DNA of 64,000 nucleotides from Niastella koreensis GR20-10 (lineage in GTDB: Bacteria; Bacteroidota; Bacteroidia; Chitinophagales; Chitinophagaceae), in NCBI RefSeq assembly GCF_000246855.1, contig NC_016609.1, positions 6,584,744 through 6,648,743 on the forward strand. Direction: 5' to 3'. Position 1 is the first letter of the stretch; every line of letters starts with the position of its first letter. The translations under genes and the position numbers were made by a program. A model generated the notes under the pieces. That model did no database searches and was not told where the DNA came from. It was given only the letters and a program-made list of their open reading frames with translations. Below are positions 1-64,000 of this stretch, in pieces.

Positions 1-460
1 ACCCCAGGTCGCGTACCAGTGATTCCTGCAATACGTCCAGGTTACGGTTCTCACAAAATACCATGGGAATCACCAGCCAGTAGTTGGCGGTTCCTACCTC
101 ACCGTTAGGGCGATGATAGCCCATAAAGGTGCGGCCGGCAAATTTGGATACATCTGGTTTCTTCCAGTCTGTATTGCGCCGGGCGCTTATTTCAAAGTCG
201 TTTGCTGCATGTTTTACGTTGCCGGTTGAAATGAGGCCGCCTTTTTTAATGGGGCTCTGGGCCTTTCCAACCAGTACGCCATACATGATGATGGAGTCGC
301 CTGCCTGCAGATCGGTAGCTACGAACTTATGTTTGGCCGCAATATCATCCGTGAGTGTATATTCCTGCCCATCTAACGATACTGTTTCCCCTTTTGATAA
401 GTTGGTAAGTGCTACTACCACGTTATCATCTGCATTAACTTTTAAGACCTTTTGCTTCAT
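1..460 (-). CDS. uxaA: Altronate dehydratase, N-terminal part (cut by window edge)
   Basis: Dehydrates D-altronate to 2-keto-3-deoxygluconate, the step after tagaturonate reduction in galacturonate catabolism; cytoplasmic. The reverse-strand reading frame opens with ATG at 460 and stays open to base 1, so about 153 N-terminal residues are visible. Residues 1 to about 95 look like the SAF domain of UxaA. Around residue 114 comes the family segment GYHRPNGEVGTANYW, followed by VIPMVFCENRN, both typical of altronate dehydratases. The start lies only 4 bp after the uxaB stop, so the two genes are almost certainly one transcript with coupled translation. The C-terminal catalytic part lies outside the window. 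Confidence 0.93.
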   Translation of the reverse strand, partial: MKQKVLKVNADDNVVVALTNLSKGETVSLDGQEYTLTDDIAAKHKFVATDLQAGDSIIMYGVLVGKAQSPIKKGGLISTGNVKHAANDFEISARRNTDWKKPDVSKFAGRTFMGYHRPNGEVGTANYWLVIPMVFCENRNLDVLQESLVRDLG

Positions 461-464
461 ATTT

Positions 465-1976
465 TTATGCCAATACTTTTTGGGTCTGATGTTGAATTGT
501 TTTAGCTACCCCGTTTTCCAGTAATGCGGCCATGTTGTCTTTTACCGCCTGGGCAAAGCCAGGGATGGCGCTCAGATCGGCTCCCCACAGCGAGGTATCG
601 GCCAGCACTTCGTCGGCCAGCTGGGCTGGTTTCAGTTTGCTCCATTTTTCAAAGAAATAAGGGGCAAAATCGTCCTGGATGTGATACTCTTTTCCCTGCC
701 ATTCGCCGTAAAATTTGTCCTGCTTTTTGGCAACGGGCTTCAAAAATAACAGATAAGCGGCAAATCCGAGAGCAATATTCTCAGGGACTGCTTTTACCCG
801 TTCTGCATATTTCTGGATCACGGGCACATTACGCATCTTCATTTTTGACGTGTATTGCATGGTAATGTTGATCCAGTGGTGTTCGATGTTCGGGTTGGCG
901 AAACGATCGAGTACTTTACTGCCAAACGTTTGGGAAACGCCCTGTTCTACATCATAAGGAATACCGGTAGCTATTTCATTTAACATCAAACGGCTGATAA
1001 ATGTTTGCATAGCGGCATCGTCCATGGCCTGTTTCACCGTACCAAAACCAGCCAGGTAAGCCAGTCCGCACGACAAAGTATGCGTACCGTTCAGCATGCG
1101 TAATTTCAGTTCTCTGAACAGGTTGATATCGGGGGCAATCACCACGCCTTCGTCAACGGAGGCAAAGGTGAGTACTGATTTTATGTGCTCACCGCCTTCG
1201 ATGGCCCACAGGCGGTATACTTCGCTCATGGTGAGCAGTTCGTCTTTATAACCAAAGGTTTTTTCCAGCTTCTCGCGGATGGCGCTATCGGGTTTACCGG
1301 GTACAATGCGGTCAACGAGGGAGCTGCAGAAATAGTTGCAGTTCTCGAGCCACTGAATGAAGGTATCATCCAGGCCGTTCAGGTGAGCCAGTTCCAGTAC
1401 AATGGATTCCAGTTTTTTTCCATTATCGAGGATCAGCTCGGTAGGAACGATCACCATACCACTGTCGCGGCTGCCATCAAACGCCTTATAGCGCTCTAAC
1501 AGGAAAGCCAGCAGTTTACCGGGGAAGCTAACGGGGGGCAGGCGATGGATATCGTCCTGTACCAGCTGGATGCCTACCTCGGTAGTATTGGAAATAATGA
1601 TCTGCATATTGGGATTGTGGGCGCATTGCAGAATTTCGCTCCACTCGTCTTTTGCGCTCAGCACGCGGCTAATAGAAGAGTTGATGATGTTCTCTTCCAC
1701 TGTTTTACCGCCATCCAAACCACGTACGCATAAAGTGTATAATCCGTCCTGTTTATCAAATGCAGAAGAATCGCTATCCGTTGATTTCACCACTACCACC
1801 CGGCCATTGAAAACGCCCTGGCGGTTGGCTTTGTCAATGAAATAATCCGGTAACCCGCGTAACAATACGCCGGTACCAAACTGCAATACTTTTTCAGGAA
1901 GATCAAAAACTGAATCTGCAGGGGCTTCTATATCCTGCGCACTGATATTTTTCAGGTTGTACCTCGAAAGGATCAT
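465..1976 (-). CDS. uxaB: Tagaturonate reductase (altronate oxidoreductase)
   Basis: NAD-dependent reduction of D-tagaturonate to D-altronate in the hexuronate pathway; cytoplasmic, mannitol dehydrogenase superfamily. The 503-residue product has the usual family length. The N-terminal segment VLQFGTGVLLRG (about residues 31-42) is the dinucleotide-binding start of the Rossmann domain. KLRMLNGTHTLSCGLAYLAG (about residues 292-311) matches the conserved substrate-domain start of UxaB, mannitol and fructuronate dehydrogenases. ATG start at 1976. uxaA follows after 4 bp. Together with GH28 and GH105 upstream this indicates that the locus feeds galacturonate into central metabolism. Fructuronate reductase (UxuB) is the main alternative, but the neighbouring UxaA favours UxaB. 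Confidence 0.93.
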   Translation of the reverse strand: MILSRYNLKNISAQDIEAPADSVFDLPEKVLQFGTGVLLRGLPDYFIDKANRQGVFNGRVVVVKSTDSDSSAFDKQDGLYTLCVRGLDGGKTVEENIINSSISRVLSAKDEWSEILQCAHNPNMQIIISNTTEVGIQLVQDDIHRLPPVSFPGKLLAFLLERYKAFDGSRDSGMVIVPTELILDNGKKLESIVLELAHLNGLDDTFIQWLENCNYFCSSLVDRIVPGKPDSAIREKLEKTFGYKDELLTMSEVYRLWAIEGGEHIKSVLTFASVDEGVVIAPDINLFRELKLRMLNGTHTLSCGLAYLAGFGTVKQAMDDAAMQTFISRLMLNEIATGIPYDVEQGVSQTFGSKVLDRFANPNIEHHWINITMQYTSKMKMRNVPVIQKYAERVKAVPENIALGFAAYLLFLKPVAKKQDKFYGEWQGKEYHIQDDFAPYFFEKWSKLKPAQLADEVLADTSLWGADLSAIPGFAQAVKDNMAALLENGVAKTIQHQTQKVLA

Positions 1977-2136
1977 ACTCTACGCTTTAATTTTTATAAT
2001 TCTTTATTTGTAATACGTGACTGCTATAAGACCATCCCATAAAAATGCAGCAAATTCCTGTAAATTCTGTCCTGCACTTACCTACCTACCGCCTGCCATG
2101 GTCCGTTTAGTATGATGACAACCAGGCGGTAATGTA

Positions 2137-4077
2137 TTACTTCTTTACGCCCTGCTGCAATAGCCATTTAGCTAATTCATAAGCTGCGTTAGCATTTTCA
2201 TATTCCAGCGGTATTTTACGGCCATCGGTGTACTCATTGTACAGCCAGGGATCGCCTACGGCAAACACGGCTCCCTTGCCTAATCTGGCTGTGGCCATAA
2301 TGATATCGTTGTCTGCCTTCACCAATGGTTTGGCGGGGGCTTTTGTTTCAATGATGCTGATCTCCTTCAGGTAAACCTTTTTGGTTTGTTTGAACACCTC
2401 GTTGCCGGCAGCAATACGTACCGCACCGGTTTCGTACTGGTTGCCCTGTACAAAGTTGCGGCCCCGGAAGCTGAAGTTGATGCCGAATGCATTGGCCAGT
2501 TTATTGAAATGTTCCAGGTCGCAATTGACGCTGTCGTTGGCCATTAACACCAGCACGCCGCCCTTTTGCACCCAGGCTGTCAATGCCTTTACATGCTCTT
2601 CGTTTACATAATTGGGGTTCTTGTTATCATGTAAGTTATCCGGATCGCAAATGATGTACACATCGGTTTTGGCCAGGTTTTCGGCAGTTGGTGCGGCTTC
2701 CAGTGTACTGAGTTTGGCGCCATAGCTGCTGAAGATATCGCCCAGTAAGCTGAAACCGTTGTTGCTCATTTCGTTCCAGGTATAGTGGGTGGGATATTTA
2801 AACCCGTTCAGTTCTTTTTTGTCTTCATGGTTGAAGTAATAATCTACTGTAACCGTTTTGCCTTTACCTACCAGGTCGGCAGGCATGTTTTCCATTTCTG
2901 CACCGGCCAGCAAATACGCGCCAATTCCTTTCCAGTCGTTAACGATCACCGGTTCGCCCATATAGTATTCAAAGCTGCCATCGCGGTAAGGGTTGCCACC
3001 CAGGCCAGATACTTTTACTGTTCCTTTTAATTCAACTTCACCGTTTGCGTTCTTATCAACAAAGGCTTTCAAAATACCATCGTAGCCTTTTTTGGCGTTT
3101 GCCCAATAGGTAACGGGCAGGTAGCCTTTGCGAATGCCTTTGGCGATGGTGTACACCAGCATGCTCGACGCTGACGCTTCTACATAGTTCTTAGGTGTGG
3201 TTGGCATATCCACTATATCGTACCACAGGCCGGTTTTGGCGTCCTGTACTTTGGTAACGGCTTTTGTAAAACGGTTCAAAATGTTTATGAGGGTATCGCG
3301 GCCGGGATGATTTTCAGGAAAATAATCCAGCGCATCTACCAGCGCCATTCCGTACCAGCCCAATGCGCGGCCCCAGAAATGCGGAGAGGTACCGGTTTGT
3401 TTGTTGGCCCATTTTTGTTCTTTCGATTCGTCCCAGCCATGGTACAACAACCCGGTTTTGGGGTCGCGGGTATGCCGCTCAATAGCTGCAAACTGGCGGG
3501 TGATATCATTGAAAGCGGTATCTTCTCCAAACAGCATGGCGTACTCGGCGTAAAAGGGTTGCCCCATGTACAAACCATCGAGCCATACCTGCCAGGGATA
3601 AACTTTTTTATGCCAGAAGCTGCCTTCTTTTGTGCGGGGATGATTTTGCAACTGGCTGCGTAACAGATCGGCGGCTTTTTTATACTTCACCTTCTCTGTG
3701 GCGCGGTATAAAGTAAGCAGCAGTTTGCCATCGTTTACGTTGTCGATATTAAATTCATGGGGATCGTAGCCTCTGATGGTGCCATCTTCATTCACCCATG
3801 CATCCATGCTTTTTTGAATGTATTTGTAATACTCGGCGTTGCCGGTAGCTCTCCACAAGGCTTCCATTCCTTTTAACACCACGCCCATATCATAGCTCCA
3901 GTGGGCAGGCTTTTTAGCCAGGGAATCGTTCCACCAGCCCATTACCGAAGCCGCCATTCCCTGTGACCAGTTCTGTTTACCTGTAGTTGTTACTCCCGAC
4001 ACAGAGGTTCCCTGTTGCGCGGAAGCAGTTAAAGTGACCGAAGTACCTATGACAATCAATGCGTGTGAAATCTTCAT
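2137..4077 (-). CDS. GH105-type unsaturated rhamnogalacturonyl hydrolase with C-terminal GATase/DUF4350-like domain
   Basis: Predicted to remove the 4,5-unsaturated uronic acid left at the end of oligosaccharides by pectate or rhamnogalacturonan lyases; exported, probably periplasmic. The chosen ATG at 4077 gives a 646-residue protein opening with a clean signal peptide (MKISHALIVIGTSVTLTASA). The longer frame upstream only translates a repetitive intergenic stretch. Residues about 40-400 form the (alpha/alpha)6 GH105 barrel, with family signatures HFWGRALGWYGMALVDAL and EASASSMLVYTIAKG. Residues about 425-640 form a separate domain (for example DVYIICDPDN, GGVLVLMANDS, GKGAVFAVGDPWLYNEY) resembling class I glutamine-amidotransferase-like/DUF4350 folds. 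The role of that second domain is unknown. It lies 95 bp after GH28 on the same strand. Confidence 0.88.
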   Translation of the reverse strand: MKISHALIVIGTSVTLTASAQQGTSVSGVTTTGKQNWSQGMAASVMGWWNDSLAKKPAHWSYDMGVVLKGMEALWRATGNAEYYKYIQKSMDAWVNEDGTIRGYDPHEFNIDNVNDGKLLLTLYRATEKVKYKKAADLLRSQLQNHPRTKEGSFWHKKVYPWQVWLDGLYMGQPFYAEYAMLFGEDTAFNDITRQFAAIERHTRDPKTGLLYHGWDESKEQKWANKQTGTSPHFWGRALGWYGMALVDALDYFPENHPGRDTLINILNRFTKAVTKVQDAKTGLWYDIVDMPTTPKNYVEASASSMLVYTIAKGIRKGYLPVTYWANAKKGYDGILKAFVDKNANGEVELKGTVKVSGLGGNPYRDGSFEYYMGEPVIVNDWKGIGAYLLAGAEMENMPADLVGKGKTVTVDYYFNHEDKKELNGFKYPTHYTWNEMSNNGFSLLGDIFSSYGAKLSTLEAAPTAENLAKTDVYIICDPDNLHDNKNPNYVNEEHVKALTAWVQKGGVLVLMANDSVNCDLEHFNKLANAFGINFSFRGRNFVQGNQYETGAVRIAAGNEVFKQTKKVYLKEISIIETKAPAKPLVKADNDIIMATARLGKGAVFAVGDPWLYNEYTDGRKIPLEYENANAAYELAKWLLQQGVKK

Positions 4078-4172
4078 GATGGTATTTTTTGTTCCAGTTC
4101 CAAGTTGCAAGTTCCAGGTTGCAGGTTGCAAGGGTTTCCCTGAAACTTGTTATCTGTAGCCCGTAACGGTAT
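4078..4172. repeat. Intergenic word repeat (GTTCCAAGTTGCAAG family)
   Basis: The short gap between the GH28 stop and the GH105 start is made largely of repeated words such as gttccagttccaagttgc, aagttccaggttgcagg and ttgcaagg (4088-4130). The same family recurs at 5990-6060, 6260-6390, 42030-42070 and 47090-47160. Seen directly; function unknown. Confidence 0.7.
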
Positions 4173-5816
4173 TTATTTAATGGTTACATCCTGTGCCGTA
4201 GCGCCAAATTCATACTGAATTTTGTCTTTGGCTTTGGAGGCATCGGTATTCTGAATACTTATATTCTTTGTTCTGTCGCCAGCCACGCGGAATAACAGAT
4301 CTGCATCTTTTTTATAAGTCAGTTTATCAAAAGTGAGGTGATCGCTGTTGATAATGTCTACCACCGGGTTGGTTTCTTTGCTCAGGATCGTGATATTTTT
4401 AAAGGTAATACCCGATGCTTCCTGGCAATCGATGCCTTTACGGGCCTGCAGGATGCAATTCTCCAGCAGCACATCTTTTACATGCATTTCGGGAATGCCG
4501 CGCAGAAAGATGCCCTTGGCCGCGCCATTACAAACCACATTCTTTACCACAAAATTCCTGAACTGAGGTGTGCCTTCATCTACCGGCAACTTCTCTACTT
4601 TTGGCAACTCGCGTTTTTCACCTGCCAGTGCTACCGGGTCTACCGACATATAATACATATCGAACAGGATGGCCTCGCCGGGAATATCGATCATCTGGAT
4701 ATCGTTGCAATAGATATTTTCAACAATACCACCCCGGCCGCGGGTTGTTTTAAACCGCAGGCCTATATCGGTTCCAATAAACGTACAGTTGTTAACCCAA
4801 ATGTTGCGGGCGCCGCCACTCATTTCGCTGCCAATTACAAAACCGCCGTGGGCATGGTATACTTTACAATCGCGGATGATTACATTCTCGGTGGGCATAC
4901 CTCTTTTTCTGCCGGCTTCATCACGACCGCTTTTCATACAAAGGCCATCATCACCTACATCAAAAGAGCTGTTCTCGATCAATACGCGGTTACAGCTTTC
5001 TACATCAATACCATCGCCATTCTGCGCAAACCAGGGGTTCTTCACCGTAACATTTCTTACTGTAAGATCTTCACTCATGAGCGGGTGTAAACACCAGGCT
5101 GCCGAGTTTTGAAAAGTTACTCCTTCCAGTAATACTTTTTTGCATTTGGTGAGCACTATCAGGTTGGGACGCAGAAAATCTTTTATGCTTTTATAGAATT
5201 CCGGTGTTTTGTCGGGGGTGAATTCACCGGGATTTTTCATTTTAGCCGCTTTGAGCCATTGTTCGGAGGGATACCAGGATTTGCCATCTTCGCTTACCAC
5301 GCCGCCGCCGGCCACCCATTCTTTCCACTGGCTTTCGGTCAGCTTTTCTTTTCTAACCTGGCGCCAGGCTTCGCCGCCGCCGTCGATAACGCCAAAGCCG
5401 GTAATGGCAATATTGGTGGCATTGGTGGCCGATACAGGGCTCTGGTTGCGCATTTGCGGAATTCCTTCCCAATTGCCTTCCACCAGCTGGTACTGGTTAA
5501 AATCTTTGGTGAATTGTAAAACCGCACCTTTTTTCAGGTGCAGGTTTACATTACTTTTAAGCGTAATGGGACCGGTAGCCCAAAGTCCGGCTGGTACAAC
5601 CACTACCCCACCGCCTTTTTTATTACAGGCATCGATGGCGGCATTGATGGCCTGTGTGTTTAACATTTGGCCATCGGCAACGGCTCCATATTTGGTGATC
5701 CAGGTTGAATCTTTTTTGAAACTGGTTGGCTGAATGACCGGTAGTTTTTGGGCTGATAAACCGGATGAACAAGCCATTAAACCAAGTACTGCTGCTGCTT
5801 TAAACCAATTGTTCAT
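4173..5816 (-). CDS. GH28 polygalacturonase family protein
   Basis: Predicted inverting galacturonidase that hydrolyses polygalacturonan or rhamnogalacturonan linkages. It has an N-terminal signal peptide (MNNWFKAAAVLGLMACSSGLSA; the Cys at residue 16 could also be a lipobox) and so acts in the periplasm or outer membrane. The right-handed beta-helix carries the GH28 catalytic signatures: NGDGID near residue 267, GDDGLCMKSG near 288, HGGFVIGSEMSGG near 321 and RFKT near 353. All expected Asp, His, Arg and Lys residues are present. The N-terminus has the usual YGAVADG...TQAINAAIDAC pectin-lyase-fold entry. 547 residues, ATG start at 5816. An exo-acting mode is likely from its place among uptake and catabolic genes, but this is inference. 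Confidence 0.92.
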   Translation of the reverse strand: MNNWFKAAAVLGLMACSSGLSAQKLPVIQPTSFKKDSTWITKYGAVADGQMLNTQAINAAIDACNKKGGGVVVVPAGLWATGPITLKSNVNLHLKKGAVLQFTKDFNQYQLVEGNWEGIPQMRNQSPVSATNATNIAITGFGVIDGGGEAWRQVRKEKLTESQWKEWVAGGGVVSEDGKSWYPSEQWLKAAKMKNPGEFTPDKTPEFYKSIKDFLRPNLIVLTKCKKVLLEGVTFQNSAAWCLHPLMSEDLTVRNVTVKNPWFAQNGDGIDVESCNRVLIENSSFDVGDDGLCMKSGRDEAGRKRGMPTENVIIRDCKVYHAHGGFVIGSEMSGGARNIWVNNCTFIGTDIGLRFKTTRGRGGIVENIYCNDIQMIDIPGEAILFDMYYMSVDPVALAGEKRELPKVEKLPVDEGTPQFRNFVVKNVVCNGAAKGIFLRGIPEMHVKDVLLENCILQARKGIDCQEASGITFKNITILSKETNPVVDIINSDHLTFDKLTYKKDADLLFRVAGDRTKNISIQNTDASKAKDKIQYEFGATAQDVTIK

Positions 5817-6446
5817 TACGCGATATTTACTTCAATAAATTTTATAATGCAAAGGTATTGAGCCCGGTGGAACCAACCCGATGATTTAACGATTTGAGCG
5901 TACGCCTGCAGTAGTTTTTGTATTTGGAAAAGGTATTAAAAAAGTTGCAATATAATAGCTGCAAGGCAATCGAATTTAAGATAGAAGTTACAGGTTACAA
6001 GTTGCAGGTTGCAGGGGAAAACGGTCCCTGAAACCTGAAACGTGCAACCTGTAACCCGAAATACCTGTTTTTCAAGGGCAAGTGTACACAGATATTTAAA
6101 CCCACCGAAACGAATATGGAATTTTATTTACGCAAACGTTACCGGCAACGATAACAGAATGGCCAGAAATAAAATGCTGGCAATCAACGTAAATTACCCA
6201 GAACCATACCCCTTTACGCGACTGCCAGCAAGATTTTGAAGAAAGTTTCCGGTTCTCTGTTCCCAGTTCAGAGTTCCGGGTTCCAAGTTCAGAGTTCCAA
6301 GTTCAGAGTTCCAAGTTCAGAGTTCCAAGTTCAGAGTTCCAAGTTCTTAGTTCCAAGTTCTTAGTTCCAAGTTCTTAGTTCTTTGTTCTATGTTTTGCTT
6401 TTTGATTTTGGCTTTAGGCTTTGGACTTTAGGCTTTTAGCTGGGTT
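5817..6446. other. 630-bp intergenic region, mostly word repeats
   Basis: Lies between SusD (ends 6447) and GH28 (starts 5816) on the minus strand. The part next to GH28 (5817-5980) is unique sequence and should hold any GH28 promoter. 5990-6060 contains gttacaagttgcaggttgc words. 6281-6378 is a strict 14-bp tandem repeat listed separately. 6395-6440 has ttttggctttaggctttgg words. No convincing ORF, tRNA or terminator with a T-run was found; the 65-codon frame at 6042-6239 crosses repeats and has no gene-like character. Confidence 0.7.
6281..6378. repeat. Tandem repeat, 7 x 14 bp
   Basis: Seven exact 14-bp units: four copies of TTCCAAGTTCAGAG (6281-6336) followed by three copies of TTCCAAGTTCTTAG (6337-6378). 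Degenerate copies continue on both sides. Seen directly. Confidence 0.95.
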
Positions 6447-8141
6447 TTACTGATATCCCGGATTTTGGGAAAATTCACTCTTATTGGTAACGGCATCGAT
6501 CTGTGATTGTGGAATGGGCCGCACCGTTTGATACGGTTTTATATATTGGGCGGCATCGGGGTTGAGCCTGGCAACCCGGTCAATCAGTTTATTCGTTCGC
6601 TTCAGATCGAACCAGCGCAATTGCTCGCCACAGAGTTCACGGGCCCGTTCGTCGAGGATGAAATCGAGGTTAACCTGGGCAGCCGTGATCTGCATGGCGG
6701 CTTCGTGACCGGGAACAGCGGCCCGGGTGCGTACCTTGTTCAGGTAAAAGACCGCGGAGTCCATTCTGCCATTATTTAATTCTGCTTCGGCGCCAATCAG
6801 GTACATTTCGGCCAGCCGTATTACAAATACATCGCGGGCGCTTTGGGCTTCGCCCGAGGAAGCCCGGGTTGAATCCTTGAACTTCTTCAACGAAACATAA
6901 AACTTCCGGTTGGTGGGAATGCCGGCGGCATTGTATACCCGCGACAGATCGTAGGTTGTATAGTGTTTGGCATTCATGTCGGCAGCAGGGAGGGTGTTCT
7001 TTGATGTATAGCACACGGTATCGCCCACCTTGAAGGTGGAGACATCCGCAGTATTAAAGGAATTACCGGCAGCAGTGCCTGCCTTATTGCATAACCAGGC
7101 AGTTTGAAAGCTGGACTGGTACCTGGAATCGTCACTTTCATTGAATAGATCCAGCAGGGCCTTCGTAGGCATGTACCGGTTAAACGGCCGGCCATTGGGA
7201 ATATCACGCAGCAGCAAACTGGTATTTACCTGGTCGTACACCTGCAGGAACAGCATATGACCGCTGTTGCTGCCGCGTGGGTGACCGGTAGGATAAGCTG
7301 CTGAGGTAAGATCGTTATTGGCCAGGTTGGTTGAATAATCAACCGCCCAGATCACTTCTTTATTCTTCAGGTTTCCCATATTCCACAGATCAGCGAATTT
7401 GGGCAGCAGCGTGTAACCATAATTATAGATCACCTCTCTGGCTGCATTAGCCGCTTCGGTATTCATACCCCGGGTTAAAAACATGCGGGCCTGAAAAGCT
7501 TTGGCCACCGGAACGGTAGCCCGGCCATAGTCGGAGGTAGTGGCTGGCAAATTCTTTACGGCATAGTCCAGGTCGTCAAAGATCAGTTTATAGAAATCTG
7601 CAACCGGGGTTTTGTTGGCGGTAGATTCGATTACGCCGGGCGCTGTAGCCACAGTGGTAAGGTGTACACCGCCCCAGGTTTCTACAATATGCCAGTAGTA
7701 GAAGGCGCGCAAAAAGTGCAGTTCGGCCCCGCGTTGCGTTTTTTGCTTATCGGTATAATCGGCTACATTATCAATTTGCGCCAACCCGGTATTGATTAAA
7801 TAGATGGCTGCATAAAAATTGTCCCACTCCATACCCAGGGCAGTGGTGTTACTGCCCTGCAGGTTATCGTAACGCGATAACTGGGGGAACACATCACCGG
7901 TACCGTTTGTCCAGATGTCGGTACCCATCTCCGATAAACTGTAGCCTTCCTCTTTTCCATACCACCAGCGGGTATAGGTATAGGCGGCATTCACCAAAGT
8001 TTCAAAACCTTTGGCAGTTGTATATGTAACATCGGCGGTCATGCCGCTGGGGTTGTATTCCGATAATTTTTTATTGCATGAAGTAAGAACCAGGGACCCC
8101 ACCAGCACCCAACCCATGACCTTATTTATGTTGATTTGCAT
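6447..8141 (-). CDS. SusD/RagB-family outer-membrane nutrient-binding lipoprotein
   Basis: Surface glycan-binding lipoprotein that works as the lid of the SusC transporter encoded just upstream (8173-11442). 564 residues with a lipoprotein signal ending LTSC (Cys22). The body shows SusD-family hallmarks: an N-terminal segment with repeated NAAYTYTRWWYGKEEGYSL-type helices, AELHFLRAFYYWHIVETWGGV (TPR region) and a C-terminal RxxELxGEQLRWFDLKR motif (about residue 518) that is nearly diagnostic. ATG at 8141, 31 bp after susC. The substrate is inferred to be a pectin fragment from the GH28/GH105/UxaAB genes downstream. Confidence 0.95.
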   Translation of the reverse strand: MQININKVMGWVLVGSLVLTSCNKKLSEYNPSGMTADVTYTTAKGFETLVNAAYTYTRWWYGKEEGYSLSEMGTDIWTNGTGDVFPQLSRYDNLQGSNTTALGMEWDNFYAAIYLINTGLAQIDNVADYTDKQKTQRGAELHFLRAFYYWHIVETWGGVHLTTVATAPGVIESTANKTPVADFYKLIFDDLDYAVKNLPATTSDYGRATVPVAKAFQARMFLTRGMNTEAANAAREVIYNYGYTLLPKFADLWNMGNLKNKEVIWAVDYSTNLANNDLTSAAYPTGHPRGSNSGHMLFLQVYDQVNTSLLLRDIPNGRPFNRYMPTKALLDLFNESDDSRYQSSFQTAWLCNKAGTAAGNSFNTADVSTFKVGDTVCYTSKNTLPAADMNAKHYTTYDLSRVYNAAGIPTNRKFYVSLKKFKDSTRASSGEAQSARDVFVIRLAEMYLIGAEAELNNGRMDSAVFYLNKVRTRAAVPGHEAAMQITAAQVNLDFILDERARELCGEQLRWFDLKRTNKLIDRVARLNPDAAQYIKPYQTVRPIPQSQIDAVTNKSEFSQNPGYQ

Positions 8142-8172
8142 ATTCCAATAGTTAAGCTAGAATGAATAAAGT

Positions 8173-11100
8173 TTAGAATTCAATATTTAACCCGGTCACC
8201 AACAGCTTGGTCAGTGGCCGTTCAAACGAACCCTCCCCTTCCGGATCGTAATCCTTTTGTTTGGCAAATGTGAAGTAGTTTTTGGCGCTTACATACCAGC
8301 GTAAACTGTTCACATGAAACTTCCGGGAAATGTTTTTGGGCAGCGTGTACCCCAGGGTTATGTTCCTGATCTTTACAAAGGAACCATCCTTGTAACCGAG
8401 CGTGGTAGCAAACGGCAGGGAGGCTCTTGAAATATTGGCATTCGGACGGGGATAATCGTTCGTTGGGTTTTCCGGTGTCCAGTAGTTTACGTTAGCGCCA
8501 TTTTCGATGGCATTGGGTTCAAACTTATTGGCATAATCCGATACAAAGGTTTGTCCCACGCGGGCGAACACATATACGTTCAGGTCGAAGCTTTTGTAAG
8601 TTACATCGTTGCTGAAACCAAGCGTATAGTTGGGCACTGCCGAACCTACTACCGTTCTATCGTAAGTAGCATCGATCTTGCCATCGGGCTGGCCTTTATC
8701 GCCACTCAGGTCGGCTACGCGAATATCGCCGGGTTTATAACCAAAGCTTTTGGCCAGGGCTGAATCCTGTATTTGCCAGATGCCTTCTTTTTTAAAGTCA
8801 TAGAACGATTTTACGGGCGAACCAATGAACAGCCCACCAGCCACATCGTTCTTACCATTTACCAGGTCGGTGATGCGTTCTTTATTGCGGGTATAGGTGA
8901 TAGCGCTTGACCAGGTAAGGTCTTTTGTTTGCACATTCACGGTACGCAATGAAACTTCCACCCCATTGTTACGGGTTTTACCCACGTTCTCTACCACTTT
9001 GGTGTGCCCCGATGAACCTGGCAATGGACGCAGCAACAACAGGTCGCGGGTTTTTGAATCGTAATAGTCTACACTGGCGCTGATGCGGTTCCTGAACAAA
9101 CCGAAGTCTAACCCAATGTTCTGTGTACCGGTCATTTCCCATTTCAGGTTGCGGTTACCATTCTGCGGGTCAAAACCATAAGCCAGCATACTGATATCGT
9201 TGAAAGAAAACGGAATGAGTATTAGCCCGGTTGTTGTTGAGTAGGGTTTAACGGCTGCATTACCGGCTACCCCATAACTGGCGCGTAATTTAAGATCACT
9301 GATCAACGACTGGTCTTTCATAAAGTCTTCATCGATGATGCGCCAGGCTACTGCAGCAGAGGGAAAGAACGACCAGCGGTTCTCTTTCAATAAAACCGAT
9401 GAACCATCGGCGCGGCCGGTTACGGTTAACAGGTATTTGCCTTTATAACCATAGTTCAACCGAAATGCGCCTGATAACAGGTTGCTGCCAACGTAATTAC
9501 TCCAGATGCCCAGGTTCGATGGGTTGTTCAGCAACGCCCTCCAGCCCTGGCCAGGGATCAACTGCCCTGTTCCCTGGGCATAAGAACTATCTACCCTGTT
9601 GGAAAGATAGCTGGTAACTGCTGTTACATCTATTGCATGATCGCCGAACTTCTTGTTCCAGGTGATGATGTTCTCCCAGATCAGATCTGCCTGGGTGGCA
9701 TTGGTAACTTTTGCCAGCGAACCGGTTGCCGTAAAACGGGTAATGGTGTTTTCGCCCAGGAACAATCCATTGCGCGAACTACCGTTGGTGATACCCAGGG
9801 TTGAACGCAAGGTAAGGCTGCTGAAAGGTTTCCATTCTGCATACGCCGAAGACAAAATACGGGTGGTATTGAATTCATTGATGTAAGCGCCAGCCTGTTC
9901 TTCCAACAGCGGGTTTATCTGGTTGGCATTACCCGGCAGCCTGATGAGCGAACCATCTGCCGCATAGGGCACGTAGTAAGGAATTACTTTGTTAGCAACG
10001 GTCAACACGTTATCGGTACGCCTGTTTTCATTGTAATAAGTTAACTGGCTTTGCAATCCTACTTTAAACGTTCCAATAACAGTTTGATCGATGTTCAGGC
10101 GTAAGGTATACCGGCCTGAGTAATCGTTATTGAGTAATCCTTTCTCTTTAAAATAATCGAAAGAGAAGAACACTTTTGTTTTGTCGCTGCCTGCGGCCAC
10201 ATTCACGCCATAATCCTGTTGTGAACCATTCTTCAATAACAGTCCGGGCCAGTAAGTAGAAACATTATCTTGCACGGCCTTCAGATCTGCACCGAATAAC
10301 TTGGCGTCATCGGCCGATGAGCTCCAGGTGCCGGCCGTACGGGCGCCCTGGCGTTTTAAATCGGCAAACTGCTGACCATTCATCGGTACCGGGTAGCCGG
10401 TTTCTTTGTTCACGCCATAATAGGTATTCACACCTACCCTTACTTTACCGGCAGCGCCTCTTTTGGTAGTAATGATGATTACGCCATTGGCGCCGCGTGA
10501 ACCATAAATAGCGGTGGAAGAGGCGTCTTTCAGCACTTCCATCGACTGAATATCGTTGGGGTTTATATCCTGGAAGTTGGGGTATTGGATGCCATCTACA
10601 ATAAACAGCGGCGTGTTTTGTGCAAGGATGGACCGGTTACCCCGTACGGTTACATTTACGCTTGAACCGGCGCCACCGCTGGTACGGGTAATGTCTACCC
10701 CGGCCACTTTACCCTGCACACTTTCCATTACGTTACCGGCTGCGATCTTTTTTACTTCATCGCCTTTCAACGATACTACCGAACCGGTAAGGTCTCTTTT
10801 CTTTACGGTACCATAACCAATCACTACAATGTTCTCCAGGCTGGATGATGCTGATACCAGCGACAGGTTGATCTGGGTATTGTCGCCCACTTTTATTTCC
10901 TGCGGGTCGAACCCAACATAGGAAAACACCAGCACATCGTTGTCTTCGGCCGTAATGGTGAACACACCCTGCTCATTGGTGGTGGTGGCTTTGGTGGAGC
11001 CTTTTATAGTTACGGTTACGCCGGAGAGCGGCACTCCGTTTGGGTCAGTTATTTTTCCCGTTACTTTTTTCTCCGTGGTCTGGCGTGCCGCATCTTCATT

Positions 11101-11442
11101 GATCACAATGAGGCCGTTGGCCATAAACCGGTAGGTAAGGATGGTTTGAGAAAACAGATTATCAAGCGCCTGGCGAATGTCTACATTCTCCAGGTTGATT
11201 GTCACTTTTTGCCTGATGGCCGACAACTGGTTATTGTACAGGAACCGGTAGTTGGTTTGTTTTTCGATATTGATGAGGATGCCGGCGATTTCAGCATTCC
11301 TGTACCGGAGGTTCAGTCGTTGACCAAATCCCCGGGCCGACACCTGCAGCACAAAAACAAGTAATAAGAATGAGGTTATTTTCATAACAAGCAGCGCATT
11401 GGAAAGCAACGGGCTTTTTATGCCCGTTCTAAAACTTTTCAT
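8173..11442 (-). CDS. SusC/RagA-family TonB-dependent transporter with N-terminal STN domain
   Basis: Outer-membrane TonB-dependent import channel for oligosaccharides. 1089 residues. After a signal peptide (hydrophobic segment about residues 17-36), residues about 40-112 form an STN (secretin and TonB N-terminal) domain, the part that talks to a FecR-type anti-sigma factor. A carboxypeptidase-regulatory-like beta-sandwich (VTGKITDPNGVPLSGVTVTIKG, about 128-200) and a plug domain with the SusC signature (VVVIGYGTVKKRDLTGSV, then FIVDGIQYPN and SSTAIYGSRGANGVIIITTKRG) follow, and the rest is the barrel, ending TGLNIEF. The STN domain and the upstream fecR/sigma genes imply substrate-sensing trans-envelope regulation of this half of the locus. 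Confidence 0.96.
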   Translation of the reverse strand: MKSFRTGIKSPLLSNALLVMKITSFLLLVFVLQVSARGFGQRLNLRYRNAEIAGILINIEKQTNYRFLYNNQLSAIRQKVTINLENVDIRQALDNLFSQTILTYRFMANGLIVINEDAARQTTEKKVTGKITDPNGVPLSGVTVTIKGSTKATTTNEQGVFTITAEDNDVLVFSYVGFDPQEIKVGDNTQINLSLVSASSSLENIVVIGYGTVKKRDLTGSVVSLKGDEVKKIAAGNVMESVQGKVAGVDITRTSGGAGSSVNVTVRGNRSILAQNTPLFIVDGIQYPNFQDINPNDIQSMEVLKDASSTAIYGSRGANGVIIITTKRGAAGKVRVGVNTYYGVNKETGYPVPMNGQQFADLKRQGARTAGTWSSSADDAKLFGADLKAVQDNVSTYWPGLLLKNGSQQDYGVNVAAGSDKTKVFFSFDYFKEKGLLNNDYSGRYTLRLNIDQTVIGTFKVGLQSQLTYYNENRRTDNVLTVANKVIPYYVPYAADGSLIRLPGNANQINPLLEEQAGAYINEFNTTRILSSAYAEWKPFSSLTLRSTLGITNGSSRNGLFLGENTITRFTATGSLAKVTNATQADLIWENIITWNKKFGDHAIDVTAVTSYLSNRVDSSYAQGTGQLIPGQGWRALLNNPSNLGIWSNYVGSNLLSGAFRLNYGYKGKYLLTVTGRADGSSVLLKENRWSFFPSAAVAWRIIDEDFMKDQSLISDLKLRASYGVAGNAAVKPYSTTTGLILIPFSFNDISMLAYGFDPQNGNRNLKWEMTGTQNIGLDFGLFRNRISASVDYYDSKTRDLLLLRPLPGSSGHTKVVENVGKTRNNGVEVSLRTVNVQTKDLTWSSAITYTRNKERITDLVNGKNDVAGGLFIGSPVKSFYDFKKEGIWQIQDSALAKSFGYKPGDIRVADLSGDKGQPDGKIDATYDRTVVGSAVPNYTLGFSNDVTYKSFDLNVYVFARVGQTFVSDYANKFEPNAIENGANVNYWTPENPTNDYPRPNANISRASLPFATTLGYKDGSFVKIRNITLGYTLPKNISRKFHVNSLRWYVSAKNYFTFAKQKDYDPEGEGSFERPLTKLLVTGLNIEF

Positions 11443-11538
11443 ACATTAGTATTATTATGGGTTAAGAAATCACTTCCCCTCCCGCCTGCCAGCGGGTTGC
11501 GGAGAAAACAACACCAGAAAATTTTAACCTGTAGTACG

Positions 11539-11563
11539 CGGAGAATGCTGCCAACATTCTCCG
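11539..11563. other. Perfect 9-bp hairpin between fecR and susC
   Basis: CGGAGAATG (11539-11547) and CATTCTCCG (11555-11563) are perfectly complementary around a 7-base loop. On the minus strand it lies 28 bases after the fecR stop and about 97 bases before the susC start. It is followed by a T-rich stretch only when read on the plus strand, so it is not a classical terminator for fecR. It may set the fecR/susC expression ratio as a processing or attenuation site (inference). Confidence 0.6.
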
Positions 11564-11591
11564 TTTTCTTGGGTTATGTGGAATCCATATT

Positions 11592-12683
11592 TTATTTCGT
11601 CGATTTTATAAATACTTCATTGTTAACTATCCTTACCTCAAAAGGAACTGCCGCTTTTAAGGCCATAAAAGCCTGCTCCACGGTTTCGTTTTGCAGGGAA
11701 CCATTGAACTTCAACTGACGGGCAGCATCGTCTTCAAAATATACTTTGATATTGTACCATCTTTCCAGCTTGAGGGCCAGCTGCTCAAAATTGTCGCCAC
11801 GAAATTCGAGCCGGTTGTATACCCAGGCGGTCTCAATATGTTCACTGTCTTTTATGGTACTGTCTATATGAATGATCTGTTTGATAGCTGGTTCATTGGT
11901 ACCGGCAACCGGTACATTGGTAGCAGCAGTTTCAACACTGCTGACAGGTAAAACTATTTTTTCATTGGGATGCAGGTATACCGGACCGCCCTTTGTATCG
12001 CCCTTACGGGTTATTTGCACCAGTCCCCTGATGAGCGTGGTTTCAATTGTCTTTTCCTCGGGATATGATTTTACATTGAATGCAGTGCCCAGCACCCGGA
12101 TGTCGATGGTACCGGCATGCACAATGAATGGCTTTTTCTGATGCGTGGCCGGAGACAACACCTGTACCACATCAAAGAAAGCTTCCCCTTCGAGGGTTAT
12201 TTCGCGTTGGGGTCCATTGAAATTCGCATATACGATGCGGGAACCGGCGTTTAACCAAACTGTAGAGCCGTCGGGTAAAATGGTACGGGTTTTACTTCCC
12301 TTGGGGGCTACCACTTCATTGGCGGCCAAGGCCTGCTGTTTGTCTTTCCACGTTACAAACCACGCGCCCATAGCCAGTGCAATCACCGCAGCCGCTGCCC
12401 AATACAGGGTACGCCTTTTTTTAATGCGTACCACAGGCGCCTCCGACGTTCCGGCTGCTCTTTCCGCCTCGGCCAGTTGCAGAATGCGGTTGAGTTTATC
12501 GTTGGTGGCTGGTTCTTCGCCTGTTTGCGCATGTACCGGCCATAACTGGTGCAGCAGATCGTATTGCTGCATCAGCTCCGGATGCTGTTGCAACAGTTCT
12601 TTCAGTTCTTCCTTATCCTGTTCAGTAGCATCGCCGCTCAGATTGCGAGCCAGTAAAAACCAGATTCTTTCAGGTGTTTCCAT
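11592..12683 (-). CDS. FecR-type anti-sigma factor
   Basis: Inner-membrane anti-sigma factor that holds the ECF sigma factor encoded upstream (13070-13651) and releases it when the STN domain of SusC reports substrate. The ATG at 12683 (METPERIWFLLARNLSGDAT) was chosen over upstream in-frame ATGs because it opens with the usual FecR helical cytoplasmic region; product 363 residues. One membrane segment lies at about residues 92-112 (YWAAAAVIALAMGAWFV). The periplasmic FecR domain (LPDGSTVWLNAGSRI, LEGEAFFDV, VLGTAFNVKSY) follows, with a C-terminal DUF4974/STN-like domain (RLEFRGDNFEQLALKLERWY...). Order sigma-fecR-susC-susD is the classical Bacteroidota arrangement. Confidence 0.95.
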   Translation of the reverse strand: METPERIWFLLARNLSGDATEQDKEELKELLQQHPELMQQYDLLHQLWPVHAQTGEEPATNDKLNRILQLAEAERAAGTSEAPVVRIKKRRTLYWAAAAVIALAMGAWFVTWKDKQQALAANEVVAPKGSKTRTILPDGSTVWLNAGSRIVYANFNGPQREITLEGEAFFDVVQVLSPATHQKKPFIVHAGTIDIRVLGTAFNVKSYPEEKTIETTLIRGLVQITRKGDTKGGPVYLHPNEKIVLPVSSVETAATNVPVAGTNEPAIKQIIHIDSTIKDSEHIETAWVYNRLEFRGDNFEQLALKLERWYNIKVYFEDDAARQLKFNGSLQNETVEQAFMALKAAVPFEVRIVNNEVFIKSTK

Positions 12684-13069
12684 TATGCTTATAAGGACAG
12701 GCATTTTTGAATACACCATTAAAGGTTTTAAAAATAAATTTTGTGGAAGTAGGTGGTGGGTTGACACGTTAACAGGTTAACATGTTGACAGGGTTGACAA
12801 GTTAATACGTTGACACGTTAACAGGGTGACGAGAAAGAAGTAGCTTAAGTGGGTAAAGTAGGAGGTTGATAGAGTTGACGGAGTTGACAGGGTTGATAAA
12901 GGGGAATACAGAATACTGGTAAAAGCCTAAAGGTTAAAGGCTAAAGCCAAAACCCGGGAGTGTATTTGCTTTAAGCTTTTGGCTTTTGGCTTTTGGCTTT
13001 TGGCTTTTGGCTTTTGGCTTTTGGCTTTCTGCTTTGAGCTGTATTCGCTTGTGGCTTGCGGCTTGAAGC
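12684..13069. repeat. 386-bp intergenic region made of word repeats
   Basis: Between the sigma factor and fecR. 12762-12905 is filled with gttgacacgttaacagg-type words (GTTGAC, GTTAAC). 12976-13024 is an exact tandem array of seven 7-bp units CTTTTGG. 13025-13095 continues as gcttgcggcttgaagc words that run into the 3' end of the sigma gene. No ORF or terminator with a T-run found. If sigma and fecR are co-transcribed the message would contain this long repetitive spacer, which is unusual for a sigma/anti-sigma pair. Confidence 0.85.
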
Positions 13070-13651
13070 TCACAGCTTGCGGCTTGAGGCTGTTTTCACC
13101 GTAACTTTACTGACCTGCAATTCGGTACATATCTTCTTAATTGCAATAGCCATTTGTACGTCAACGGTATTGAGAGAAATATTGAGAATTTCGGCTACTT
13201 CACGGTGTTTGAGGCCGTCTTCGCGCACCAGTTTGAAGATCATTTTACAGCGGGGAGGTAAATTTTCCACTGCCTGGTGCATGCGTTTCATCATTTCGGC
13301 AGTGACCAGGAGGTTATAGGGATCGGCGGCCAGCTGACCGGTTTCTATGTCCAGGTCATCGAATGGCGCCCTGATGAGGTCGGATGCTTTTTGGGAAATG
13401 GCATTCAATGCCCTGTTCTTTACTGCTACATATAAATAAACCGTAAGATTTTCTACTTCGTTTATGCGGTGGCGATTGCTCCATAATTTCACAAGCACAT
13501 CTTCTACAATTTCTTCGGCTACTTCTGGGGAGCGGGTGATTACGCGGGCAAAGTGATGGAGGCGTTTACTGAATAATTTGTACAACTCTGCCAGGCATTG
13601 TTCGTTTCCGGCATGGATACCTTGTTGAATATGTGGCAGGCCAATGGTCAT
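13070..13651 (-). CDS. ECF RNA polymerase sigma-70 factor (FecI-like)
   Basis: Directs RNA polymerase to the FecR-controlled susC/susD promoter. 193 residues. Region 2 at about residues 12-80 (LYKLFSKRLHHFARVITRS, AEEIVEDVLVKLW) and region 4 at about 125-178 (LPPRCKMIFKLVREDGLKHREVAEIL, then NISLNTVDVQM, the helix-turn-helix). ATG at 13651. The last residues (TASSRKL) are encoded by a GCTTGCGGCTTGAGGC word-repeat stretch, so the C-terminal tail may have been created by repeat spread into the gene end. Confidence 0.94.
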   Translation of the reverse strand: MTIGLPHIQQGIHAGNEQCLAELYKLFSKRLHHFARVITRSPEVAEEIVEDVLVKLWSNRHRINEVENLTVYLYVAVKNRALNAISQKASDLIRAPFDDLDIETGQLAADPYNLLVTAEMMKRMHQAVENLPPRCKMIFKLVREDGLKHREVAEILNISLNTVDVQMAIAIKKICTELQVSKVTVKTASSRKL

Positions 13652-13718
13652 ACGTTTTCAATAAGCAATCAATCGGGGTTAAATGTAGGCATTTTTTGGT
13701 TATGATGAAATACCGTTA

Positions 13719-13787
13719 GGTGGGTCGCCCTTAAAGGGCGGCTCACCTTGAAGCAAAAGGTGAGCCACTCTGAAAGAGTGACCCATC
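13719..13787. repeat. Cloverleaf-like nested inverted repeat (four-way junction)
   Basis: Sixty-nine bases fold almost without unpaired residues. The outer stem is GGTGGGTC (13719-13726) with GACCCATC (13780-13787), one G-T wobble. Inside lie three hairpins: GCCCT/AGGGC (13727-13739), GGCTCACCTT/AAGGTGAGCC with a 7-base loop (13740-13766), and ACTCT/AGAGT (13767-13779). It ends directly beside the GH43 stop codon, so it forms the 3' end of the GH43 message. It is not a tRNA: no T-arm or anticodon conservation. A second copy was not found in the window. Confidence 0.8.
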
Positions 13788-15392
13788 TTATTCAATTCTA
13801 AACCAGTCTATATCTGCCCAACCTGCATCGTTGGTAACGCTGGTACGTGTGCAGAACAATCCAACCTTGGCGCCGATCCATCTGCCGGGCACGGCCGAAA
13901 ATTCATCGCCAGCGGAAGTAAACTGCTGTCCATCTTCACTATACGAAAAATTACATTTGGCGCCCTTGCTCACCTGAACGCGCAAATACGTAGTAGCGCC
14001 TGAGATCTTACCAATCATCTTTTCCTGTTCTGGTTTACCGCCTTCCGCTTTATTACAGATCACATAGGAAAGATAAATACCGTCTTCTTTTTTGGTGAGT
14101 TGAACCAAGACGTAGTCGGACCCCATCACGATCAAGCCAGTCTTTTCTCCGGCCAGCCGGGGTTTAAAATCCAGTTTAACCATTGCCGTAAATTCAGGTG
14201 CGGGAAATTTCTGCATCAGCACATTGGGCACAAACCACATATTTTTGGCAGAGTCGGGTATGTAACCGGAGAACAAACGCAGGTGACCATTACCGGGAAA
14301 AGCCCAAAAGGGTTTGGGGTTGGCCTGCCATTGCCATTGCAGGCCCATGGTATTGCCATTAAATTCATCGGTCTCCTGTGGTGTTTGTACGGGATATGTT
14401 TTACCAACGTTTGGCTTTTTATAGGTCTGCACCGGTTCGCCTTTTCCATCGCCATCCTTGTCAATACCGATCACCGGCCAGTTATTCACCCATTTCATTG
14501 GTTGCAGTAGTACCACGCGTCCGTATGCTTCCAGGTCCTGGAAATGCAGGAACCAGTCTTCACCGGTTTGGGTGGTTACCCAGGCGCCCTGGTGCGGGCC
14601 ATTGATGGCAGAGCTGCCCTGGTCCATCACTACTTTTCTTTCATAAGGGCCATACACATTTTTCGACCGAATTACCAATTGCCAACCGGTTGGCACACCG
14701 CCTGCCGGCGCAAAGATGTAATAATAGCCATTGCGTTTGTAGAACTTGGGCCCTTCAAGCGTGGGGTCCTGGTCGTGACCATCGAACACCAGTACGCCGT
14801 CATCGAGCACTTTGGTACCGGTTGCATCGAGTTGTTTTACCACCAACACACTTTTTATTCCGGCCCGGCTGCCTGCATAGGCATGCACCAGGTATACTTT
14901 GCCATCATCATCCCACAACGGGCAGGGATCGATCAATCCTTTGCCGGCCTCTACCATAATGGGGTCTGTCCAGGGACCGTTGATGTTCTTTGATTTCAGT
15001 ACATAGATGCCAAAATCGGGATCGGGGTAATAAATGTAAAACTCACCATTGTGATACCGGATCGAGGGCGCCCATACGCCATTGCCATGCTGCGTTTTTG
15101 AAAAATGATCATAAGGTGGCTGGCGTTTTAAGGCATGGCCAATAATGGTCCAGTTTACCAGGTCTTTTGAATGCAGAATGGGCAACCCGGGAATACCATC
15201 AAAGCTGGATGCCACTAAATAATAATCATCGCCTACCCGGCACGCATCGGGGTCTGAATAATCGGCATGCAACACCGGGTTCTTATAGGTGCCGTTCTTA
15301 TTATCCGCTACCCATACTTTTGATACGTAGGGTTGCTGGGCTACGGCCGTTAGGCTTAAGAAAGAAAATGTTAGTACAAATAGTTTTTTCAT
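13788..15392 (-). CDS. GH43-family glycosidase with C-terminal beta-sandwich
   Basis: Predicted exported alpha-L-arabinofuranosidase or beta-xylosidase-type enzyme, here probably trimming arabinan, galactan or xylogalacturonan side chains of pectin. 534 residues; signal peptide MKKLFVLTFSFLSLTAVAQ. The five-bladed propeller (about 30-340) carries the GH43 acidic residues: catalytic base in NPVLHADYSDPDAC (about residue 46), pKa modulator in GLIDPCPLWDDDGKVYLVHAY, and acid in DPTLEGPKFYKRNGYYYI. Residues about 345-534 form a concanavalin-like domain (QETDEFNGNTMGLQWQWQANPK...), as in two-domain GH43 enzymes. ATG at 15392. Exact subfamily and linkage cannot be read from sequence alone. Confidence 0.9.
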   Translation of the reverse strand: MKKLFVLTFSFLSLTAVAQQPYVSKVWVADNKNGTYKNPVLHADYSDPDACRVGDDYYLVASSFDGIPGLPILHSKDLVNWTIIGHALKRQPPYDHFSKTQHGNGVWAPSIRYHNGEFYIYYPDPDFGIYVLKSKNINGPWTDPIMVEAGKGLIDPCPLWDDDGKVYLVHAYAGSRAGIKSVLVVKQLDATGTKVLDDGVLVFDGHDQDPTLEGPKFYKRNGYYYIFAPAGGVPTGWQLVIRSKNVYGPYERKVVMDQGSSAINGPHQGAWVTTQTGEDWFLHFQDLEAYGRVVLLQPMKWVNNWPVIGIDKDGDGKGEPVQTYKKPNVGKTYPVQTPQETDEFNGNTMGLQWQWQANPKPFWAFPGNGHLRLFSGYIPDSAKNMWFVPNVLMQKFPAPEFTAMVKLDFKPRLAGEKTGLIVMGSDYVLVQLTKKEDGIYLSYVICNKAEGGKPEQEKMIGKISGATTYLRVQVSKGAKCNFSYSEDGQQFTSAGDEFSAVPGRWIGAKVGLFCTRTSVTNDAGWADIDWFRIE

Positions 15393-15613
15393 TATGTGGT
15401 GTTTCGTAAATCGAGCCTCCCCCCGGCTCTCCGCCAGCTGGCGGAAGGGGAGTGTGGCAACCTCGCGATAAATTTCAACTTGTTAACTCGTCAACTTTCT
15501 TCCCGTTATCAACCCTATCAACTTCCGTCAACTCTATCAACCACCTGCTTCACTCCACCTCATCTCCTTCTTTCCCGTTAACCTTTTAACTTGTCAACGT
15601 GTTAACTTGCCAA
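15393..15613. repeat. Intergenic word repeats between pectinesterase and GH43
   Basis: 15475-15613 is dominated by gttaactcgtcaac, tatcaacttccgtcaac and cttgtcaacgtgttaac words. 15431-15444 is a 14-bp perfect palindrome CCGCCAGCTGGCGG flanked by C-rich and G-rich runs. The word stretch begins at the TAG stop codon of the pectinesterase. No gene seen. Confidence 0.75.
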
Positions 15614-16591
15614 CTACTCCGGAAGCCAGTCCCCAAAAATATTCTTTAAAGTATACTCCTTAACTTCTTTTGTACTCAATTGATGCGACCAGGTGGCACG
15701 GCCGCTTGGGTTAGCGCCGGCACCGCTGCTATTGTATTCTGCATAAAAGGCTGTCTTTTCGTTCCCGGGGTTGCGCCAGTTATCCCAGCCAATGGGCGCA
15801 ATGTGCTCACCCATTTTGGTATTGATGTAAACGGTTCTTGCATATGGACGCCAGGGACGGCCCAGCAATACTTTATGCGCTGCCGTATCGGCAATGAGTG
15901 TGCAATTGAAAAATACAAATCCGTACGACTGGCGCGGAGTGGTAGAGGCAGCGGTGATGTAAGAGTTCATCAGGCTTTTGATGGTGCAATTTTCAAACAC
16001 ACAGGTGGCAGGACCGAATATAAAATCGGTAGTGCCTTCTATATAACAATTCTTATAATACTGGCGGCTGCTGTCGATGCCAACATACAATGTATCCTGG
16101 TTGCCCAATAACCGGCAGTTCACTATTTCACAACGATCGCTTTCGGCATGCAGGGCTACGGCCTGTCCTACCCGGCCTGCGGTATTTTGGATAGTAAGAT
16201 TTTCGGCCCTGAAATCATTGCCCTTTACAATTACGGTGTAAGAATTGAAGGTGCTGTATTTATCCCGGCCGCTGGCAACATCCAGGCCATTGGGCAGAGG
16301 CTTGCCACTGTAATCGTCATTGGTGATGATGGTGCTGTCGCGGCTCTCCCCTAACAAGGTAATGTTTGTTTTCCAGGAAGGCACCACCAGCTTTTCGTGG
16401 TACACGCCTTTCTTGATAAAAATGGTTACGCGCTCCTGTGAAAAATCGCGCATGGCATTTACAGCTTCCTGAATAGTTTTATAATTACCACTGCCATCCT
16501 GCGCTACGGTTAAATACTTAGGATACATTTGTTGCGCATTTACATATACAACTGGCACGAGTAAAAACAAGAAAAAACAGATTCTTTTCAT
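15614..16591 (-). CDS. Pectinesterase (CE8)
   Basis: Removes methyl esters from homogalacturonan so that lyases and GH28 can act. 325 residues from ATG 16591, chosen because it opens with a signal peptide (MKRICFFLFLLVPVVYVNA); the upstream frame extension is non-coding. The beta-helix shows all CE8 signatures: AQDGSGNYKTIQEAV at the N-terminus, GNQDTLYVG near residue 165, EGTTDFIFGPATCVFENC near 188 and LGRPWRPYARTVYINTKM near 242. The oxyanion-hole Gln, both catalytic Asp residues and the substrate Arg are therefore present. A paralogous CE8 domain sits inside the giant protein encoded upstream (17729-25810). Confidence 0.95.
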   Translation of the reverse strand: MKRICFFLFLLVPVVYVNAQQMYPKYLTVAQDGSGNYKTIQEAVNAMRDFSQERVTIFIKKGVYHEKLVVPSWKTNITLLGESRDSTIITNDDYSGKPLPNGLDVASGRDKYSTFNSYTVIVKGNDFRAENLTIQNTAGRVGQAVALHAESDRCEIVNCRLLGNQDTLYVGIDSSRQYYKNCYIEGTTDFIFGPATCVFENCTIKSLMNSYITAASTTPRQSYGFVFFNCTLIADTAAHKVLLGRPWRPYARTVYINTKMGEHIAPIGWDNWRNPGNEKTAFYAEYNSSGAGANPSGRATWSHQLSTKEVKEYTLKNIFGDWLPE

Positions 16592-16694
16592 CCCTTTGTT
16601 ATTGAGTTTGCAGGTTATTGGGTTCGTAGGTTCATAAGTCACATAAAAAATTGAGCTACCAACTTAATAACTCAAGAACTTAATAACTTATAAA

Positions 16695-17609
16695 CTATTT
16701 CAAAAATCCCATCTCTACCAGCCATGCTTCACATAACGCCGTCCATTGCTGGGTAGAACCAGGATTGTTGCGTAAGGCAATGTTATGTGCACCCTGGGGA
16801 AACACATGTAAGCTGGTGGGAATATTCTTTTCCAGTAATGCCTGGTAAAACATCAAACTGTTATGGGGGTCCACTGCTTTATCGTTGAATGCACCGGCAA
16901 TAAAACAAGGTGGTGTAGTGGGCTTTACCTGCAGCTCCATGGAATATTTATCAATCATTTCTTTTGTAGGATTGGCGCCCAGTAAATTGTCGCGGCTGCC
17001 TCCATGTGCGTATTTCCCCAGCGTGATCACCGGTGAAACCAGGATGGTAAAGTCTGGACGAAAGGAAACGCTGTTGAGCGAATCACCAATAGCAGCTACA
17101 TCATCGCCGGTATTGCCCAGCCAGGCTGCCAGGTGGCCGCCGGCTGATACACCCATGATACCAATCTTATTTGGTTGAAGGTTCCATTTACCGGCGTTGG
17201 CACGAACGATGCGCATGGCCCGTTCAGCATCCTGGATAGGCCCCAGTTCGCGATGTACCAGGTCGGGCGAAAGGGGTAAGCGGTAATTGAGCACAAAGGC
17301 AGTAATGCCCATGGTGTTAAACCATTTGGCCAGTTGAAAACCGCTTATCTGAAAGGACTCGTGATGGTAGCCGCCGCCGGGGCAAATGATCACCGCGCAT
17401 TGTTTGTTTTCCTGGATGGAAGGAAAGAACGCCGTCATTCCGGGATTACCTACCTGGAACAGCCGTTCATTGTTGATGCTGTCTTTCAAATGCATGCCCT
17501 TTGTATTGGGCATTTTACCGTTGGGCCAGAGTGGAATAAATTCCTGCGCCTGTATAACAAAAGATCCCGGCACAAAGGCAACCAACAAAGCAATGATCCT
17601 GCAATTCAT
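16695..17609 (-). CDS. Exported alpha/beta-hydrolase esterase (BD-FAE/acetylesterase-like)
   Basis: Predicted carbohydrate esterase, perhaps removing acetyl groups from pectin. 304 residues; N-terminal signal (MNCRIIALLVAFVPGSFVIQA). HSL/xylan-esterase-like features are CPGGGYHHES (oxyanion hole, near residue 76), the nucleophile elbow GVSAGGHLA (Ser near 153), an Asp candidate in GAFNDKAVDP and a His in PQGAHNIAL. ATG at 17609. It lies between the giant pectinase and the pectinesterase on the same strand, so a role in de-esterification is likely. The precise ester is not determinable from sequence. Confidence 0.82.
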   Translation of the reverse strand: MNCRIIALLVAFVPGSFVIQAQEFIPLWPNGKMPNTKGMHLKDSINNERLFQVGNPGMTAFFPSIQENKQCAVIICPGGGYHHESFQISGFQLAKWFNTMGITAFVLNYRLPLSPDLVHRELGPIQDAERAMRIVRANAGKWNLQPNKIGIMGVSAGGHLAAWLGNTGDDVAAIGDSLNSVSFRPDFTILVSPVITLGKYAHGGSRDNLLGANPTKEMIDKYSMELQVKPTTPPCFIAGAFNDKAVDPHNSLMFYQALLEKNIPTSLHVFPQGAHNIALRNNPGSTQQWTALCEAWLVEMGFLK

Positions 17610-17643
17610 ATCAATCGTTTTAATAAAATCAGCCCTTTAAATC

Positions 17644-17685
17644 ATCGACTCCGCTCCAGGCAATAATGCTCAGAGCGGAGTCGAT
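17644..17685. other. 13-bp perfect inverted repeat between giant pectinase and esterase
   Basis: ATCGACTCCGCTC (17644-17656) and GAGCGGAGTCGAT (17673-17685) form a perfect stem around a 16-base loop. On the minus strand it lies 44 bases after the giant gene's stop codon and 35 bases before the esterase start. No T-run follows, so rho-independent termination is not supported. A 3'-end stabilising or processing hairpin is more likely (inference). Confidence 0.65.
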
Positions 17686-17728
17686 CTATAGACGCAATAC
17701 ACTTTATTTTAGTTGCTGCCTATCGCTG

Positions 17729-20700
17729 TTATTGTTTTATAAATTTCAACAACACTTTATCTTTTAACCGTTCTAACTCTACAAAATACATTCCATTTGG
17801 TAAGGCGCTTATGTTAATAGTGGTGACATTACTGGCCGGTTTGCTGTAATACGTGCCCAGCAGGTGTCCGTTCAAATTATAGATCCGGATAACTGCCACG
17901 GTAAACAGGCTGGCATGGTACACATTTACATAATTGCCTGCCGGGTTTGGATTGATGGTGTAAACACCATACGCAATACCTGTCATGCCGACATTTACAG
18001 CAGCAAACCCATTGGTTTGAATGGTTACATTTCCTTCATACGTACCAACATTGGCTGCATTTAAGCGAACCATTACCGTACCCGACCAGGCATTGCCGGC
18101 GCCGGCAGGAATGGATGGTACTGACCCGGCCGTATACCATGTTTTTCCTGTATCTGCAGAAACTTCATAGCCTGCAGGCGGCGTGATGGTAACAGGGCCC
18201 GACATGTTGGTGATCTTTACCGTAAAGGTTTGCGCATCTGTTGGTTTTCCCAGGGTTTGGGAGAATGCGTTCAACATCATTTTATCAACAGTGACATTTG
18301 TGATAAGCGCCACTGATGATCCGGTTACTGCTACGTTTTGTGCTGTTGCCCCCGCACTGGCATTGGTTATATTACCCGAATAAGCGCCCGCAGTGGTGGC
18401 ATTTAACCGTACCTGGATATTGGTATTAGCTAAGGTACCACCGGCTGGCGTTAATACCAATGGCGATGCATTGTTATACCAGGTTGCACCATCACCTGAT
18501 ACCTGATAGTTCACAGGTGGCGTGATTGTTATATTGGCGGAAAGGTTGCTGCCCGAAACAGTATAGGTTTGTACAGCCGAAGGGGCGCCTATTGTTTGCG
18601 AGAAGCTATTTAATGTACCCGTTGTAACGATGGTTGGAACCGGTACCGCATTACTGATCACAAAAACACCAAACCGGGTAAAGTTGGAAGCCGAGGCCGT
18701 ATAAGGAGCCGCTACGATTCCGCTGCCGGTTATGGTACCCGCCACATCAGACCAGGCATTATTCCGGTAATTCAGGAATTTGACAGTAGCCGGATTGAAA
18801 GCAGATCCCTGCTCACCTGTTAACCATCCCAGCGTAATGGCCAGGTTGGCTGTGCCGGCTGCATTATCAGGCGTTATGGTCCATTGTTTACGAACGATCT
18901 TCGTGGTATCGCTGATGGCATAATCGAGTTTGTCTTTCACACTCACACCGAAGTTATCGGCTGTACCGGTATTGTTCAATGTAACCGGGGTGTAAGAGGC
19001 AATGGAGGAACCTACGGGGAACAGGATATTTCCTGCTATTGCACCTAGCGGCTGCCTGAGTTTACCAGCGCCATTGGTAACAATATAATTTACCGGCACG
19101 TTTCCGGTAATGGTTGTGTCGGTGAGCGTATTATCGCCCAGCAACAACTTACCATTGGTTAAATTCACAATACCGGCGGTTAATGGGGCCGACAAACTAA
19201 CGCCTGCACTGTTATTCACCGTAAGCGCATGTGCGCCGGCTGGCATGGTAGCACCTGTGTTTTGTGCCACCGTACCATTAAAAATATAATTAGCACCCGT
19301 GCTGTATTGTTTTGTTCCGGTATTGGCAAAATTACCATCTATACCGGTGGCAGCGCCAAAGCTCACAATAGCGCCACTGGCGATAGTGGATGTACCAGAA
19401 CCGCTCACCACATAAGTACCGATATTCATGGTTCCATTCACTGTCAACCCAAATCCTGCAGTGGGCAATACAAGATTGCTGCCGAGGTTATAATACCCGT
19501 CTACCAGCACATTGGTATTACCCAACGTTCCCAGGTGCGAGAAGGTTTTGTTGCTGCCATTCAATTTAAGATAGAGCGGATCACTATTTTTCATATTGGC
19601 AACAAAGGTGCCACCACTAACTGTAAAGTCCCCGCCAACTATCATGGAGTCTGCTATACTGCTGGCGCTTTCGTTGAAATATACATTACCGCCTGTTTGG
19701 ATGTAGTTACCGCCAATACGCAGGGAAGCTGTTGCCTGTGACAGGGCCAAATAGGCAGTTCCTGTACTTTGCACGGTGAGGTTACCCGCAACCCCTGCCA
19801 GCGTGTTCCGCAGAGCAAAATAATTCTGCTGGCTGGTACAGTTCCAAACCAGGTTACTAACAGTGGTAGGCGTGGTAAACAAATTAGTCTGCGCTGTTTT
19901 AATACCTGTTACCTGTAAAGTTGATCCGGAGGCAAATGAAATTCGCGGCGGCAGGCTGTTATTATTATCATGCTGATAAGTGCCGGCAGCCGTTACCGCA
20001 ACAGAGTCGCCGGTATTGAATCCTAATGAACCGGAGTTCACCATTTTACCATTTACCTGGTATACCACTTTACCATTGGAACCTATAGTACCCAGGTTGG
20101 TTAAGGTACCGTCAATCTGCAGTACAACCGTAGTACCATCTATGCCGGCAACGGATAGCGATTTACCGGCAGCTATTATAAACTGACCACCTGTAGCGAT
20201 CACTGTTTTTTGAATGTAGCCAAATCCTTTAGTGAATGTTTGGGTATAACTTACTGTGTGCCCGTTTTGAATAGTAGCTGTATTTATGCCGCCATCAAAA
20301 GCGGGATAATCAGTAGCGACCGTTCCATCTACCCAATTGGCGCCATCATATTTTTGCCAGGTGGTGATATCGCTCCACTCGCCCGATTTCACGGTGCGGA
20401 AATCTCCCGCCACGGGGTTCTTTGTGGAAGCGCCTTTTACCATTACATTTTTAACTTTCACATACCGGATGTTACTGGTTGATCCGGTGCAATGATAAAT
20501 CCGGAAGGCCAGGGTATCGCCGGCTTTTATGGTAATACCGGCCGAGCCATTCAACAACATGGCAAACACATCGGTGGTTCCGGCCGTTTGGTTATTTACA
20601 TCAAAGGCATTGGAAAAGTTACCGCTGGCACCAGGTGTCATCGGAGATCCGTTTCTGCTCACCACCTGTATTTCGGTTGAATCGCTGCGGAAGTTGGTTT

Positions 20701-23700
20701 TGGAATATACCACTGCCACCTTTGTATTGCTGGATGTTTGATAGAAAGCTGTAGAAAGAATCACAGAGTCGACCCGTAAGGTATGCGTGGGCGCCGCTAC
20801 TACGGTAAACTGTTCAAAATACCTTCTGTTCAGGGTGCCACCCGGGCCGCCTTGCGCGGTTGTCCAGTAGCCATCGGCGGTAGCCGCATAGGCCTGTCCG
20901 TGTAAATCGGAATAAGGCGGCATGGCCGGGTTGGTGGCTCCGCTTGATAAAACCAGGTTGTTGAGAACCGGTGTTGTTGCTACCACACCGGCTGCACGAA
21001 CGGTTGCATCATCTATGTTATTTGCTGCCAATGGCCATTGCTCCAGCACCACGGCGCTGCCGCCCAGCGGGTTGGCCTGAACGGTTCCACTCACAGCCAC
21101 ATTTACATTGGTTGCATTGGTGGAGGAATTTACAATATTACCACCGTAGTTGCCTACAGCCGTTCCATTAAGCCGCACGGATACATAGGTGTTGGCAACA
21201 ATCCCATTTGATTGGGTTACGATCAATGGGGCGCCGCTGCCATACCAGTTGGTATTGTCAACAGACACCTCATAATTGGCTGGCGGGGTAATGGTGATAT
21301 TATCCATAAGATTGGCGCCGGATACTACAAAAGTCTGACTGGCAGAAGGCGTACCTAATCCCTGTAAAAAACTACCCAGCGTACCCGATACCGTGATAGC
21401 AGGCGTACTGGTTACCCAGGCAGTATCCGATGTAATAGTGGTATACCCGGTTTTTGAAGCCCTTACTATATAATAATAAGTTTGTCCGGGTGGTGGGATG
21501 GTCTCCGCATACGTGAAGTTACAGGCATAATCCTCCGTACTTGCCTGTGAGTTTATTAAAGAGAAATTTGTTTTGTCGTTACTCCGGTACAGCTCGCAGG
21601 TAATGCCAGGCATGGGCCAGGTTAAATTCCAGGTAAGCGTGGTTGTGGTTGTACCTTTTCTGGCAATCAGGTTAGAGACGGATAATTCGGGTTTAAACGT
21701 CGTGTTCAGTTCTGCCCAGGTGGCAAATGGGTCCCACTTAGCCATTACCGGGGTATTGGCATTCATAAATACCGTGTCGTTGTTATAATATTTTGCGGCA
21801 TCGGCTGCTGTCAATTGTTTGGACCAGGCAACACGGCTGCTTACATTCACCGGTGTTCCATCATAATTTTTTGAATTGTATTCACCATAAGTAATGTAGC
21901 TGGTATTGGTGCCAGCGTCCCAGGTGCTCCAGCCCTCGGGCTTTATGGTGGCGCCCATAGCCGTATTCAGGAACACGGTTTTATTGCGCGATTTGCCGGC
22001 ATCGGCGGTACTGGCATCGTTCTGCCAGGGACGCCCCAACGTATATGTTGTAAACCCTCTGTTCTGCGTGAGCTTACAATCACGAAATACATAACCATAA
22101 CCCGACACGGCCTTGGTATTAACAGCGGTTACATAGCCGCCGCCTGCATTATCGAGGCGGGTACGGGGATAAATGATGCAGGTATCGAAAATAATAGTTG
22201 ATGACCCAAACAGGAAATCGGTGTTACCATCAACATAACAGTTCTTGAAATAACATCTTGTGGCTGCATTATTACCACCATAATACGTGTCCTGTCCACT
22301 GTTCATACGGCAGTTATAAAACACCACCCGGTCAGAGGTAGTGTAAACCGCTACCGCCTGCGGCCCATCGCCTGGCGCCGGCACCACAGCATTGGCATCA
22401 ATACCATACCCGGTTGCATTTTCAATTGACAGGTTCATAAACATCACATCAGGTGCATTCACGATCACCGTGGCACAGGTGGAGGTTCCATAGGTACCAC
22501 CTGCAGGATTGGCCTTTCCGGAATAGTTATCGTAGGAAATAATAGTTTCGGCCATATTCTCCCCTACCAGTTGAATAAAAGGCTTGTTGCCGGGAATGGT
22601 CACCGTTTCTACATACTTGCCTTTTTTGACATAAATTTTATAAGGAGCCGTTTGTGCAGCAGGAGCCGCGTTGATGGCCGCCTGAATACTGGTATAATTA
22701 CCGGTGCCATCTTTTGCTACAGTAGCCTGGATGCCGGCCGGTGGCGGATTACCTGCTGTTGTTGTAGTTCCACTTACCGCTATATTAACAGCAGTTGCCC
22801 CGGTGCTGTTCACTACAATGTTACCGGAATAAGTACCGGCTGCAGTGGCGTTCAATCGTAACGAGATAGTTTTGGAAGCCACTGCACCACTGACAGGCGC
22901 CAGAGAAACCGCAGCGCTGCTCCAGGTGGTTCCATTATCAGTTGATAACTGATAATTAGCCGGCGCTGTAATGGTAATATTATTGGTGAGGTTGGTACCA
23001 GATACCGTAAAGGTTTGCGCCGTGGAAGGCGTTCCGGTTGTTTGAGAAAAGGCCGATAAAGTACCGGTGGCGCTAACTGCTGGTGTTGTCACCGTGCCAT
23101 TATCGATCTTTATAGTTAATGAGGCAGCGGTTGCTGAATAGTTATACGCCTTGTCTACCGTAAAAATATAATAGTAATAATCTGTTGTTGGAGACAAAGC
23201 AGGATCAGCATCGGTAAACAAGGTATTGGGACCTAAATAAACAACCTTGTAGCCTGTTCCCATATTGTTGCCTACAATATAAATACCATTGGCATTGGGA
23301 ACCGGTGGGGTGGCCGACGTGCTGCGTACTACCATATATCCCCCGCCATCTACTCCGGCAGGAGGCGCCGTCCAGGTTAACGCAATAGAATTGTTATTGG
23401 CATTGCCCGTTGCAGCCGGTGCAGTAGCTACATCCGGCGCCGCTACATCGGGAGCAGGATTGCTTTGATCATCTGCGGGGTAGGTTACAAAATCATCAAT
23501 ATCAAATGGCTTTGTAATAGCAGTTCCCCCACCATTGAACCGGAAGCCCGCTAAAAATACCGCAGGTGTATACCCGATAGTTACAGAGCGGGTCGTAAAC
23601 GCCTTTGCCCAGGTTCCATTGGTGGCCGTCCAGGCAGCGGTGCTGTAATTGGTGGTAAAATTTGTTCCGCTTGCATTATTATCCGAAGTAGCGATCAAAC

Positions 23701-25810
23701 CACTTACGCCATTGCCTGTGCCAGGCGCCGGCGCCCGGTAGTAATACTGCACGATGTATTTGGTGTTAGCCGCAAACAGCGGACTGTTCTGCGTAGGCGC
23801 AAAATTATTTTTCGTACTGGTACTTGTGCTGGTATAGGTAAAGTAGTTGTTACCCGATCTGGCCGTTCCATCATTTTTAATATCTGCCGAACCGCTGGTT
23901 GTCCACACAGAAGAAGCCGTATTAGCCGCACTGGAAGGTATAGCTGTAGACACGGCGCCCACCGTTTGGTTTTCAAATCCGCCGTCCATCAATGGGTACA
24001 CGCCCAGTCCCGCAACAGAGGAGCTGGCAATACCCGTGAGGGCCAGGTTTACCGTGGTGGCGTTGGTACTTGTATGGGTAATATTTCCATTATAACTGCC
24101 ATCAACCGATGCATTCAGCCGCACCATAATGTTGGTGCTGGCCAATGTGCCCGAGGAGGGCGTTAATACAATTGGGTTAGCGCTTCCGTACCAGGTGTTG
24201 CCATCGGGCGATAACTGATACCCGGCCGGTGGAGTAACTGTAACGTTTGCAGTTAAATTATATCCTGCTACCGAATAGGTTTGTACGGCAGATGGCGCCC
24301 CTATCATTTGAGAAAAACTATTGAGTGAGCCACCCACCGCAATTACCGGAGAAGTATTGGTGCTGGTAACTCCATTTATATAGTTTTCCAGCATGGTATA
24401 GCCGCTGCCGTCATACACATTGCGATCGGCGGGATCATTGGGATTCAACCCATGGCTGGTTTCCCAGCTATCGGGCATTCCATCATGATCGGTATCAACC
24501 GGCGGGGTTGTTGAGTTTAATGTTGGCCATGCATTCACAGTGAGGTAATAATCGGTGCCATGCGGATACCCGCCCTGTACATCGATGAACTGGCCCGTTC
24601 TGTTGCGCACATTATCAACAATTCGCTGATCGAGCGTATCGCGGCGGGGCAGCGTGCAACCTGCCGACAACAACACATCATTAAAGGCATCGAGCGGCGA
24701 CTGCATGTTTTTGGTAAATCCCAGATCAAAAGGGGTAACCTGTTTTATTTGTACGGTATCGGCAGGTGTTGTTCCTGTTTCAACCCCACTCCAGTTATTA
24801 TTTGTATTTTGGGTAGAACCATCAACATAGTTGCCGCTCACATGCCATTTACCCCAGGGGATGGTGGGTGTTGGCATGGACCCGGAAAAGCTTGGGTTGG
24901 CAATTCGATATCTTACCCCGGATGAAGTACTGGGACCCCATTTGTAATAGTTGTTCATTACATTGTAATTGCCCCCTTCGCCGCCATACACGGTATTGAT
25001 TCCCCAGTTGTAGATTACGTTGTTATAAAAATCCACATTCTCCACGCCTATTGTATTGGGAGAATACGTGCTTATGCCGGAAAAACGCGGGTTCCGGTTT
25101 TTGGCGTGCGCATACAAATTATGGTGAATGGAAGCATGCTTGCCGCCCTGGATGCCGTTGTAACCATGGTGCTCATAATCGGTATCTCCCGTTTCAAAGT
25201 GATAGGAATAGTTCAAGGGCTCACTCATAAAGCACCACTGGATAGTGAGGTTATCACCGCGGTAGATAGTGAGCGCTTCATCGGAGCTCCAGCTGGCGGT
25301 ACAATGGTCAACGATCAGGTTACTGGGTCCCAACGCTCCAAAGGCGTCGTCGCCGCCACTGCCATCAACCGGGTTGCCATTGGCATCTACCTTTTTGGTA
25401 TTCTTATCGCCCATGCGAAAACGCATATACCGAACGATGACGTTATCGCCCGAGATCACCACCGGGTAATCGGCCAGACAAATACCATCACCAGGAGCCG
25501 TTTGACCGGCAATGGTAGTGTTGGTACGGATATTTAACTTGGAGGTAAGATGAATGGTACCCGAAACCCTGAATACTATTGTGCGGTAAGTAGCAGTTGC
25601 AGTCAATGCATACCGCAAACTACCGGGCAGGTTATCATCGTTCAGATTGGTAACTTCAAAAACAGTGGTGGGAACGGCGGCAGTTCCCCGGCCACCGGTT
25701 GTGTACATACCGGCGCCTTCGGCGCCCGGGAATGAAGGTTGTTGGGCCTGTGTTGCTACAGTAATTAAGGTGCAGCACAGGGCAATGACAAGGTGTGTAA
25801 AATTTCGCAT
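17729..25810 (-). CDS. Giant T9SS-secreted pectate lyase / pectinesterase bifunctional protein
   Basis: 2693 residues from the ATG at 25810; the frame also extends two codons to a TTG. A signal peptide (MRNFTHLVIALCCTLITVATQA) is followed by a PL1-like pectate lyase (about 28-430: FPGAEGAGMYTTGGRG, RYMRFRMGDKN, VDHCTASWSSDEALTIY) and a calcium-binding thrombospondin-3-like tail (DTDHDGMPDSWE). Five copies of a roughly 110-residue module (SGTLxSFSQ...TVSGxNL..ITITPP...VRLNAxxxGxYxGNI...VAVTG) follow in dispersed positions. Between them lie a lectin-like segment and FN3-like domains, a complete CE8 pectinesterase (about 1028-1375: QDTYYGG, NTDFLFGSS, TLGRPWQND) and a long beta-helix region (about 1780-2380). 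The C-terminus (NPNPAGNYVNV...GMYFVELER...KFIKQ) is a type A T9SS sorting domain. It would be exported and surface-attached, de-esterifying and cleaving homogalacturonan with one polypeptide. Confidence 0.93.
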   Translation of the reverse strand: MRNFTHLVIALCCTLITVATQAQQPSFPGAEGAGMYTTGGRGTAAVPTTVFEVTNLNDDNLPGSLRYALTATATYRTIVFRVSGTIHLTSKLNIRTNTTIAGQTAPGDGICLADYPVVISGDNVIVRYMRFRMGDKNTKKVDANGNPVDGSGGDDAFGALGPSNLIVDHCTASWSSDEALTIYRGDNLTIQWCFMSEPLNYSYHFETGDTDYEHHGYNGIQGGKHASIHHNLYAHAKNRNPRFSGISTYSPNTIGVENVDFYNNVIYNWGINTVYGGEGGNYNVMNNYYKWGPSTSSGVRYRIANPSFSGSMPTPTIPWGKWHVSGNYVDGSTQNTNNNWSGVETGTTPADTVQIKQVTPFDLGFTKNMQSPLDAFNDVLLSAGCTLPRRDTLDQRIVDNVRNRTGQFIDVQGGYPHGTDYYLTVNAWPTLNSTTPPVDTDHDGMPDSWETSHGLNPNDPADRNVYDGSGYTMLENYINGVTSTNTSPVIAVGGSLNSFSQMIGAPSAVQTYSVAGYNLTANVTVTPPAGYQLSPDGNTWYGSANPIVLTPSSGTLASTNIMVRLNASVDGSYNGNITHTSTNATTVNLALTGIASSSVAGLGVYPLMDGGFENQTVGAVSTAIPSSAANTASSVWTTSGSADIKNDGTARSGNNYFTYTSTSTSTKNNFAPTQNSPLFAANTKYIVQYYYRAPAPGTGNGVSGLIATSDNNASGTNFTTNYSTAAWTATNGTWAKAFTTRSVTIGYTPAVFLAGFRFNGGGTAITKPFDIDDFVTYPADDQSNPAPDVAAPDVATAPAATGNANNNSIALTWTAPPAGVDGGGYMVVRSTSATPPVPNANGIYIVGNNMGTGYKVVYLGPNTLFTDADPALSPTTDYYYYIFTVDKAYNYSATAASLTIKIDNGTVTTPAVSATGTLSAFSQTTGTPSTAQTFTVSGTNLTNNITITAPANYQLSTDNGTTWSSAAVSLAPVSGAVASKTISLRLNATAAGTYSGNIVVNSTGATAVNIAVSGTTTTAGNPPPAGIQATVAKDGTGNYTSIQAAINAAPAAQTAPYKIYVKKGKYVETVTIPGNKPFIQLVGENMAETIISYDNYSGKANPAGGTYGTSTCATVIVNAPDVMFMNLSIENATGYGIDANAVVPAPGDGPQAVAVYTTSDRVVFYNCRMNSGQDTYYGGNNAATRCYFKNCYVDGNTDFLFGSSTIIFDTCIIYPRTRLDNAGGGYVTAVNTKAVSGYGYVFRDCKLTQNRGFTTYTLGRPWQNDASTADAGKSRNKTVFLNTAMGATIKPEGWSTWDAGTNTSYITYGEYNSKNYDGTPVNVSSRVAWSKQLTAADAAKYYNNDTVFMNANTPVMAKWDPFATWAELNTTFKPELSVSNLIARKGTTTTTLTWNLTWPMPGITCELYRSNDKTNFSLINSQASTEDYACNFTYAETIPPPGQTYYYIVRASKTGYTTITSDTAWVTSTPAITVSGTLGSFLQGLGTPSASQTFVVSGANLMDNITITPPANYEVSVDNTNWYGSGAPLIVTQSNGIVANTYVSVRLNGTAVGNYGGNIVNSSTNATNVNVAVSGTVQANPLGGSAVVLEQWPLAANNIDDATVRAAGVVATTPVLNNLVLSSGATNPAMPPYSDLHGQAYAATADGYWTTAQGGPGGTLNRRYFEQFTVVAAPTHTLRVDSVILSTAFYQTSSNTKVAVVYSKTNFRSDSTEIQVVSRNGSPMTPGASGNFSNAFDVNNQTAGTTDVFAMLLNGSAGITIKAGDTLAFRIYHCTGSTSNIRYVKVKNVMVKGASTKNPVAGDFRTVKSGEWSDITTWQKYDGANWVDGTVATDYPAFDGGINTATIQNGHTVSYTQTFTKGFGYIQKTVIATGGQFIIAAGKSLSVAGIDGTTVVLQIDGTLTNLGTIGSNGKVVYQVNGKMVNSGSLGFNTGDSVAVTAAGTYQHDNNNSLPPRISFASGSTLQVTGIKTAQTNLFTTPTTVSNLVWNCTSQQNYFALRNTLAGVAGNLTVQSTGTAYLALSQATASLRIGGNYIQTGGNVYFNESASSIADSMIVGGDFTVSGGTFVANMKNSDPLYLKLNGSNKTFSHLGTLGNTNVLVDGYYNLGSNLVLPTAGFGLTVNGTMNIGTYVVSGSGTSTIASGAIVSFGAATGIDGNFANTGTKQYSTGANYIFNGTVAQNTGATMPAGAHALTVNNSAGVSLSAPLTAGIVNLTNGKLLLGDNTLTDTTITGNVPVNYIVTNGAGKLRQPLGAIAGNILFPVGSSIASYTPVTLNNTGTADNFGVSVKDKLDYAISDTTKIVRKQWTITPDNAAGTANLAITLGWLTGEQGSAFNPATVKFLNYRNNAWSDVAGTITGSGIVAAPYTASASNFTRFGVFVISNAVPVPTIVTTGTLNSFSQTIGAPSAVQTYTVSGSNLSANITITPPVNYQVSGDGATWYNNASPLVLTPAGGTLANTNIQVRLNATTAGAYSGNITNASAGATAQNVAVTGSSVALITNVTVDKMMLNAFSQTLGKPTDAQTFTVKITNMSGPVTITPPAGYEVSADTGKTWYTAGSVPSIPAGAGNAWSGTVMVRLNAANVGTYEGNVTIQTNGFAAVNVGMTGIAYGVYTINPNPAGNYVNVYHASLFTVAVIRIYNLNGHLLGTYYSKPASNVTTINISALPNGMYFVELERLKDKVLLKFIKQ
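17970..24345 (-). repeat. Five dispersed ~110-codon module repeats inside the giant pectinase
   Basis: Copies lie at about 24020-24345, 22755-23085, 21080-21400, 18315-18636 and 17970-18296. Each begins with a GTLxxFSQ-like motif and ends with NVAVTG or a variant. The last two copies are adjacent; the others separate catalytic or accessory domains. Seen in the translation; probably Ig-like linkers or glycan-binding modules, function not shown. Confidence 0.85.
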
Positions 25811-26012
25811 AAGCAAACGTTAGATGGTTGTATATCGTGAAACGTCAAACGTGAAACGTGAAAGGACTCGCGCTTGGGCAGCAGTCGCTTCCATTTTCGG
25901 TTCTCCGTTTACTCAGAATTCCGACTTATATTATTCGTACAGCAGTAATTAAACGCGTGTCCGTGTTAACTTGTTAACCTGTCAACATTATCAACTATAT
26001 CAACTTTATCAA
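25811..26012. repeat. Intergenic word repeats upstream of giant pectinase
   Basis: 25838-25865 carries cgtgaaacgtcaaacgtgaaa words. 25965-26012 carries gttaacttgttaacctgtcaac and tatcaactttatcaac words that run up to the TAG stop of the acetylesterase gene. The unique middle part could hold a promoter for the giant gene; none was recognised with confidence. Confidence 0.7.
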
Positions 26013-26747
26013 CTACTTCCTCACTCTTTCCACCAGCTCCAGATTCAAACTCCTGATGTTCTTCAAAACGATCTGCGCTATCATACGGGCGCCGAGCTCG
26101 TTGAAGTGGGTATTATCTTCTTTGCCCTGCGGGTAGTTGGGGTGGTCCCCGGGGGCGAGTTGATTGAACAACAACTTCGATTTTTCTACGCCCCATTGCT
26201 GATACAGCGCCTGTCCTTCCTTATCAAGGTCAATCAGGGGCACGTTGTTCTCTTTGGCCACATCGCGCACAATTTGCGCATATACGTCGTGTGTGCCTGT
26301 TACGTGACCTGCCGAATCGAAACTGCGGCGTGCAACGGGTGTCAGCAAAACCGGGTTTGCTTTTTTGCTGCGGGTATCGGTTATATATTTAACCAGGTTG
26401 GATTTAAATACTTCTTCTGTAGTGTAGCTCTTTTTTGTTTTTACTTCATCGTTGTGCCCAAACTGCACAAATACGTAATCGCCTTCCTGCATGGCATCTA
26501 CCACGGGCTGCCAGCGGCCTTCTTCCATAAACGTTCTGGTACTGCGGCCGTTCTGGGCGCGGTTGTCTACTTTTACCGTGGAATCAAAGAAATAAACAAA
26601 GGGCATTCCCCACCCTGTTTCGGGGTAGGTTTTCGGATCTTTTACCGACATCGTTGAATCGCCTATCAACCAAACAGTGATTTTCCTCTTTGGTGGCGCT
26701 ACGAAGGCAACTAACATCGACAGTGCTATAATTAATCCTTTGTTCAT
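26013..26747 (-). CDS. Rhamnogalacturonan acetylesterase-type SGNH hydrolase (CE12)
   Basis: Deacetylates rhamnogalacturonan or homogalacturonan. 244 residues from ATG 26747, chosen because it opens with a signal peptide (MNKGLIIALSMLVAFVA); the longer frame only reads repeat sequence. SGNH blocks are intact: block I IGDSTMS near residue 27, block II NRAQNGRSTRTF (Gly), block III FGHNDE (Asn) and block V DNTHFNELGA (catalytic Asp and His near residue 210). It lies 59 bp after the pectate lyase gene and probably belongs to the same transcript. RhgT/YesT-type CE12 enzymes are the closest family by motif. Confidence 0.93.
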   Translation of the reverse strand: MNKGLIIALSMLVAFVAPPKRKITVWLIGDSTMSVKDPKTYPETGWGMPFVYFFDSTVKVDNRAQNGRSTRTFMEEGRWQPVVDAMQEGDYVFVQFGHNDEVKTKKSYTTEEVFKSNLVKYITDTRSKKANPVLLTPVARRSFDSAGHVTGTHDVYAQIVRDVAKENNVPLIDLDKEGQALYQQWGVEKSKLLFNQLAPGDHPNYPQGKEDNTHFNELGARMIAQIVLKNIRSLNLELVERVRK

Positions 26748-26806
26748 CTTTGTATATTTCTGATTCGTGAATCGGGGCCACTCTCCCGGCCTTCCCAACC
26801 AGTCAA

Positions 26807-28195
26807 CTACTTAACCAACTCATTCAAATACACCTCTATATTAGTATACTGCTTATCCAGTTTATAAGCCGATGCATCGCCGGCATCTGCGGGATTCAAT
26901 GCATGTTTTGTTTCCCATGCATCGGGCATACCGTCCTGGTCTTTATCGGCTGGGGCCGGCAATGATTTCAGGGTGGGCCATGCGTTTACGGTTTTTTCAT
27001 ACTCCGTGCCATGGGGATAACCTCCCTGCACATCTACAAAATTACCGCTGCGGTGTTTTACATCATTGATAACCTTTGCATCGAGTTCGTCTCTTTTGAG
27101 ACTGCAACCTACATTTTTCAATACCAGCTCATAGGCGTCCTGGGCGCTTTGCGTGGTAACGGGTGCGGCAGGAAAAGCAGCGTCTGCTTTTGCCAGGGAC
27201 TGATCGTCGGCTTGTTTTTCACCAACCTGTACGCCCTGCCAGTTGTTACGGGTCACCTCAGCTGATCCATCCATATAATTCCCCGCTATAAAGAATTTCC
27301 CATAGGGCAATTTGGAATTTTTCCATGGGTTCATGATCCGGTATTGTACATCCTTTTTGGTATTGGGCCCGTTCTTGTAATAATTGTTCACCATATTGTA
27401 CGTACCGCCTTCACCTGCATAGGCACTGTTAAGCCCCCAGTCGTAGATCACATTATTACGGAAATCAACAAACTCTTCGATACCCTGCCTGTTGCCATTG
27501 AACCGCGGATTTCGGCTGCTGCAATGCGCAAACAGGTTGTGGTGGCCCGATAAATGTTTTCCGCCCCAGATGCCGCCATAGCCATGGTGCTCATAATCTT
27601 TATCACCTGTTTCAAAGTGATAACTGTAGTTCAGGGGTTCTTCAATAAGGTTCCATTGCAGGGTGGTGCTGTCGCCATTGTATACCGAAAAAACCTCATC
27701 GGTACTCCAGCTTACAGAACAATGGTCAACAATGATGTTCCGGCGCCGGGTTCCGCCAAATGCGTCGTCCCCGCCATTGCCATCGACCATGCCGCCCTTT
27801 TGATTTTTATCGCCCATGCGGAACCGCATATAGCGTACAATGATGTTATCGCCACCCAGTCCCACCGAGTAATCTGCCAAACAAATCCCATCGCCGGGCG
27901 CTGATTGCCCGGCAATGGTTATGTTACCTTTTATTTCCAGTTTCGATTGTAAATGAATGGTACCTGAAACAGCAAATACTACCACCCGCGGTTCTTTTGC
28001 CTCTACTGCATGTCGAAAGCTCCCCGGGCCGCTGTCATCGAGCGTGGTTACCACATACACTTTACCACTCCGGCCGCCAGTGGTATACTGGCCAAATCCT
28101 TCTGCACCGGGAAAGGCAACGGTTTGGGCTTTTGCCGAAAAAAACATTGACAGGCAGCAAAAAACTGTTCCAAAAACATTTATTCTCTTTATCAT
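26807..28195 (-). CDS. Pectate lyase (PL1-like), exported
   Basis: Predicted Ca2+-dependent beta-elimination of polygalacturonate. 462 residues from ATG 28195, preferred over the upstream frame start because MIKRINVFGTVFCCLSMFFSAKA is a signal peptide. The beta-helix carries FPGAEGFGQYTTGGRSG, GDGICLADYSV, RYMRFRMGDKN, VDHCSVSWSTDEVFSVY and EPLNYSYHFETGDKDYEHHGY. A C-terminal DKDQDGMPDAWE segment is a thrombospondin-3-like calcium site. It is clearly paralogous to the N-terminal lyase of the giant protein, with the same motif order and same tail, but has no T9SS domain, suggesting a periplasmic counterpart to a secreted enzyme. Confidence 0.93.
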   Translation of the reverse strand: MIKRINVFGTVFCCLSMFFSAKAQTVAFPGAEGFGQYTTGGRSGKVYVVTTLDDSGPGSFRHAVEAKEPRVVVFAVSGTIHLQSKLEIKGNITIAGQSAPGDGICLADYSVGLGGDNIIVRYMRFRMGDKNQKGGMVDGNGGDDAFGGTRRRNIIVDHCSVSWSTDEVFSVYNGDSTTLQWNLIEEPLNYSYHFETGDKDYEHHGYGGIWGGKHLSGHHNLFAHCSSRNPRFNGNRQGIEEFVDFRNNVIYDWGLNSAYAGEGGTYNMVNNYYKNGPNTKKDVQYRIMNPWKNSKLPYGKFFIAGNYMDGSAEVTRNNWQGVQVGEKQADDQSLAKADAAFPAAPVTTQSAQDAYELVLKNVGCSLKRDELDAKVINDVKHRSGNFVDVQGGYPHGTEYEKTVNAWPTLKSLPAPADKDQDGMPDAWETKHALNPADAGDASAYKLDKQYTNIEVYLNELVK

Positions 28196-28254
28196 ACTCA
28201 AATTAGTTCTTACAAAACTCAGGTAAATATACCAGATGTGATATTTTTCAATTG

Positions 28255-29865
28255 TTAATACTGCCACCTGGGATCACCACAGGAAGATCTTCCGAAGAAG
28301 GTCACATCCTTATATACAAAGTTCCCGGCAGCAGGATTTGTAAACAGATCGGTGCTGGCTTTACCATAATCTGCCACATTAGCAATTGGATTGGTAGAAA
28401 AAATACAGTCCGTTGTTTTGTAAGTATTAAGGCCTACTGATGGCGCCGTGCCTGCACGAATACCTCTCGAATCGGTAGTCGAGATGGTTTTACCAATTAT
28501 ATTATTGGCAAATGTGAACGTTCCTATGATCTGTGCATTGTAGTCGATAAAATAACGGGTAACAGCCGTCGTGTTGTAAAAAGTATTGTTATCAACCTGC
28601 ACAGTTGTTGAAGGCGCCAGGTTATGGTAAATCAGGGCAAACCCTATATTATAAAAAGTACTATTGGTAATAAAGATATTATTGAACTTACTGGTGGCTA
28701 CCGTATTATTTATAAAGGCATAGTTTCCGCCACTGGAATTGCTAATGTCATATACAATACATTTATTTACTACTATTCTGTCGATATTGATGGGATTAGC
28801 GCCCTGCACACGCAACGGGGTGAATCCCATATTCCGGATAATACAGTTCTCAAAGTTGATCTCTGCGGTGGTGCTGCCTGCACTCTGGTTAAAAATATAG
28901 TTTCGTTTGGTAAGTGCCGGGTCTGCATTCTGATAACCGGTTATATCCAGGTTTTCGAATTTTATAACACCTGCCGTGGAAGGCAAAGTCATTACGTTAA
29001 ATGCAAGAATAGGTCTGTTAGGCCCTGTTTGTCCCCAGATGGTAAACGATGCATTATTAGGCAGCACTATGGGATTGTCAGTTGTATATTTTGTTCCCTG
29101 TTGCAATACAAAAGTAGTTCCGGGAGCCGCTGTTGTTAAAATAGTGGCCAGGTCATCAGTTGGCTGTACCATTACTACATTGGCCCCTGTTGGCGTGCCT
29201 GCAAAAGAGGTAAATGTCAGGTAGCCTTTTTGAGCCGGCCCCAAGAAAATAGCCGCATCGTAGGTTGTTTTAGGCGTAAGAACTGAAATAGTTTTTGTAC
29301 CTGCAGTAATATCGGCGGGATCCAGGTTCACGCTGATTGGCGTACCGGTTTTTGGAGTAAGCGTTATTTTGGTAAACCCCGGATTTACTACCCACCTGAG
29401 TGTAACTTTAGTGTCGGTAAGTTCACCATCCAGAATGGGTCGCATGTACTGTTCACCTTTAATGGGCGTCATGCTATTGCTGTGCAGCCAATGTGATTCT
29501 TCACTGTTACCTGCTGCATTGGCCTTTAACCGGGCAAAGTATTTTTGCTTAACGGCCAACTGTCTGTCGGTAACTGTTATCGAGGTATTTTTGGTAACCT
29601 GCGATAATTCAGGCGTTCCGGCAAACAGGGAATCTCTTGATAATTCAATAGTATAGGAAACATCGGCATTGCCGGTTGTATACAGCGATGCTTTCCATGA
29701 CAGGGTAGCGATGGTATCGCCACTTACTACAGAAATATCACCCGGGATGAACATGCGCACCAGTTCATTGCTTCCCACGTCATCTTTTTTGCACGATACT
29801 ATTCCCAAAGCCAGCGCCATTGCCGGCACTATAATTCCTTTATATTTATTTATTACGCTCTTCAT
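28255..29865 (-). CDS. Surface lipoprotein with FN3-like and DUF5123/DUF4957 beta-helix domains
   Basis: 536 residues. Lipoprotein signal ending GIVSC (Cys25). Residues about 40-130 and 140-225 look like two FN3-like domains (SWKASLYTTGNADVSYTIEL; DTKVTLRWVVNPGFTKITL). Residues about 235-520 are a right-handed beta-helix of the DUF4957/DUF5123 type (NNASFTIWGQTG, FENLDITGYQN, FENCIIRNMG, NNTFYNTT) ending in the usual CGDPRW motif. Such proteins follow SusD in many pectin loci and are thought to bind polyuronides at the surface. No catalytic residues were recognised, so a binding role is the inference. Confidence 0.85.
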   Translation of the reverse strand: MKSVINKYKGIIVPAMALALGIVSCKKDDVGSNELVRMFIPGDISVVSGDTIATLSWKASLYTTGNADVSYTIELSRDSLFAGTPELSQVTKNTSITVTDRQLAVKQKYFARLKANAAGNSEESHWLHSNSMTPIKGEQYMRPILDGELTDTKVTLRWVVNPGFTKITLTPKTGTPISVNLDPADITAGTKTISVLTPKTTYDAAIFLGPAQKGYLTFTSFAGTPTGANVVMVQPTDDLATILTTAAPGTTFVLQQGTKYTTDNPIVLPNNASFTIWGQTGPNRPILAFNVMTLPSTAGVIKFENLDITGYQNADPALTKRNYIFNQSAGSTTAEINFENCIIRNMGFTPLRVQGANPINIDRIVVNKCIVYDISNSSGGNYAFINNTVATSKFNNIFITNSTFYNIGFALIYHNLAPSTTVQVDNNTFYNTTAVTRYFIDYNAQIIGTFTFANNIIGKTISTTDSRGIRAGTAPSVGLNTYKTTDCIFSTNPIANVADYGKASTDLFTNPAAGNFVYKDVTFFGRSSCGDPRWQY

Positions 29866-29889
29866 TTTAGTAATGGTTTAGGTGGACGA

Positions 29890-31719
29890 TTAATACCCCC
29901 AGTTCTGGGCCATGTTATAATTCAAATTGATCGCACTGGTAGGTATGGGGAACAGCTCTTTTTTATTCGCCTCAAACTTAACGGCATATCCTTTCAGATC
30001 GCCCGTGAGGTAATCTTCATTTACAGAAGCCCGCCAGTTTTTGGTAGTGTACCCTGTAGGGGCTGTGCTGCTTCCGGTACCTGGCGTAAACAATGCCTGC
30101 GAAACAGGAATGCCACCGGGAAAATCAAGGGTCTTTATTTCATCCACTGAAGCTACCAGGTTATAGGTGGCTGGTTTGGTGTATACATATAAAGGCAGGT
30201 TGGCGTAGCGGCCAGCACCGTTCATAAAGTCGCGCAGCTTTTGACGGGTTTCATCAATTTTACTCCCCAGCATGTTCCAGCGAATAAGGTCGTATTTACG
30301 AATGCCTTCGCCGCCAAATTCCAACAAACGCTCCTGTACAATTGCTTTAAAGAAACCGTCTTTGTCAGTTGGTGTTGTTCCCATCCGGGTTTCATACCCA
30401 ATAAACGCACGCTTTCTTACTTTTTCATAAGCACTTATTGCATCGGCAGAAGGGCCATTGTTTATTTCATTATCGGCTTCAGCATACATTAACAGTACAT
30501 CTGCAAAGCGCAGGATGGGCCAGTTGATGGCCAGGTTCTGCGATGTACCTGTAATATTTGTCCATGATCTTCTAAACTTGCCATCAGTCATGGTAGTGGC
30601 CACGTTCATGAGTTTTTTGCCGGCCGTATCGATCTCAAAAATATTGATGGTTACATCGCGACGGATATCACCGATAGAATCAAACTCGTAATAATAAGTT
30701 GGCAACGGGTTGATACCACCGCCGCCACCGCCAAATTTTGAACTGGTGCTGTGACGAAGGCCGTTATAATACCCCAGCTTACTATCGGTGGAGGCATTGC
30801 CGCCAAAGGCACCTACTTCAAACATCAGCTCATGCGCATCATCGAGGCGGGTGGCAGAATGCAGGGTCTTAAAGATATTTTCATACACCGGGTTCAACGA
30901 ATGCTGTTCGGGGTGGGCAATGATCTCTTTGCATTCATCATAGGCGATCTGGTAGTATTTTTTGTAATCGGCCCGGCGCTCATTTTGATGGGTGTCCTGG
31001 CGCAGGCTGTAACCGCCACGTGCGAGCGCAATTCTTGCCCGCAGGCCTTTTACCGCGCCTTTGGTAATGCGAATGTTCTGATCGGGCGACTGGGTGCGCC
31101 AGGGAACCAGGTCACCTGCCAGTTTCAGATCATCGAGCAGCTTATCGTACAAGGTATCTGAACTAACTCTCGGCAGGTAAACGTTTGTCATGTCAGCGGC
31201 GGGCTCAAACTGGGCCGGCATATCGCCCCAGTTTCGGATAGCTTCATAAAAGAACTGTGCCCTGAGCGTCAACGCTTCCCCGTACAATTTTTGCAGGGTC
31301 GCTTTTTGCGCATCGGTACCATTAGTGTATAAATCTGATTTAGGAATATACTTGATACAAACATTGGCGCGCTCGATGCCTTTGAACAACTGGGCGAACG
31401 GGTTGGGCAGATCGGTATTATCGGGGCTGGCGCCATAACAACTGATACCCCGGCGATCCAATGCACTGTAGTCGCCTGAGGTTTTCATATCATCGGCCGA
31501 CTGCGGGAACAAAGTCGCAATACGGCTTCCATACCCATTATCACCAATCAACATGGCATAAATACCGATCACGGCAGAGTTCATATTGGAAACGCTGCTG
31601 AATACCGACTCCTGGGTAAGGGTGGAGGGTGAATCGACGGTCAAATATTTTTTACACGACGCTGCAGATAAACCAACGAGGGCTACAGCAAGTAATATAT
31701 TAAAAGTGTTCTTTTTCAT
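29890..31719 (-). CDS. SusD/RagB-family outer-membrane lipoprotein
   Basis: Partner of the SusC encoded at 31773-34994. 609 residues; lipoprotein signal ending SAASC (Cys22), followed by KKYLTVDSPSTLTQESVFSS, a standard SusD entry. TPR-type segments (LYGEALTLRAQFFYEAIRNWGDMP) and the C-terminal VQERLLEFGGEGIRKYDLIRW signature are present. Gap of 53 bp to susC. Sequence differs widely from the SusD at 6447-8141, so the two pairs likely take different pectin fragments. Confidence 0.95.
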   Translation of the reverse strand: MKKNTFNILLAVALVGLSAASCKKYLTVDSPSTLTQESVFSSVSNMNSAVIGIYAMLIGDNGYGSRIATLFPQSADDMKTSGDYSALDRRGISCYGASPDNTDLPNPFAQLFKGIERANVCIKYIPKSDLYTNGTDAQKATLQKLYGEALTLRAQFFYEAIRNWGDMPAQFEPAADMTNVYLPRVSSDTLYDKLLDDLKLAGDLVPWRTQSPDQNIRITKGAVKGLRARIALARGGYSLRQDTHQNERRADYKKYYQIAYDECKEIIAHPEQHSLNPVYENIFKTLHSATRLDDAHELMFEVGAFGGNASTDSKLGYYNGLRHSTSSKFGGGGGGINPLPTYYYEFDSIGDIRRDVTINIFEIDTAGKKLMNVATTMTDGKFRRSWTNITGTSQNLAINWPILRFADVLLMYAEADNEINNGPSADAISAYEKVRKRAFIGYETRMGTTPTDKDGFFKAIVQERLLEFGGEGIRKYDLIRWNMLGSKIDETRQKLRDFMNGAGRYANLPLYVYTKPATYNLVASVDEIKTLDFPGGIPVSQALFTPGTGSSTAPTGYTTKNWRASVNEDYLTGDLKGYAVKFEANKKELFPIPTSAINLNYNMAQNWGY

Positions 31720-31772
31720 TAGACTGTTTTTTTGTGCTTTCTCCTATGCTTCTTTATCAATCAGGTTCATTA

Positions 31773-34700
31773 TTAAAAACTAACATTCACACCGCCCAGG
31801 AAGAACCGGCTGCGGGGGTATGCCGCATAATCTACACCAGGTGTAAGCGGGTTAGAACGGCGGGTATTTGCCTCCGGATCGTAACCTGTATATTTTGTAA
31901 AGGTGTACAGGTTGTTCACAGTTGCATAGATCCTGAACCTGGAGAACACTTTTGTTTTTTGTAACAGGCTTTGTGGTAATGAATAACCAATGGTTATATT
32001 CTGAATACGCAGGTACGACGCATCTTCAATGGCGAATGAATGCAGGAAATAGTTACCTACTGTGGGTGTCCAGTATTTAGCGTTTGCATTCATGGCGCTT
32101 AATGTGGCCGGGTCGGTTACCTTATTACCATTGTCATCAAACAATTTGTACCGGTTTTTCATAAGGGCCAGCATGTTATTGTCTTTATACTGGTAGGTAG
32201 TGGTAAATTCCAGCGCGTTGGCATTGTACTCTTTTGCGCCTACCGACCAGTTTACAAAAACGCTCATATCAAATCTTTTGTAGCTAAACTGCTGATTGAG
32301 GCCGCCGGTGAATTTAGGCTGTGCATTACCCAATACGGTCATATCATCCGCGCCTATAGTCATGTCTTTTGAGCCGGATAATTTTTTCAGCTTCAGATCG
32401 CCAGGCTGTGGCGCCCGGTTACCCAATGCAGCGGCAGAGCTGTTAGGCACATCAGGCTTCAACGTATAGGTTTGGTTAGATGCGTTGTAATTGAAATCAT
32501 CTACGGTATAAAAACCATCGGTTACATAGCCATAGAACTGGCCAATTGGCTTACCCACTTCTACCTTGAAATCGTTCATGGAGTTCACCCAACCCGATTG
32601 TACCAGGTAAGAATTTAACGGATTACCCATAGGGTCGCGACCCAGGCTGCGGATCTCATTGCGGTTGTGTGCAATGTTAAAGGAAGCATTCCAGCTAAAA
32701 TTCTTTGTGTTCATGATGTTGGCGGCCAACTGCAATTCAAGACCGGTATTAAGAGTTTTACCAACGTTTTGTTGCTGGAATGGATAACCTGTAGTAACAG
32801 GTACCTGCGCCGTCAGCAACAGGTCGCGGCTGGTGTTAAAATAATAATCGATAGATCCGTTGATGCGATTCCGCAGGATGGTGAAATCCAAACCAATGTT
32901 ACGTGACACCGTGGTTTCCCATTTTAACCTCGGATTGGCAAACGCTGGTGGCGCAAGTCCAGGTGTTACAGATTCATCAAACGCATAGCTTGAAGTAGTG
33001 GTGGTATATGTTGTTCTGAACAGGTCGTTATCGATGCGGTTATTTCCAGCGGTACCCATACTGGCCCTTAACTTCAGATCAGAAATAAAAGAAACGTTCT
33101 CCATAAACGGTTCCTGCGAAATACGCCAGGCAGCTGCAAAGGCAGGGAAAGCGCCCCAGGCATTCTGATACAGGAATTTGCTCGACCCATCGTACCGCAG
33201 GGTTCCTGTTAACAGGAATTTGTCTTTATAAGAATAGTTTGCCCGGCCAAAGAAAGAAGCCAGTTTGTTTGACAACTCTGAAGTAGTTGGCGGGTCCTGG
33301 ATCTGACCTGTAGGCGGCGTTGCTTTTTGAATACCGGCAAATGCCTGGTCAACGGTAAGGTCAACCGGCATCCACTTTATAGTGCTGTTAAACGACGTTA
33401 ATTTGGTTTGATATATTTCCTGACCAACCACCACATCGAATCTATGATCGCCTATCGTTTGTTTGTAGGTGATGGTATTGGAGTTGGTTAGCGAAACATT
33501 ATCATAGGTATTAATACCAACCACCGGCATATTGGCATTCTGACGCGCCAATGCGGTTACCTTGCCGCTGTAGGCATTTACCTTTTCATTATAAGCAGTT
33601 ACGCCCACTACCGATTTAACCGTAAGATTGGGCAGGATATCGTAACTGGCATAGCCGTTAACAATGACATCGTTCTTGTAATCGTATTTCAACTCGTTAT
33701 GCGCCAGCATTACCGGGTTGGTGAGGTTGGTAAGGTTGGCATAATCGGCATCGAACTGGTCGATACCCGTATTATCCTCTTCACCCGGGGCAACAAATGG
33801 CTTGTAACGTACTGCATTGCGTAAGCGATTGGTTCCCTGCGAACCTGTGTTGGAGGTTCCTACGCCATCTATACGCTGGCGGCTGTACCGGGCACTGAAG
33901 CCAACCCGGAATTTATCGGTAGCGCGGTGATCGAATTTTAAAGAAGCCAGCGTACGGCGATAGCCCGATTCCAACATGATGCCATCTTCTTTACTATTAC
34001 TCACGTTCACGTTGAAAGTAGTTGCTTTTGAACCGCCGGTCACTGAAACCACATGGGTATTATTCACGGCATTGCGGCCAAACACCTCGTTCTGCCAATT
34101 GGTAAATGGCATCTTTTTATAAATATCAAGATCTTCCCAACGGCCATAGGTTTTTGCAAACGTAGCTTTATCATCGGTACTGCCATTATAACGTTGGTAC
34201 TGATACATTACATAGTCATACGGATTCAGTACATCCAGGGTCTTCGTGATCTGTCTTACCCCGGCGTACCCATCGTACGATACGCGGGTTGGCATATCCT
34301 TACCGCCCTTGGTAGTAATTACCACCACACCATTGGCGCCGCGGGCTCCATACACAGCTGTTGAAGCGGCGTCTTTCAACACGTTGATGGTCTCAATTTC
34401 CTGTGGCGCCAAAAGCGACAGCGCGTTATCAACCGGAATACCATCAACTATATAGAGTGGTGTATTGTCCTGTGAAATAGAACCACCGCCACGCACCCGC
34501 ACCAAAATGTCGGCGCCGGGACGGCCTTCTGTTGTAGTTACCTGCACACCGGCCAGGCGGCCGGCCAGTGCTTCGGCTACTGTATTCACTGGCACATCTT
34601 TCAGGTCTTTTGTGCTCACAGATGAAACAGAGCCTGTCAGGTCTTTTTTCTTCGCAGTTCCATAACCGATCACCACTACATCATCCAGGCTGTTGTCTTC

Positions 34701-34994
34701 CTTTATCAGGGAAACAGTAATAGGATTAATGCCGTCGGTAATGGCTTCCTGCTGTTTATAACCCAGGTAGCTGAATACCAGCGTCAGTTTTCCCGATTCG
34801 CCGGGAATGGTAAAAATAAATTTACCGGCAACATCTGTTGTGGTGCCGTTGTGGGTGCCTTTCACGATCACGCTCACACCGGATACTGGCGCACCTTTGT
34901 CATCGGTGACCGCTCCTTTGATCTGTCTTGATTGTGCAAATAGGAAAATGGGCAAAATGAGGGAAAGGACTACAAATGTAATTCTTGTGGTCAT
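31773..34994 (-). CDS. SusC/RagA-family TonB-dependent transporter without STN domain
   Basis: Outer-membrane oligosaccharide importer, 1073 residues. Signal peptide MTTRITFVVLSLILPIFLFAQ, then directly the carboxypeptidase-like domain (IKGAVTDDKGAPVSGVSVIVKG, about 24-100), plug (VVVIGYGTAKKKDLTGSV, YIVDGIPVDN, ASTAVYGARGANGVVVITTKGG) and barrel ending FLGGVNVSF. Unlike the transporter at 8173-11442 it lacks the N-terminal STN signalling domain, so it should not depend on a FecR partner. Its regulator is more likely the divergent LacI-family protein. ATG at 34994. Confidence 0.96.
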   Translation of the reverse strand: MTTRITFVVLSLILPIFLFAQSRQIKGAVTDDKGAPVSGVSVIVKGTHNGTTTDVAGKFIFTIPGESGKLTLVFSYLGYKQQEAITDGINPITVSLIKEDNSLDDVVVIGYGTAKKKDLTGSVSSVSTKDLKDVPVNTVAEALAGRLAGVQVTTTEGRPGADILVRVRGGGSISQDNTPLYIVDGIPVDNALSLLAPQEIETINVLKDAASTAVYGARGANGVVVITTKGGKDMPTRVSYDGYAGVRQITKTLDVLNPYDYVMYQYQRYNGSTDDKATFAKTYGRWEDLDIYKKMPFTNWQNEVFGRNAVNNTHVVSVTGGSKATTFNVNVSNSKEDGIMLESGYRRTLASLKFDHRATDKFRVGFSARYSRQRIDGVGTSNTGSQGTNRLRNAVRYKPFVAPGEEDNTGIDQFDADYANLTNLTNPVMLAHNELKYDYKNDVIVNGYASYDILPNLTVKSVVGVTAYNEKVNAYSGKVTALARQNANMPVVGINTYDNVSLTNSNTITYKQTIGDHRFDVVVGQEIYQTKLTSFNSTIKWMPVDLTVDQAFAGIQKATPPTGQIQDPPTTSELSNKLASFFGRANYSYKDKFLLTGTLRYDGSSKFLYQNAWGAFPAFAAAWRISQEPFMENVSFISDLKLRASMGTAGNNRIDNDLFRTTYTTTTSSYAFDESVTPGLAPPAFANPRLKWETTVSRNIGLDFTILRNRINGSIDYYFNTSRDLLLTAQVPVTTGYPFQQQNVGKTLNTGLELQLAANIMNTKNFSWNASFNIAHNRNEIRSLGRDPMGNPLNSYLVQSGWVNSMNDFKVEVGKPIGQFYGYVTDGFYTVDDFNYNASNQTYTLKPDVPNSSAAALGNRAPQPGDLKLKKLSGSKDMTIGADDMTVLGNAQPKFTGGLNQQFSYKRFDMSVFVNWSVGAKEYNANALEFTTTYQYKDNNMLALMKNRYKLFDDNGNKVTDPATLSAMNANAKYWTPTVGNYFLHSFAIEDASYLRIQNITIGYSLPQSLLQKTKVFSRFRIYATVNNLYTFTKYTGYDPEANTRRSNPLTPGVDYAAYPRSRFFLGGVNVSF

Positions 34995-35148
34995 ATGGCG
35001 GTTTCGTTTTGGGGTTCTTTATATACAGGACTCTTTAAGGCTTTACGCCTGTATATAGAAATAATAGCAATCGTCTTAAGTTAATTCCAATGTCAATGAT
35101 AGTGAGGTATTTTTTAAATTGGTAGTTTCCACATGCATTTTTCTATGC

Positions 35149-35168
35149 AATCGTTCCCGGCAACGTTG
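35149..35168. promoter_or_regulatory. Candidate LacI-family operator (degenerate copy)
   Basis: AATCGTTCCCGGCAACGTTG matches the perfect palindrome at 35464-35483 at 17 of 20 positions, keeping the core CGTTnCCGGnAACG. It lies about 155 bp upstream of the susC start codon. Confidence 0.6.
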
Positions 35169-35463
35169 TAAATGTTTAACGCAGAACGCTGAAGGCTGAA
35201 GGCAGTTCGCGCAATACGAAGCCCAAGATGAAATTCTTCCGGGGTCTGCCAGGAAAGGCCGTTCAACCGGTGCATGGGATGGTGTTTGCGGTTATAGTTA
35301 ACAGTTTTGGAATGTGCATGAATTATTCATGGAAGAAACAGCTGCAGTGCCTGCAATAGTTTGGATTTGTATATATAATGACTCTTCAGGAGGGCCGAAT
35401 ATTTTAATTCAATTCTAACAGGATATTATTAAATAATTCGCTTTCTTCAGACCTTTTCCAGCC

Positions 35464-35483
35464 AATCGTTCCCGGGAACGATT
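35464..35483. promoter_or_regulatory. Candidate LacI-family operator (perfect 20-bp palindrome)
   Basis: AATCGTTCCCGGGAACGATT is perfectly self-complementary with a central CG, the form expected for a LacI/GalR-family dimer. It ends 61 bp before the GTG start of the regulator gene, so autoregulation is likely (inference). Confidence 0.7.
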
Positions 35484-35544
35484 CCAAAAGGATGTAACAC
35501 GCTATTAAAAAAGCAACAATTTTTCGGTATTTTGCTGCCACAAC

Positions 35545-36585
35545 GTGAAATTTGAAACTGTAACCATAAAGGATATTGCCAGGGCGCTGGGACTTTCAAC
35601 TTCTACCGTATCGCGTGCACTACGCGGTAGCTATGAAATTAGTCCGGAGACAAAAAAACTGGTACTCGAATACGCCGAAAAGATCAACTACCGGCCTAAC
35701 CCGATCGCTTTGAGCTTGAAAGAACGCAAAAGCCGGTCGATAGGCGTGGTGGTCAGCGAGATTGCTAATACGTTTTTCTCGCAGGCAATCAATGGAATTG
35801 AATCCATAGCTTATAACCGCGGGTACCACGTTATTATTTCCCAGAGCCATGAATCGTATGAACGGGAAAAAGTAACCATTCAACACCTTGCTTCGCGCTC
35901 GGTAGATGGGTTGCTGGTATCCCTCTCCAACGAAACCATTGACCTGTCGCACCTGAAACAGCTGCACGACAAAGGCTTGCCGGTGGTGTTTTTTGACCGC
36001 ATTACCGATGAAATAAACACCCATAAGGTTACTGCCAATAATGTAAAAGGCGCTTTTGACGCTACCCAGCATCTTATAAATAAAGGGTTCACCCATATTG
36101 CGCACATTACCAACTCCCCCAACCTGAGCATTACCAGGGAAAGGTTGCAGGGGTACCAGGAAGCGCTGAAAAAGAACAACCTGCCGTTTGATGAAAAGCT
36201 GGTGCACTACACCCTGCACGGTGGGATGATCTATGAAGAAATTCAGGATGAGATTCAGAAAATGTTTACCGGCCGGCAAAAGCCGGATGCTATTTTAACG
36301 GCCAGCGACCGCATTACCACCTCCTGCCTTACGGCTCTGAAGGCCGCCGGCAAAAAGATCCCCGACGATATTTCCGTGATCGGGTTCACCAATACCAATA
36401 TTGCCGAGCTGTTCAACCCACCACTTTCGGCAGTTCGCCAGCCCGCCTTTGATATGGGACAGGTAGCCACCGAACTGCTGATCTCCATCATTGAAAGCAA
36501 ACGCCCGGTTACCGAGTTTGAAACCCGGATCCTGGATACCGAGCTGTTTACCAGGGAGTCATCGGAGCATCACCCCACTCATTAG
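35545..36585 (+). CDS. LacI/GalR-family transcriptional regulator
   Basis: 346 residues. N-terminal helix-turn-helix and hinge (TIKDIARALGLSTSTVSRALRG, residues about 7-28; NYRPNPIALSLKERKSRSIGVV at the hinge), then a periplasmic-binding-protein-like effector domain (about 62-335) with IANTFFSQAINGIESIAYNRGY, ITRERLQGYQEAL and SVIGFTNTNIAELFNPPLSAVRQP. The only sensible start is GTG at 35545; no in-frame ATG comes before the HTH. Divergent from the pectin susC with palindromic sites in between, so it probably responds to a galacturonate-derived sugar. Repressor or activator cannot be decided from sequence. Confidence 0.93.
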   Translation: MKFETVTIKDIARALGLSTSTVSRALRGSYEISPETKKLVLEYAEKINYRPNPIALSLKERKSRSIGVVVSEIANTFFSQAINGIESIAYNRGYHVIISQSHESYEREKVTIQHLASRSVDGLLVSLSNETIDLSHLKQLHDKGLPVVFFDRITDEINTHKVTANNVKGAFDATQHLINKGFTHIAHITNSPNLSITRERLQGYQEALKKNNLPFDEKLVHYTLHGGMIYEEIQDEIQKMFTGRQKPDAILTASDRITTSCLTALKAAGKKIPDDISVIGFTNTNIAELFNPPLSAVRQPAFDMGQVATELLISIIESKRPVTEFETRILDTELFTRESSEHHPTH

Positions 36586-36930
36586 TTACCGGTTTGCCGG
36601 CTTCCGGTCGCCGGTTCGTTCCAAATGTTTCATTATTAACTAAATATACTTTTGCATCCCAGGATTTTGATATGTTATCCCAGGATTTCAGTTCAGTTTC
36701 CTAGGATTTCACTACGGTTTCCCAGGATTTTGATATATTATCCTAGGATTTCAGTAAGATTTCCTGGGATTTCAGTATGATTTCCCAGGATTTCAATACA
36801 TTTTCCCAGGATTTCAATATTTTTTCCCAGGATTTTGATGCGTTTTCCCACACACTTTGCAGGCATTCACCAACTGGAACATTTTTTTAATCAGTGTTGA
36901 AATAACGATTATAAAAATTACCTTCACTTT
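36586..36930. other. 345-bp intergenic region containing the 21-bp array
   Basis: Between lacI and rpiA, both on the plus strand. 36586-36657 is unique sequence, 36658-36846 is the tandem array, and 36860-36930 is AT-rich and presumably carries the rpiA promoter. No ORF is supported: the array contains stops in its frames. Confidence 0.75.
36658..36846. repeat. Tandem array of nine 21-bp repeats
   Basis: Nine consecutive units, each exactly 21 bp, opening CCCAGGATTT (or CCTAGGATTT, CCTGGGATTT) followed by an 11-base variable part rich in T and A (TTGATATGTTA, CAGTTCAGTTT and so on). A truncated tenth unit CCCA begins at 36847. The first half of each unit is conserved and the second half varies, always with the same length. 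Located directly upstream of rpiA. Confidence 0.95.
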
Positions 36931-37614
36931 ATGCTTACGCAGGACGAGATCAAGCAGTTAGTAGCTAAGCAGGCTGCTCAACTGGTTCAAAATAACATGA
37001 TAGTTGGTATTGGTTCAGGCTCTACGGTTTACTGGCTTATTATGGAGCTGGGTAAACAGGTAAAAAAGGGTCTGCTGTTCCAGGCTGTTCCCACCTCTAA
37101 AAAAACGGCCGCCCTGGCTGCCCAGCAAAACATTCCCCTGGCCGAATTGAATGACGTGAACGCGATTGACCTCACTATCGACGGAGCCGACGAAATAGAT
37201 CCCAATCTGCAAATGATAAAAGGCGGCGGTGGCGCCCTGCTGCAGGAGAAAATGGTGGCCGCAGCCTCCCGCGAACTGCTCATCCTGGCCGATCATACCA
37301 AACTGGTGCAACACCTGGGCCAGTTCCCCCTGCCAATAGAGGTGATCCCCTTTGGCTGGAAACAGGTTCAACGCGAGATCCGCGAAACCTACCAGGTTGA
37401 ACCCACCTTACGCATGCTGAACGATCAACCCCTTGTTTCAGATCATGGGCATTATATCCTCGACTGCCCCTTTCAGAAAATTGAAAATCCCGATATTTTA
37501 ACGTACGAACTCAATGGCATTCCCGGCGTAGTTGAGAATGGCTTGTTTGTGAATATGGCGGATTTGGCGTTGATAGGGTTCCCTGACGGTCGTACTGAAA
37601 CAATGCATAAATAG
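36931..37614 (+). CDS. rpiA: Ribose-5-phosphate isomerase A
   Basis: Interconverts ribose-5-phosphate and ribulose-5-phosphate in the pentose phosphate pathway; cytoplasmic. 227 residues, normal length. All RpiA landmarks are present: GIGSGSTVYWLI (about residues 27-38), TIDGADEIDPN (catalytic Asp, about 85-95), MIKGGGGALLQEK (catalytic Glu; about 98-110), and GIPGVVENGLFVNMADLALIG at the C-terminus. ATG at 36931. Not obviously linked to the pectin locus; preceded by the 21-bp tandem array. Confidence 0.97.
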   Translation: MLTQDEIKQLVAKQAAQLVQNNMIVGIGSGSTVYWLIMELGKQVKKGLLFQAVPTSKKTAALAAQQNIPLAELNDVNAIDLTIDGADEIDPNLQMIKGGGGALLQEKMVAAASRELLILADHTKLVQHLGQFPLPIEVIPFGWKQVQREIRETYQVEPTLRMLNDQPLVSDHGHYILDCPFQKIENPDILTYELNGIPGVVENGLFVNMADLALIGFPDGRTETMHK

Positions 37615-37919
37615 ATTTATCAGTTTACAATGTAGTTTTCGGATCAAAGAAAGGCCGTTTATAAGTTATTTAGTTCGTTAGTTTTTTAGTTATTAAGTTC
37701 TTAGGTTCGTAAGTTATTGGGTTATTAAGTTTGAGGTTCCAGGTTTCGCGACCTTCATTTCTGCCCTCTGCCTTTTGCCTTTCCTTTATCAACCCTGTCA
37801 ACTCCGTCAACTCTATCAACCTACCTCTTCCTGGTCAACTGGTTAACTGGTCAACTGATCAACTTCCTACCATAAATCAGATGTAGTTTTCGTATCTTAG
37901 ACTATATCAGATTACAAAA
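37615..37919. repeat. 305-bp intergenic region with word repeats and a 16-bp direct repeat
   Basis: 37665-37735 holds ttagttattaagttcttagg words and 37795-37863 holds gtcaactccgtcaac and ctggttaactggtcaac words. ATGTAGTTTTCGGATC (37630-37645) and ATGTAGTTTTCGTATC (37881-37896) are near-identical copies at the two ends, the second about 25 bp before the MocR-type start codon, and could be regulator binding sites. Confidence 0.65.
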
Positions 37920-39359
37920 ATGCCCAAGAATAAACCAGCCGGCACCGACCACCTGTACCTGCAGATTGCGGGAAGCCTGGAACAAATGATCCATAACGAT
38001 ATTCTAAAGATCGGCGATAAGCTGCCTTCGGTGCGGATGTTGAGCGATGAATATGGCATCAGCATGGGTACTGCATTTCAGGCCTACTATTACCTGGAGG
38101 GTAAAGGACTGATCGAGTCGCGGCCCAAATCGGGCTATTATGTGCGGTTCAACCAGAAACGTTTTCCCGCATTGCCTGCTGCTGCAAAGCCGGAAGCCAT
38201 GACCGAAACCATCAGCCTTGATGAAATGGTCACCGCTGTTTTTAAAAAATTAAGCGCCACCGATGTTACCAACCTGGCGGTGGCAGCGCCTGCCATGGAG
38301 CTGATCCCTGCCGCCAAACTGAATAAATCGCTGGTGCATGCCTTCCGCCATTCGGCCAGCAGTTGTTTGCATTATGAAGATGTACAGGGGAACCTGGAAC
38401 TGCGTAAACAGGTTGCCCGCATGGCTTTTAACTGGGGTGGAAAGGTTAACGCCAATGATGTGGTGATCACGGCCGGTTGTATGGAAGCATTATCTATATC
38501 GCTGCAAACAGTTACCCGTCCGGGTGATACGGTGGCTATTGAATCGCCTACTTTCTTTGGCATTTTCCAGGTGATGGAATCATTGGGCTTGCAGGTGATA
38601 GAAATACCTACCGATGCTGTTACCGGCATCGATTTGAACTACCTGGAGGAGGCCATTCCAAAATCAAATATCAAGGCCTGTGTGTTTGTGCCCAGCTTTA
38701 ATAATCCGCTTGGCTGTTGTATGCCCGATGAAAATAAAAAAGCACTGGTGGAATTGATCACCAAACATCGCATACCCCTGATCGAAGATGATATTTATGG
38801 GGAATTGTATTTCGGGCAGCACCGGCCGCGTTGTTGTAAAACCTATGATACCGAAGGCTGGGTGTTGTATTGCTCTTCTATCAGCAAATCACTGGCGCCG
38901 GGTTACCGCATTGGCTGGACGATCCCCGGCCGGTTTAAAGAACAATTTACCCGCCTGAAAATGCGGCACACCATCAGCGGTGTAACCATTACCCAACATA
39001 CCATTGCGCACTTCCTGGGTATTGGCCGGTTCGATTATCATTTGAAAAAATTACGGACGGCCCTGCATACCCAACAACTGCGATATGTGCAGGGCATCAT
39101 CGATCACTTTCCGGAAGACACAAAAATTTCAAGGCCGCAAGGCGGGTTTGTGTTGTGGTTGGAATTGAACAAAAAAGTAAACACCTATCAATTGTACCAG
39201 GAGGCTATCAAATACCAGGTGTCTGTTGCGCCGGGTAGAATATTTTCCATCCGCGACCGATACAGCAATTATTTGCGTATTGGTTATGGACAGCCCTGGA
39301 GTGATTCGGTAGAGAGAGGCGTTCGGATAATAGGTAGCCTGGTTAAAAAGATGGGCTGA
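37920..39359 (+). CDS. MocR-type GntR/aminotransferase-fold transcriptional regulator
   Basis: 479 residues. Winged-helix GntR domain at about 8-78 (IAGSLEQMIHNDILKIGDKLPSVRMLSDEYGISMGTAFQAYYYLEGKGLIESRPKSGY region) fused to a fold-type I PLP aminotransferase-like domain (about 105-478). PLP-site features include DVVITAGCMEALS, SFNNPLGCCMP, LIEDDIYGELYF and the Schiff-base lysine in SISKSLAPGYRIGW (Lys323). MocR proteins use PLP adducts as effector. The substrate or target gene is not evident; the neighbouring genes are rpiA and mobA, neither of which is an obvious partner. Confidence 0.93.
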   Translation: MPKNKPAGTDHLYLQIAGSLEQMIHNDILKIGDKLPSVRMLSDEYGISMGTAFQAYYYLEGKGLIESRPKSGYYVRFNQKRFPALPAAAKPEAMTETISLDEMVTAVFKKLSATDVTNLAVAAPAMELIPAAKLNKSLVHAFRHSASSCLHYEDVQGNLELRKQVARMAFNWGGKVNANDVVITAGCMEALSISLQTVTRPGDTVAIESPTFFGIFQVMESLGLQVIEIPTDAVTGIDLNYLEEAIPKSNIKACVFVPSFNNPLGCCMPDENKKALVELITKHRIPLIEDDIYGELYFGQHRPRCCKTYDTEGWVLYCSSISKSLAPGYRIGWTIPGRFKEQFTRLKMRHTISGVTITQHTIAHFLGIGRFDYHLKKLRTALHTQQLRYVQGIIDHFPEDTKISRPQGGFVLWLELNKKVNTYQLYQEAIKYQVSVAPGRIFSIRDRYSNYLRIGYGQPWSDSVERGVRIIGSLVKKMG

Positions 39360-39393
39360 TTGGAATGGAACTATGTCAACTCTATCAACTTGC

Positions 39394-40005
39394 CTATTCG
39401 GGGAGCGGCGTAATCGGGTGTTCAAAAAACATCTCTATATCAGCATTGGAATTATAGTTGCGGAAAACGTGCTGACTGCGCATGGGTAATCGCAGCGTAA
39501 CGCCTTCGTCGAAGATGGCTTGCAGACTGTAATTTTTCAGGCGGCCGATCATGATGCGTCCGGCTACTTTTTCCAGTCCCGTGCGGGTATAGATGCCACA
39601 GAAAGGCTGTGCAAAGTTCACGTCCTGGTAAACATAAAAATCTGATTGATTATCGCGCATATATTCCTGCAACAGGAAATGAATAGTACCGGCATCGAGG
39701 TCAAGCATGTCGCAGGCCAGTAACAGCAGGTCATTATCGGGGTATTGCTGGTGAACGCTGAGCAGCCCTCTCAGCGGGCCTTCCACATCGGCATTATCCA
39801 CTACCAGCAACTCGGGTGAGATCTCTTCAACATAGGTATGCACCTGTTGCTCATTTATTGAATATACCACCGGCAGGTGAAACATAGCCAGCTTTTCGTG
39901 CATATGTTTGGCCCAGATGGTATTACGAATCGGCAACAACCCCTTATCGGAGCCCATGCGTTTGCTTTCGCCCCCGCATAAAATAACACCTAACAAGTTT
40001 TCCAT
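39394..40005 (-). CDS. mobA: Molybdenum cofactor guanylyltransferase
   Basis: Attaches GMP to molybdopterin to form the MGD cofactor needed by the nitrate reductase encoded upstream; cytoplasmic. 203 residues. The N-terminal nucleotide-binding motif GVILCGGESKRMGSDKGLL (about residues 6-24) and VDNADVEGPLRGLLSVHQ, LLLACDMLDLD (metal-binding Asp) are typical MobA. ATG at 40005. It is the last gene of the minus-strand nitrate island, converging with the MocR-type gene. Confidence 0.93.
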   Translation of the reverse strand: MENLLGVILCGGESKRMGSDKGLLPIRNTIWAKHMHEKLAMFHLPVVYSINEQQVHTYVEEISPELLVVDNADVEGPLRGLLSVHQQYPDNDLLLLACDMLDLDAGTIHFLLQEYMRDNQSDFYVYQDVNFAQPFCGIYTRTGLEKVAGRIMIGRLKNYSLQAIFDEGVTLRLPMRSQHVFRNYNSNADIEMFFEHPITPLPE

Positions 40006-40039
40006 ACTATATATACTGGAAGGTTATTAATCAAAGCAA

Positions 40040-40327
40040 TCAGTCCTGCATTTTGCGGTCTGCATGCCCCAGGCTTTTGCCGGGAGCCACCACATCACGC
40101 ACCAATTGCTTCACTTCTTTAATTTCAAGGAAACCGCCCGTTTCTTTGCGATCAAAAACCCTTTGCTCCCCGATGCAAATAGTATACCGGCCACTTACTT
40201 CACTGGGTTTTAATAACACCCCCTGCAAATCATCTGCAAAGGTGGTTAACAACTCCTGTGCCATATACGCAGCTCTGAGTAACCATCCGCATTTTGGACA
40301 ATATTCTATAGTTACAGTAGGTTTCAT
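40040..40327 (-). CDS. SelT/SelW/SelH-family thioredoxin-fold protein
   Basis: 95 residues. N-terminal MKPTVTIEYCPKCGWLLRAAYMAQEL is the classic Rdx/SelW entry, with a CxxC redox motif (CPKC, residues 10-13), and GRYTICIGEQRVFDRKETGGF matches the family's central strand. Cys replaces the selenocysteine found in animal homologues. ATG at 40327. It sits between mobA (34 bp gap) and the rubredoxin fusion gene within the nitrate island. A redox or chaperone role there is a guess from location only. Confidence 0.88.
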   Translation of the reverse strand: MKPTVTIEYCPKCGWLLRAAYMAQELLTTFADDLQGVLLKPSEVSGRYTICIGEQRVFDRKETGGFLEIKEVKQLVRDVVAPGKSLGHADRKMQD

Positions 40328-40414
40328 GAAACAAAGATAAGGGTTCAGGCGAACCGGAGAACCTAATGTAAGTCACAAATTGGGGAGATGACCTGTGGCC
40401 TTCCAGTACCGGCG

Positions 40415-40471
40415 CCCCTTCGACTGCGCTCAGAGCTTTATGGCCCTGATCCTTCGACTCTGCTCAGGATC
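40415..40471. repeat. Two CCTTCGACTCTGCTCAG-type repeats
   Basis: CCCCTTCGACTGCGCTCAG (40415-40433) and GATCCTTCGACTCTGCTCAG (40448-40467), the second completed to a GATCCT/AGGATC inverted repeat. They lie in the gap between the SelW-like gene and the rubredoxin fusion. This word is commonly seen in intergenic DNA of many Bacteroidota, from general knowledge, not checked here. Confidence 0.7.
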
Positions 40472-40516
40472 TCAATGAAAACAGAATGTTAAATATGGAT
40501 ATTAACTATTGTTAGT

Positions 40517-42004
40517 TTATGCTTTTGCCCCTTCGGCCTTTACTGCCTCAAATTCCGATTTTGCCGATTCACAAACCGGGCACTGATAAGTGGCGGGCAG
40601 TTGATCAAATGGGGTGCCGGCGGCAATGTCGTTTATGCTATCGCCATACTGTTCGTCATACACGGTAAAGCAGTGCTTACACTGATGTATAACGGGTACA
40701 TTCACCGGTGTTTTAGTGACGGTTTCCTGTACCACCTCCTGGCGGTATACATTATGCAGGATCTTGTCTGCCTCGGTAGTGAGTTCATAAAAATACTTAC
40801 ACAACGAAATCAGGTAAGCGCCCAGCTCTTCTTTCTGCACCGCACTTCTGAATAAAATATATTCGCGCGAGTTGGGATTGAAATCTTTCGTGTACATGAT
40901 ATCGTACCGGTTCATGGCCGCACTTTTGTTACGGCTTGCATTCTGCTGCCTGGCAATTACCACTGCTCCAAACAACCCAAACAGCCCCGATTTGGATTTT
41001 GTTTTGATAGCAAAACTTAGTCCGTGAGTACGCACATCATCTTTATCAAACTGACGAATAATATATCGTTTCAAATTCAGTCCTTCTTCATTCAGGTCCT
41101 CCACCTGCCAGTTCAGTTCATTGGCGGCATGGTGCACATTGATGCGGTACGTGTTCAACACGTATTCCCATGCGGTGCGGTCGTTTTGCGCAATACCTTT
41201 TACAATAAGCGATTTCCAGGGTGTAACGTACAACTGCCCTACTTTGGTTTTCAAACACAACGAAGCAATGTCTTTCAAAAATGAAACCGGGAAACATTCA
41301 TCGCGGCGATAAATACCTAACCATGTTTTTTCACCATAGCGGTTGAACCCCTCGTAATATGGCAACGCGAATTTGGGGATAGCCAGTTCGCTGCTAACCG
41401 GCTGCGTTACGAATAACTGTTTGCTGTGCACCGTTTCATACAACGCATCGCCATCCGTTAAGGTGGGATTAGCGATTATCGCTTCTTCCAGCAACCAGGT
41501 CATGCGGGGAATGTCGTCGGAATAGATCAACCCCTTCCAGCAATAAATAACCGTGGTCTTGGGAAAACGCACATATAAATACCAGTAATTATTTACCGGT
41601 GATGAAATAAAATTGATATTACCGGTAAAGAAGGGAATAAAACTCTGACTGGCATCAACCAGATTCAGTTTCATTTTTGGCCGGTAATCGAACAACCCCA
41701 GAATATCTTTATACACACCCTCGCTTAACCAATTGGCGTTTTGAAAAACATCTTCCGCTACATACGAGGTTAAAATATTGGAATACTCATCATGATTGGC
41801 TTCATAAAAAACACCCAGCTGGTCCAGCTCTTTGCGAAACTCTTTTTCGTTGGAGCTATCGGCCACAAAATACAATTGCTGGCGGTTCCCGAACTGTACC
41901 TGGTCAACACCACAACGTTCTGCCGCTTCCATCCAGGTATGCAAATCACCGGCTGCCATTATTCCGCCTGGAAGATTGATCTTTATATGATGATACTTTC
42001 GCAT
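40517..42004 (-). CDS. NirA/sulfite-reductase-like ferredoxin-half-domain protein fused to rubredoxin
   Basis: 495 residues from ATG 42004 (MRKYHHIKINLPGGIM); the longer upstream frame translates word repeats and is rejected. Residues about 5-80 (LPGGIMAAGDLHTWMEAAERCGVDQVQFGNRQQLYF) resemble the first nitrite/sulfite reductase ferredoxin-like half-domain, and about 245-300 (KTKVGQLYVTPWKSLIVKG) the second. The four cysteines that bind the 4Fe-4S/siroheme centre are absent, since no CxxxxxC...CxxxC pair exists. Residues about 438-485 are a rubredoxin (CKHC near 440 and CPVC near 475, with YDEQYGD and GTPFDQLPATYQCP). It lies between the nitrate reductase fusion and the SelW-like gene, so a dedicated electron carrier or assembly subunit for nitrate reductase is the best inference. 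Catalytic nitrite reduction is unlikely. Confidence 0.85.
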   Translation of the reverse strand: MRKYHHIKINLPGGIMAAGDLHTWMEAAERCGVDQVQFGNRQQLYFVADSSNEKEFRKELDQLGVFYEANHDEYSNILTSYVAEDVFQNANWLSEGVYKDILGLFDYRPKMKLNLVDASQSFIPFFTGNINFISSPVNNYWYLYVRFPKTTVIYCWKGLIYSDDIPRMTWLLEEAIIANPTLTDGDALYETVHSKQLFVTQPVSSELAIPKFALPYYEGFNRYGEKTWLGIYRRDECFPVSFLKDIASLCLKTKVGQLYVTPWKSLIVKGIAQNDRTAWEYVLNTYRINVHHAANELNWQVEDLNEEGLNLKRYIIRQFDKDDVRTHGLSFAIKTKSKSGLFGLFGAVVIARQQNASRNKSAAMNRYDIMYTKDFNPNSREYILFRSAVQKEELGAYLISLCKYFYELTTEADKILHNVYRQEVVQETVTKTPVNVPVIHQCKHCFTVYDEQYGDSINDIAAGTPFDQLPATYQCPVCESAKSEFEAVKAEGAKA

Positions 42005-42119
42005 ACTTAGTTCTAAGTTTTTAGTTAAGGGGGCAGAGTTCCGAGTTCCAGGTTCCGAGTTCCAAGTTGCCGCGCAGCGGTGTATTGCTTTTTGCTTTAA
42101 GCTTTCGGCTTTCAGCTTG
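42005..42119. repeat. Intergenic word repeats
   Basis: Contains gagttccgagttccagg words (42035-42067) followed by gctttttgctttaagc and cggctttcagc words up to the nitrate reductase stop codon. No gene. Confidence 0.7.
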
Positions 42120-45100
42120 CTACTTTGCAAGCACGTTGCTTGTTACTCCCGCTAAGGTTTCTTCTAAAATCCTTTGCACTTCCGGTCTGCATGATCCACA
42201 TCCAGTGCCCGCCCCTGTTGATGAACACAATTGCTTAAAGTCGGTACAACCTTCGTTGATCTTGTTCTTCAGGTTTTCACTGCCCACATTGTTGCAACTG
42301 CATACCAGCCTGCCTAATACCGGTTCGGCTTTTTTGCCGCTGCGTAATAATTGCAGGCGTTTTTCATTCAGCTCAATTTTGTTGGCAATGAGCTCCCTGA
42401 ATTCCTGGAACTCACTTTTATCACCAATTAATATAGCACCTACCAGGCGGTCCTGGTGAATGATACATTTTTTATAATACCGTTTTGCCTTATCCAGGAA
42501 AATGATCTCTTCATAATCATCATTGGGGCACTCAGGAATTCCTATACTGCACAGATCGAAGCCATGAATTTTAATAATGTTCATGAACAGGCTGCCTTTG
42601 TAGTAGCTGGCAATATCGCCTTGCAGATAGCGGGCCACCACATGCGCCTGTTGTTCGGCAGCCGCAGTAATGCCATATAACACGCCTTCAAATTCGGCAA
42701 TCTCTCCAATGGCAAATACATTCGGGTCGCTGGTTTGCAAACGTTCATTTACAATTACTCCGCGTTGACAATGCAAACCGGTTTCTTTGGCCAGCTCGAT
42801 GTTCGGAACTGTACCAATGGCAAATACCAGGGCATTACAATCGATCACCTTTCCGCTTTTCAGGCGAATGCCGGTTAATTCGGTACGGCCATAAAATAAC
42901 TGTACTTCATCATCATAATAGATATCGCAATTCTGGTCAACCATTTCTTCGTGTAAAAACTGGCTTCCCAACGGATCGAGCTGCCGGTCGAGGAAACGAG
43001 AAATGCGTTGGATGATGGTCACTTTTATGCCAACCTCGCGTAATGATGCTGCCAGCTCCAGCCCCAGTAATCCACCACCCACAATCACCACATGCCCATC
43101 GGAAGGCACATGGTTTTTAAATTCGTCGGCATCTGTACGGCTGCGCATGGTAAAGATCCCTTTTAATGAAGGAACATTACGCGGCATGGCTGCCCGGCTG
43201 CCTGTTGCCATCAACAACACATCGTAATAAGTAGTGCGACCCGTTGAATCGACCACGCATTTGTTCTCGCGGTCTATTTTCTCTATACTGACGCCTTTAT
43301 ATAATTTGATATTGTAACCAGGCTCTTCGGATTCTTTCATTTTGATCAGCTGCTCCCAGTTTTGGGTGCCGCTGATGTAATCGGGCAACATTACGCGATT
43401 GTAAAAAGGGAAATTCTCTTTGCTGAAGATCACCAGTTCATCTTCCTTATTCATTTCGCGGTACGATTTCACAAAACCAAACGCTCCGGCGCCAGCTCCG
43501 ATGATCACAATGCGCTGACGCGGCTTTTTATAGGGCGCTACCTGTACGGCACAGAATTTAAAATCCGGCTCCTTTGAGATGGGGTCTACCATCGCGCTGG
43601 TAACATTGTTTGCGCGGTTCAGATCACTGTTCAGGATCTTGCCCCAGTGCATGGGAATAAATACCACCCCTGGTTTTATGGTGGCCGACACCTGCGCCTT
43701 TACCCGTACTTCGCCCTGGCGCGAGCTTACCACTGCTATATCTCCATCCTTTAAATGCAGGCGGCGCGCATCGTCAGGGTGAATTTCCAGGAAGGACTGT
43801 GAAATATGTTGTTTCAGTTTATTTACCTTCCCGGTTTTGCTCATCGTATGCCATTGATCGCGAATACGGCCGGTAGTTAGAATGAACGGAAAATCGCCAT
43901 CCGGTTTTTCGCTGGTATTTTCATCCGGAACCGGGTGAATCACCGCTTTGGTGGAAGGCGTATAAAAAGTTTTGTCGGTAAACAAGCGTACAGTGCCCTG
44001 GCCGGTTTCCCCCTTTGGGTATGGCCATTGCACTGACCTCCTGTTTTGCAAAACACTATAATTTAATCCGCTGATATCGATGTTAGTGCCCTCGGTCAAT
44101 TGGGCATGCTCATCGTAAATGGCTGAGGCATTCTCAAAATCAAAACCATGATACCCCATCTTTTTCGCAAAGCGGCAAATGATCTCAGCATCGGGCAATG
44201 CTTCGCCGGGCGCATCAACGATCTTGTTCAAGTATGAAATGCGACGTTCCGAGTTGGTCATGGTGCCTTCTTTCTCCGTCCAGGAAGCGGCGGGCAGAAT
44301 CACGTCGGCATATTTCAGCGTTTCGGGTTTGTTGCTCATGTCCTGCACCACCACAAATTTCGCTTTCTTCAATCCTTCTTCAGCCACCCGCACATTGGGT
44401 AAACTAATCAGCGGGTTGGTGCAGATGATCCAGATCGCTTTCAGTTTGCCTTCGTTCAGGGCATCGAACATTTCCGTAGCCGTTAACCCGGGTTTGGGAG
44501 AAAGTTGTTTTCCGCCCCAGAACTTTTCTATTGCCGAGCGGTGTTCCGGATTGGCGAGATCGCGATGCGCAGGTAACATGTTCGACAACCCGCCTACTTC
44601 GCGGCCACCCATGGCATTCGGCTGCCCGGTCAATGAAAACGGGCCAGAACCGGGTTTGCCAATATGACCGGTAATGAGGTTGAGGTTTATTAAGCTGAGG
44701 TTTTTGTTCACCCCTACGGCACTTTGGTTCAACCCCATCGTCCACAAACTCATAAAGCCTTTGGCATTGCCGATGTGTTGCGCAGCCAGGATAATCAGGG
44801 CTTTATCAATGCCACAGATCGCGGCAGCTTCGTCGAGCGTTCTTTGAAAAACGATCTTTTTATATTGCTCATACCCTTCGGCATGGTTCTTTACAAAATC
44901 AAGATCTACATCGCCATTTTCTATCAGCAGGCGGCCAATAGCGTGGTTCAGCGTAATATCTGTTCCGGGGTTCAGTTGCAAATGCACATCGGCCAGTGAA
45001 CAGGTATCTGTTTTACGCGGATCGGCTACAATGATCTTTACATGCGGATTTGCCGCTTTATGCGCTTCTATCCTGCGCCATAAAATGGGATGGCACCAGG

Positions 45101-45644
45101 CCGGATTGGCGCCGGTTATAAAAAAACAATCTGCCAGTTCAATATCATCGTAACAACCGGGCACGCTGTCTTCGCCCAGTGCCATCTTATAGCCAGCCAC
45201 CGCACTGCTCATGCACAGCCGGGAGTTGGTGTCTATATTATTACTTCCTATAAATCCTTTGATGAGTTTATTAATCACATAGTACTCTTCGGTAAGGCAT
45301 TGGCCGGAAACATAAAAAGCAACAGAATCAGGGCCGAACTTATCAATGAAAGTTCTAAATACAGCAGCGGTACGGTCCAGCGCTTCATCCCACGATACAC
45401 GTTGCAGGGGCATATTCTTGTTATAGCGCATTTGCGGGTACAATAAGCGGTCGCTTTTATCATTCACAGTATAGTGCAGATTCATTCCCTTGCTACACAG
45501 CATGCCCCTGTTCACCGGGTGATTCTTATCCCCTTCCACCGTAATGTTCCCCTTCTTGTCTTTATTTACCACTATACCACAACCCACCCCGCAATAGCTG
45601 CAGGTAGTAGTCGCAGAACCGGAATGCTGATTATTCATACTCAT
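42120..45644 (-). CDS. nasA: Assimilatory nitrate reductase catalytic subunit fused to NirB/NasC-like flavoprotein and BFD domain
   Basis: 1174 residues from ATG 45644; upstream in-frame residues derive from repeat DNA, and an ATG two codons later (45638) is also possible. An N-terminal 4Fe-4S site (Cys15, 18, 22 and 50) leads a Mo-bis-MGD domain (to about 690) with the probable Mo ligand in TNSRLCMSSAV and the features GANPAWCHPILWRRIE, LNPGTDITLNHAIG and LTTGRIRDQWHTMSKTG. From about 705 a complete pyridine-nucleotide disulfide-type FAD domain begins (RIVIIGAGAGAFGF; VVIVGGGLLGLELAASL, NAD site; VFAIGEIAEF), ending in a BFD-like 2Fe-2S domain (CSCNN near 1113; TGCGSC). In Klebsiella-type systems NasA and the FAD subunit NasC are separate; here they are one chain. 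Cytoplasmic. Confidence 0.93.
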   Translation of the reverse strand: MSMNNQHSGSATTTCSYCGVGCGIVVNKDKKGNITVEGDKNHPVNRGMLCSKGMNLHYTVNDKSDRLLYPQMRYNKNMPLQRVSWDEALDRTAAVFRTFIDKFGPDSVAFYVSGQCLTEEYYVINKLIKGFIGSNNIDTNSRLCMSSAVAGYKMALGEDSVPGCYDDIELADCFFITGANPAWCHPILWRRIEAHKAANPHVKIIVADPRKTDTCSLADVHLQLNPGTDITLNHAIGRLLIENGDVDLDFVKNHAEGYEQYKKIVFQRTLDEAAAICGIDKALIILAAQHIGNAKGFMSLWTMGLNQSAVGVNKNLSLINLNLITGHIGKPGSGPFSLTGQPNAMGGREVGGLSNMLPAHRDLANPEHRSAIEKFWGGKQLSPKPGLTATEMFDALNEGKLKAIWIICTNPLISLPNVRVAEEGLKKAKFVVVQDMSNKPETLKYADVILPAASWTEKEGTMTNSERRISYLNKIVDAPGEALPDAEIICRFAKKMGYHGFDFENASAIYDEHAQLTEGTNIDISGLNYSVLQNRRSVQWPYPKGETGQGTVRLFTDKTFYTPSTKAVIHPVPDENTSEKPDGDFPFILTTGRIRDQWHTMSKTGKVNKLKQHISQSFLEIHPDDARRLHLKDGDIAVVSSRQGEVRVKAQVSATIKPGVVFIPMHWGKILNSDLNRANNVTSAMVDPISKEPDFKFCAVQVAPYKKPRQRIVIIGAGAGAFGFVKSYREMNKEDELVIFSKENFPFYNRVMLPDYISGTQNWEQLIKMKESEEPGYNIKLYKGVSIEKIDRENKCVVDSTGRTTYYDVLLMATGSRAAMPRNVPSLKGIFTMRSRTDADEFKNHVPSDGHVVIVGGGLLGLELAASLREVGIKVTIIQRISRFLDRQLDPLGSQFLHEEMVDQNCDIYYDDEVQLFYGRTELTGIRLKSGKVIDCNALVFAIGTVPNIELAKETGLHCQRGVIVNERLQTSDPNVFAIGEIAEFEGVLYGITAAAEQQAHVVARYLQGDIASYYKGSLFMNIIKIHGFDLCSIGIPECPNDDYEEIIFLDKAKRYYKKCIIHQDRLVGAILIGDKSEFQEFRELIANKIELNEKRLQLLRSGKKAEPVLGRLVCSCNNVGSENLKNKINEGCTDFKQLCSSTGAGTGCGSCRPEVQRILEETLAGVTSNVLAK

Positions 45645-45755
45645 GCTTTTGAAATGTTGAATATTGAACGCCGAATTTTGAATTCCGAAGTACAAGCCAA
45701 TATTCTCCTTCCCTTCGACATTCGACATTCAATATTTATTATTCTTCGGTTGTTT

Positions 45756-47042
45756 TTAGGCTGCTGCTACTACCGGCTCCAGTTCTTCTTTTGCTGCGCC
45801 CTTACGGAACCGGGTAATAAAGATGATAACTGAAACAACGATCACTATAATACCTATGTACCGGAATGCTTCTATATAAGTAATAGAGTCTGATTTAAAC
45901 AGGAACCCGAAGGCCATACCACCCAGGTTGCCACCTGCGCCTACAATACCGGCTACCAGACCTGCATTTTTTTCATTAATAAATGGAACGATGCCGTAAG
46001 TGGCGCCGTTTGCCATTTTCAGGAACAGGGCAAACAACAACATAGAGGCGATGGCCAGTACCAGGGTGCCGGCCTGTGCAAACACCAGCAGTCCCAAACC
46101 TTCGAGTATTAATACCGAGCCAAGCAACAGGCCTTTGCCGCGCATGCCATACTTGTTGCCTACTTTATCTGAAACTATACCACCCAATGCACGGGCAAAC
46201 AGGTTCATAAACCCAAAGATCCCTGCCCAAAAACCTGCGCTGCTTTGATTCAGTTTAAACGTATCTACAAAGTGCAGAGAGGCTACGTTATCGAAGGTGA
46301 TTTCCATGCCAAAACACATTCCATACGCCATCGCCAAAGCCCATACGCGCCAGTCACCCAACACAGACCAGTCAGTTTTTGATTTTGCACCTGCAGTACG
46401 GCCAATTTCTTTATAATTACCAGCAGGGGTATCTTTTGTGAATTTGTAATACAGGAAGGCCATGATCAGCATCATTACGCCAGGTACAATCATGGCATAA
46501 CGCCAGGCTTCGTGGGGGGTATAACCAAATCCTACAATGGCTGCAAAGATCAGGGGCATAACCATGTTGGTAACACCGCCGCCCAGGTTGCCCCAGCCAC
46601 CAGTAACCGCATTGGCAGTACCTTTAATTTTTGCGGCAAACATCATAGACGTATGAAACTGCGTAATAACAAATGAAGCGCCGATTACCCCAATAGCCAG
46701 GCGGAACAACAGAAAGGTCGTATAATCATGCGCCAGGCCCACCAAAAAAACCGGGACAGAACCCACCAGCAGCAACCGCACAGCAGTGATCCGCGGCCCC
46801 CAGGTATCGCAAAACCGGCCAATTACCAGCCGGGCTATAATGGTTGAAGACACGGAAGCAATAATGATATTCCCGATCTGTGCTTTTGTTAATCCGAGAT
46901 CGACACGAATGGTGGGCATCAGTGGCGCCAGGCCAAACCAGCCAAAAAAGCAAACAAAGAACATCAGCCAGGTAATATGAAACGTTTTCATTTGGATACC
47001 GCTGAGTGAGAATATTTTTAATTTATCGAGTGGTTGGTTCAT
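45756..47042 (-). CDS. narK: Nitrate/nitrite transporter of the major facilitator superfamily
   Basis: 428 residues with about 12 membrane helices. The nitrate-porter signatures are present twice: GGWGNLGGG (about residues 149-157) and GAGGNLGGM (about 369-377). FFVCFFGWFGLAPLMPTIRVDLGLTKAQIG is the typical NarK/NasA-type first helix region, and the conserved Arg is in LLFRLAIGVIGASFV. ATG at 47042; the later ATG at residue 18 (MKTFHITWL) is a possible alternative. It sits between the porin and nitrate reductase genes. Inner-membrane nitrate uptake, possibly with nitrite exchange. Confidence 0.95.
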   Translation of the reverse strand: MNQPLDKLKIFSLSGIQMKTFHITWLMFFVCFFGWFGLAPLMPTIRVDLGLTKAQIGNIIIASVSSTIIARLVIGRFCDTWGPRITAVRLLLVGSVPVFLVGLAHDYTTFLLFRLAIGVIGASFVITQFHTSMMFAAKIKGTANAVTGGWGNLGGGVTNMVMPLIFAAIVGFGYTPHEAWRYAMIVPGVMMLIMAFLYYKFTKDTPAGNYKEIGRTAGAKSKTDWSVLGDWRVWALAMAYGMCFGMEITFDNVASLHFVDTFKLNQSSAGFWAGIFGFMNLFARALGGIVSDKVGNKYGMRGKGLLLGSVLILEGLGLLVFAQAGTLVLAIASMLLFALFLKMANGATYGIVPFINEKNAGLVAGIVGAGGNLGGMAFGFLFKSDSITYIEAFRYIGIIVIVVSVIIFITRFRKGAAKEELEPVVAAA

Positions 47043-47173
47043 ATCTTAAGTTTAATTCTGTTTAAAAATTGCTTTTAAAACTCAAGGGGCAGTTGCAGGT
47101 TACAAGTTTCAGGTTGCCGGTTTCCGGTTTGCCGCAACGCGGATTGCCGATTCACGATTCACGATCTCACTTG
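47043..47173. repeat. Intergenic word repeats between porin and narK
   Basis: 47085-47165 reads gttgcaggttacaagtttc, ggttgccggtttccgg and gattcacgattcacgatc words. No gene or terminator seen. Confidence 0.65.
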
Positions 47174-48721
47174 CTACTGTTTTTTGAAAAAGAAATCTGG
47201 TTTAATGTTAATCATCAGGTACGCCCAGTTGGCATTGTGCCTTGCCTGGTCCATGGTAGCTCTTTTAACATACTCGGTGCTGTTGTTCGCCTTCATGTAT
47301 GAGTACCCAAGCTCCAGGGTGGTGAATTTATTGAGTGAATAATTGGCTATAAAGTCAAACTCGTAGCCTAAATTCTTATCTATATTGGCTTTATCAGGAT
47401 CGCCTGCATTGGCCACATTCTGAGCCAGCATAAAATTGTGCGCATCCAGGCTTACAAAAAAACGGGTGGCCTGGTATTTAACCTTAAAATAAGCATCCTG
47501 CAAACCGCCCACGGGTGAACCTGTTCCTACATAATAGTAATCCATATAGCCCCAGAACCTGTGCGGTGTGCCATATAAGGGATCAAAGCGATGTGTTTCG
47601 GTAGCAGCCGTTGTGGTGCTGTTGCCTGATAAATATTCATAACCAGGACCAAAACTTATTTTACCTGATTGTAATGTGAGTGAGGCGGTGTAATGAGAAG
47701 CATTCAGGTCTTTTCCATCCCGGTCTTTTCCACTTTGAAAATAAGCACCTACCTGGAATGCGTTCTTCAATCCTGTTCCCTTACCAAACGAGCCGTTGAT
47801 GAGTAAACCATAAGTAAGGCGGCTGTTCACGCCTTTTACGTCGTACCTTCTGCCATACACATAACCGGTAGCAGCAGTGCCTGTTGAATCGAGGCGGTAT
47901 TTTGCGAAATCATCTTTAAAGAAAAGTCCGGCGAATTTCACCTGGCCGAACTTGCGGCTTACATACAGCATTTGCATGCTTTTGTATTGCTGGTTCATGC
48001 CATTGGTACTTACATTATTAGCCAGCACGGGCGTACCAGCCTTGCTGCTGGCCGCGCTGATAGCGCCATTAGGCGCCAGGGGTAATAGACCTGCCGGGGT
48101 AGCTACCAGCGTGCCCAGTGAATTGGTAACATAGGGAGGAACGTTGCCGGCGATATAACCGGTTCCGGTATAGCCAAACGCATCGGTGTTTTGGTTAAAT
48201 CCGGCGCCCAGGTCAACCTGCCAGCCATGATGCATTGCTTTTATCAACAATGCATCGTGACGGCGCCCTTGTTGTAACCAGTCTAAATCGCCTAATAACC
48301 GCGTATCGTCATATATTAATGCCTGACGGCCGATTTTAAAAGAAAGATTGTCGATACCTTTTGTTTTTATGGTGGTATCAGCCGCATTCATAAGCGTTAC
48401 TTCTGCCCAGGCTTCATGCACCATCAGTTTGTTTCCATCGGCATTATTGATCGTGGAAGCATCCTGTCCCCACACCCGAACGTCCTGAACAGAGAAATTG
48501 AAGTTTACACGGTCCCACTTGTAGCCAAAGATAAGGCGGGCGCGTTGAGAGGTTAAAAAAGCAGGGTCAGTACCTTTTGCATTGAGAGTGCCATAGCCAT
48601 CACGTACTTCGGTACGCGTGCGCAACTGTCCTGCCAGTGAAAATTGCGCAAAACTGTTAGCAGGCTTTCCCAGTAAATATGCTACTCCGGTTACTGCCAT
48701 GAAAATTAATTTTTTCCTCAT
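47174..48721 (-). CDS. Alginate-export-family outer-membrane porin
   Basis: 515 residues; signal peptide MRKKLIFMAVTGVAYLLGKPANSFA. The mature protein is a predicted large beta barrel of the Alginate_exp family: FSLAGQLRTRTEVRDGYG, SQRARLIFGYKWDRVNFNFSVQDVRVWGQD, FKIGRQALIYDDTRLLGDLDWLQQGRRHDALLIK, and alternating strands to a terminal aromatic-rich strand (WAYLMINIKPDFFF). In this setting it most likely lets nitrate or nitrite cross the outer membrane; alginate itself is unlikely. ATG at 48721. Two 16-bp direct repeats lie upstream (48878-48919). Confidence 0.88.
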   Translation of the reverse strand: MRKKLIFMAVTGVAYLLGKPANSFAQFSLAGQLRTRTEVRDGYGTLNAKGTDPAFLTSQRARLIFGYKWDRVNFNFSVQDVRVWGQDASTINNADGNKLMVHEAWAEVTLMNAADTTIKTKGIDNLSFKIGRQALIYDDTRLLGDLDWLQQGRRHDALLIKAMHHGWQVDLGAGFNQNTDAFGYTGTGYIAGNVPPYVTNSLGTLVATPAGLLPLAPNGAISAASSKAGTPVLANNVSTNGMNQQYKSMQMLYVSRKFGQVKFAGLFFKDDFAKYRLDSTGTAATGYVYGRRYDVKGVNSRLTYGLLINGSFGKGTGLKNAFQVGAYFQSGKDRDGKDLNASHYTASLTLQSGKISFGPGYEYLSGNSTTTAATETHRFDPLYGTPHRFWGYMDYYYVGTGSPVGGLQDAYFKVKYQATRFFVSLDAHNFMLAQNVANAGDPDKANIDKNLGYEFDFIANYSLNKFTTLELGYSYMKANNSTEYVKRATMDQARHNANWAYLMINIKPDFFFKKQ

Positions 48722-48877
48722 ACTTTTGTTTTGGTTTTTTACGATGATGATCCATTCATTTGTCGTGATTTGCTTTTCCCCGGCCAGACTGCCATCTGCC
48801 GGGGTTTTTTAATTGCCTTTATTGTTCTTTGCTTTTAGCATACAGTTAGTTTGGTTACTTAATTTGGTTTACAATAT

Positions 48878-48893
48878 GGCAGGCAATCGTTAA
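48878..48893. promoter_or_regulatory. 16-bp motif upstream of porin, copy 1
   Basis: GGCAGGCAATCGTTAA. Same word with one change at 48904-48919 and a close match upstream of nirB at 52115-52130. About 157 bp upstream of the porin start. Regulator unknown. Confidence 0.55.
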
Positions 48894-48903
48894 ATACTAT
48901 GCA

Positions 48904-48919
48904 GGCAGGCAACCGTTAA
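48904..48919. promoter_or_regulatory. 16-bp motif upstream of porin, copy 2
   Basis: GGCAGGCAACCGTTAA, a direct repeat of copy 1 with a 26-bp start-to-start spacing, about 183 bp upstream of the porin start and 16 bp from the end of nirD. Confidence 0.55.
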
Positions 48920-48934
48920 CCAAAACGTTATTCG

Positions 48935-49285
48935 TTATTCTTCAATTCCTATATATACCAGGTCATTTTCTATTTTTACCGGATAGGTCTTTAAATCGCC
49001 GCAATCATCGCCACTCAAACATTTACCGGTAGCCAATGAGAAGGTTTTTTTGTGAAAGGGACATGCCACTTTGGGTTCGCTGTTTTGTGTTCCTATCATT
49101 CCCCGGCTTATGGCCATTTGCATGCGGTGCGGGCACATATTCTGGGTGGCATACCATTCGCCGCGGCGACTGAAATTGAAGAGCGCAATTTGTTCGTCGT
49201 GATACTTTACACAAACACCTCCGTTTTCAGGCACATCTGTAGTACGGCAGGCTAAAAACCAGGTAAGTACGTTTTCTTGGATCAT
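48935..49285 (-). CDS. nirD: Nitrite reductase small subunit (Rieske)
   Basis: 116 residues. Rieske 2Fe-2S ligands are CPH (Cys51, His53) and CPFH (Cys75, His78), as in NirD and Rieske-type ferredoxins. The N-terminus (TWFLACRTTDVPENGGVCVKYHDEQIALFN) and C-terminus (LKTYPVKIENDLVYIGI) match NirD. Works with NirB in NAD(P)H-dependent reduction of nitrite to ammonium in the cytoplasm. ATG at 49285. Separated from nirB by a 299-bp repeat-rich gap, so it may have its own promoter. Confidence 0.94.
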   Translation of the reverse strand: MIQENVLTWFLACRTTDVPENGGVCVKYHDEQIALFNFSRRGEWYATQNMCPHRMQMAISRGMIGTQNSEPKVACPFHKKTFSLATGKCLSGDDCGDLKTYPVKIENDLVYIGIEE

Positions 49286-49584
49286 AACATGTCATTGTGT
49301 TTATACAAAAGGATTCCCTGTCCGGCTTTCGCCGGAAATCAATTGGCAACCGGCAATTTGCAATTGGCAAGGGTTGCCGAATGTCAAACTGTTTGCCTTG
49401 TTTTGCCTAAAGTAAATGATAAGCAACCGTGGGCATACGTAACCAGTGCCGGTTATACCGGCCGGTCATATAGCAAGTTTGGGTGTGAATGTTTTAGTAT
49501 ATCAGAAGAATGGCGGCCCTTGGCCCTACCAGGTATGAAGCTTTGTTATTATTTGCCAATTGCAAATTGTCTATTACTTATTGG
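49286..49584. other. 299-bp gap between nirB and nirD
   Basis: Contains ttggcaaccggcaatttgc and gcaattggcaagg words (49338-49375), a short hairpin TCCGGCTTTCGCCGGA (49319-49334), and gccaattgcaaattg words near the nirB end (49555-49585). No gene or clear terminator. Such a long spacer inside nirBD is unusual. Confidence 0.6.
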
Positions 49585-52086
49585 CTACTTCCACTCCTTC
49601 GCTTTTTTCTGTTCCCGCATGGGTTCAAACTGAATGGAAGGATCTTTCTCTGCAGGCGCATTTACAAAATGCGAAAAACGTTTCCGGATCTCAGGATTCT
49701 CAACCGCTTCCTTCCATTCGCATTTGTAATTATCTACCAGCAATTGCATTTCTGCCTCCAGCTGTTCAGCTATGCCTAAGCTGTCATTCACTACTACATT
49801 TTTCAGATAATCTATCCCGCCTTCCATTTTATTCAACCACGTAGCAGTACGGGTTAAGGGGTCAGCGGTTTTTATATAGAACATCAAAAAGCGATCGATG
49901 TATTTAATACAGGTTTCTGAATCCAGATCGGTAGCCAGCAATAAGGCGTGTTGTGGTTTTGAACCGCCGTTTCCGCACACATACAGGTTCCAGCCTTTTT
50001 CGGTAGCAATAATGCCAAAGTCTTTGCTTTGCGCTTCGGCACATTCGCGAATACAACCCGATACAGCTGATTTCAATTTATGAGGCGCACGCAGGCCACG
50101 GTATCTCTCCTCGATCCGGATAGCGAAACTAACACTGTCGTGCAAACCAAACCGGCACCAGGTGCTGCCTACGCAGCTTTTTACCGTGCGTAAGGCTTTA
50201 CCATAAGCATGGCCGCTTTCGAAACCTGCCGCGATCAGTTCACTCCAGATTGCAGGCAGATCACTTACGTGTGCACCGAATAGATCGATACGCTGACCGC
50301 CGGTAATTTTTGTATAAAGATTGTATTTCTTAGCTACCTCTCCGATTACGATCAGTTTTTCAGGTGTAATTTCTCCACCGGGAATACGGGGCACTACTGA
50401 ATAGGTACCGCCCTTTTGAATGTTGGCTAAAAAGCGGTCGTTGCTGTCCTGCGCGGTATCGTTTCCTTTAGCCAGGATCATCTCATTCCACAAACTGGCC
50501 AAAATAGAGGCAACAGGAGGTTTACACAATTCGCAGCCATCGCCTGTACCCAGTTTATTCAACACTTCATCAAACGTCATCAGCTTATGCACTTTCACCA
50601 GGTCGTACAATTCCTGACGGCTGTAGTTAAAGTGTTCGCAGATTACATTGCGTACATATTTTCCCTGTGATTTAAGCGTATGGTTAATGAGGTCTTTTAC
50701 CATGGGAACGCAACCACCGCAACCGGTACCTGCTTTGGTACATTTCTTAATAGCGTCCATGGTTTCGTTGCCATCACATACCGCCTTGCAGATATCGCCT
50801 TTTGAAACGCTTTCGCAACTGCAGATCAGCGCATCATCGGGCAGGCTGGTAATACCGGCGCCGCCTTCGCCACCAGAACCGCCGCGGGCGCCAAGGATCA
50901 CATCCTCCGGATTGGGCGGCAATACCACTTTGTTCTTGCTGGTTTGCAGTAACATATTATAGGCTTCCGCATCACCCACCAGGATACCGCCTAATAAATA
51001 TTTTCCGTCGTTTGAAATATTAATGCGTTTGTAAACACCCTTCATGCTGTCTTCCAACACTATGCTTCGGCCTTCGGTATGCGCCACAAACGGATCACCA
51101 AAGCTGGCCACATCAACACCAATCAGTTTCAGCTTGGTGCTCATATCGAACCCGGTGAACGATTTGTCGCCGCCCATCAGGTTGGCAGCTACCACTTCGG
51201 CCATTTCATAACCGGGCGCCACCAAACCGTAGATCATTCCGCCATGCAAAGCACATTCGCCAATGGCAAAGATGAATGGATCGGCGGTTGTTAATTTATC
51301 GTTCACTACTATACCGCCACGGTGCCCGGTTTCCAAACCGGCCAGTTTCGCCAACTCATCGCGTGGTTTAATACCGGCAGAGATCACCAGCATGTCAACA
51401 TCCAGTTTGGTATCGTCCGAGAACTGCATACCATTTATAAACTGATCGCCCAGGATCTCAGACGTATTCTTACTTGTATGAATGGAAAGCCCCAGTGATT
51501 CCAGCTTTGCTTTTAAGATGTTGGAACCGGCTTCGTCAATTTGCCGGGGCATAAGACGGGGAGCAAATTCAATTACGTGGGTATTGGTAACACCCAGGTC
51601 TATCATGGCTTTAGCCGCTTCCAGACCCAGCAAACCGCCACCAATTACTGCACCGGTCTTTGCCTTTTTAGCATAGGCCGTCATCAGTTCCAGGTCCTCG
51701 ATAGTGCGGTAAATAAATACGCCTTCTTTTTCAACGCCGGGGATGGGCGGAACAAAGGCGGCTGAGCCGGTGGCCAGCACCAGGTAATCGTAAGATTCGG
51801 TAATACCGTGGTGAGAACGAACAGTTTTTTGTTCGCGATCTATATAAGAGATGGGATCTCCTAAATACAATTTGATATTTCTTTCGGCATACCAGTCAAG
51901 ACCTGCCATTGTGAGGTCTTCAGCTGTTTTACCAGCAAAGTATTCACTCAAATGAACGCGATCGTAAGCCGGGCGGGTTTCTTCACCAAAAACCACTAAT
52001 TCTATTTGCCCTGATTGGGCTTTGGCTGTTAGCTTTTCACAAAACTTGTATCCAACCATTCCATTGCCGATAACTACTATTTTCAT
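49585..52086 (-). CDS. nirB: NAD(P)H-dependent assimilatory nitrite reductase large subunit
   Basis: 833 residues, standard NirB length. The N-terminal FAD/NAD domain (MKIVVIGNGMVGYKFCEKL; GAVIGGGLLGLEAAKAM; IFAIGECALHGG) covers about 1-400. The BFD-like 2Fe-2S domain (CSCESVSKGDIC near 421; TGCGGC) is followed by a second cysteine pair, DGCELCKP. The nitrite/sulfite reductase ferredoxin half-domain and siroheme/4Fe-4S domain have SCVGSTWCRFG (near 635) and SGCIRECAEAQ (near 673), giving all four cluster cysteines. Cytoplasmic six-electron reduction of nitrite to ammonium. First gene of the minus-strand island; a 16-bp motif shared with the porin region lies at 52115-52130. Confidence 0.97.
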   Translation of the reverse strand: MKIVVIGNGMVGYKFCEKLTAKAQSGQIELVVFGEETRPAYDRVHLSEYFAGKTAEDLTMAGLDWYAERNIKLYLGDPISYIDREQKTVRSHHGITESYDYLVLATGSAAFVPPIPGVEKEGVFIYRTIEDLELMTAYAKKAKTGAVIGGGLLGLEAAKAMIDLGVTNTHVIEFAPRLMPRQIDEAGSNILKAKLESLGLSIHTSKNTSEILGDQFINGMQFSDDTKLDVDMLVISAGIKPRDELAKLAGLETGHRGGIVVNDKLTTADPFIFAIGECALHGGMIYGLVAPGYEMAEVVAANLMGGDKSFTGFDMSTKLKLIGVDVASFGDPFVAHTEGRSIVLEDSMKGVYKRINISNDGKYLLGGILVGDAEAYNMLLQTSKNKVVLPPNPEDVILGARGGSGGEGGAGITSLPDDALICSCESVSKGDICKAVCDGNETMDAIKKCTKAGTGCGGCVPMVKDLINHTLKSQGKYVRNVICEHFNYSRQELYDLVKVHKLMTFDEVLNKLGTGDGCELCKPPVASILASLWNEMILAKGNDTAQDSNDRFLANIQKGGTYSVVPRIPGGEITPEKLIVIGEVAKKYNLYTKITGGQRIDLFGAHVSDLPAIWSELIAAGFESGHAYGKALRTVKSCVGSTWCRFGLHDSVSFAIRIEERYRGLRAPHKLKSAVSGCIRECAEAQSKDFGIIATEKGWNLYVCGNGGSKPQHALLLATDLDSETCIKYIDRFLMFYIKTADPLTRTATWLNKMEGGIDYLKNVVVNDSLGIAEQLEAEMQLLVDNYKCEWKEAVENPEIRKRFSHFVNAPAEKDPSIQFEPMREQKKAKEWK

Positions 52087-52414
52087 AATCTGCGGTTTTA
52101 AGTGTCAGTTAATACGCAGGCAATCGTTTATATTATATAAAATCACATGTAAGAACTAAATGGCAATTCGCTAAAATTTTATCCGTTGTTTTGTGATCTC
52201 TGTAATAAAAATACGTGCTTTTTGTTGTAATTTATACTCGAATTTCAAATATATCTAATATATTTATTTAACTAATGTATAATTATTTAAATTTTTCTCT
52301 CATTTTTGGGGTAGGAACCGGAAAGCATGACTCACACTAGCGACTAATGCGATTTTGCCGACTGGTTTGACCGGAAAAGCATGTATTAAATAATATTACA
52401 TATAAATTTAGCCA
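52087..52414. promoter_or_regulatory. 328-bp divergent control region between nirB and crp-type gene
   Basis: AT-rich region holding promoters of both nirB (minus) and the Crp/Fnr gene (plus). It contains the 16-bp island motif near nirB (52115-52130) and a direct repeat ACCGGAAAGCATG / ACCGGAAAAGCATG (52317-52329 and 52370-52383) ahead of the crp-type gene. No ORF. Confidence 0.7.
52115..52130. promoter_or_regulatory. 16-bp motif upstream of nirB, copy 3
   Basis: CGCAGGCAATCGTTTA, matching the porin-upstream motif GGCAGGCAATCGTTAA at 14 of 16 positions; 29 bp upstream of the nirB start codon. Confidence 0.5.
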
Positions 52415-53101
52415 GTGAAACGAAGTAAACATGGTTGTGATCTGAAGAGTTGCTTTTTATGCAAACTCTGCTCAAAGGAATGGCTTCCGGCGGTGGATGC
52501 GCATCGCCAGAACTTTCATGTAAATAAAGGTGAAGTGCTTTTTACCGAAGGCAGTGAAGTAACCGGTATATACTTTATATATAAAGGTACCTTCAAGGTT
52601 CATAAAAAATGGACAGAGGATAAAGAGCTGATCGTTCGCCTGGCCAGGAATGGCGCCATACTCGGCCATCGTGGTTTGGGTAATGATGTTTTTTATCCCG
52701 TATCGGCCACGGCTCTGGAGCCAAGTGAGGTATGCTTTATAGATATTGGCTTTTTTCAATCGACCCTTAAAGTGAACCCACAGTTCCTGTATGAACTGAT
52801 GATGTTCTTTGCCGGAGAACTGAAGGAGTCTGAAAAAAAGATGCGCAACCTGGCACATATGCCGGTTATTGGCCGGATTGCCCAGGCGTTGTTATCTATT
52901 CAGTCAACCTTTGGTACCACCCCGGAAGGGTTTCTTGATATAAACCTCAGCCGCCAGGACCTGGCCTCCTATACCGGCACTACGTATGAAACCGTATTCA
53001 GGCTCATGAATGAACTGGTGCAGGAAGGCAGCATTACTTTATCGGGCAAGAACATCTGTATAGTGGATGCCGATAAGCTGTTGGCACATATCAATGAATG
53101 A
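52415..53101 (+). CDS. Crp/Fnr-family regulator with N-terminal cysteine cluster
   Basis: 228 residues. The start is GTG at 52415; no in-frame ATG precedes the conserved domain. Cyclic-nucleotide-binding fold at about 30-145 (NKGEVLFTEGSEVTGIYFIYKGTFKVHKK) and C-terminal winged helix (LDINLSRQDLASYTGTTYETVFRLMNEL, about 173-201). The N-terminal segment CDLKSCFLCKLC (Cys8, 13, 16, 19) resembles the iron-sulfur ligand region of FNR, suggesting oxygen or NO sensing. It probably regulates the divergent nirB island. Stop overlaps the cobA start by 4 bp (ATGA), so the two are translationally coupled. Confidence 0.9.
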   Translation: MKRSKHGCDLKSCFLCKLCSKEWLPAVDAHRQNFHVNKGEVLFTEGSEVTGIYFIYKGTFKVHKKWTEDKELIVRLARNGAILGHRGLGNDVFYPVSATALEPSEVCFIDIGFFQSTLKVNPQFLYELMMFFAGELKESEKKMRNLAHMPVIGRIAQALLSIQSTFGTTPEGFLDINLSRQDLASYTGTTYETVFRLMNELVQEGSITLSGKNICIVDADKLLAHINE

Positions 53102-53868
53102 TCTCTTCTAATAAAATATTTTTAGTGGCTGTATTAACCGTAGAACCCGAATTAATAGTAGCAGGCGCCGGCGCCGGCGATCCGGAACTCATTACCCTGA
53201 AAGCATACAAACTTTTACAGGAAGTACCGGTTGTATTGTACGATAACCTGGTAAATAAGTCATTGCTCGATTATACCAAACCTGGTTGTGAAAACATTTA
53301 TGTAGGTAAGCTTCCCTATGGCGATTATACGCCGCAGGAACAAATACATGAATTGATAAAAGAAAAGGCTTTTTCAAAAGGCAGGGTATTGCGGTTAAAG
53401 GGCGGAGATCCTTTTATTTTTGGAAGAGGGTTTGAAGAAATATTGTTTGCCCGCCAACATGGAATAAAAACAACGTTCATTCCCGGTATTACCAGTATGC
53501 AGGCCAGTGGCTTGTACGACATTCCTTTAACCTTTCGTAATATCAGCGAAAGTATATGGGTAGTTACCGGTACTAAAAAAGATGGCTCTTTATCTGCCGA
53601 TCTGCAGCTGGCCATACAAAGCAAAGCCACCGTTGTTATTTATATGGGTATGAAAAAGCTGCCTGAAATTGCCAGCATATATATCGATAAGGGTTATGGT
53701 GATATGCCTGCTGCTATCATTCATTATGCGTCAACGCCGCAACATAAACTTGTCAGGAGCGCCATCAAAGACCTGCCACAGCTGGCGCTGGAACAACACA
53801 TAACTCATCCGGCGCTTATCATCATTGGTCCGGTTACAAATGCAGATTTATTGGCGGGCACCGAATAA
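53098..53868 (+). CDS. cobA: Uroporphyrinogen-III C-methyltransferase (SUMT)
   Basis: Methylates uroporphyrinogen III at C2 and C7 to precorrin-2, the first step to siroheme, the cofactor of NirB. 256 residues; the SUMT motifs are AGAGAGDPELITLKA (about 22-36), VLYDNLVNKSLLD, RLKGGDPFIFGRGFEE (about 99-114) and PGITSMQASGLYDIPLTFR. ATG at 53098 overlaps the crp stop; a shorter start cannot be excluded, as the first 17 residues are not conserved-looking. Co-transcription with the Crp/Fnr gene ties cofactor supply to nitrite reductase expression. Confidence 0.94.
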   Translation: MISSNKIFLVAVLTVEPELIVAGAGAGDPELITLKAYKLLQEVPVVLYDNLVNKSLLDYTKPGCENIYVGKLPYGDYTPQEQIHELIKEKAFSKGRVLRLKGGDPFIFGRGFEEILFARQHGIKTTFIPGITSMQASGLYDIPLTFRNISESIWVVTGTKKDGSLSADLQLAIQSKATVVIYMGMKKLPEIASIYIDKGYGDMPAAIIHYASTPQHKLVRSAIKDLPQLALEQHITHPALIIIGPVTNADLLAGTE

Positions 53869-54214
53869 CCACCAATAAATCTGCTAATACATATATACGG
53901 TTGTTATAAAACGTTATACATTACAACAAATTCATACTTCAAAACGTAGTTTTTAACAGGACTCCTGTCCTGCCCGTTATTTCTAAGTACTTCTATGTAT
54001 CGCTATATAAATGATGGGGCGTATTCACGCAAGATTCACAAATTTCCTGTTGTCACGAAACAGGATTCCGGTGTTTTCATCAAGGCATTCTGTCAATAGT
54101 AGCAACAAGTAAGAATTTAGCGATACTACGCCTTAAATTCTTGTAATTATTCAAAGGCTCTGGTTAGGCACTTAAAGTTCCCGGACTAAATTACCGGGAG
54201 CTTATACAACCGTT
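53869..54214. other. 346-bp intergenic region
   Basis: No ORF supported. Holds three short inverted repeats: CAGGAC/GTCCTG (53957-53972), AAGAATTTA/TAAATTCTT (54111-54142) and TCCCGG/CCGGGA (54179-54199), the last ending 15 bp before the next start codon. None is followed by a T-run, so no terminator for cobA is claimed. Confidence 0.6.
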
Positions 54215-54826
54215 ATGCAAATAACATGCACTACACCAGGAATCACAGGCTTGAAGGATGGGTTAATTTCTTCAACCGGCCTGCACTCGAAGAAGGGAAT
54301 AGTTTATTCAAAACTTTTTCAACCTTCTTCGTATACGTTATCGTTACGCCCTTTTAACATTCCGCTAGACATGCCCGCCATATATAACTGGGCATGGAAA
54401 CTAAGCCGCGCTGCTGATACTGTAGCAGCCAGTTACCTGTATGCAGGCAGTTCTGATTTTGCCCGTTCATTTATGGTATTATTGAATAACCGGCTCGCTC
54501 TTTGCCAGATTGATATTTGTGCTGCTGACAAGGACGAGTTATATGATACATATCCAACTTCCAACGGCGATTATATTATACGGCTTCTGATGAACACCAA
54601 CAGGAGTAACGTTCGCCCCCTACACCTCAGAGCCCTTCAAACCTGTTTGGAATATTTCTTTTTATTCCCTGAGATCAAACAGATCATCGCTGAACCCGAA
54701 GCCGAGAATAAAATGTACAACGAAATTTTATTACAGGCCGGTTTTCAGCAGGAAGTACAGGTTTTTAGCCATTATGCAGTATGTAACCTATTAGTTTGTA
54801 CACGACAAAGCTTTATACCAGAATAG
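54215..54826 (+). CDS. GNAT acetyltransferase of the siderophore type (IucB/AcsD-like)
   Basis: 203 residues. Residues about 45-195 resemble the acetyltransferase-8 family, which acylates N-hydroxy-amines in siderophore assembly: LRPFNIPLDMPAIYNWAWK at the start, SFMVLLNNRLALCQIDICAADKDELYDTY in the middle, and IAEPEAENKMYNEILLQAGFQ as the acetyl-CoA-binding C-terminal part. The first 40 residues are not conserved-looking. ATG at 54215. No siderophore synthetase or receptor is nearby, so it is an orphan and the substrate is unknown. Similarity is by pattern only. Confidence 0.65.
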   Translation: MQITCTTPGITGLKDGLISSTGLHSKKGIVYSKLFQPSSYTLSLRPFNIPLDMPAIYNWAWKLSRAADTVAASYLYAGSSDFARSFMVLLNNRLALCQIDICAADKDELYDTYPTSNGDYIIRLLMNTNRSNVRPLHLRALQTCLEYFFLFPEIKQIIAEPEAENKMYNEILLQAGFQQEVQVFSHYAVCNLLVCTRQSFIPE

Positions 54827-55016
54827 TCCATTAACCTTGTCCCAACCAGCTAAGCGTAAAAAGTAAAGGATTCCTTTGCTTTCCTGCACTTAGTCTTAAC
54901 CTTGTCCTTGAAATCAAGAGCCAATAGCGAGTAAAAGAGCTGTCAAGCGCTTTCCATAAAAACCTCTTTACACTCTTTTGCTCCTTGCCGCTCTTGGCTT
55001 ACAACCTTGTCACTGG

Positions 55017-55062
55017 TACCTTGTCCTAATGGTTACCTTGTCCTAATGGTTACCTTGTCCTA
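55017..55062. repeat. 17-bp tandem repeat, 2.7 copies
   Basis: TACCTTGTCCTAATGGT at 55017-55033 and 55034-55050, followed by a partial third copy to 55062. Seen directly. Confidence 0.9.
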
Positions 55063-55250
55063 TAAAAGCAGCCCCCAGGCCGGGAGTGAAAAAGGAGCTT
55101 TAGAAACATTCCGGAAACTTCTTTACTTTCTTTTTCAGACAACTCCTGGCACTAATGATCCTCAGTTTGCTTGCCTTATCCTTCAATACCTTATCCACCC
55201 ATGCATTACCATGGGCCATGAAGCAGAGTAAAAAGAATCATTAAACCCAG

Positions 55251-55286
55251 GGAGGGAATCAGCAATGGTTCCCTCCTTTTGTTTTT
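55251..55286 (+). terminator. Rho-independent terminator
   Basis: Stem GGAGGGAA (55251-55258) with TTCCCTCC (55269-55276), loop of 10, followed by TTTTGTTTTT. Oriented for the plus strand, 20 bp after the doubtful short frame ending at 55231. Confidence 0.8.
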
Positions 55287-55397
55287 ACCTTTTCGTATCT
55301 TATTCATTTATACTGCTGTAGATTAATCTCTACACCATCCTTTCCTGCCGGGCATGAAATTTTAGCTGATATGACGTTAACACATAAACCAATTAAC

Positions 55398-55613
55398 ATG
55401 AAACTGATAGGCATTTTACTGATCGTCATTGGCATACTCATGATCATTATGAAAGAAGTAAACTTCACCACTAAAAAGGAAGTAGCTGATCTGGGTCCTG
55501 TTGAAATAAAGAAAAAAGAACAACATACGCTTTCGTGGCCATTGTATGCAGGTATTGGCATTGCCGCCTGCGGAGTGGTTGTACTCGCCGCCGGCAGTCG
55601 TAAAACATCGTAA
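55398..55613 (+). CDS. Small membrane protein, unknown function
   Basis: 71 residues from ATG 55398 (MKLIGILLIVIGILMIIMKEVNFTTKKEV); the upstream frame start at 55371 is less likely. Two hydrophobic helices (about 3-20 and 46-62) flank a short charged loop (TTKKEVADLGPVEIKKKEQH). This layout, with the phrase FTTKKEV..LGPVEI, matches a small conserved protein often seen in Bacteroidota. Function not known; followed by a YtxH protein on the same strand, suggesting an envelope-stress pair. Confidence 0.75.
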   Translation: MKLIGILLIVIGILMIIMKEVNFTTKKEVADLGPVEIKKKEQHTLSWPLYAGIGIAACGVVVLAAGSRKTS

Positions 55614-55750
55614 CGGGGTTCTTCCCTCAATGGGGATTTTTATGGACAGTGGCCTTTTATACAATCTTATCAGTCAAGGAATTAATTGCGGAACAGGATT
55701 TGAAGACAATTATTAACAACAAATCTATTACTTATTTAAAATTTATAATC

Positions 55751-55963
55751 ATGACTACAACAACTAAAGTTATTCTGGGCCTGGTGGGTGCTGCTGCTGT
55801 TGGCGCCGCAGTGGGAATGTTATTAGCTCCTGAAAAAGGAAGTGATATCAGAAAGAACATTAAGGATTCAGCCGGCAAATGGTCTGACAAACTTAGTGAC
55901 ATGTGGCAAAATGGTAAAAAAGCTGCCGATAAAGCCTCTTCTCGGATGCAAACCGAAATGTAA
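55751..55963 (+). CDS. YtxH-domain small protein
   Basis: 70 residues from ATG 55751; the longer frame upstream is not supported. One N-terminal membrane helix with a Gly/Ala pattern (ILGLVGAAAVGAAVGMLLAPEKGSDIRKNI) is the YtxH signature, followed by a charged amphipathic helix (KDSAGKWSDKLSDMWQNGKKAADKA). General-stress type membrane protein; precise role unknown. A strong terminator follows 33 bp downstream. Confidence 0.88.
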   Translation: MTTTTKVILGLVGAAAVGAAVGMLLAPEKGSDIRKNIKDSAGKWSDKLSDMWQNGKKAADKASSRMQTEM

Positions 55964-55995
55964 GATTCGGTTTCAACACCGAAAACCATATCCGG

Positions 55996-56022
55996 GCAGG
56001 CCAAAGGCCTGCTCTTTTTTTT
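55996..56022 (+). terminator. Rho-independent terminator of the YtxH gene
   Basis: Perfect stem GCAGGCC (55996-56002) with GGCCTGC (56006-56012), AAA loop, then TCTTTTTTTT. Confidence 0.92.
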
Positions 56023-56041
56023 GCCTGTACGCACCATAAAT

Positions 56042-56076
56042 AAAAAAGTCCCCCAATTAAATCGAGGGACTTTTTA
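56042..56076 (-). terminator. Terminator of the G8/PKD surface protein gene (bidirectional shape)
   Basis: AAAAAGTCCC (56043-56052) pairs with GGGACTTTTT (56066-56075) around a 13-base loop. Read on the minus strand it ends in GGGACTTTTTT and lies 18 bases after the stop codon of the gene at 56094. Confidence 0.88.
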
Positions 56077-56093
56077 TATGCTTAAAATCGGGA

Positions 56094-59000
56094 TTACTGC
56101 TTCACTAACTTAGTAATTGCTTTGATACTTCCCTGCCATACAACCACGGTGTATATACCCGGTCTCCAGTAAGCCCCCACAGTAATTGTGGCATTATTGC
56201 TTACATTATAGATAGAGGTAACATACCCGCCGGTTGAATCATAAATGTGAATAAAGATCGGATCTGTATTCGCACTGGTGATCTTCAATTTGAATGTGGT
56301 AGTTGAAGGGTTGGGCGAAGCAACAACTGTTAAAATACCCAGGTCTGGTTGTTTTACTCCAAGCACGGTTACGGTAACGGTATCGGTGTTGGTGGCGCCT
56401 TTATCGTCGGTAACAGTAAGCCTGAATACATAAGTACCGGCAACCATGTTGTTCAACACTGTGGTGGCTGCCGATGGGGTTAACAAAGTGAAGGTGGTAG
56501 GTCCACTTATTTTCACCCATTTGTAGGCAACGATCTTACCATCAGCATCATAAGACTGCGATCCATCCAGCGTAATGCCGGCGTTTGGCAGCTGTACGGT
56601 AACATCATTGCCGGCATTGGCTACCGGAGGCTGGTTACCTGGTGATGTTACGTCGTTCACCACGATGGTAACATCATCTTTGGCCGTGGCGCCGCTGTTA
56701 TCAGTTACAGTTAAACTGAACACATACGTACCTACTACCAGGTTGCTTACCACTGTAATGGCAGAACCCACACTGGCGATCAGGGCCGTATTTGGTCCGC
56801 CTGATTGTGTCCAAAGATATTTGGTAATTGAACCATCAGGATCTTTTGAACCGGAACCATTCAGGGTTACGCTGTTTGTTGGCAGGGTAATTACCTGGTC
56901 AGCTCCTGCATTGGATACAGGTGCCTGGTTGGCTGGTGTAGTGGTATTACTTACGATCACGTTCACATCATCATAAGCAGTTGCACCTTTATCGTCGGTT
57001 ACAGTTAAGCGAAACACATAAGTACCTGCTACCAGTCCACTTACTGCTGTTGCTGCAGAGCTGGCATTGGCAAAAGTAAAATTGGAAGGCCCGCTAACTT
57101 TTGTCCAGGCATATGTTGCAATAGTGCCATCAGGGTCTTTTGACGCCCCGCCATTCAGCGTTGCGCTGTTATTGGGAAGGGTAAGATTAATGTCAGCACC
57201 TGCATTGGCTACCGGCGCCAGGTTTGCAGCCTGTACAGTTACCGTTACGTCGTCTGTAGCTGTTGCGCCTTTATCATCGGTTACTGTTAAGCGGAATACA
57301 TATACACCTGCGGCCAAACCGGTTACGGTTGTGGTTGCGGCGCCTGCGCTGGTAATGTTGTATTGCGAAGGACCGCCGGTTTTTGCCCATGCGTAGGTTT
57401 TGATAGTTCCATCCGGATCTTTCGAAGCTGTTCCATCCAGGGTTACTGTGTTTGCAGGTAACGTAATGGTCATATCAGTTCCGGCATTGGCAACTGGTGG
57501 TTGATTGGTTGTAGGTGGTGGGGTGGTGCCAATAGGATCAGCGAAAAGCTGGTCCATAGGAACATACTCCATTATTGTACTGGGGCTCGACCAGTACAAA
57601 CCCATTCCCATACGGTCGTCTGTATTGAAATGTTCTATCTTGATATCGTACTTCTGGCCTGCTACCAGGTTAATGGCGGTAGCATTCAATTGACCGGGGT
57701 ACATTTCCTTCCAGCTATCAAGAAGAAGCTTACCATCTACCCAAAACCGTACCCCTCCGCCTGTTTCCAGCGTGAAGGTGTAAGCTTCAGTGAACTGGGC
57801 CATTATTTTTCCAGTCCAGCGTATTGAGTAGGTATTACTTGTGATTCTATAATTTACCCCAAGCTCTGTCCAGTCAACGAAGCTGATATTGGGATCTATT
57901 CTTGAAAATACGGGCTTCGATAAGGCGGCATCACTGAAATAATCGCCTTTCAAACCAAGTCCATTTCCCCAGATAGTAGCTGCAAACGGGGCAATGGTTG
58001 ATTTACCTGATTTGGTAAGCATATAAGGTGTGCCGGAAATGGGTTGAACCCTGATGTTCTCAGTGGAGGATGCAACTGGACTCAGCAGATAATCCACTGC
58101 GCTTGAGGCCAGGGCCAGCGCGCCACCTGCAATACCAGATGTGGTACACATGATGATATCAAGGTCTTTCAACGCCTGTGGTGAGGCGTTCATAATACCT
58201 GCTACTTTGTGACCTGTAATGGTACAGTTTCTGATAAATACCGGTCTGGCTCCATCCAAAGGACCTTCGTCCAGCACAATGGCATAATCCTGACCAGCTG
58301 CATCGATGATCAGGTTCTGGAACTTTAATGCATTGCTGTTTCCAGATGATGCTTTGATTGTTATCAGGCTGTTGTAAATATAACCACCAGTGTACAAATA
58401 AGTGTTTGTATAAGCACCGTGGTAAATGCCCATTCCACAATTATATATGATGGAATCGTGATTGATGTGGTTCTTCAGGTTGTTTTGCCAGGAGATCAGA
58501 CCGCAATGGCAGTTGTGGGCCATGTTGTTCTTGAATTCCCAAATGCTTTCAATCTTTCCTTCCATCCAGTAATAAGCGCCACCTGCCCTAAAGTCGCCGG
58601 TAGTGCCTATTACTACGTTATTGTTGCAAACGTTGTCGTCACCAATTCCTAATAAGAAACCGCTGGATGCAAAAGTGGGTGCATCACTGGAATCCACATC
58701 GAGCGCATTGTGAATGAAATTACTGATGGCCACCAGGTTACCATCCCAGGTAATAGCATGTGTTAAGTCAAGTACATCCCACCAGAAGGCGATCTCCATT
58801 CCATTGTAGGCTACGTTGCCCTTCATGGTTATGCCATTCGAGGCGTGGGGTACATAGCAGTGGCTGCCGGTGTCGCGCACTACACAACCTTCTACCACCG
58901 ATCCTACGCTGCCGTTATCACAGTGGTGAAAGTGAATGCCATATCTTCCCAAAACAAACTCCGCGGTAGAGTCGCCACCACGGTCTTTGCGGGGACCGAT

Positions 59001-59900
59001 GTACCGGATCTGGATGTTCGAAATTGATTGTGGTACAGAAGAACGAATAAAAATGTGCGTTCTGCCCTTGGCAGTTCCTTCAACCCGCACGTTTCTTGTA
59101 AGGTTAATTACCTCTGCAGTCCACATGTTATTGATCTGTGGATGCGCACGCAAGGTAGCCGCGCTTAAGGTAATTGATGATCCCGAAATACTTTTGATAG
59201 TCCGCTCATCAAAGCCTGTAAGATAAGCGTCGCCCACAGCAGGTGAATCGGTTGGTGCGATGCTGATTTCATCGCCCACCTGCCAGCCTGTTGGAGAGCT
59301 GTTTAAATTAATGCTGGTGGCGCCAGCGGCAATGTTGCCTGAGGCACGTACAAACGCAGTTTTGGTGGTTCCTACCAGATCCAGAATACCTGATCCCATT
59401 GCCCACAAGCCAACATCTGTGGTCAACACATCCATACCGCCACCAACGAAATTGCTTTCGTTGATATTAATAAATTGTAATAATTGAATTACACTGGCAG
59501 ATGAGGGACGCATTGTTAATTTACCTTCTACTACTACATTACCTGAAGTCTGCAACGTTCTGCTATTGTTGCTGTCGAACTGTAATGTGGCTCCACTGCT
59601 TACACTTACACCTGCATAACTTGCCGTTGTTAAATCGTAAGTAACTGTATGCCCTGATGAAATGAGTGGGATGTCTGAAGGACCGGGTAATTTACCACCC
59701 CAGGTCCCGGGATCAGACCAATTGCCTGATTGTACTGTGGAGATAGTACCTTCCAATGCGAATGTTTGGCGAGGCGCGCACTTAACTACGCTGGCACGGA
59801 TTTCCTGCTTCTTCGCCCCCAATTGGGTGGCAATAGCTACTCCGGTAGCAGTCAAAGACGTGTCACGGAGGAACTTCCTTCGAGTAGTGTTGTGATTCAT
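56094..59900 (-). CDS. Tat-signal G8/beta-helix/PA14/PKD surface protein with T9SS domain
   Basis: 1268 residues. The N-terminus TTRRKFLRDTSLTATGVAIATQLGA has a twin-arginine motif (Arg7-Arg8). About 50-170 is a G8-like domain (SGNWSDPGTWGGKLPGPSDIPLISSGHTVTYD), and about 230-640 is a parallel beta-helix (IRYIGPRKDRGG, FHHCDNGSVGSVVEGCVVRDTGSHCY). A PA14 domain at about 648-787 (LKGDYFSDAALSKPVFSRID; GGGVRFWVDGKLLLDSW) and four PKD repeats at about 800-1180 (PPVANAGxDxTxxLP...VTDDKGA) follow, with a type A T9SS sorting domain at the C-terminus (VASPNPSTTTFKLKI...GIYTVVVWQG). The fold order resembles CEMIP-like G8 proteins acting on polysaccharides. Enzymatic activity is not shown, and it stands alone on its strand. 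Confidence 0.9.
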   Translation of the reverse strand: MNHNTTRRKFLRDTSLTATGVAIATQLGAKKQEIRASVVKCAPRQTFALEGTISTVQSGNWSDPGTWGGKLPGPSDIPLISSGHTVTYDLTTASYAGVSVSSGATLQFDSNNSRTLQTSGNVVVEGKLTMRPSSASVIQLLQFININESNFVGGGMDVLTTDVGLWAMGSGILDLVGTTKTAFVRASGNIAAGATSINLNSSPTGWQVGDEISIAPTDSPAVGDAYLTGFDERTIKSISGSSITLSAATLRAHPQINNMWTAEVINLTRNVRVEGTAKGRTHIFIRSSVPQSISNIQIRYIGPRKDRGGDSTAEFVLGRYGIHFHHCDNGSVGSVVEGCVVRDTGSHCYVPHASNGITMKGNVAYNGMEIAFWWDVLDLTHAITWDGNLVAISNFIHNALDVDSSDAPTFASSGFLLGIGDDNVCNNNVVIGTTGDFRAGGAYYWMEGKIESIWEFKNNMAHNCHCGLISWQNNLKNHINHDSIIYNCGMGIYHGAYTNTYLYTGGYIYNSLITIKASSGNSNALKFQNLIIDAAGQDYAIVLDEGPLDGARPVFIRNCTITGHKVAGIMNASPQALKDLDIIMCTTSGIAGGALALASSAVDYLLSPVASSTENIRVQPISGTPYMLTKSGKSTIAPFAATIWGNGLGLKGDYFSDAALSKPVFSRIDPNISFVDWTELGVNYRITSNTYSIRWTGKIMAQFTEAYTFTLETGGGVRFWVDGKLLLDSWKEMYPGQLNATAINLVAGQKYDIKIEHFNTDDRMGMGLYWSSPSTIMEYVPMDQLFADPIGTTPPPTTNQPPVANAGTDMTITLPANTVTLDGTASKDPDGTIKTYAWAKTGGPSQYNITSAGAATTTVTGLAAGVYVFRLTVTDDKGATATDDVTVTVQAANLAPVANAGADINLTLPNNSATLNGGASKDPDGTIATYAWTKVSGPSNFTFANASSAATAVSGLVAGTYVFRLTVTDDKGATAYDDVNVIVSNTTTPANQAPVSNAGADQVITLPTNSVTLNGSGSKDPDGSITKYLWTQSGGPNTALIASVGSAITVVSNLVVGTYVFSLTVTDNSGATAKDDVTIVVNDVTSPGNQPPVANAGNDVTVQLPNAGITLDGSQSYDADGKIVAYKWVKISGPTTFTLLTPSAATTVLNNMVAGTYVFRLTVTDDKGATNTDTVTVTVLGVKQPDLGILTVVASPNPSTTTFKLKITSANTDPIFIHIYDSTGGYVTSIYNVSNNATITVGAYWRPGIYTVVVWQGSIKAITKLVKQ

Positions 59901-60537
59901 AGGGATATTTTTACGTTTTTCTTAAAGAGTAATTTCACGGTAAGCTCAACAAACATGATGCCCAAAAATTTGTTCATTAAAAGAATCATAAAAAAATAGA
60001 CTTAAGTCAAATACATTTCCCGAAATCAAATATGAAATGATTTGCTCGCTATTTTAAAATACTCATCTTCATAGAACTCGCTACCGTGCTGGTATTTATT
60101 ATAAACTGCGCACAATAAAAAAAAGTATGGTGAAAAATTTTAGATTTCAAAATGCAGTATTGCCTGGTATGTACACAACGGAAACATACTATTCTGTTAT
60201 GGAGTTTATACTATTTTTCACTAAGCACTTGTACTTAGTGAAATGTGGAAAACAGCTGGCTAACAGGAGTCTAAGAAAATAAAGCAAAAGAAGGAATTGT
60301 ACGATGAGTTGAGAAAAACGTGCAGATCAGATGTATTGGTGAGAAACAAAAAAGCCAGTTCCATTAAAATTAAATTTAATAGAACTGGCAGAACATATAT
60401 ACTATAAAGAAGAAGAAAACAAAATCAAAAAGGCCCGTCGCTATTAATTGTAATAAAAACATTTCACAGCACTGACTGGGCAAAACGAGGAGCGAAAAAA
60501 CTTTTGTGGCTACTTTTAAACCATATGCAGCGGCAGG
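59901..60537. other. 637-bp AT-rich intergenic region
   Basis: Between the surface protein start (59900) and the deacetylase stop (60538). No ORF above background on either strand. Contains a minus-strand terminator-like hairpin (60346-60389). 59901-60130 should hold the promoter of the surface protein gene; no consensus was recognised with confidence. Confidence 0.65.
60346..60389 (-). terminator. Rho-independent terminator of the deacetylase operon
   Basis: GCCAGTTC (60354-60361) and GAACTGGC (60382-60389) pair, with one mismatch and a further 6-bp inner stem ATTAAA/TTTAAT. On the minus strand the stem is followed by TTTTTTTGTTT. It lies about 150 bp beyond the stop at 60538. Confidence 0.75.
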
Positions 60538-61380
60538 CTATTTCAGCAAACTTTCAATGCGATTGAAGATTTTTATGAAGCCCCACAACGCCACTTTAAA
60601 CTTCCATAACGGAAACAAGCCATTTACGTGAATACGGCTGATGAAGTATTTATTTTGAAGCGGCAGTTTATCAACCCAATTACTTACCCGGAAAGCCAGG
60701 CGGATGTCATTTTGTTGTAGCAGCTCAAACATAGCCTGGCGCTTATTCCCATCCTTTTGGTTGTAAGCGCCAAAAGTATACGCATGGCAGGGCTGAAGGG
60801 GAATACCCAGTTCCTGCAACCTGGCTTTTGTTTTTTTAAGATCTGCTTCTATTTCGGGCAGGCTCAATTTTGAATAGCTCTGGTGACTGAAGGTATGCAG
60901 CCCAAACTCAACCAGGTCTTTGCTCATTTCCACCGCTTCCTGCGCCTGCATGAACTCGCCCATGGGATTTGGGTCCAGATGCTTTTTATCGGGCGATTGA
61001 ATAAAGCCGCCCACCAGGAAGATGTTCGCCTTAATATTATATTCTTTCAATACCGGATATAAAGCGGTGTAATTGTCGCGGTAACCATCGTCGAGTGTTA
61101 TCATAACCGGTTTGGCCGGCAGTGGCTTTTTCTGTTCAATATGGGCCAGCACATCACTGATGAAAACGGTGGTATAGCCCTTATTGTTCAGATAACTAAA
61201 ATGCCTGCGCAGTTCCGTCGTATTCACGGTGAGAAAATCAACTTCACTGCCATTATTTATTTTGTGGTAATTCAACACCGGGAACCCGCCAAATGCAGTT
61301 CCCATTTTAATTATATATATCGCTGCTATAACAACTACTAAAACTATTATTATATATACTATCATTAGGTAGTATGTCAT
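60538..61380 (-). CDS. Membrane-anchored polysaccharide deacetylase (CE4-like)
   Basis: 280 residues; an N-terminal membrane helix (MIVYIIIVLVVVIAAIYII) keeps it in the inner membrane facing the periplasm. NodB-fold features: TLDDGYRDN (catalytic base and metal Asp-Asp, near residue 96), HTFSHQSYSKL (metal His pair, near 162) and the late motif HAYTFGAY. Its ATG (61380) overlaps the stop codon of the acetyltransferase gene (ATGA), so the two are translationally coupled. Paralogous to the deacetylase at 61964-62794 (both share ITLDDG[YF]RDNYT and LGIP.QP). Probably modifies an exopolysaccharide during export. Confidence 0.9.
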   Translation of the reverse strand: MTYYLMIVYIIIVLVVVIAAIYIIKMGTAFGGFPVLNYHKINNGSEVDFLTVNTTELRRHFSYLNNKGYTTVFISDVLAHIEQKKPLPAKPVMITLDDGYRDNYTALYPVLKEYNIKANIFLVGGFIQSPDKKHLDPNPMGEFMQAQEAVEMSKDLVEFGLHTFSHQSYSKLSLPEIEADLKKTKARLQELGIPLQPCHAYTFGAYNQKDGNKRQAMFELLQQNDIRLAFRVSNWVDKLPLQNKYFISRIHVNGLFPLWKFKVALWGFIKIFNRIESLLK

Positions 61381-61928
61381 TTAACCGGGTTATTTACATA
61401 TCCTTCCACCGCATTCTCTTTCGGAATTATTTCAAGCGCACGATTACTTAAAACCAAACTATTGGCAGGAATATCTGAGTTTATATATGAATTGGGCGCA
61501 ATCAATACATTATCGCCAATTTTGATATTCCCCACCAGTACCGATCCGGTGCCTATCCATACATTGTTTCCGATAACCGGGCTGCCTTTCATTTTACCCC
61601 GATTGGTTTGGCCAATGGTAACCCCGTGCTCCAGGTTGCAGTTATCGCCAATAACAGCCTTGCCATTCACTACTATCATTCCAAAATGGCCCAGATACAG
61701 CCCCTTCCCTATTTTGGTGGTAATGGGGATCTGAAAGCCATATTTGTATTTATAGCGCTGATACAGCAGGCGATAAAAAATACCGGGGAGCGAAAATCTT
61801 TTGTAACGGGCGCATTTTCGCAAAACAAAAGAATACCGGAAGCCGGGCACCGAAAGGCCCTTAAAAAATGTTTTCCGGTCGTTACGGCCAAAGTAGCGAT
61901 AAAGGTCAGACCTGATCAACTCGTCCAT
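61377..61928 (-). CDS. Hexapeptide-repeat serine-acetyltransferase-like acyltransferase
   Basis: 183 residues. The N-terminal helical part (MDELIRSDLYRYFGRNDRKTFFKGLSVPGFRY) is followed by a left-handed beta-helix (TTKIGKGLYLGHFGMIVVNGKAVIGDNCNLEHGVTIGQ, with GNNVWIGTGSVLVGNIKIGDNVLIAPNS), as in serine O-acetyltransferases and the WcaB/EpsC-type exopolysaccharide acetyltransferases. The position between two deacetylases and near a CapD-like gene favours sugar O-acetylation over cysteine synthesis. ATG at 61928; the last bases overlap the next gene. Confidence 0.88.
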   Translation of the reverse strand: MDELIRSDLYRYFGRNDRKTFFKGLSVPGFRYSFVLRKCARYKRFSLPGIFYRLLYQRYKYKYGFQIPITTKIGKGLYLGHFGMIVVNGKAVIGDNCNLEHGVTIGQTNRGKMKGSPVIGNNVWIGTGSVLVGNIKIGDNVLIAPNSYINSDIPANSLVLSNRALEIIPKENAVEGYVNNPVK

Positions 61929-61963
61929 TACCTTGTATTTACAAATTATAAATCGGAATACGT

Positions 61964-62794
61964 TTATTTCATTATGCGCTCAAAACGCTGTACAATTCTA
62001 ATAAAACCTATGGTGGCCATCCTGAACTTAAACATGTTGTAGGCCCCGTTCATATGCAGCCGGTTTAACAACAACCGGTTCATGTTCTTCATGGGCATTT
62101 TATTTAACCGGTCGCCTACTTTAAAGGCATACCGTACCCCATATTTTTTCAGAATACCGAACATGGCTTTTTGCTTAACAGGATCATCTTTCATATAGGC
62201 GGCAAAAGGATAAGCAAAGGCTGGTTGATAAGGGATCCCCAACTCATCGAGCCGTTGTTTGCTCTGACGCATGTCTTCATCAATTTCATCCAGCGTCATA
62301 TGGTGGTAGCTCTGGTGATACATGGTATGCAGGCCATATTGAACCCTTTCACGGCAAATTTCTTTTGCTTCTTCTACCAGCATAAACTCTCCCTCGGCCC
62401 GCGGGCCAAGGTTATCGGGTGTTTGCACAAAACCGGCAACTATGAAAATATTGGCCTTACAGTTGAATTCTTTTAATAAAGGATACAGATCGGTATAATT
62501 ATCCCTGAAACCATCATCGAGCGTAATCATGAGCGGGTTAGGCGGCAGCGGCGTACCTTTCTCAATATAATCGATCATATCGCTGAGGAAAATGGTATTG
62601 TAGCCCTTTTTTGTAATGTACTCCAGGTGTTCGCGCATGCGCGAAGTAGCAACAGTTAAAAAATCGGGTTTCTTTGTACTGCTGATCTTATGATAAACCA
62701 GTACGGGCAGTCCTTTAAAAAAGGGCCCGGCATATAAGTACATAAGAATAAAGATTATAACCAGGATTGCTACTGGTATTATTAGGTATACCAT
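61964..62794 (-). CDS. Membrane-anchored polysaccharide deacetylase (CE4-like), paralogue
   Basis: 276 residues; N-terminal membrane anchor MVYLIIPVAILVIIFILMYLYA. Catalytic and metal motifs: TLDDGFRDN (near residue 92), HTMYHQSYHHM (near 158) and FAYPFAAY. Roughly colinear with the protein at 60538-61380 over its full length, indicating a local duplication with an acetyltransferase gene between the copies. ATG at 62794, 35 bp before the acetyltransferase. Confidence 0.9.
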   Translation of the reverse strand: MVYLIIPVAILVIIFILMYLYAGPFFKGLPVLVYHKISSTKKPDFLTVATSRMREHLEYITKKGYNTIFLSDMIDYIEKGTPLPPNPLMITLDDGFRDNYTDLYPLLKEFNCKANIFIVAGFVQTPDNLGPRAEGEFMLVEEAKEICRERVQYGLHTMYHQSYHHMTLDEIDEDMRQSKQRLDELGIPYQPAFAYPFAAYMKDDPVKQKAMFGILKKYGVRYAFKVGDRLNKMPMKNMNRLLLNRLHMNGAYNMFKFRMATIGFIRIVQRFERIMK

Positions 62795-62883
62795 GGATTG
62801 GGTTGTTGTGGTTTATAAAAATTTATAATGAGGTGCAGCACTTTGGTCCTAAAAGAAAGATACCCTTTTTGCTGTTTAAAAAA

Positions 62884-62917
62884 AAGCCCGGCAGCTATAT
62901 ATTTATTGCTGTCGGCG
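62884..62917 (-). terminator. Possible rho-independent terminator after the CapD-like gene
   Basis: GCCCGGCAGC (62886-62895) and GCTGTCGGC (62908-62916) pair with one imperfect position. Read on the minus strand the stem is followed by CTTTTTTTT (down to 62877). Lies about 110 bp after the stop at 63024. Confidence 0.55.
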
Positions 62918-63023
62918 CAAAAGGAATATTGTGCAGTAAAAGAAACAGGCAACAACCATCATAATACATTGCTAAGCGGGTCCCATCAATATACTATGGC
63001 TGCTGCCTGTTGAGGTTGGTGTT

Positions 63024-64000
63024 TCAATCGGCGGCCGTTGCTGTGTAGGCCTTATTAAGTTGAAGATCCAATTTTTCGTATTGAGAATTCTTGCTCTTGA
63101 ATTCGGGCACCAGTTCTTTCATCTTTTTCACTATGCCATAATTATCTTCCAGGCGGCCCATGCTGATCAATTCTTCAATATCTCTTACAACTTTATGTGA
63201 GCAGGGTATTACCTTCGCAATTTTGATTTTCTCGTGGTGCGTTGGCAATGTCTTCTCCTTCTCGTTCAGCAACTCTTCATACAATTTTTCGCCAGGACGC
63301 AAACCACTAAATACGATCTTGATATCTTCATCGGGTGTTAAACCAGCCAGGCGGATCATCTTCAATGCCAGGTCAACGATCTTTACCGGTTTACCCATAT
63401 CGAATACAAATATTTCAGTGCCTTTACCCATGATCGCCGCTTCCATTACCAGTTGAACCGCTTCGGGAATGGTCATAAAGTAGCGGGTGATCTCCGGGTG
63501 GGTTACAGTAACCGGCCCGCCATGTTGAATTTGTTGGCGGAACCTGGGGATCACAGAACCATTTGAACCCAGCACGTTTCCAAAACGGGTGGTGATGAAT
63601 TTGGTTTTAGTGCCGCTCACTCCATTTTTGTTATCTCCATTGATAAGGCCCATGATAGTTTGATCTACCAGGTTGTCTGCAACGGAACTCAACGACTGTA
63701 CATACATTTCAGCTATCCGTTTGGAGGTGCCCATTACGTTGGTTGGGTTTACCGCCTTATCGGTTGAGATCATCACAAACTTGTGCACGTTGTACAGTAC
63801 AGACAGGTCGGCAATGATCTTTGTTCCCATAACATTGGTAAGAATAGCTTCCGATGGATGCCTCTCCATCATGGGCACATGCTTATAAGCTGCGGCATGG
63901 AACACAAAGTGCGGACGGTATTCGCGGAAAGGGATCTGCATGCGGTTGCGATCGCGAATATTCCCAATAAAGACCTTAATATCTGAACCCTGGAATTTTT
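63024..64000 (-). CDS. CapD-like nucleotide-sugar dehydratase/epimerase (C-terminal part, cut by window edge)
   Basis: About 325 C-terminal residues are visible; the reading frame continues past base 64000 (FQGSDIKVFIGNIRDRNRMQ precedes the first internal ATG). Extended short-chain dehydrogenase of the polysaccharide biosynthesis type: HAAAYKHVPMME, STDKAVNPTNVMGTSKRIAE (Met replaces the usual Tyr of the YxxxK motif, as in the CapD subfamily), TRFGNVLGSNGSVIPRF and SGLRPGEKLYEELL. The full protein is expected to be a roughly 600-residue inner-membrane enzyme making a UDP-sugar for capsule or O-antigen. Neighbouring deacetylases support an exopolysaccharide role. Confidence 0.92.
   Translation of the reverse strand, partial: KFQGSDIKVFIGNIRDRNRMQIPFREYRPHFVFHAAAYKHVPMMERHPSEAILTNVMGTKIIADLSVLYNVHKFVMISTDKAVNPTNVMGTSKRIAEMYVQSLSSVADNLVDQTIMGLINGDNKNGVSGTKTKFITTRFGNVLGSNGSVIPRFRQQIQHGGPVTVTHPEITRYFMTIPEAVQLVMEAAIMGKGTEIFVFDMGKPVKIVDLALKMIRLAGLTPDEDIKIVFSGLRPGEKLYEELLNEKEKTLPTHHEKIKIAKVIPCSHKVVRDIEELISMGRLEDNYGIVKKMKELVPEFKSKNSQYEKLDLQLNKAYTATAAD

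Follow-up and report, generated by a model that had tools for sequence, protein, structure and literature searches.

Gene content of the nitrate and nitrite island

The window analysed here, a stretch of 64,000 nucleotides from Niastella koreensis GR20-10, contains a nitrate/nitrite island whose genes lie on the minus strand in the order nirB, nirD, porin, narK, a fused nasA, the gene under study (hereafter Q), an Rdx/SelW-like gene and mobA. NirB (49585..52086) is, as the original prediction had stated, a complete siroheme nitrite reductase; it has 833 aa, the cysteine-quartet pattern and a match to the 4Fe-4S/siroheme domain PF01077 (E 6.6e-23), and it is followed by NirD, the nitrite reductase small subunit (48935..49285), by an outer membrane porin of the alginate-export type (47174..48721), recognised by Pfam between nirD and narK, and by a NarK-type nitrate/nitrite transporter (45756..47042). 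The nitrate reductase NasA (42120..45728; 1202 aa), the conserved upstream neighbour of Q, is fused to FAD/NAD (Pyr_redox_2), Rubredoxin_C and 2Fe-2S BFD modules, a fusion absent from the original prediction. Directly downstream of Q lies a gene for a SelT/W/H-like Rdx family protein with a CPKC motif (40040..40327), followed by one for a MobA-like molybdenum cofactor guanylyltransferase (39394..40005); these, like NirD, NarK and NasA, were recognised by Pfam. On the plus strand, an ORF with a profile match to uroporphyrinogen-III methyltransferase, a siroheme synthesis enzyme, occupies 53098..53868.

Among 80 related loci (described below), 60 carry a homologue of the porin, which may be a nitrate/nitrite outer membrane channel; homologues of the Rdx (CxxC) gene and of mobA, some of these short, occur in 25 and 33 loci, respectively.

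Q itself (40517..42004, minus strand) runs from an ATG at 42004 to a stop at 40517 and encodes 495 aa; an alternative TTG start farther upstream would give 537 aa. ORF, Pfam, AlphaFold2 and structure-matching results together describe a siroheme-less protein of the nitrite/sulfite reductase (NiR/SiR) fold fused to a rubredoxin. RefSeq names it simply "rubredoxin"; the closest named relatives, at 85-96% protein identity, are Niastella species. Q is the sole match to the rubredoxin model PF00301 at E ≤0.01 in this 9.03-Mb single-contig genome. A tblastn search of plasmids gave full-length matches in four Bacteroidota records, other records giving rubredoxin-sized pieces or nothing; the Q-type gene is again annotated as "rubredoxin" on the plasmids of Hymenobacter volaticus and Spirosoma oryzicola.

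A predicted reductase fold lacking the catalytic cysteines

The first 415 residues of Q are predicted to adopt a nitrite/sulfite reductase fold, with the rubredoxin C-terminal to this core. The NIR_SIR_ferr model (PF03460) matches Q with E 9.4e-8 (two stretches at E ≤1, one at E ≤0.01) and was found in 75/75 family members at E ≤0.01 and in 50/50 at E ≤1. The first half-domain, at approximately residues 3-68 (41801..41998), rests on Pfam and conservation and keeps R41-Q42 in 112/112 sequences; the second ferredoxin-like half-domain, at approximately residues 225-285 (41150..41332), has a TPWKS..K motif and was placed from a weak CobG match to residues 225-284 (E 0.03), conservation and the model. 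It is followed by the second S-domain, approximately residues 286-415 (40760..41149), the place of the cysteine quartet in the reductases, where conservation and pattern searches found no quartet in Q and a conserved HAxNELNW instead.

The missing quartet is a property of the whole family. PF01077 had no match in Q at E ≤1 and was found in 0/75 family members at E ≤0.01 and 0/50 at E ≤1. The quartet pattern was found N-terminal to the rubredoxin in 0/126 family sequences, a set that includes the window's Q and some genes reached twice (e.g. L013 and dL092), compared to 7/7 control reductases comprising five NirA proteins, the genome's own sulfite reductase and the window's NirB.

AlphaFold2 run on 75 aligned family sequences gave a model with a pLDDT of 86.4, and the 415-residue core alone, in which both half-domains are predicted, reached a pLDDT of 88.5 and a pTM of 0.84. 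The top Foldseek match of the core model was Mycobacterium tuberculosis NirA (1zj8; prob 1.00, E 5e-18, TM 0.55, rmsd 15.5 Å), and plant and E. coli-type sulfite and nitrite reductases came next; given aligned rmsd values of about 15-17 Å, the two halves may be arranged differently in Q or their arrangement mispredicted. When the core profile was searched against the sequences of solved structures, it returned NirA/SiRHP at E 0.8-1.4 only, with chance RecA matches alongside; among 50 members, CobG weakly matched eight and the CysI-type and NirA models three each, the best single match being to the CysI-type model (9e-8). Profile comparison of Q with four NirA proteins aligned one half-domain (probability 21%, E 0.001). 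Since no more than this one half-domain aligned and CobG matched more members than NirA, descent of Q from NirA is unsupported.

The loss of the cysteines, together with the presence of NirA near nasA in a clade lacking Q (see below), could be taken to mark Q as a resident NirA in decay. We consider this most improbable: open reading frames are found phylum-wide, the core residues R41, Q42, R234, K264, E296 and K312 are invariant in 112/112 sequences, which speaks against a decaying pseudogene, and CobG matches eight of the 50 members against three each for the CysI-type and NirA models. By sequence and predicted structure, then, Q is a NiR/SiR-like protein that lacks the metal-binding cysteines of the reductases, and neither a chance resemblance nor a relic.

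The C-terminal rubredoxin domain

The rubredoxin domain of Q (residues 440-488; 40541..40687), identified by Pfam, structure-sequence matching and conservation, carries C442, C445, C475 and C478. It matches PF00301 over residues 440-485 (E 3.9e-16) and rubredoxin 1bq8 (E 6e-10), and the C-terminal part of Q superimposes on solved rubredoxins at 1.0-1.4 Å. This four-cysteine (Cys4) domain is kept in 121/126 family sequences, and all 121 have both CxxC pairs; 116 of the 121 have full rubredoxin length, with 28-31 residues between the pairs. The original prediction thus holds for each domain that it described: the two ferredoxin-like half-domains, the absent quartet, the C-terminal rubredoxin with two CxxC pairs and the NiR-type fold, which it had called by motif and which the model and its top match to NirA now corroborate; an intact quartet in homologues, the finding that would have overturned it, was looked for in the 126 sequences and seen in none.

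The domain nevertheless departs from typical rubredoxins. Rubredoxins usually have Gly after the CxxC knuckles and Trp as the aromatic residue before the second pair, whereas in the Q family the positions following both knuckles mostly hold L/F and E/D, with Tyr ahead of the second pair. Five sequences have shortened domains, with 8, 8, 9, 15 and 21 residues between the CxxC pairs; four lineages, represented by L013, L076, L163 and L198, have CxxC-x8 to x21-CxxC in place of the full rubredoxin. When scanned alone, the shortened domains of L163 and L198 gave no PF00301 match at E ≤1. Such shortened spacing, and the missing PF00301 match of L163 and L198, would be odd for a strict electron carrier.

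Linkage of Q to nasA

Of 236 relatives found in a genome-contig scan, 80 were kept to analyse linkage, and in 76 of these Q lies downstream of nasA (its FAD/BFD part) on the same strand, so that the predicted linkage to nitrate reductase genes is indeed conserved. The Mo and FAD parts of NasA are in one ORF in 72 loci of the 80-relative set. With the start of Q taken as the nearest upstream ATG (or, in the 4/76 lacking such an ATG, as the alignment start), the gap between nasA and Q is ≤150 nt in 60/76 loci, with a median of 39.5 nt, overlap in 13 and a maximum of 1305 nt; in the window it is 115 nt. The four exceptions are one locus near a contig edge (L080) and three (L046, L048 and L050) with NasA elsewhere in the genome. 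These three, from the Pinibacter group, have a Q with intact rubredoxin away from nasA. In the L046 genome (G395, identical to G418 judging by NasA coordinates) there is also a Q linked to nasA, making the L046 copy a second one; the genomes of L048 and L050 were scanned for NasA only.

Two genomes separate Q from nirB: in G190 and G154, nirB is on another contig and Q is still near nasA, with one ORF between them in G190. Distance matrices for 27 loci, computed without a housekeeping control, showed Q tracking NasA (partial r 0.51) more than NirB (0.33) and diverging about 2.3 times as fast as NasA. The position of Q favours NasA over NirB as its partner.

Distribution of Q, NasA and NirB across the phylum

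A Q scan of 395 genomes of the phylum listed 123, of which 94 matched in the rubredoxin part only (best E 5e-13); with these set aside, 29 genomes had full-length Q. The Cys4 domain is present in 28 of these, from 16 genera and including two with a shortened domain (G190 and G391), the exception being G126. The corresponding scan for fused NasA gave 54 genomes at E ≤1e-90; removal of 21 other molybdoenzymes (≤46% identity, no fused module) left 33, and NirB was found in 28. The Cys4-bearing Q genomes and the NirB genomes are an identical set of 28, all of which have fused NasA, and five fused-NasA genomes (G008, G050, G155, G179 and G219) have neither Q nor NirB.

The Q-less, NirB-less operons (L156-L160) consist of narK, an intact nirA (CTGxxGC ... 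TGCPxSC), a flavoprotein-like ORF and fused nasA; the flavoprotein was recognised as CysJ-like by eye from two sequences (G219 and G008).

In a NasA tree built from 61 rows (56 distinct sequences), the 51 distinct NasA of Q-bearing genomes were separated from the five of Q-less genomes by a branch with 100/100 support. One change of Q therefore suffices there, and the Q-less genomes, being one clade, provide a single evolutionary contrast, which by itself does not show whether Q partners NasA or NirB. The NasA of G179 and of L079, each split between two reading frames, were left as read.

The original prediction had set Q apart from nitrite reduction on the grounds that NirB is complete. The identity of the 28 Cys4-bearing Q genomes with the 28 NirB genomes keeps a link of Q to the nitrite step in play. 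One such link would be a coupling of NasA to NirBD, in which Q, as a pseudo-nitrite-reductase docked between them, passes nitrite on or shares electrons. The identical genome sets, the possession of an intact-quartet NirA and no NirB by the five Q-less genomes, and the predicted nitrite reductase fold of the core all accord with it, but among NasA-bearing genomes the Q/NirB contrast comes down to one clade, nirB moves while Q stays near nasA, and Cys4-less relatives of Q persist in genomes that have no NirB-type match. We regard such coupling as unlikely.

Relatives lacking the Cys4 domain

The Cys4 domain is missing from five relatives of Q, in genomes of the same family as that of the window (G126, G427, G445, G447 and G465). 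These five group as one nested clade with 100/100 support, consistent with the domain having been lost once. In the stretches read, the Cys4-less Q-like ORFs (L161 and L193-L196) lie outside any nitrate operon. The open frame of the G126 gene begins 45 nt from a contig edge. Fused NasA had no match in any of the five genomes, of which G445 is 83% complete; G447 gave a 34% match to another molybdoenzyme, not to fused NasA. At least four of the five relatives keep 46 of the 53 conserved core positions. Because Cys4 is missing only where no fused NasA was found and the core is conserved, the metal domain appears to go with the nitrate pathway and the core to have a separate function. This clade is a natural experiment that splits the job of the NiR-like core from that of the metal site.

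The same clade bears on the idea that Q binds siroheme or a precursor without the 4Fe-4S cluster and acts as a carrier for NirB. Consistent with such a carrier are the fold, the half-domain residues R41-Q42, K264 and K269 conserved in the Q family, in regions that hold siroheme in the reductases, the weak matches of 8/50 members to CobG, a tetrapyrrole enzyme, the co-occurrence of Q with NirB, and the presence of the siroheme methyltransferase in three of the five Cys4-less genomes (G126, G447 and G465). Against it, G427 (98% complete) retains a Cys4-less relative although no match to uroporphyrinogen-III methyltransferase and no NIR_SIR domain (PF01077) was found there, and G445, which has PF01077, likewise gave no uroporphyrinogen-III methyltransferase match in its 83% complete assembly. 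NirB elsewhere functions without Q. A siroheme carrier therefore seems very unlikely.

A broader reading, which we think somewhat unlikely, is that the cofactor-stripped NiR/SiR fold has become a reusable non-catalytic module. With a rubredoxin, it would be a dedicated subunit tying the Bacteroidota NADH-nitrate reductase to NirBD; in genomes that lack NasA and NirB (and, in one case, siroheme synthesis), the conserved core without its rubredoxin would serve on its own in ligand binding or regulation.

Proposed role of Q

From sequence and models, our leading, if tentative, reading is that Q is a non-catalytic accessory protein of NasA/NirBD nitrate assimilation in the Bacteroidota, acting as an auxiliary redox subunit of NasA; overall we would put it at a little short of an even chance. 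Its parts differ in strength. That the NiR-like body of Q docks on NasA and has a role in the pathway is likely. That the rubredoxin site would then relay electrons one at a time, receiving them from the FAD module of NasA itself (which would be a relative of NADH:rubredoxin reductases) and so giving the nitrate-reducing centre an additional electron route or a buffer, is possible but open to real doubt. In support of a relay, the FAD module matches the NADH:flavorubredoxin reductase NorW (NF003437, E 3.6e-49), below the curated cut-off; NirB models, however, match this module better than NorW does.

The cofactor motifs of NasA, like the fast divergence of Q, also temper the leading reading. 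On the Q side, the 4Fe-4S and 2Fe-2S cysteines and the FAD motif are present in 51/51 sequences and the exact NAD motif in 48/51, and these motifs recur in the five Q-less NasA where readable, one N-terminus falling outside the frame read. NasA therefore has the motifs for NADH-to-nitrate transfer with or without Q, and Q is not a necessary link in the electron chain, so the electron carrier that the original prediction had proposed is not strictly needed. No Q-specific insertion of at least 4 columns, as a possible docking site, was found in Q-side NasA.

Ranking close behind the auxiliary redox subunit, and possible though less probable, is a factor that matures or protects NasA, with the Cys4 site and NiR-like body holding apo-NasA during Moco and Fe-S insertion or shielding it from oxygen or NO. 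The rapid divergence of Q, at about 2.3 times the rate of NasA, the retention of the metal site while its scaffold shrinks in four lineages, the motifs by which NasA needs no extra carrier, and the mobA and CxxC Rdx genes downstream of Q in the window, with homologues (some short) in 33/80 and 25/80 loci, would all suit such a factor. Its nearest functional precedents are the iron-binding CX2C protein FdhE of formate dehydrogenases and the hydrogenase rubredoxins HupI/HoxR. Opposing it, Q had no Pfam match to the FdhE or NarJ/TorD families at E ≤1, and fused NasA without Q exist. No FdhE/NarJ-class chaperone is known to have a NiR fold.

Assimilatory nitrate reductases are regarded as needing nothing beyond a Mo subunit and a flavin/iron-sulfur donor. 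In Q, probably an undescribed helper of the Bacteroidota nitrate reductase, a widespread lineage of this phylum keeps one more conserved component, hidden in annotation as "rubredoxin". Should Q prove to be a functional subunit, NasA from Bacteroidota may lack activity or be misinterpreted when it is purified or expressed in the absence of Q, and surveys that track nitrate assimilation by its genes overlook a marker.

Comparison with known systems

Among the literature matches listed, in a search whose scope excluded most subscription journals, titles and opening abstracts described no NiR-fold rubredoxin protein or function for one. Three Aquirufa descriptions place a rubredoxin in an operon with nitrate and nitrite reductase genes (PMC12528234, PMC11861422) or in a gene table with nitrate/nitrite reductase genes (PMC10821818).

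With the NirA/CysI reductases (1zj8, 2akj, 3b0g and 1aop), Q shares the predicted fold of its core (Foldseek E 5e-18 to 4e-13, TM 0.47-0.56) and, across the family, the NIR_SIR_ferr half-domains; it differs from them in lacking PF01077 and the cysteine quartet, in an identity of 10-14% and in its added rubredoxin. With rubredoxins (PF00301) it shares the four cysteines and, in 116/121 sequences, full length, but its domain has divergent knuckle residues, Tyr before the second pair and a fusion to the NiR fold.

Iron-binding CX2C or rubredoxin proteins that help to build or protect a metalloenzyme, namely FdhE, HupI/HoxR and RBD1/RubA, resemble Q in kind. FdhE serves formate dehydrogenases, and NarJ serves an assimilatory nitrate reductase of Paracoccus (PMC10609526); the hydrogenase rubredoxins HupI/HoxR and photosystem RBD1 are precedents for maturation or protection (PMC3772215). 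Q differs from FdhE in having no Pfam match to it. None of FdhE, HupI/HoxR and RBD1/RubA is known to have a NiR fold.

The assimilatory NADH-nitrate reductases of Bacillus (NasBC) and Klebsiella (NasA/NasC) are built from Mo, FAD and 2Fe-2S modules of the types present in fused NasA, and neither is known to have a Q-like subunit. The NCBIfam model for NasC matches fused NasA at 525 bits, short of the 1100 set as its cut-off. The suggestion that Bacillus NasB already carries a Q-type rubredoxin was rejected, as the B. subtilis control genome contained no PF00301 match. Bradyrhizobium requires the separate flavoprotein Flp to grow on nitrate, though not on nitrite, showing that NasC can be served by a donor that is a protein in its own right (PMC4724949).

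The flavorubredoxin system offers a further parallel. Like NorV, whose model matches residues 416-491 of Q, Q has a C-terminal rubredoxin on a large domain, and its partner NasA has a NorW-like FAD module; in contrast to NorV/NorW, Q has no flavodiiron core, and its partner is a molybdenum nitrate reductase.
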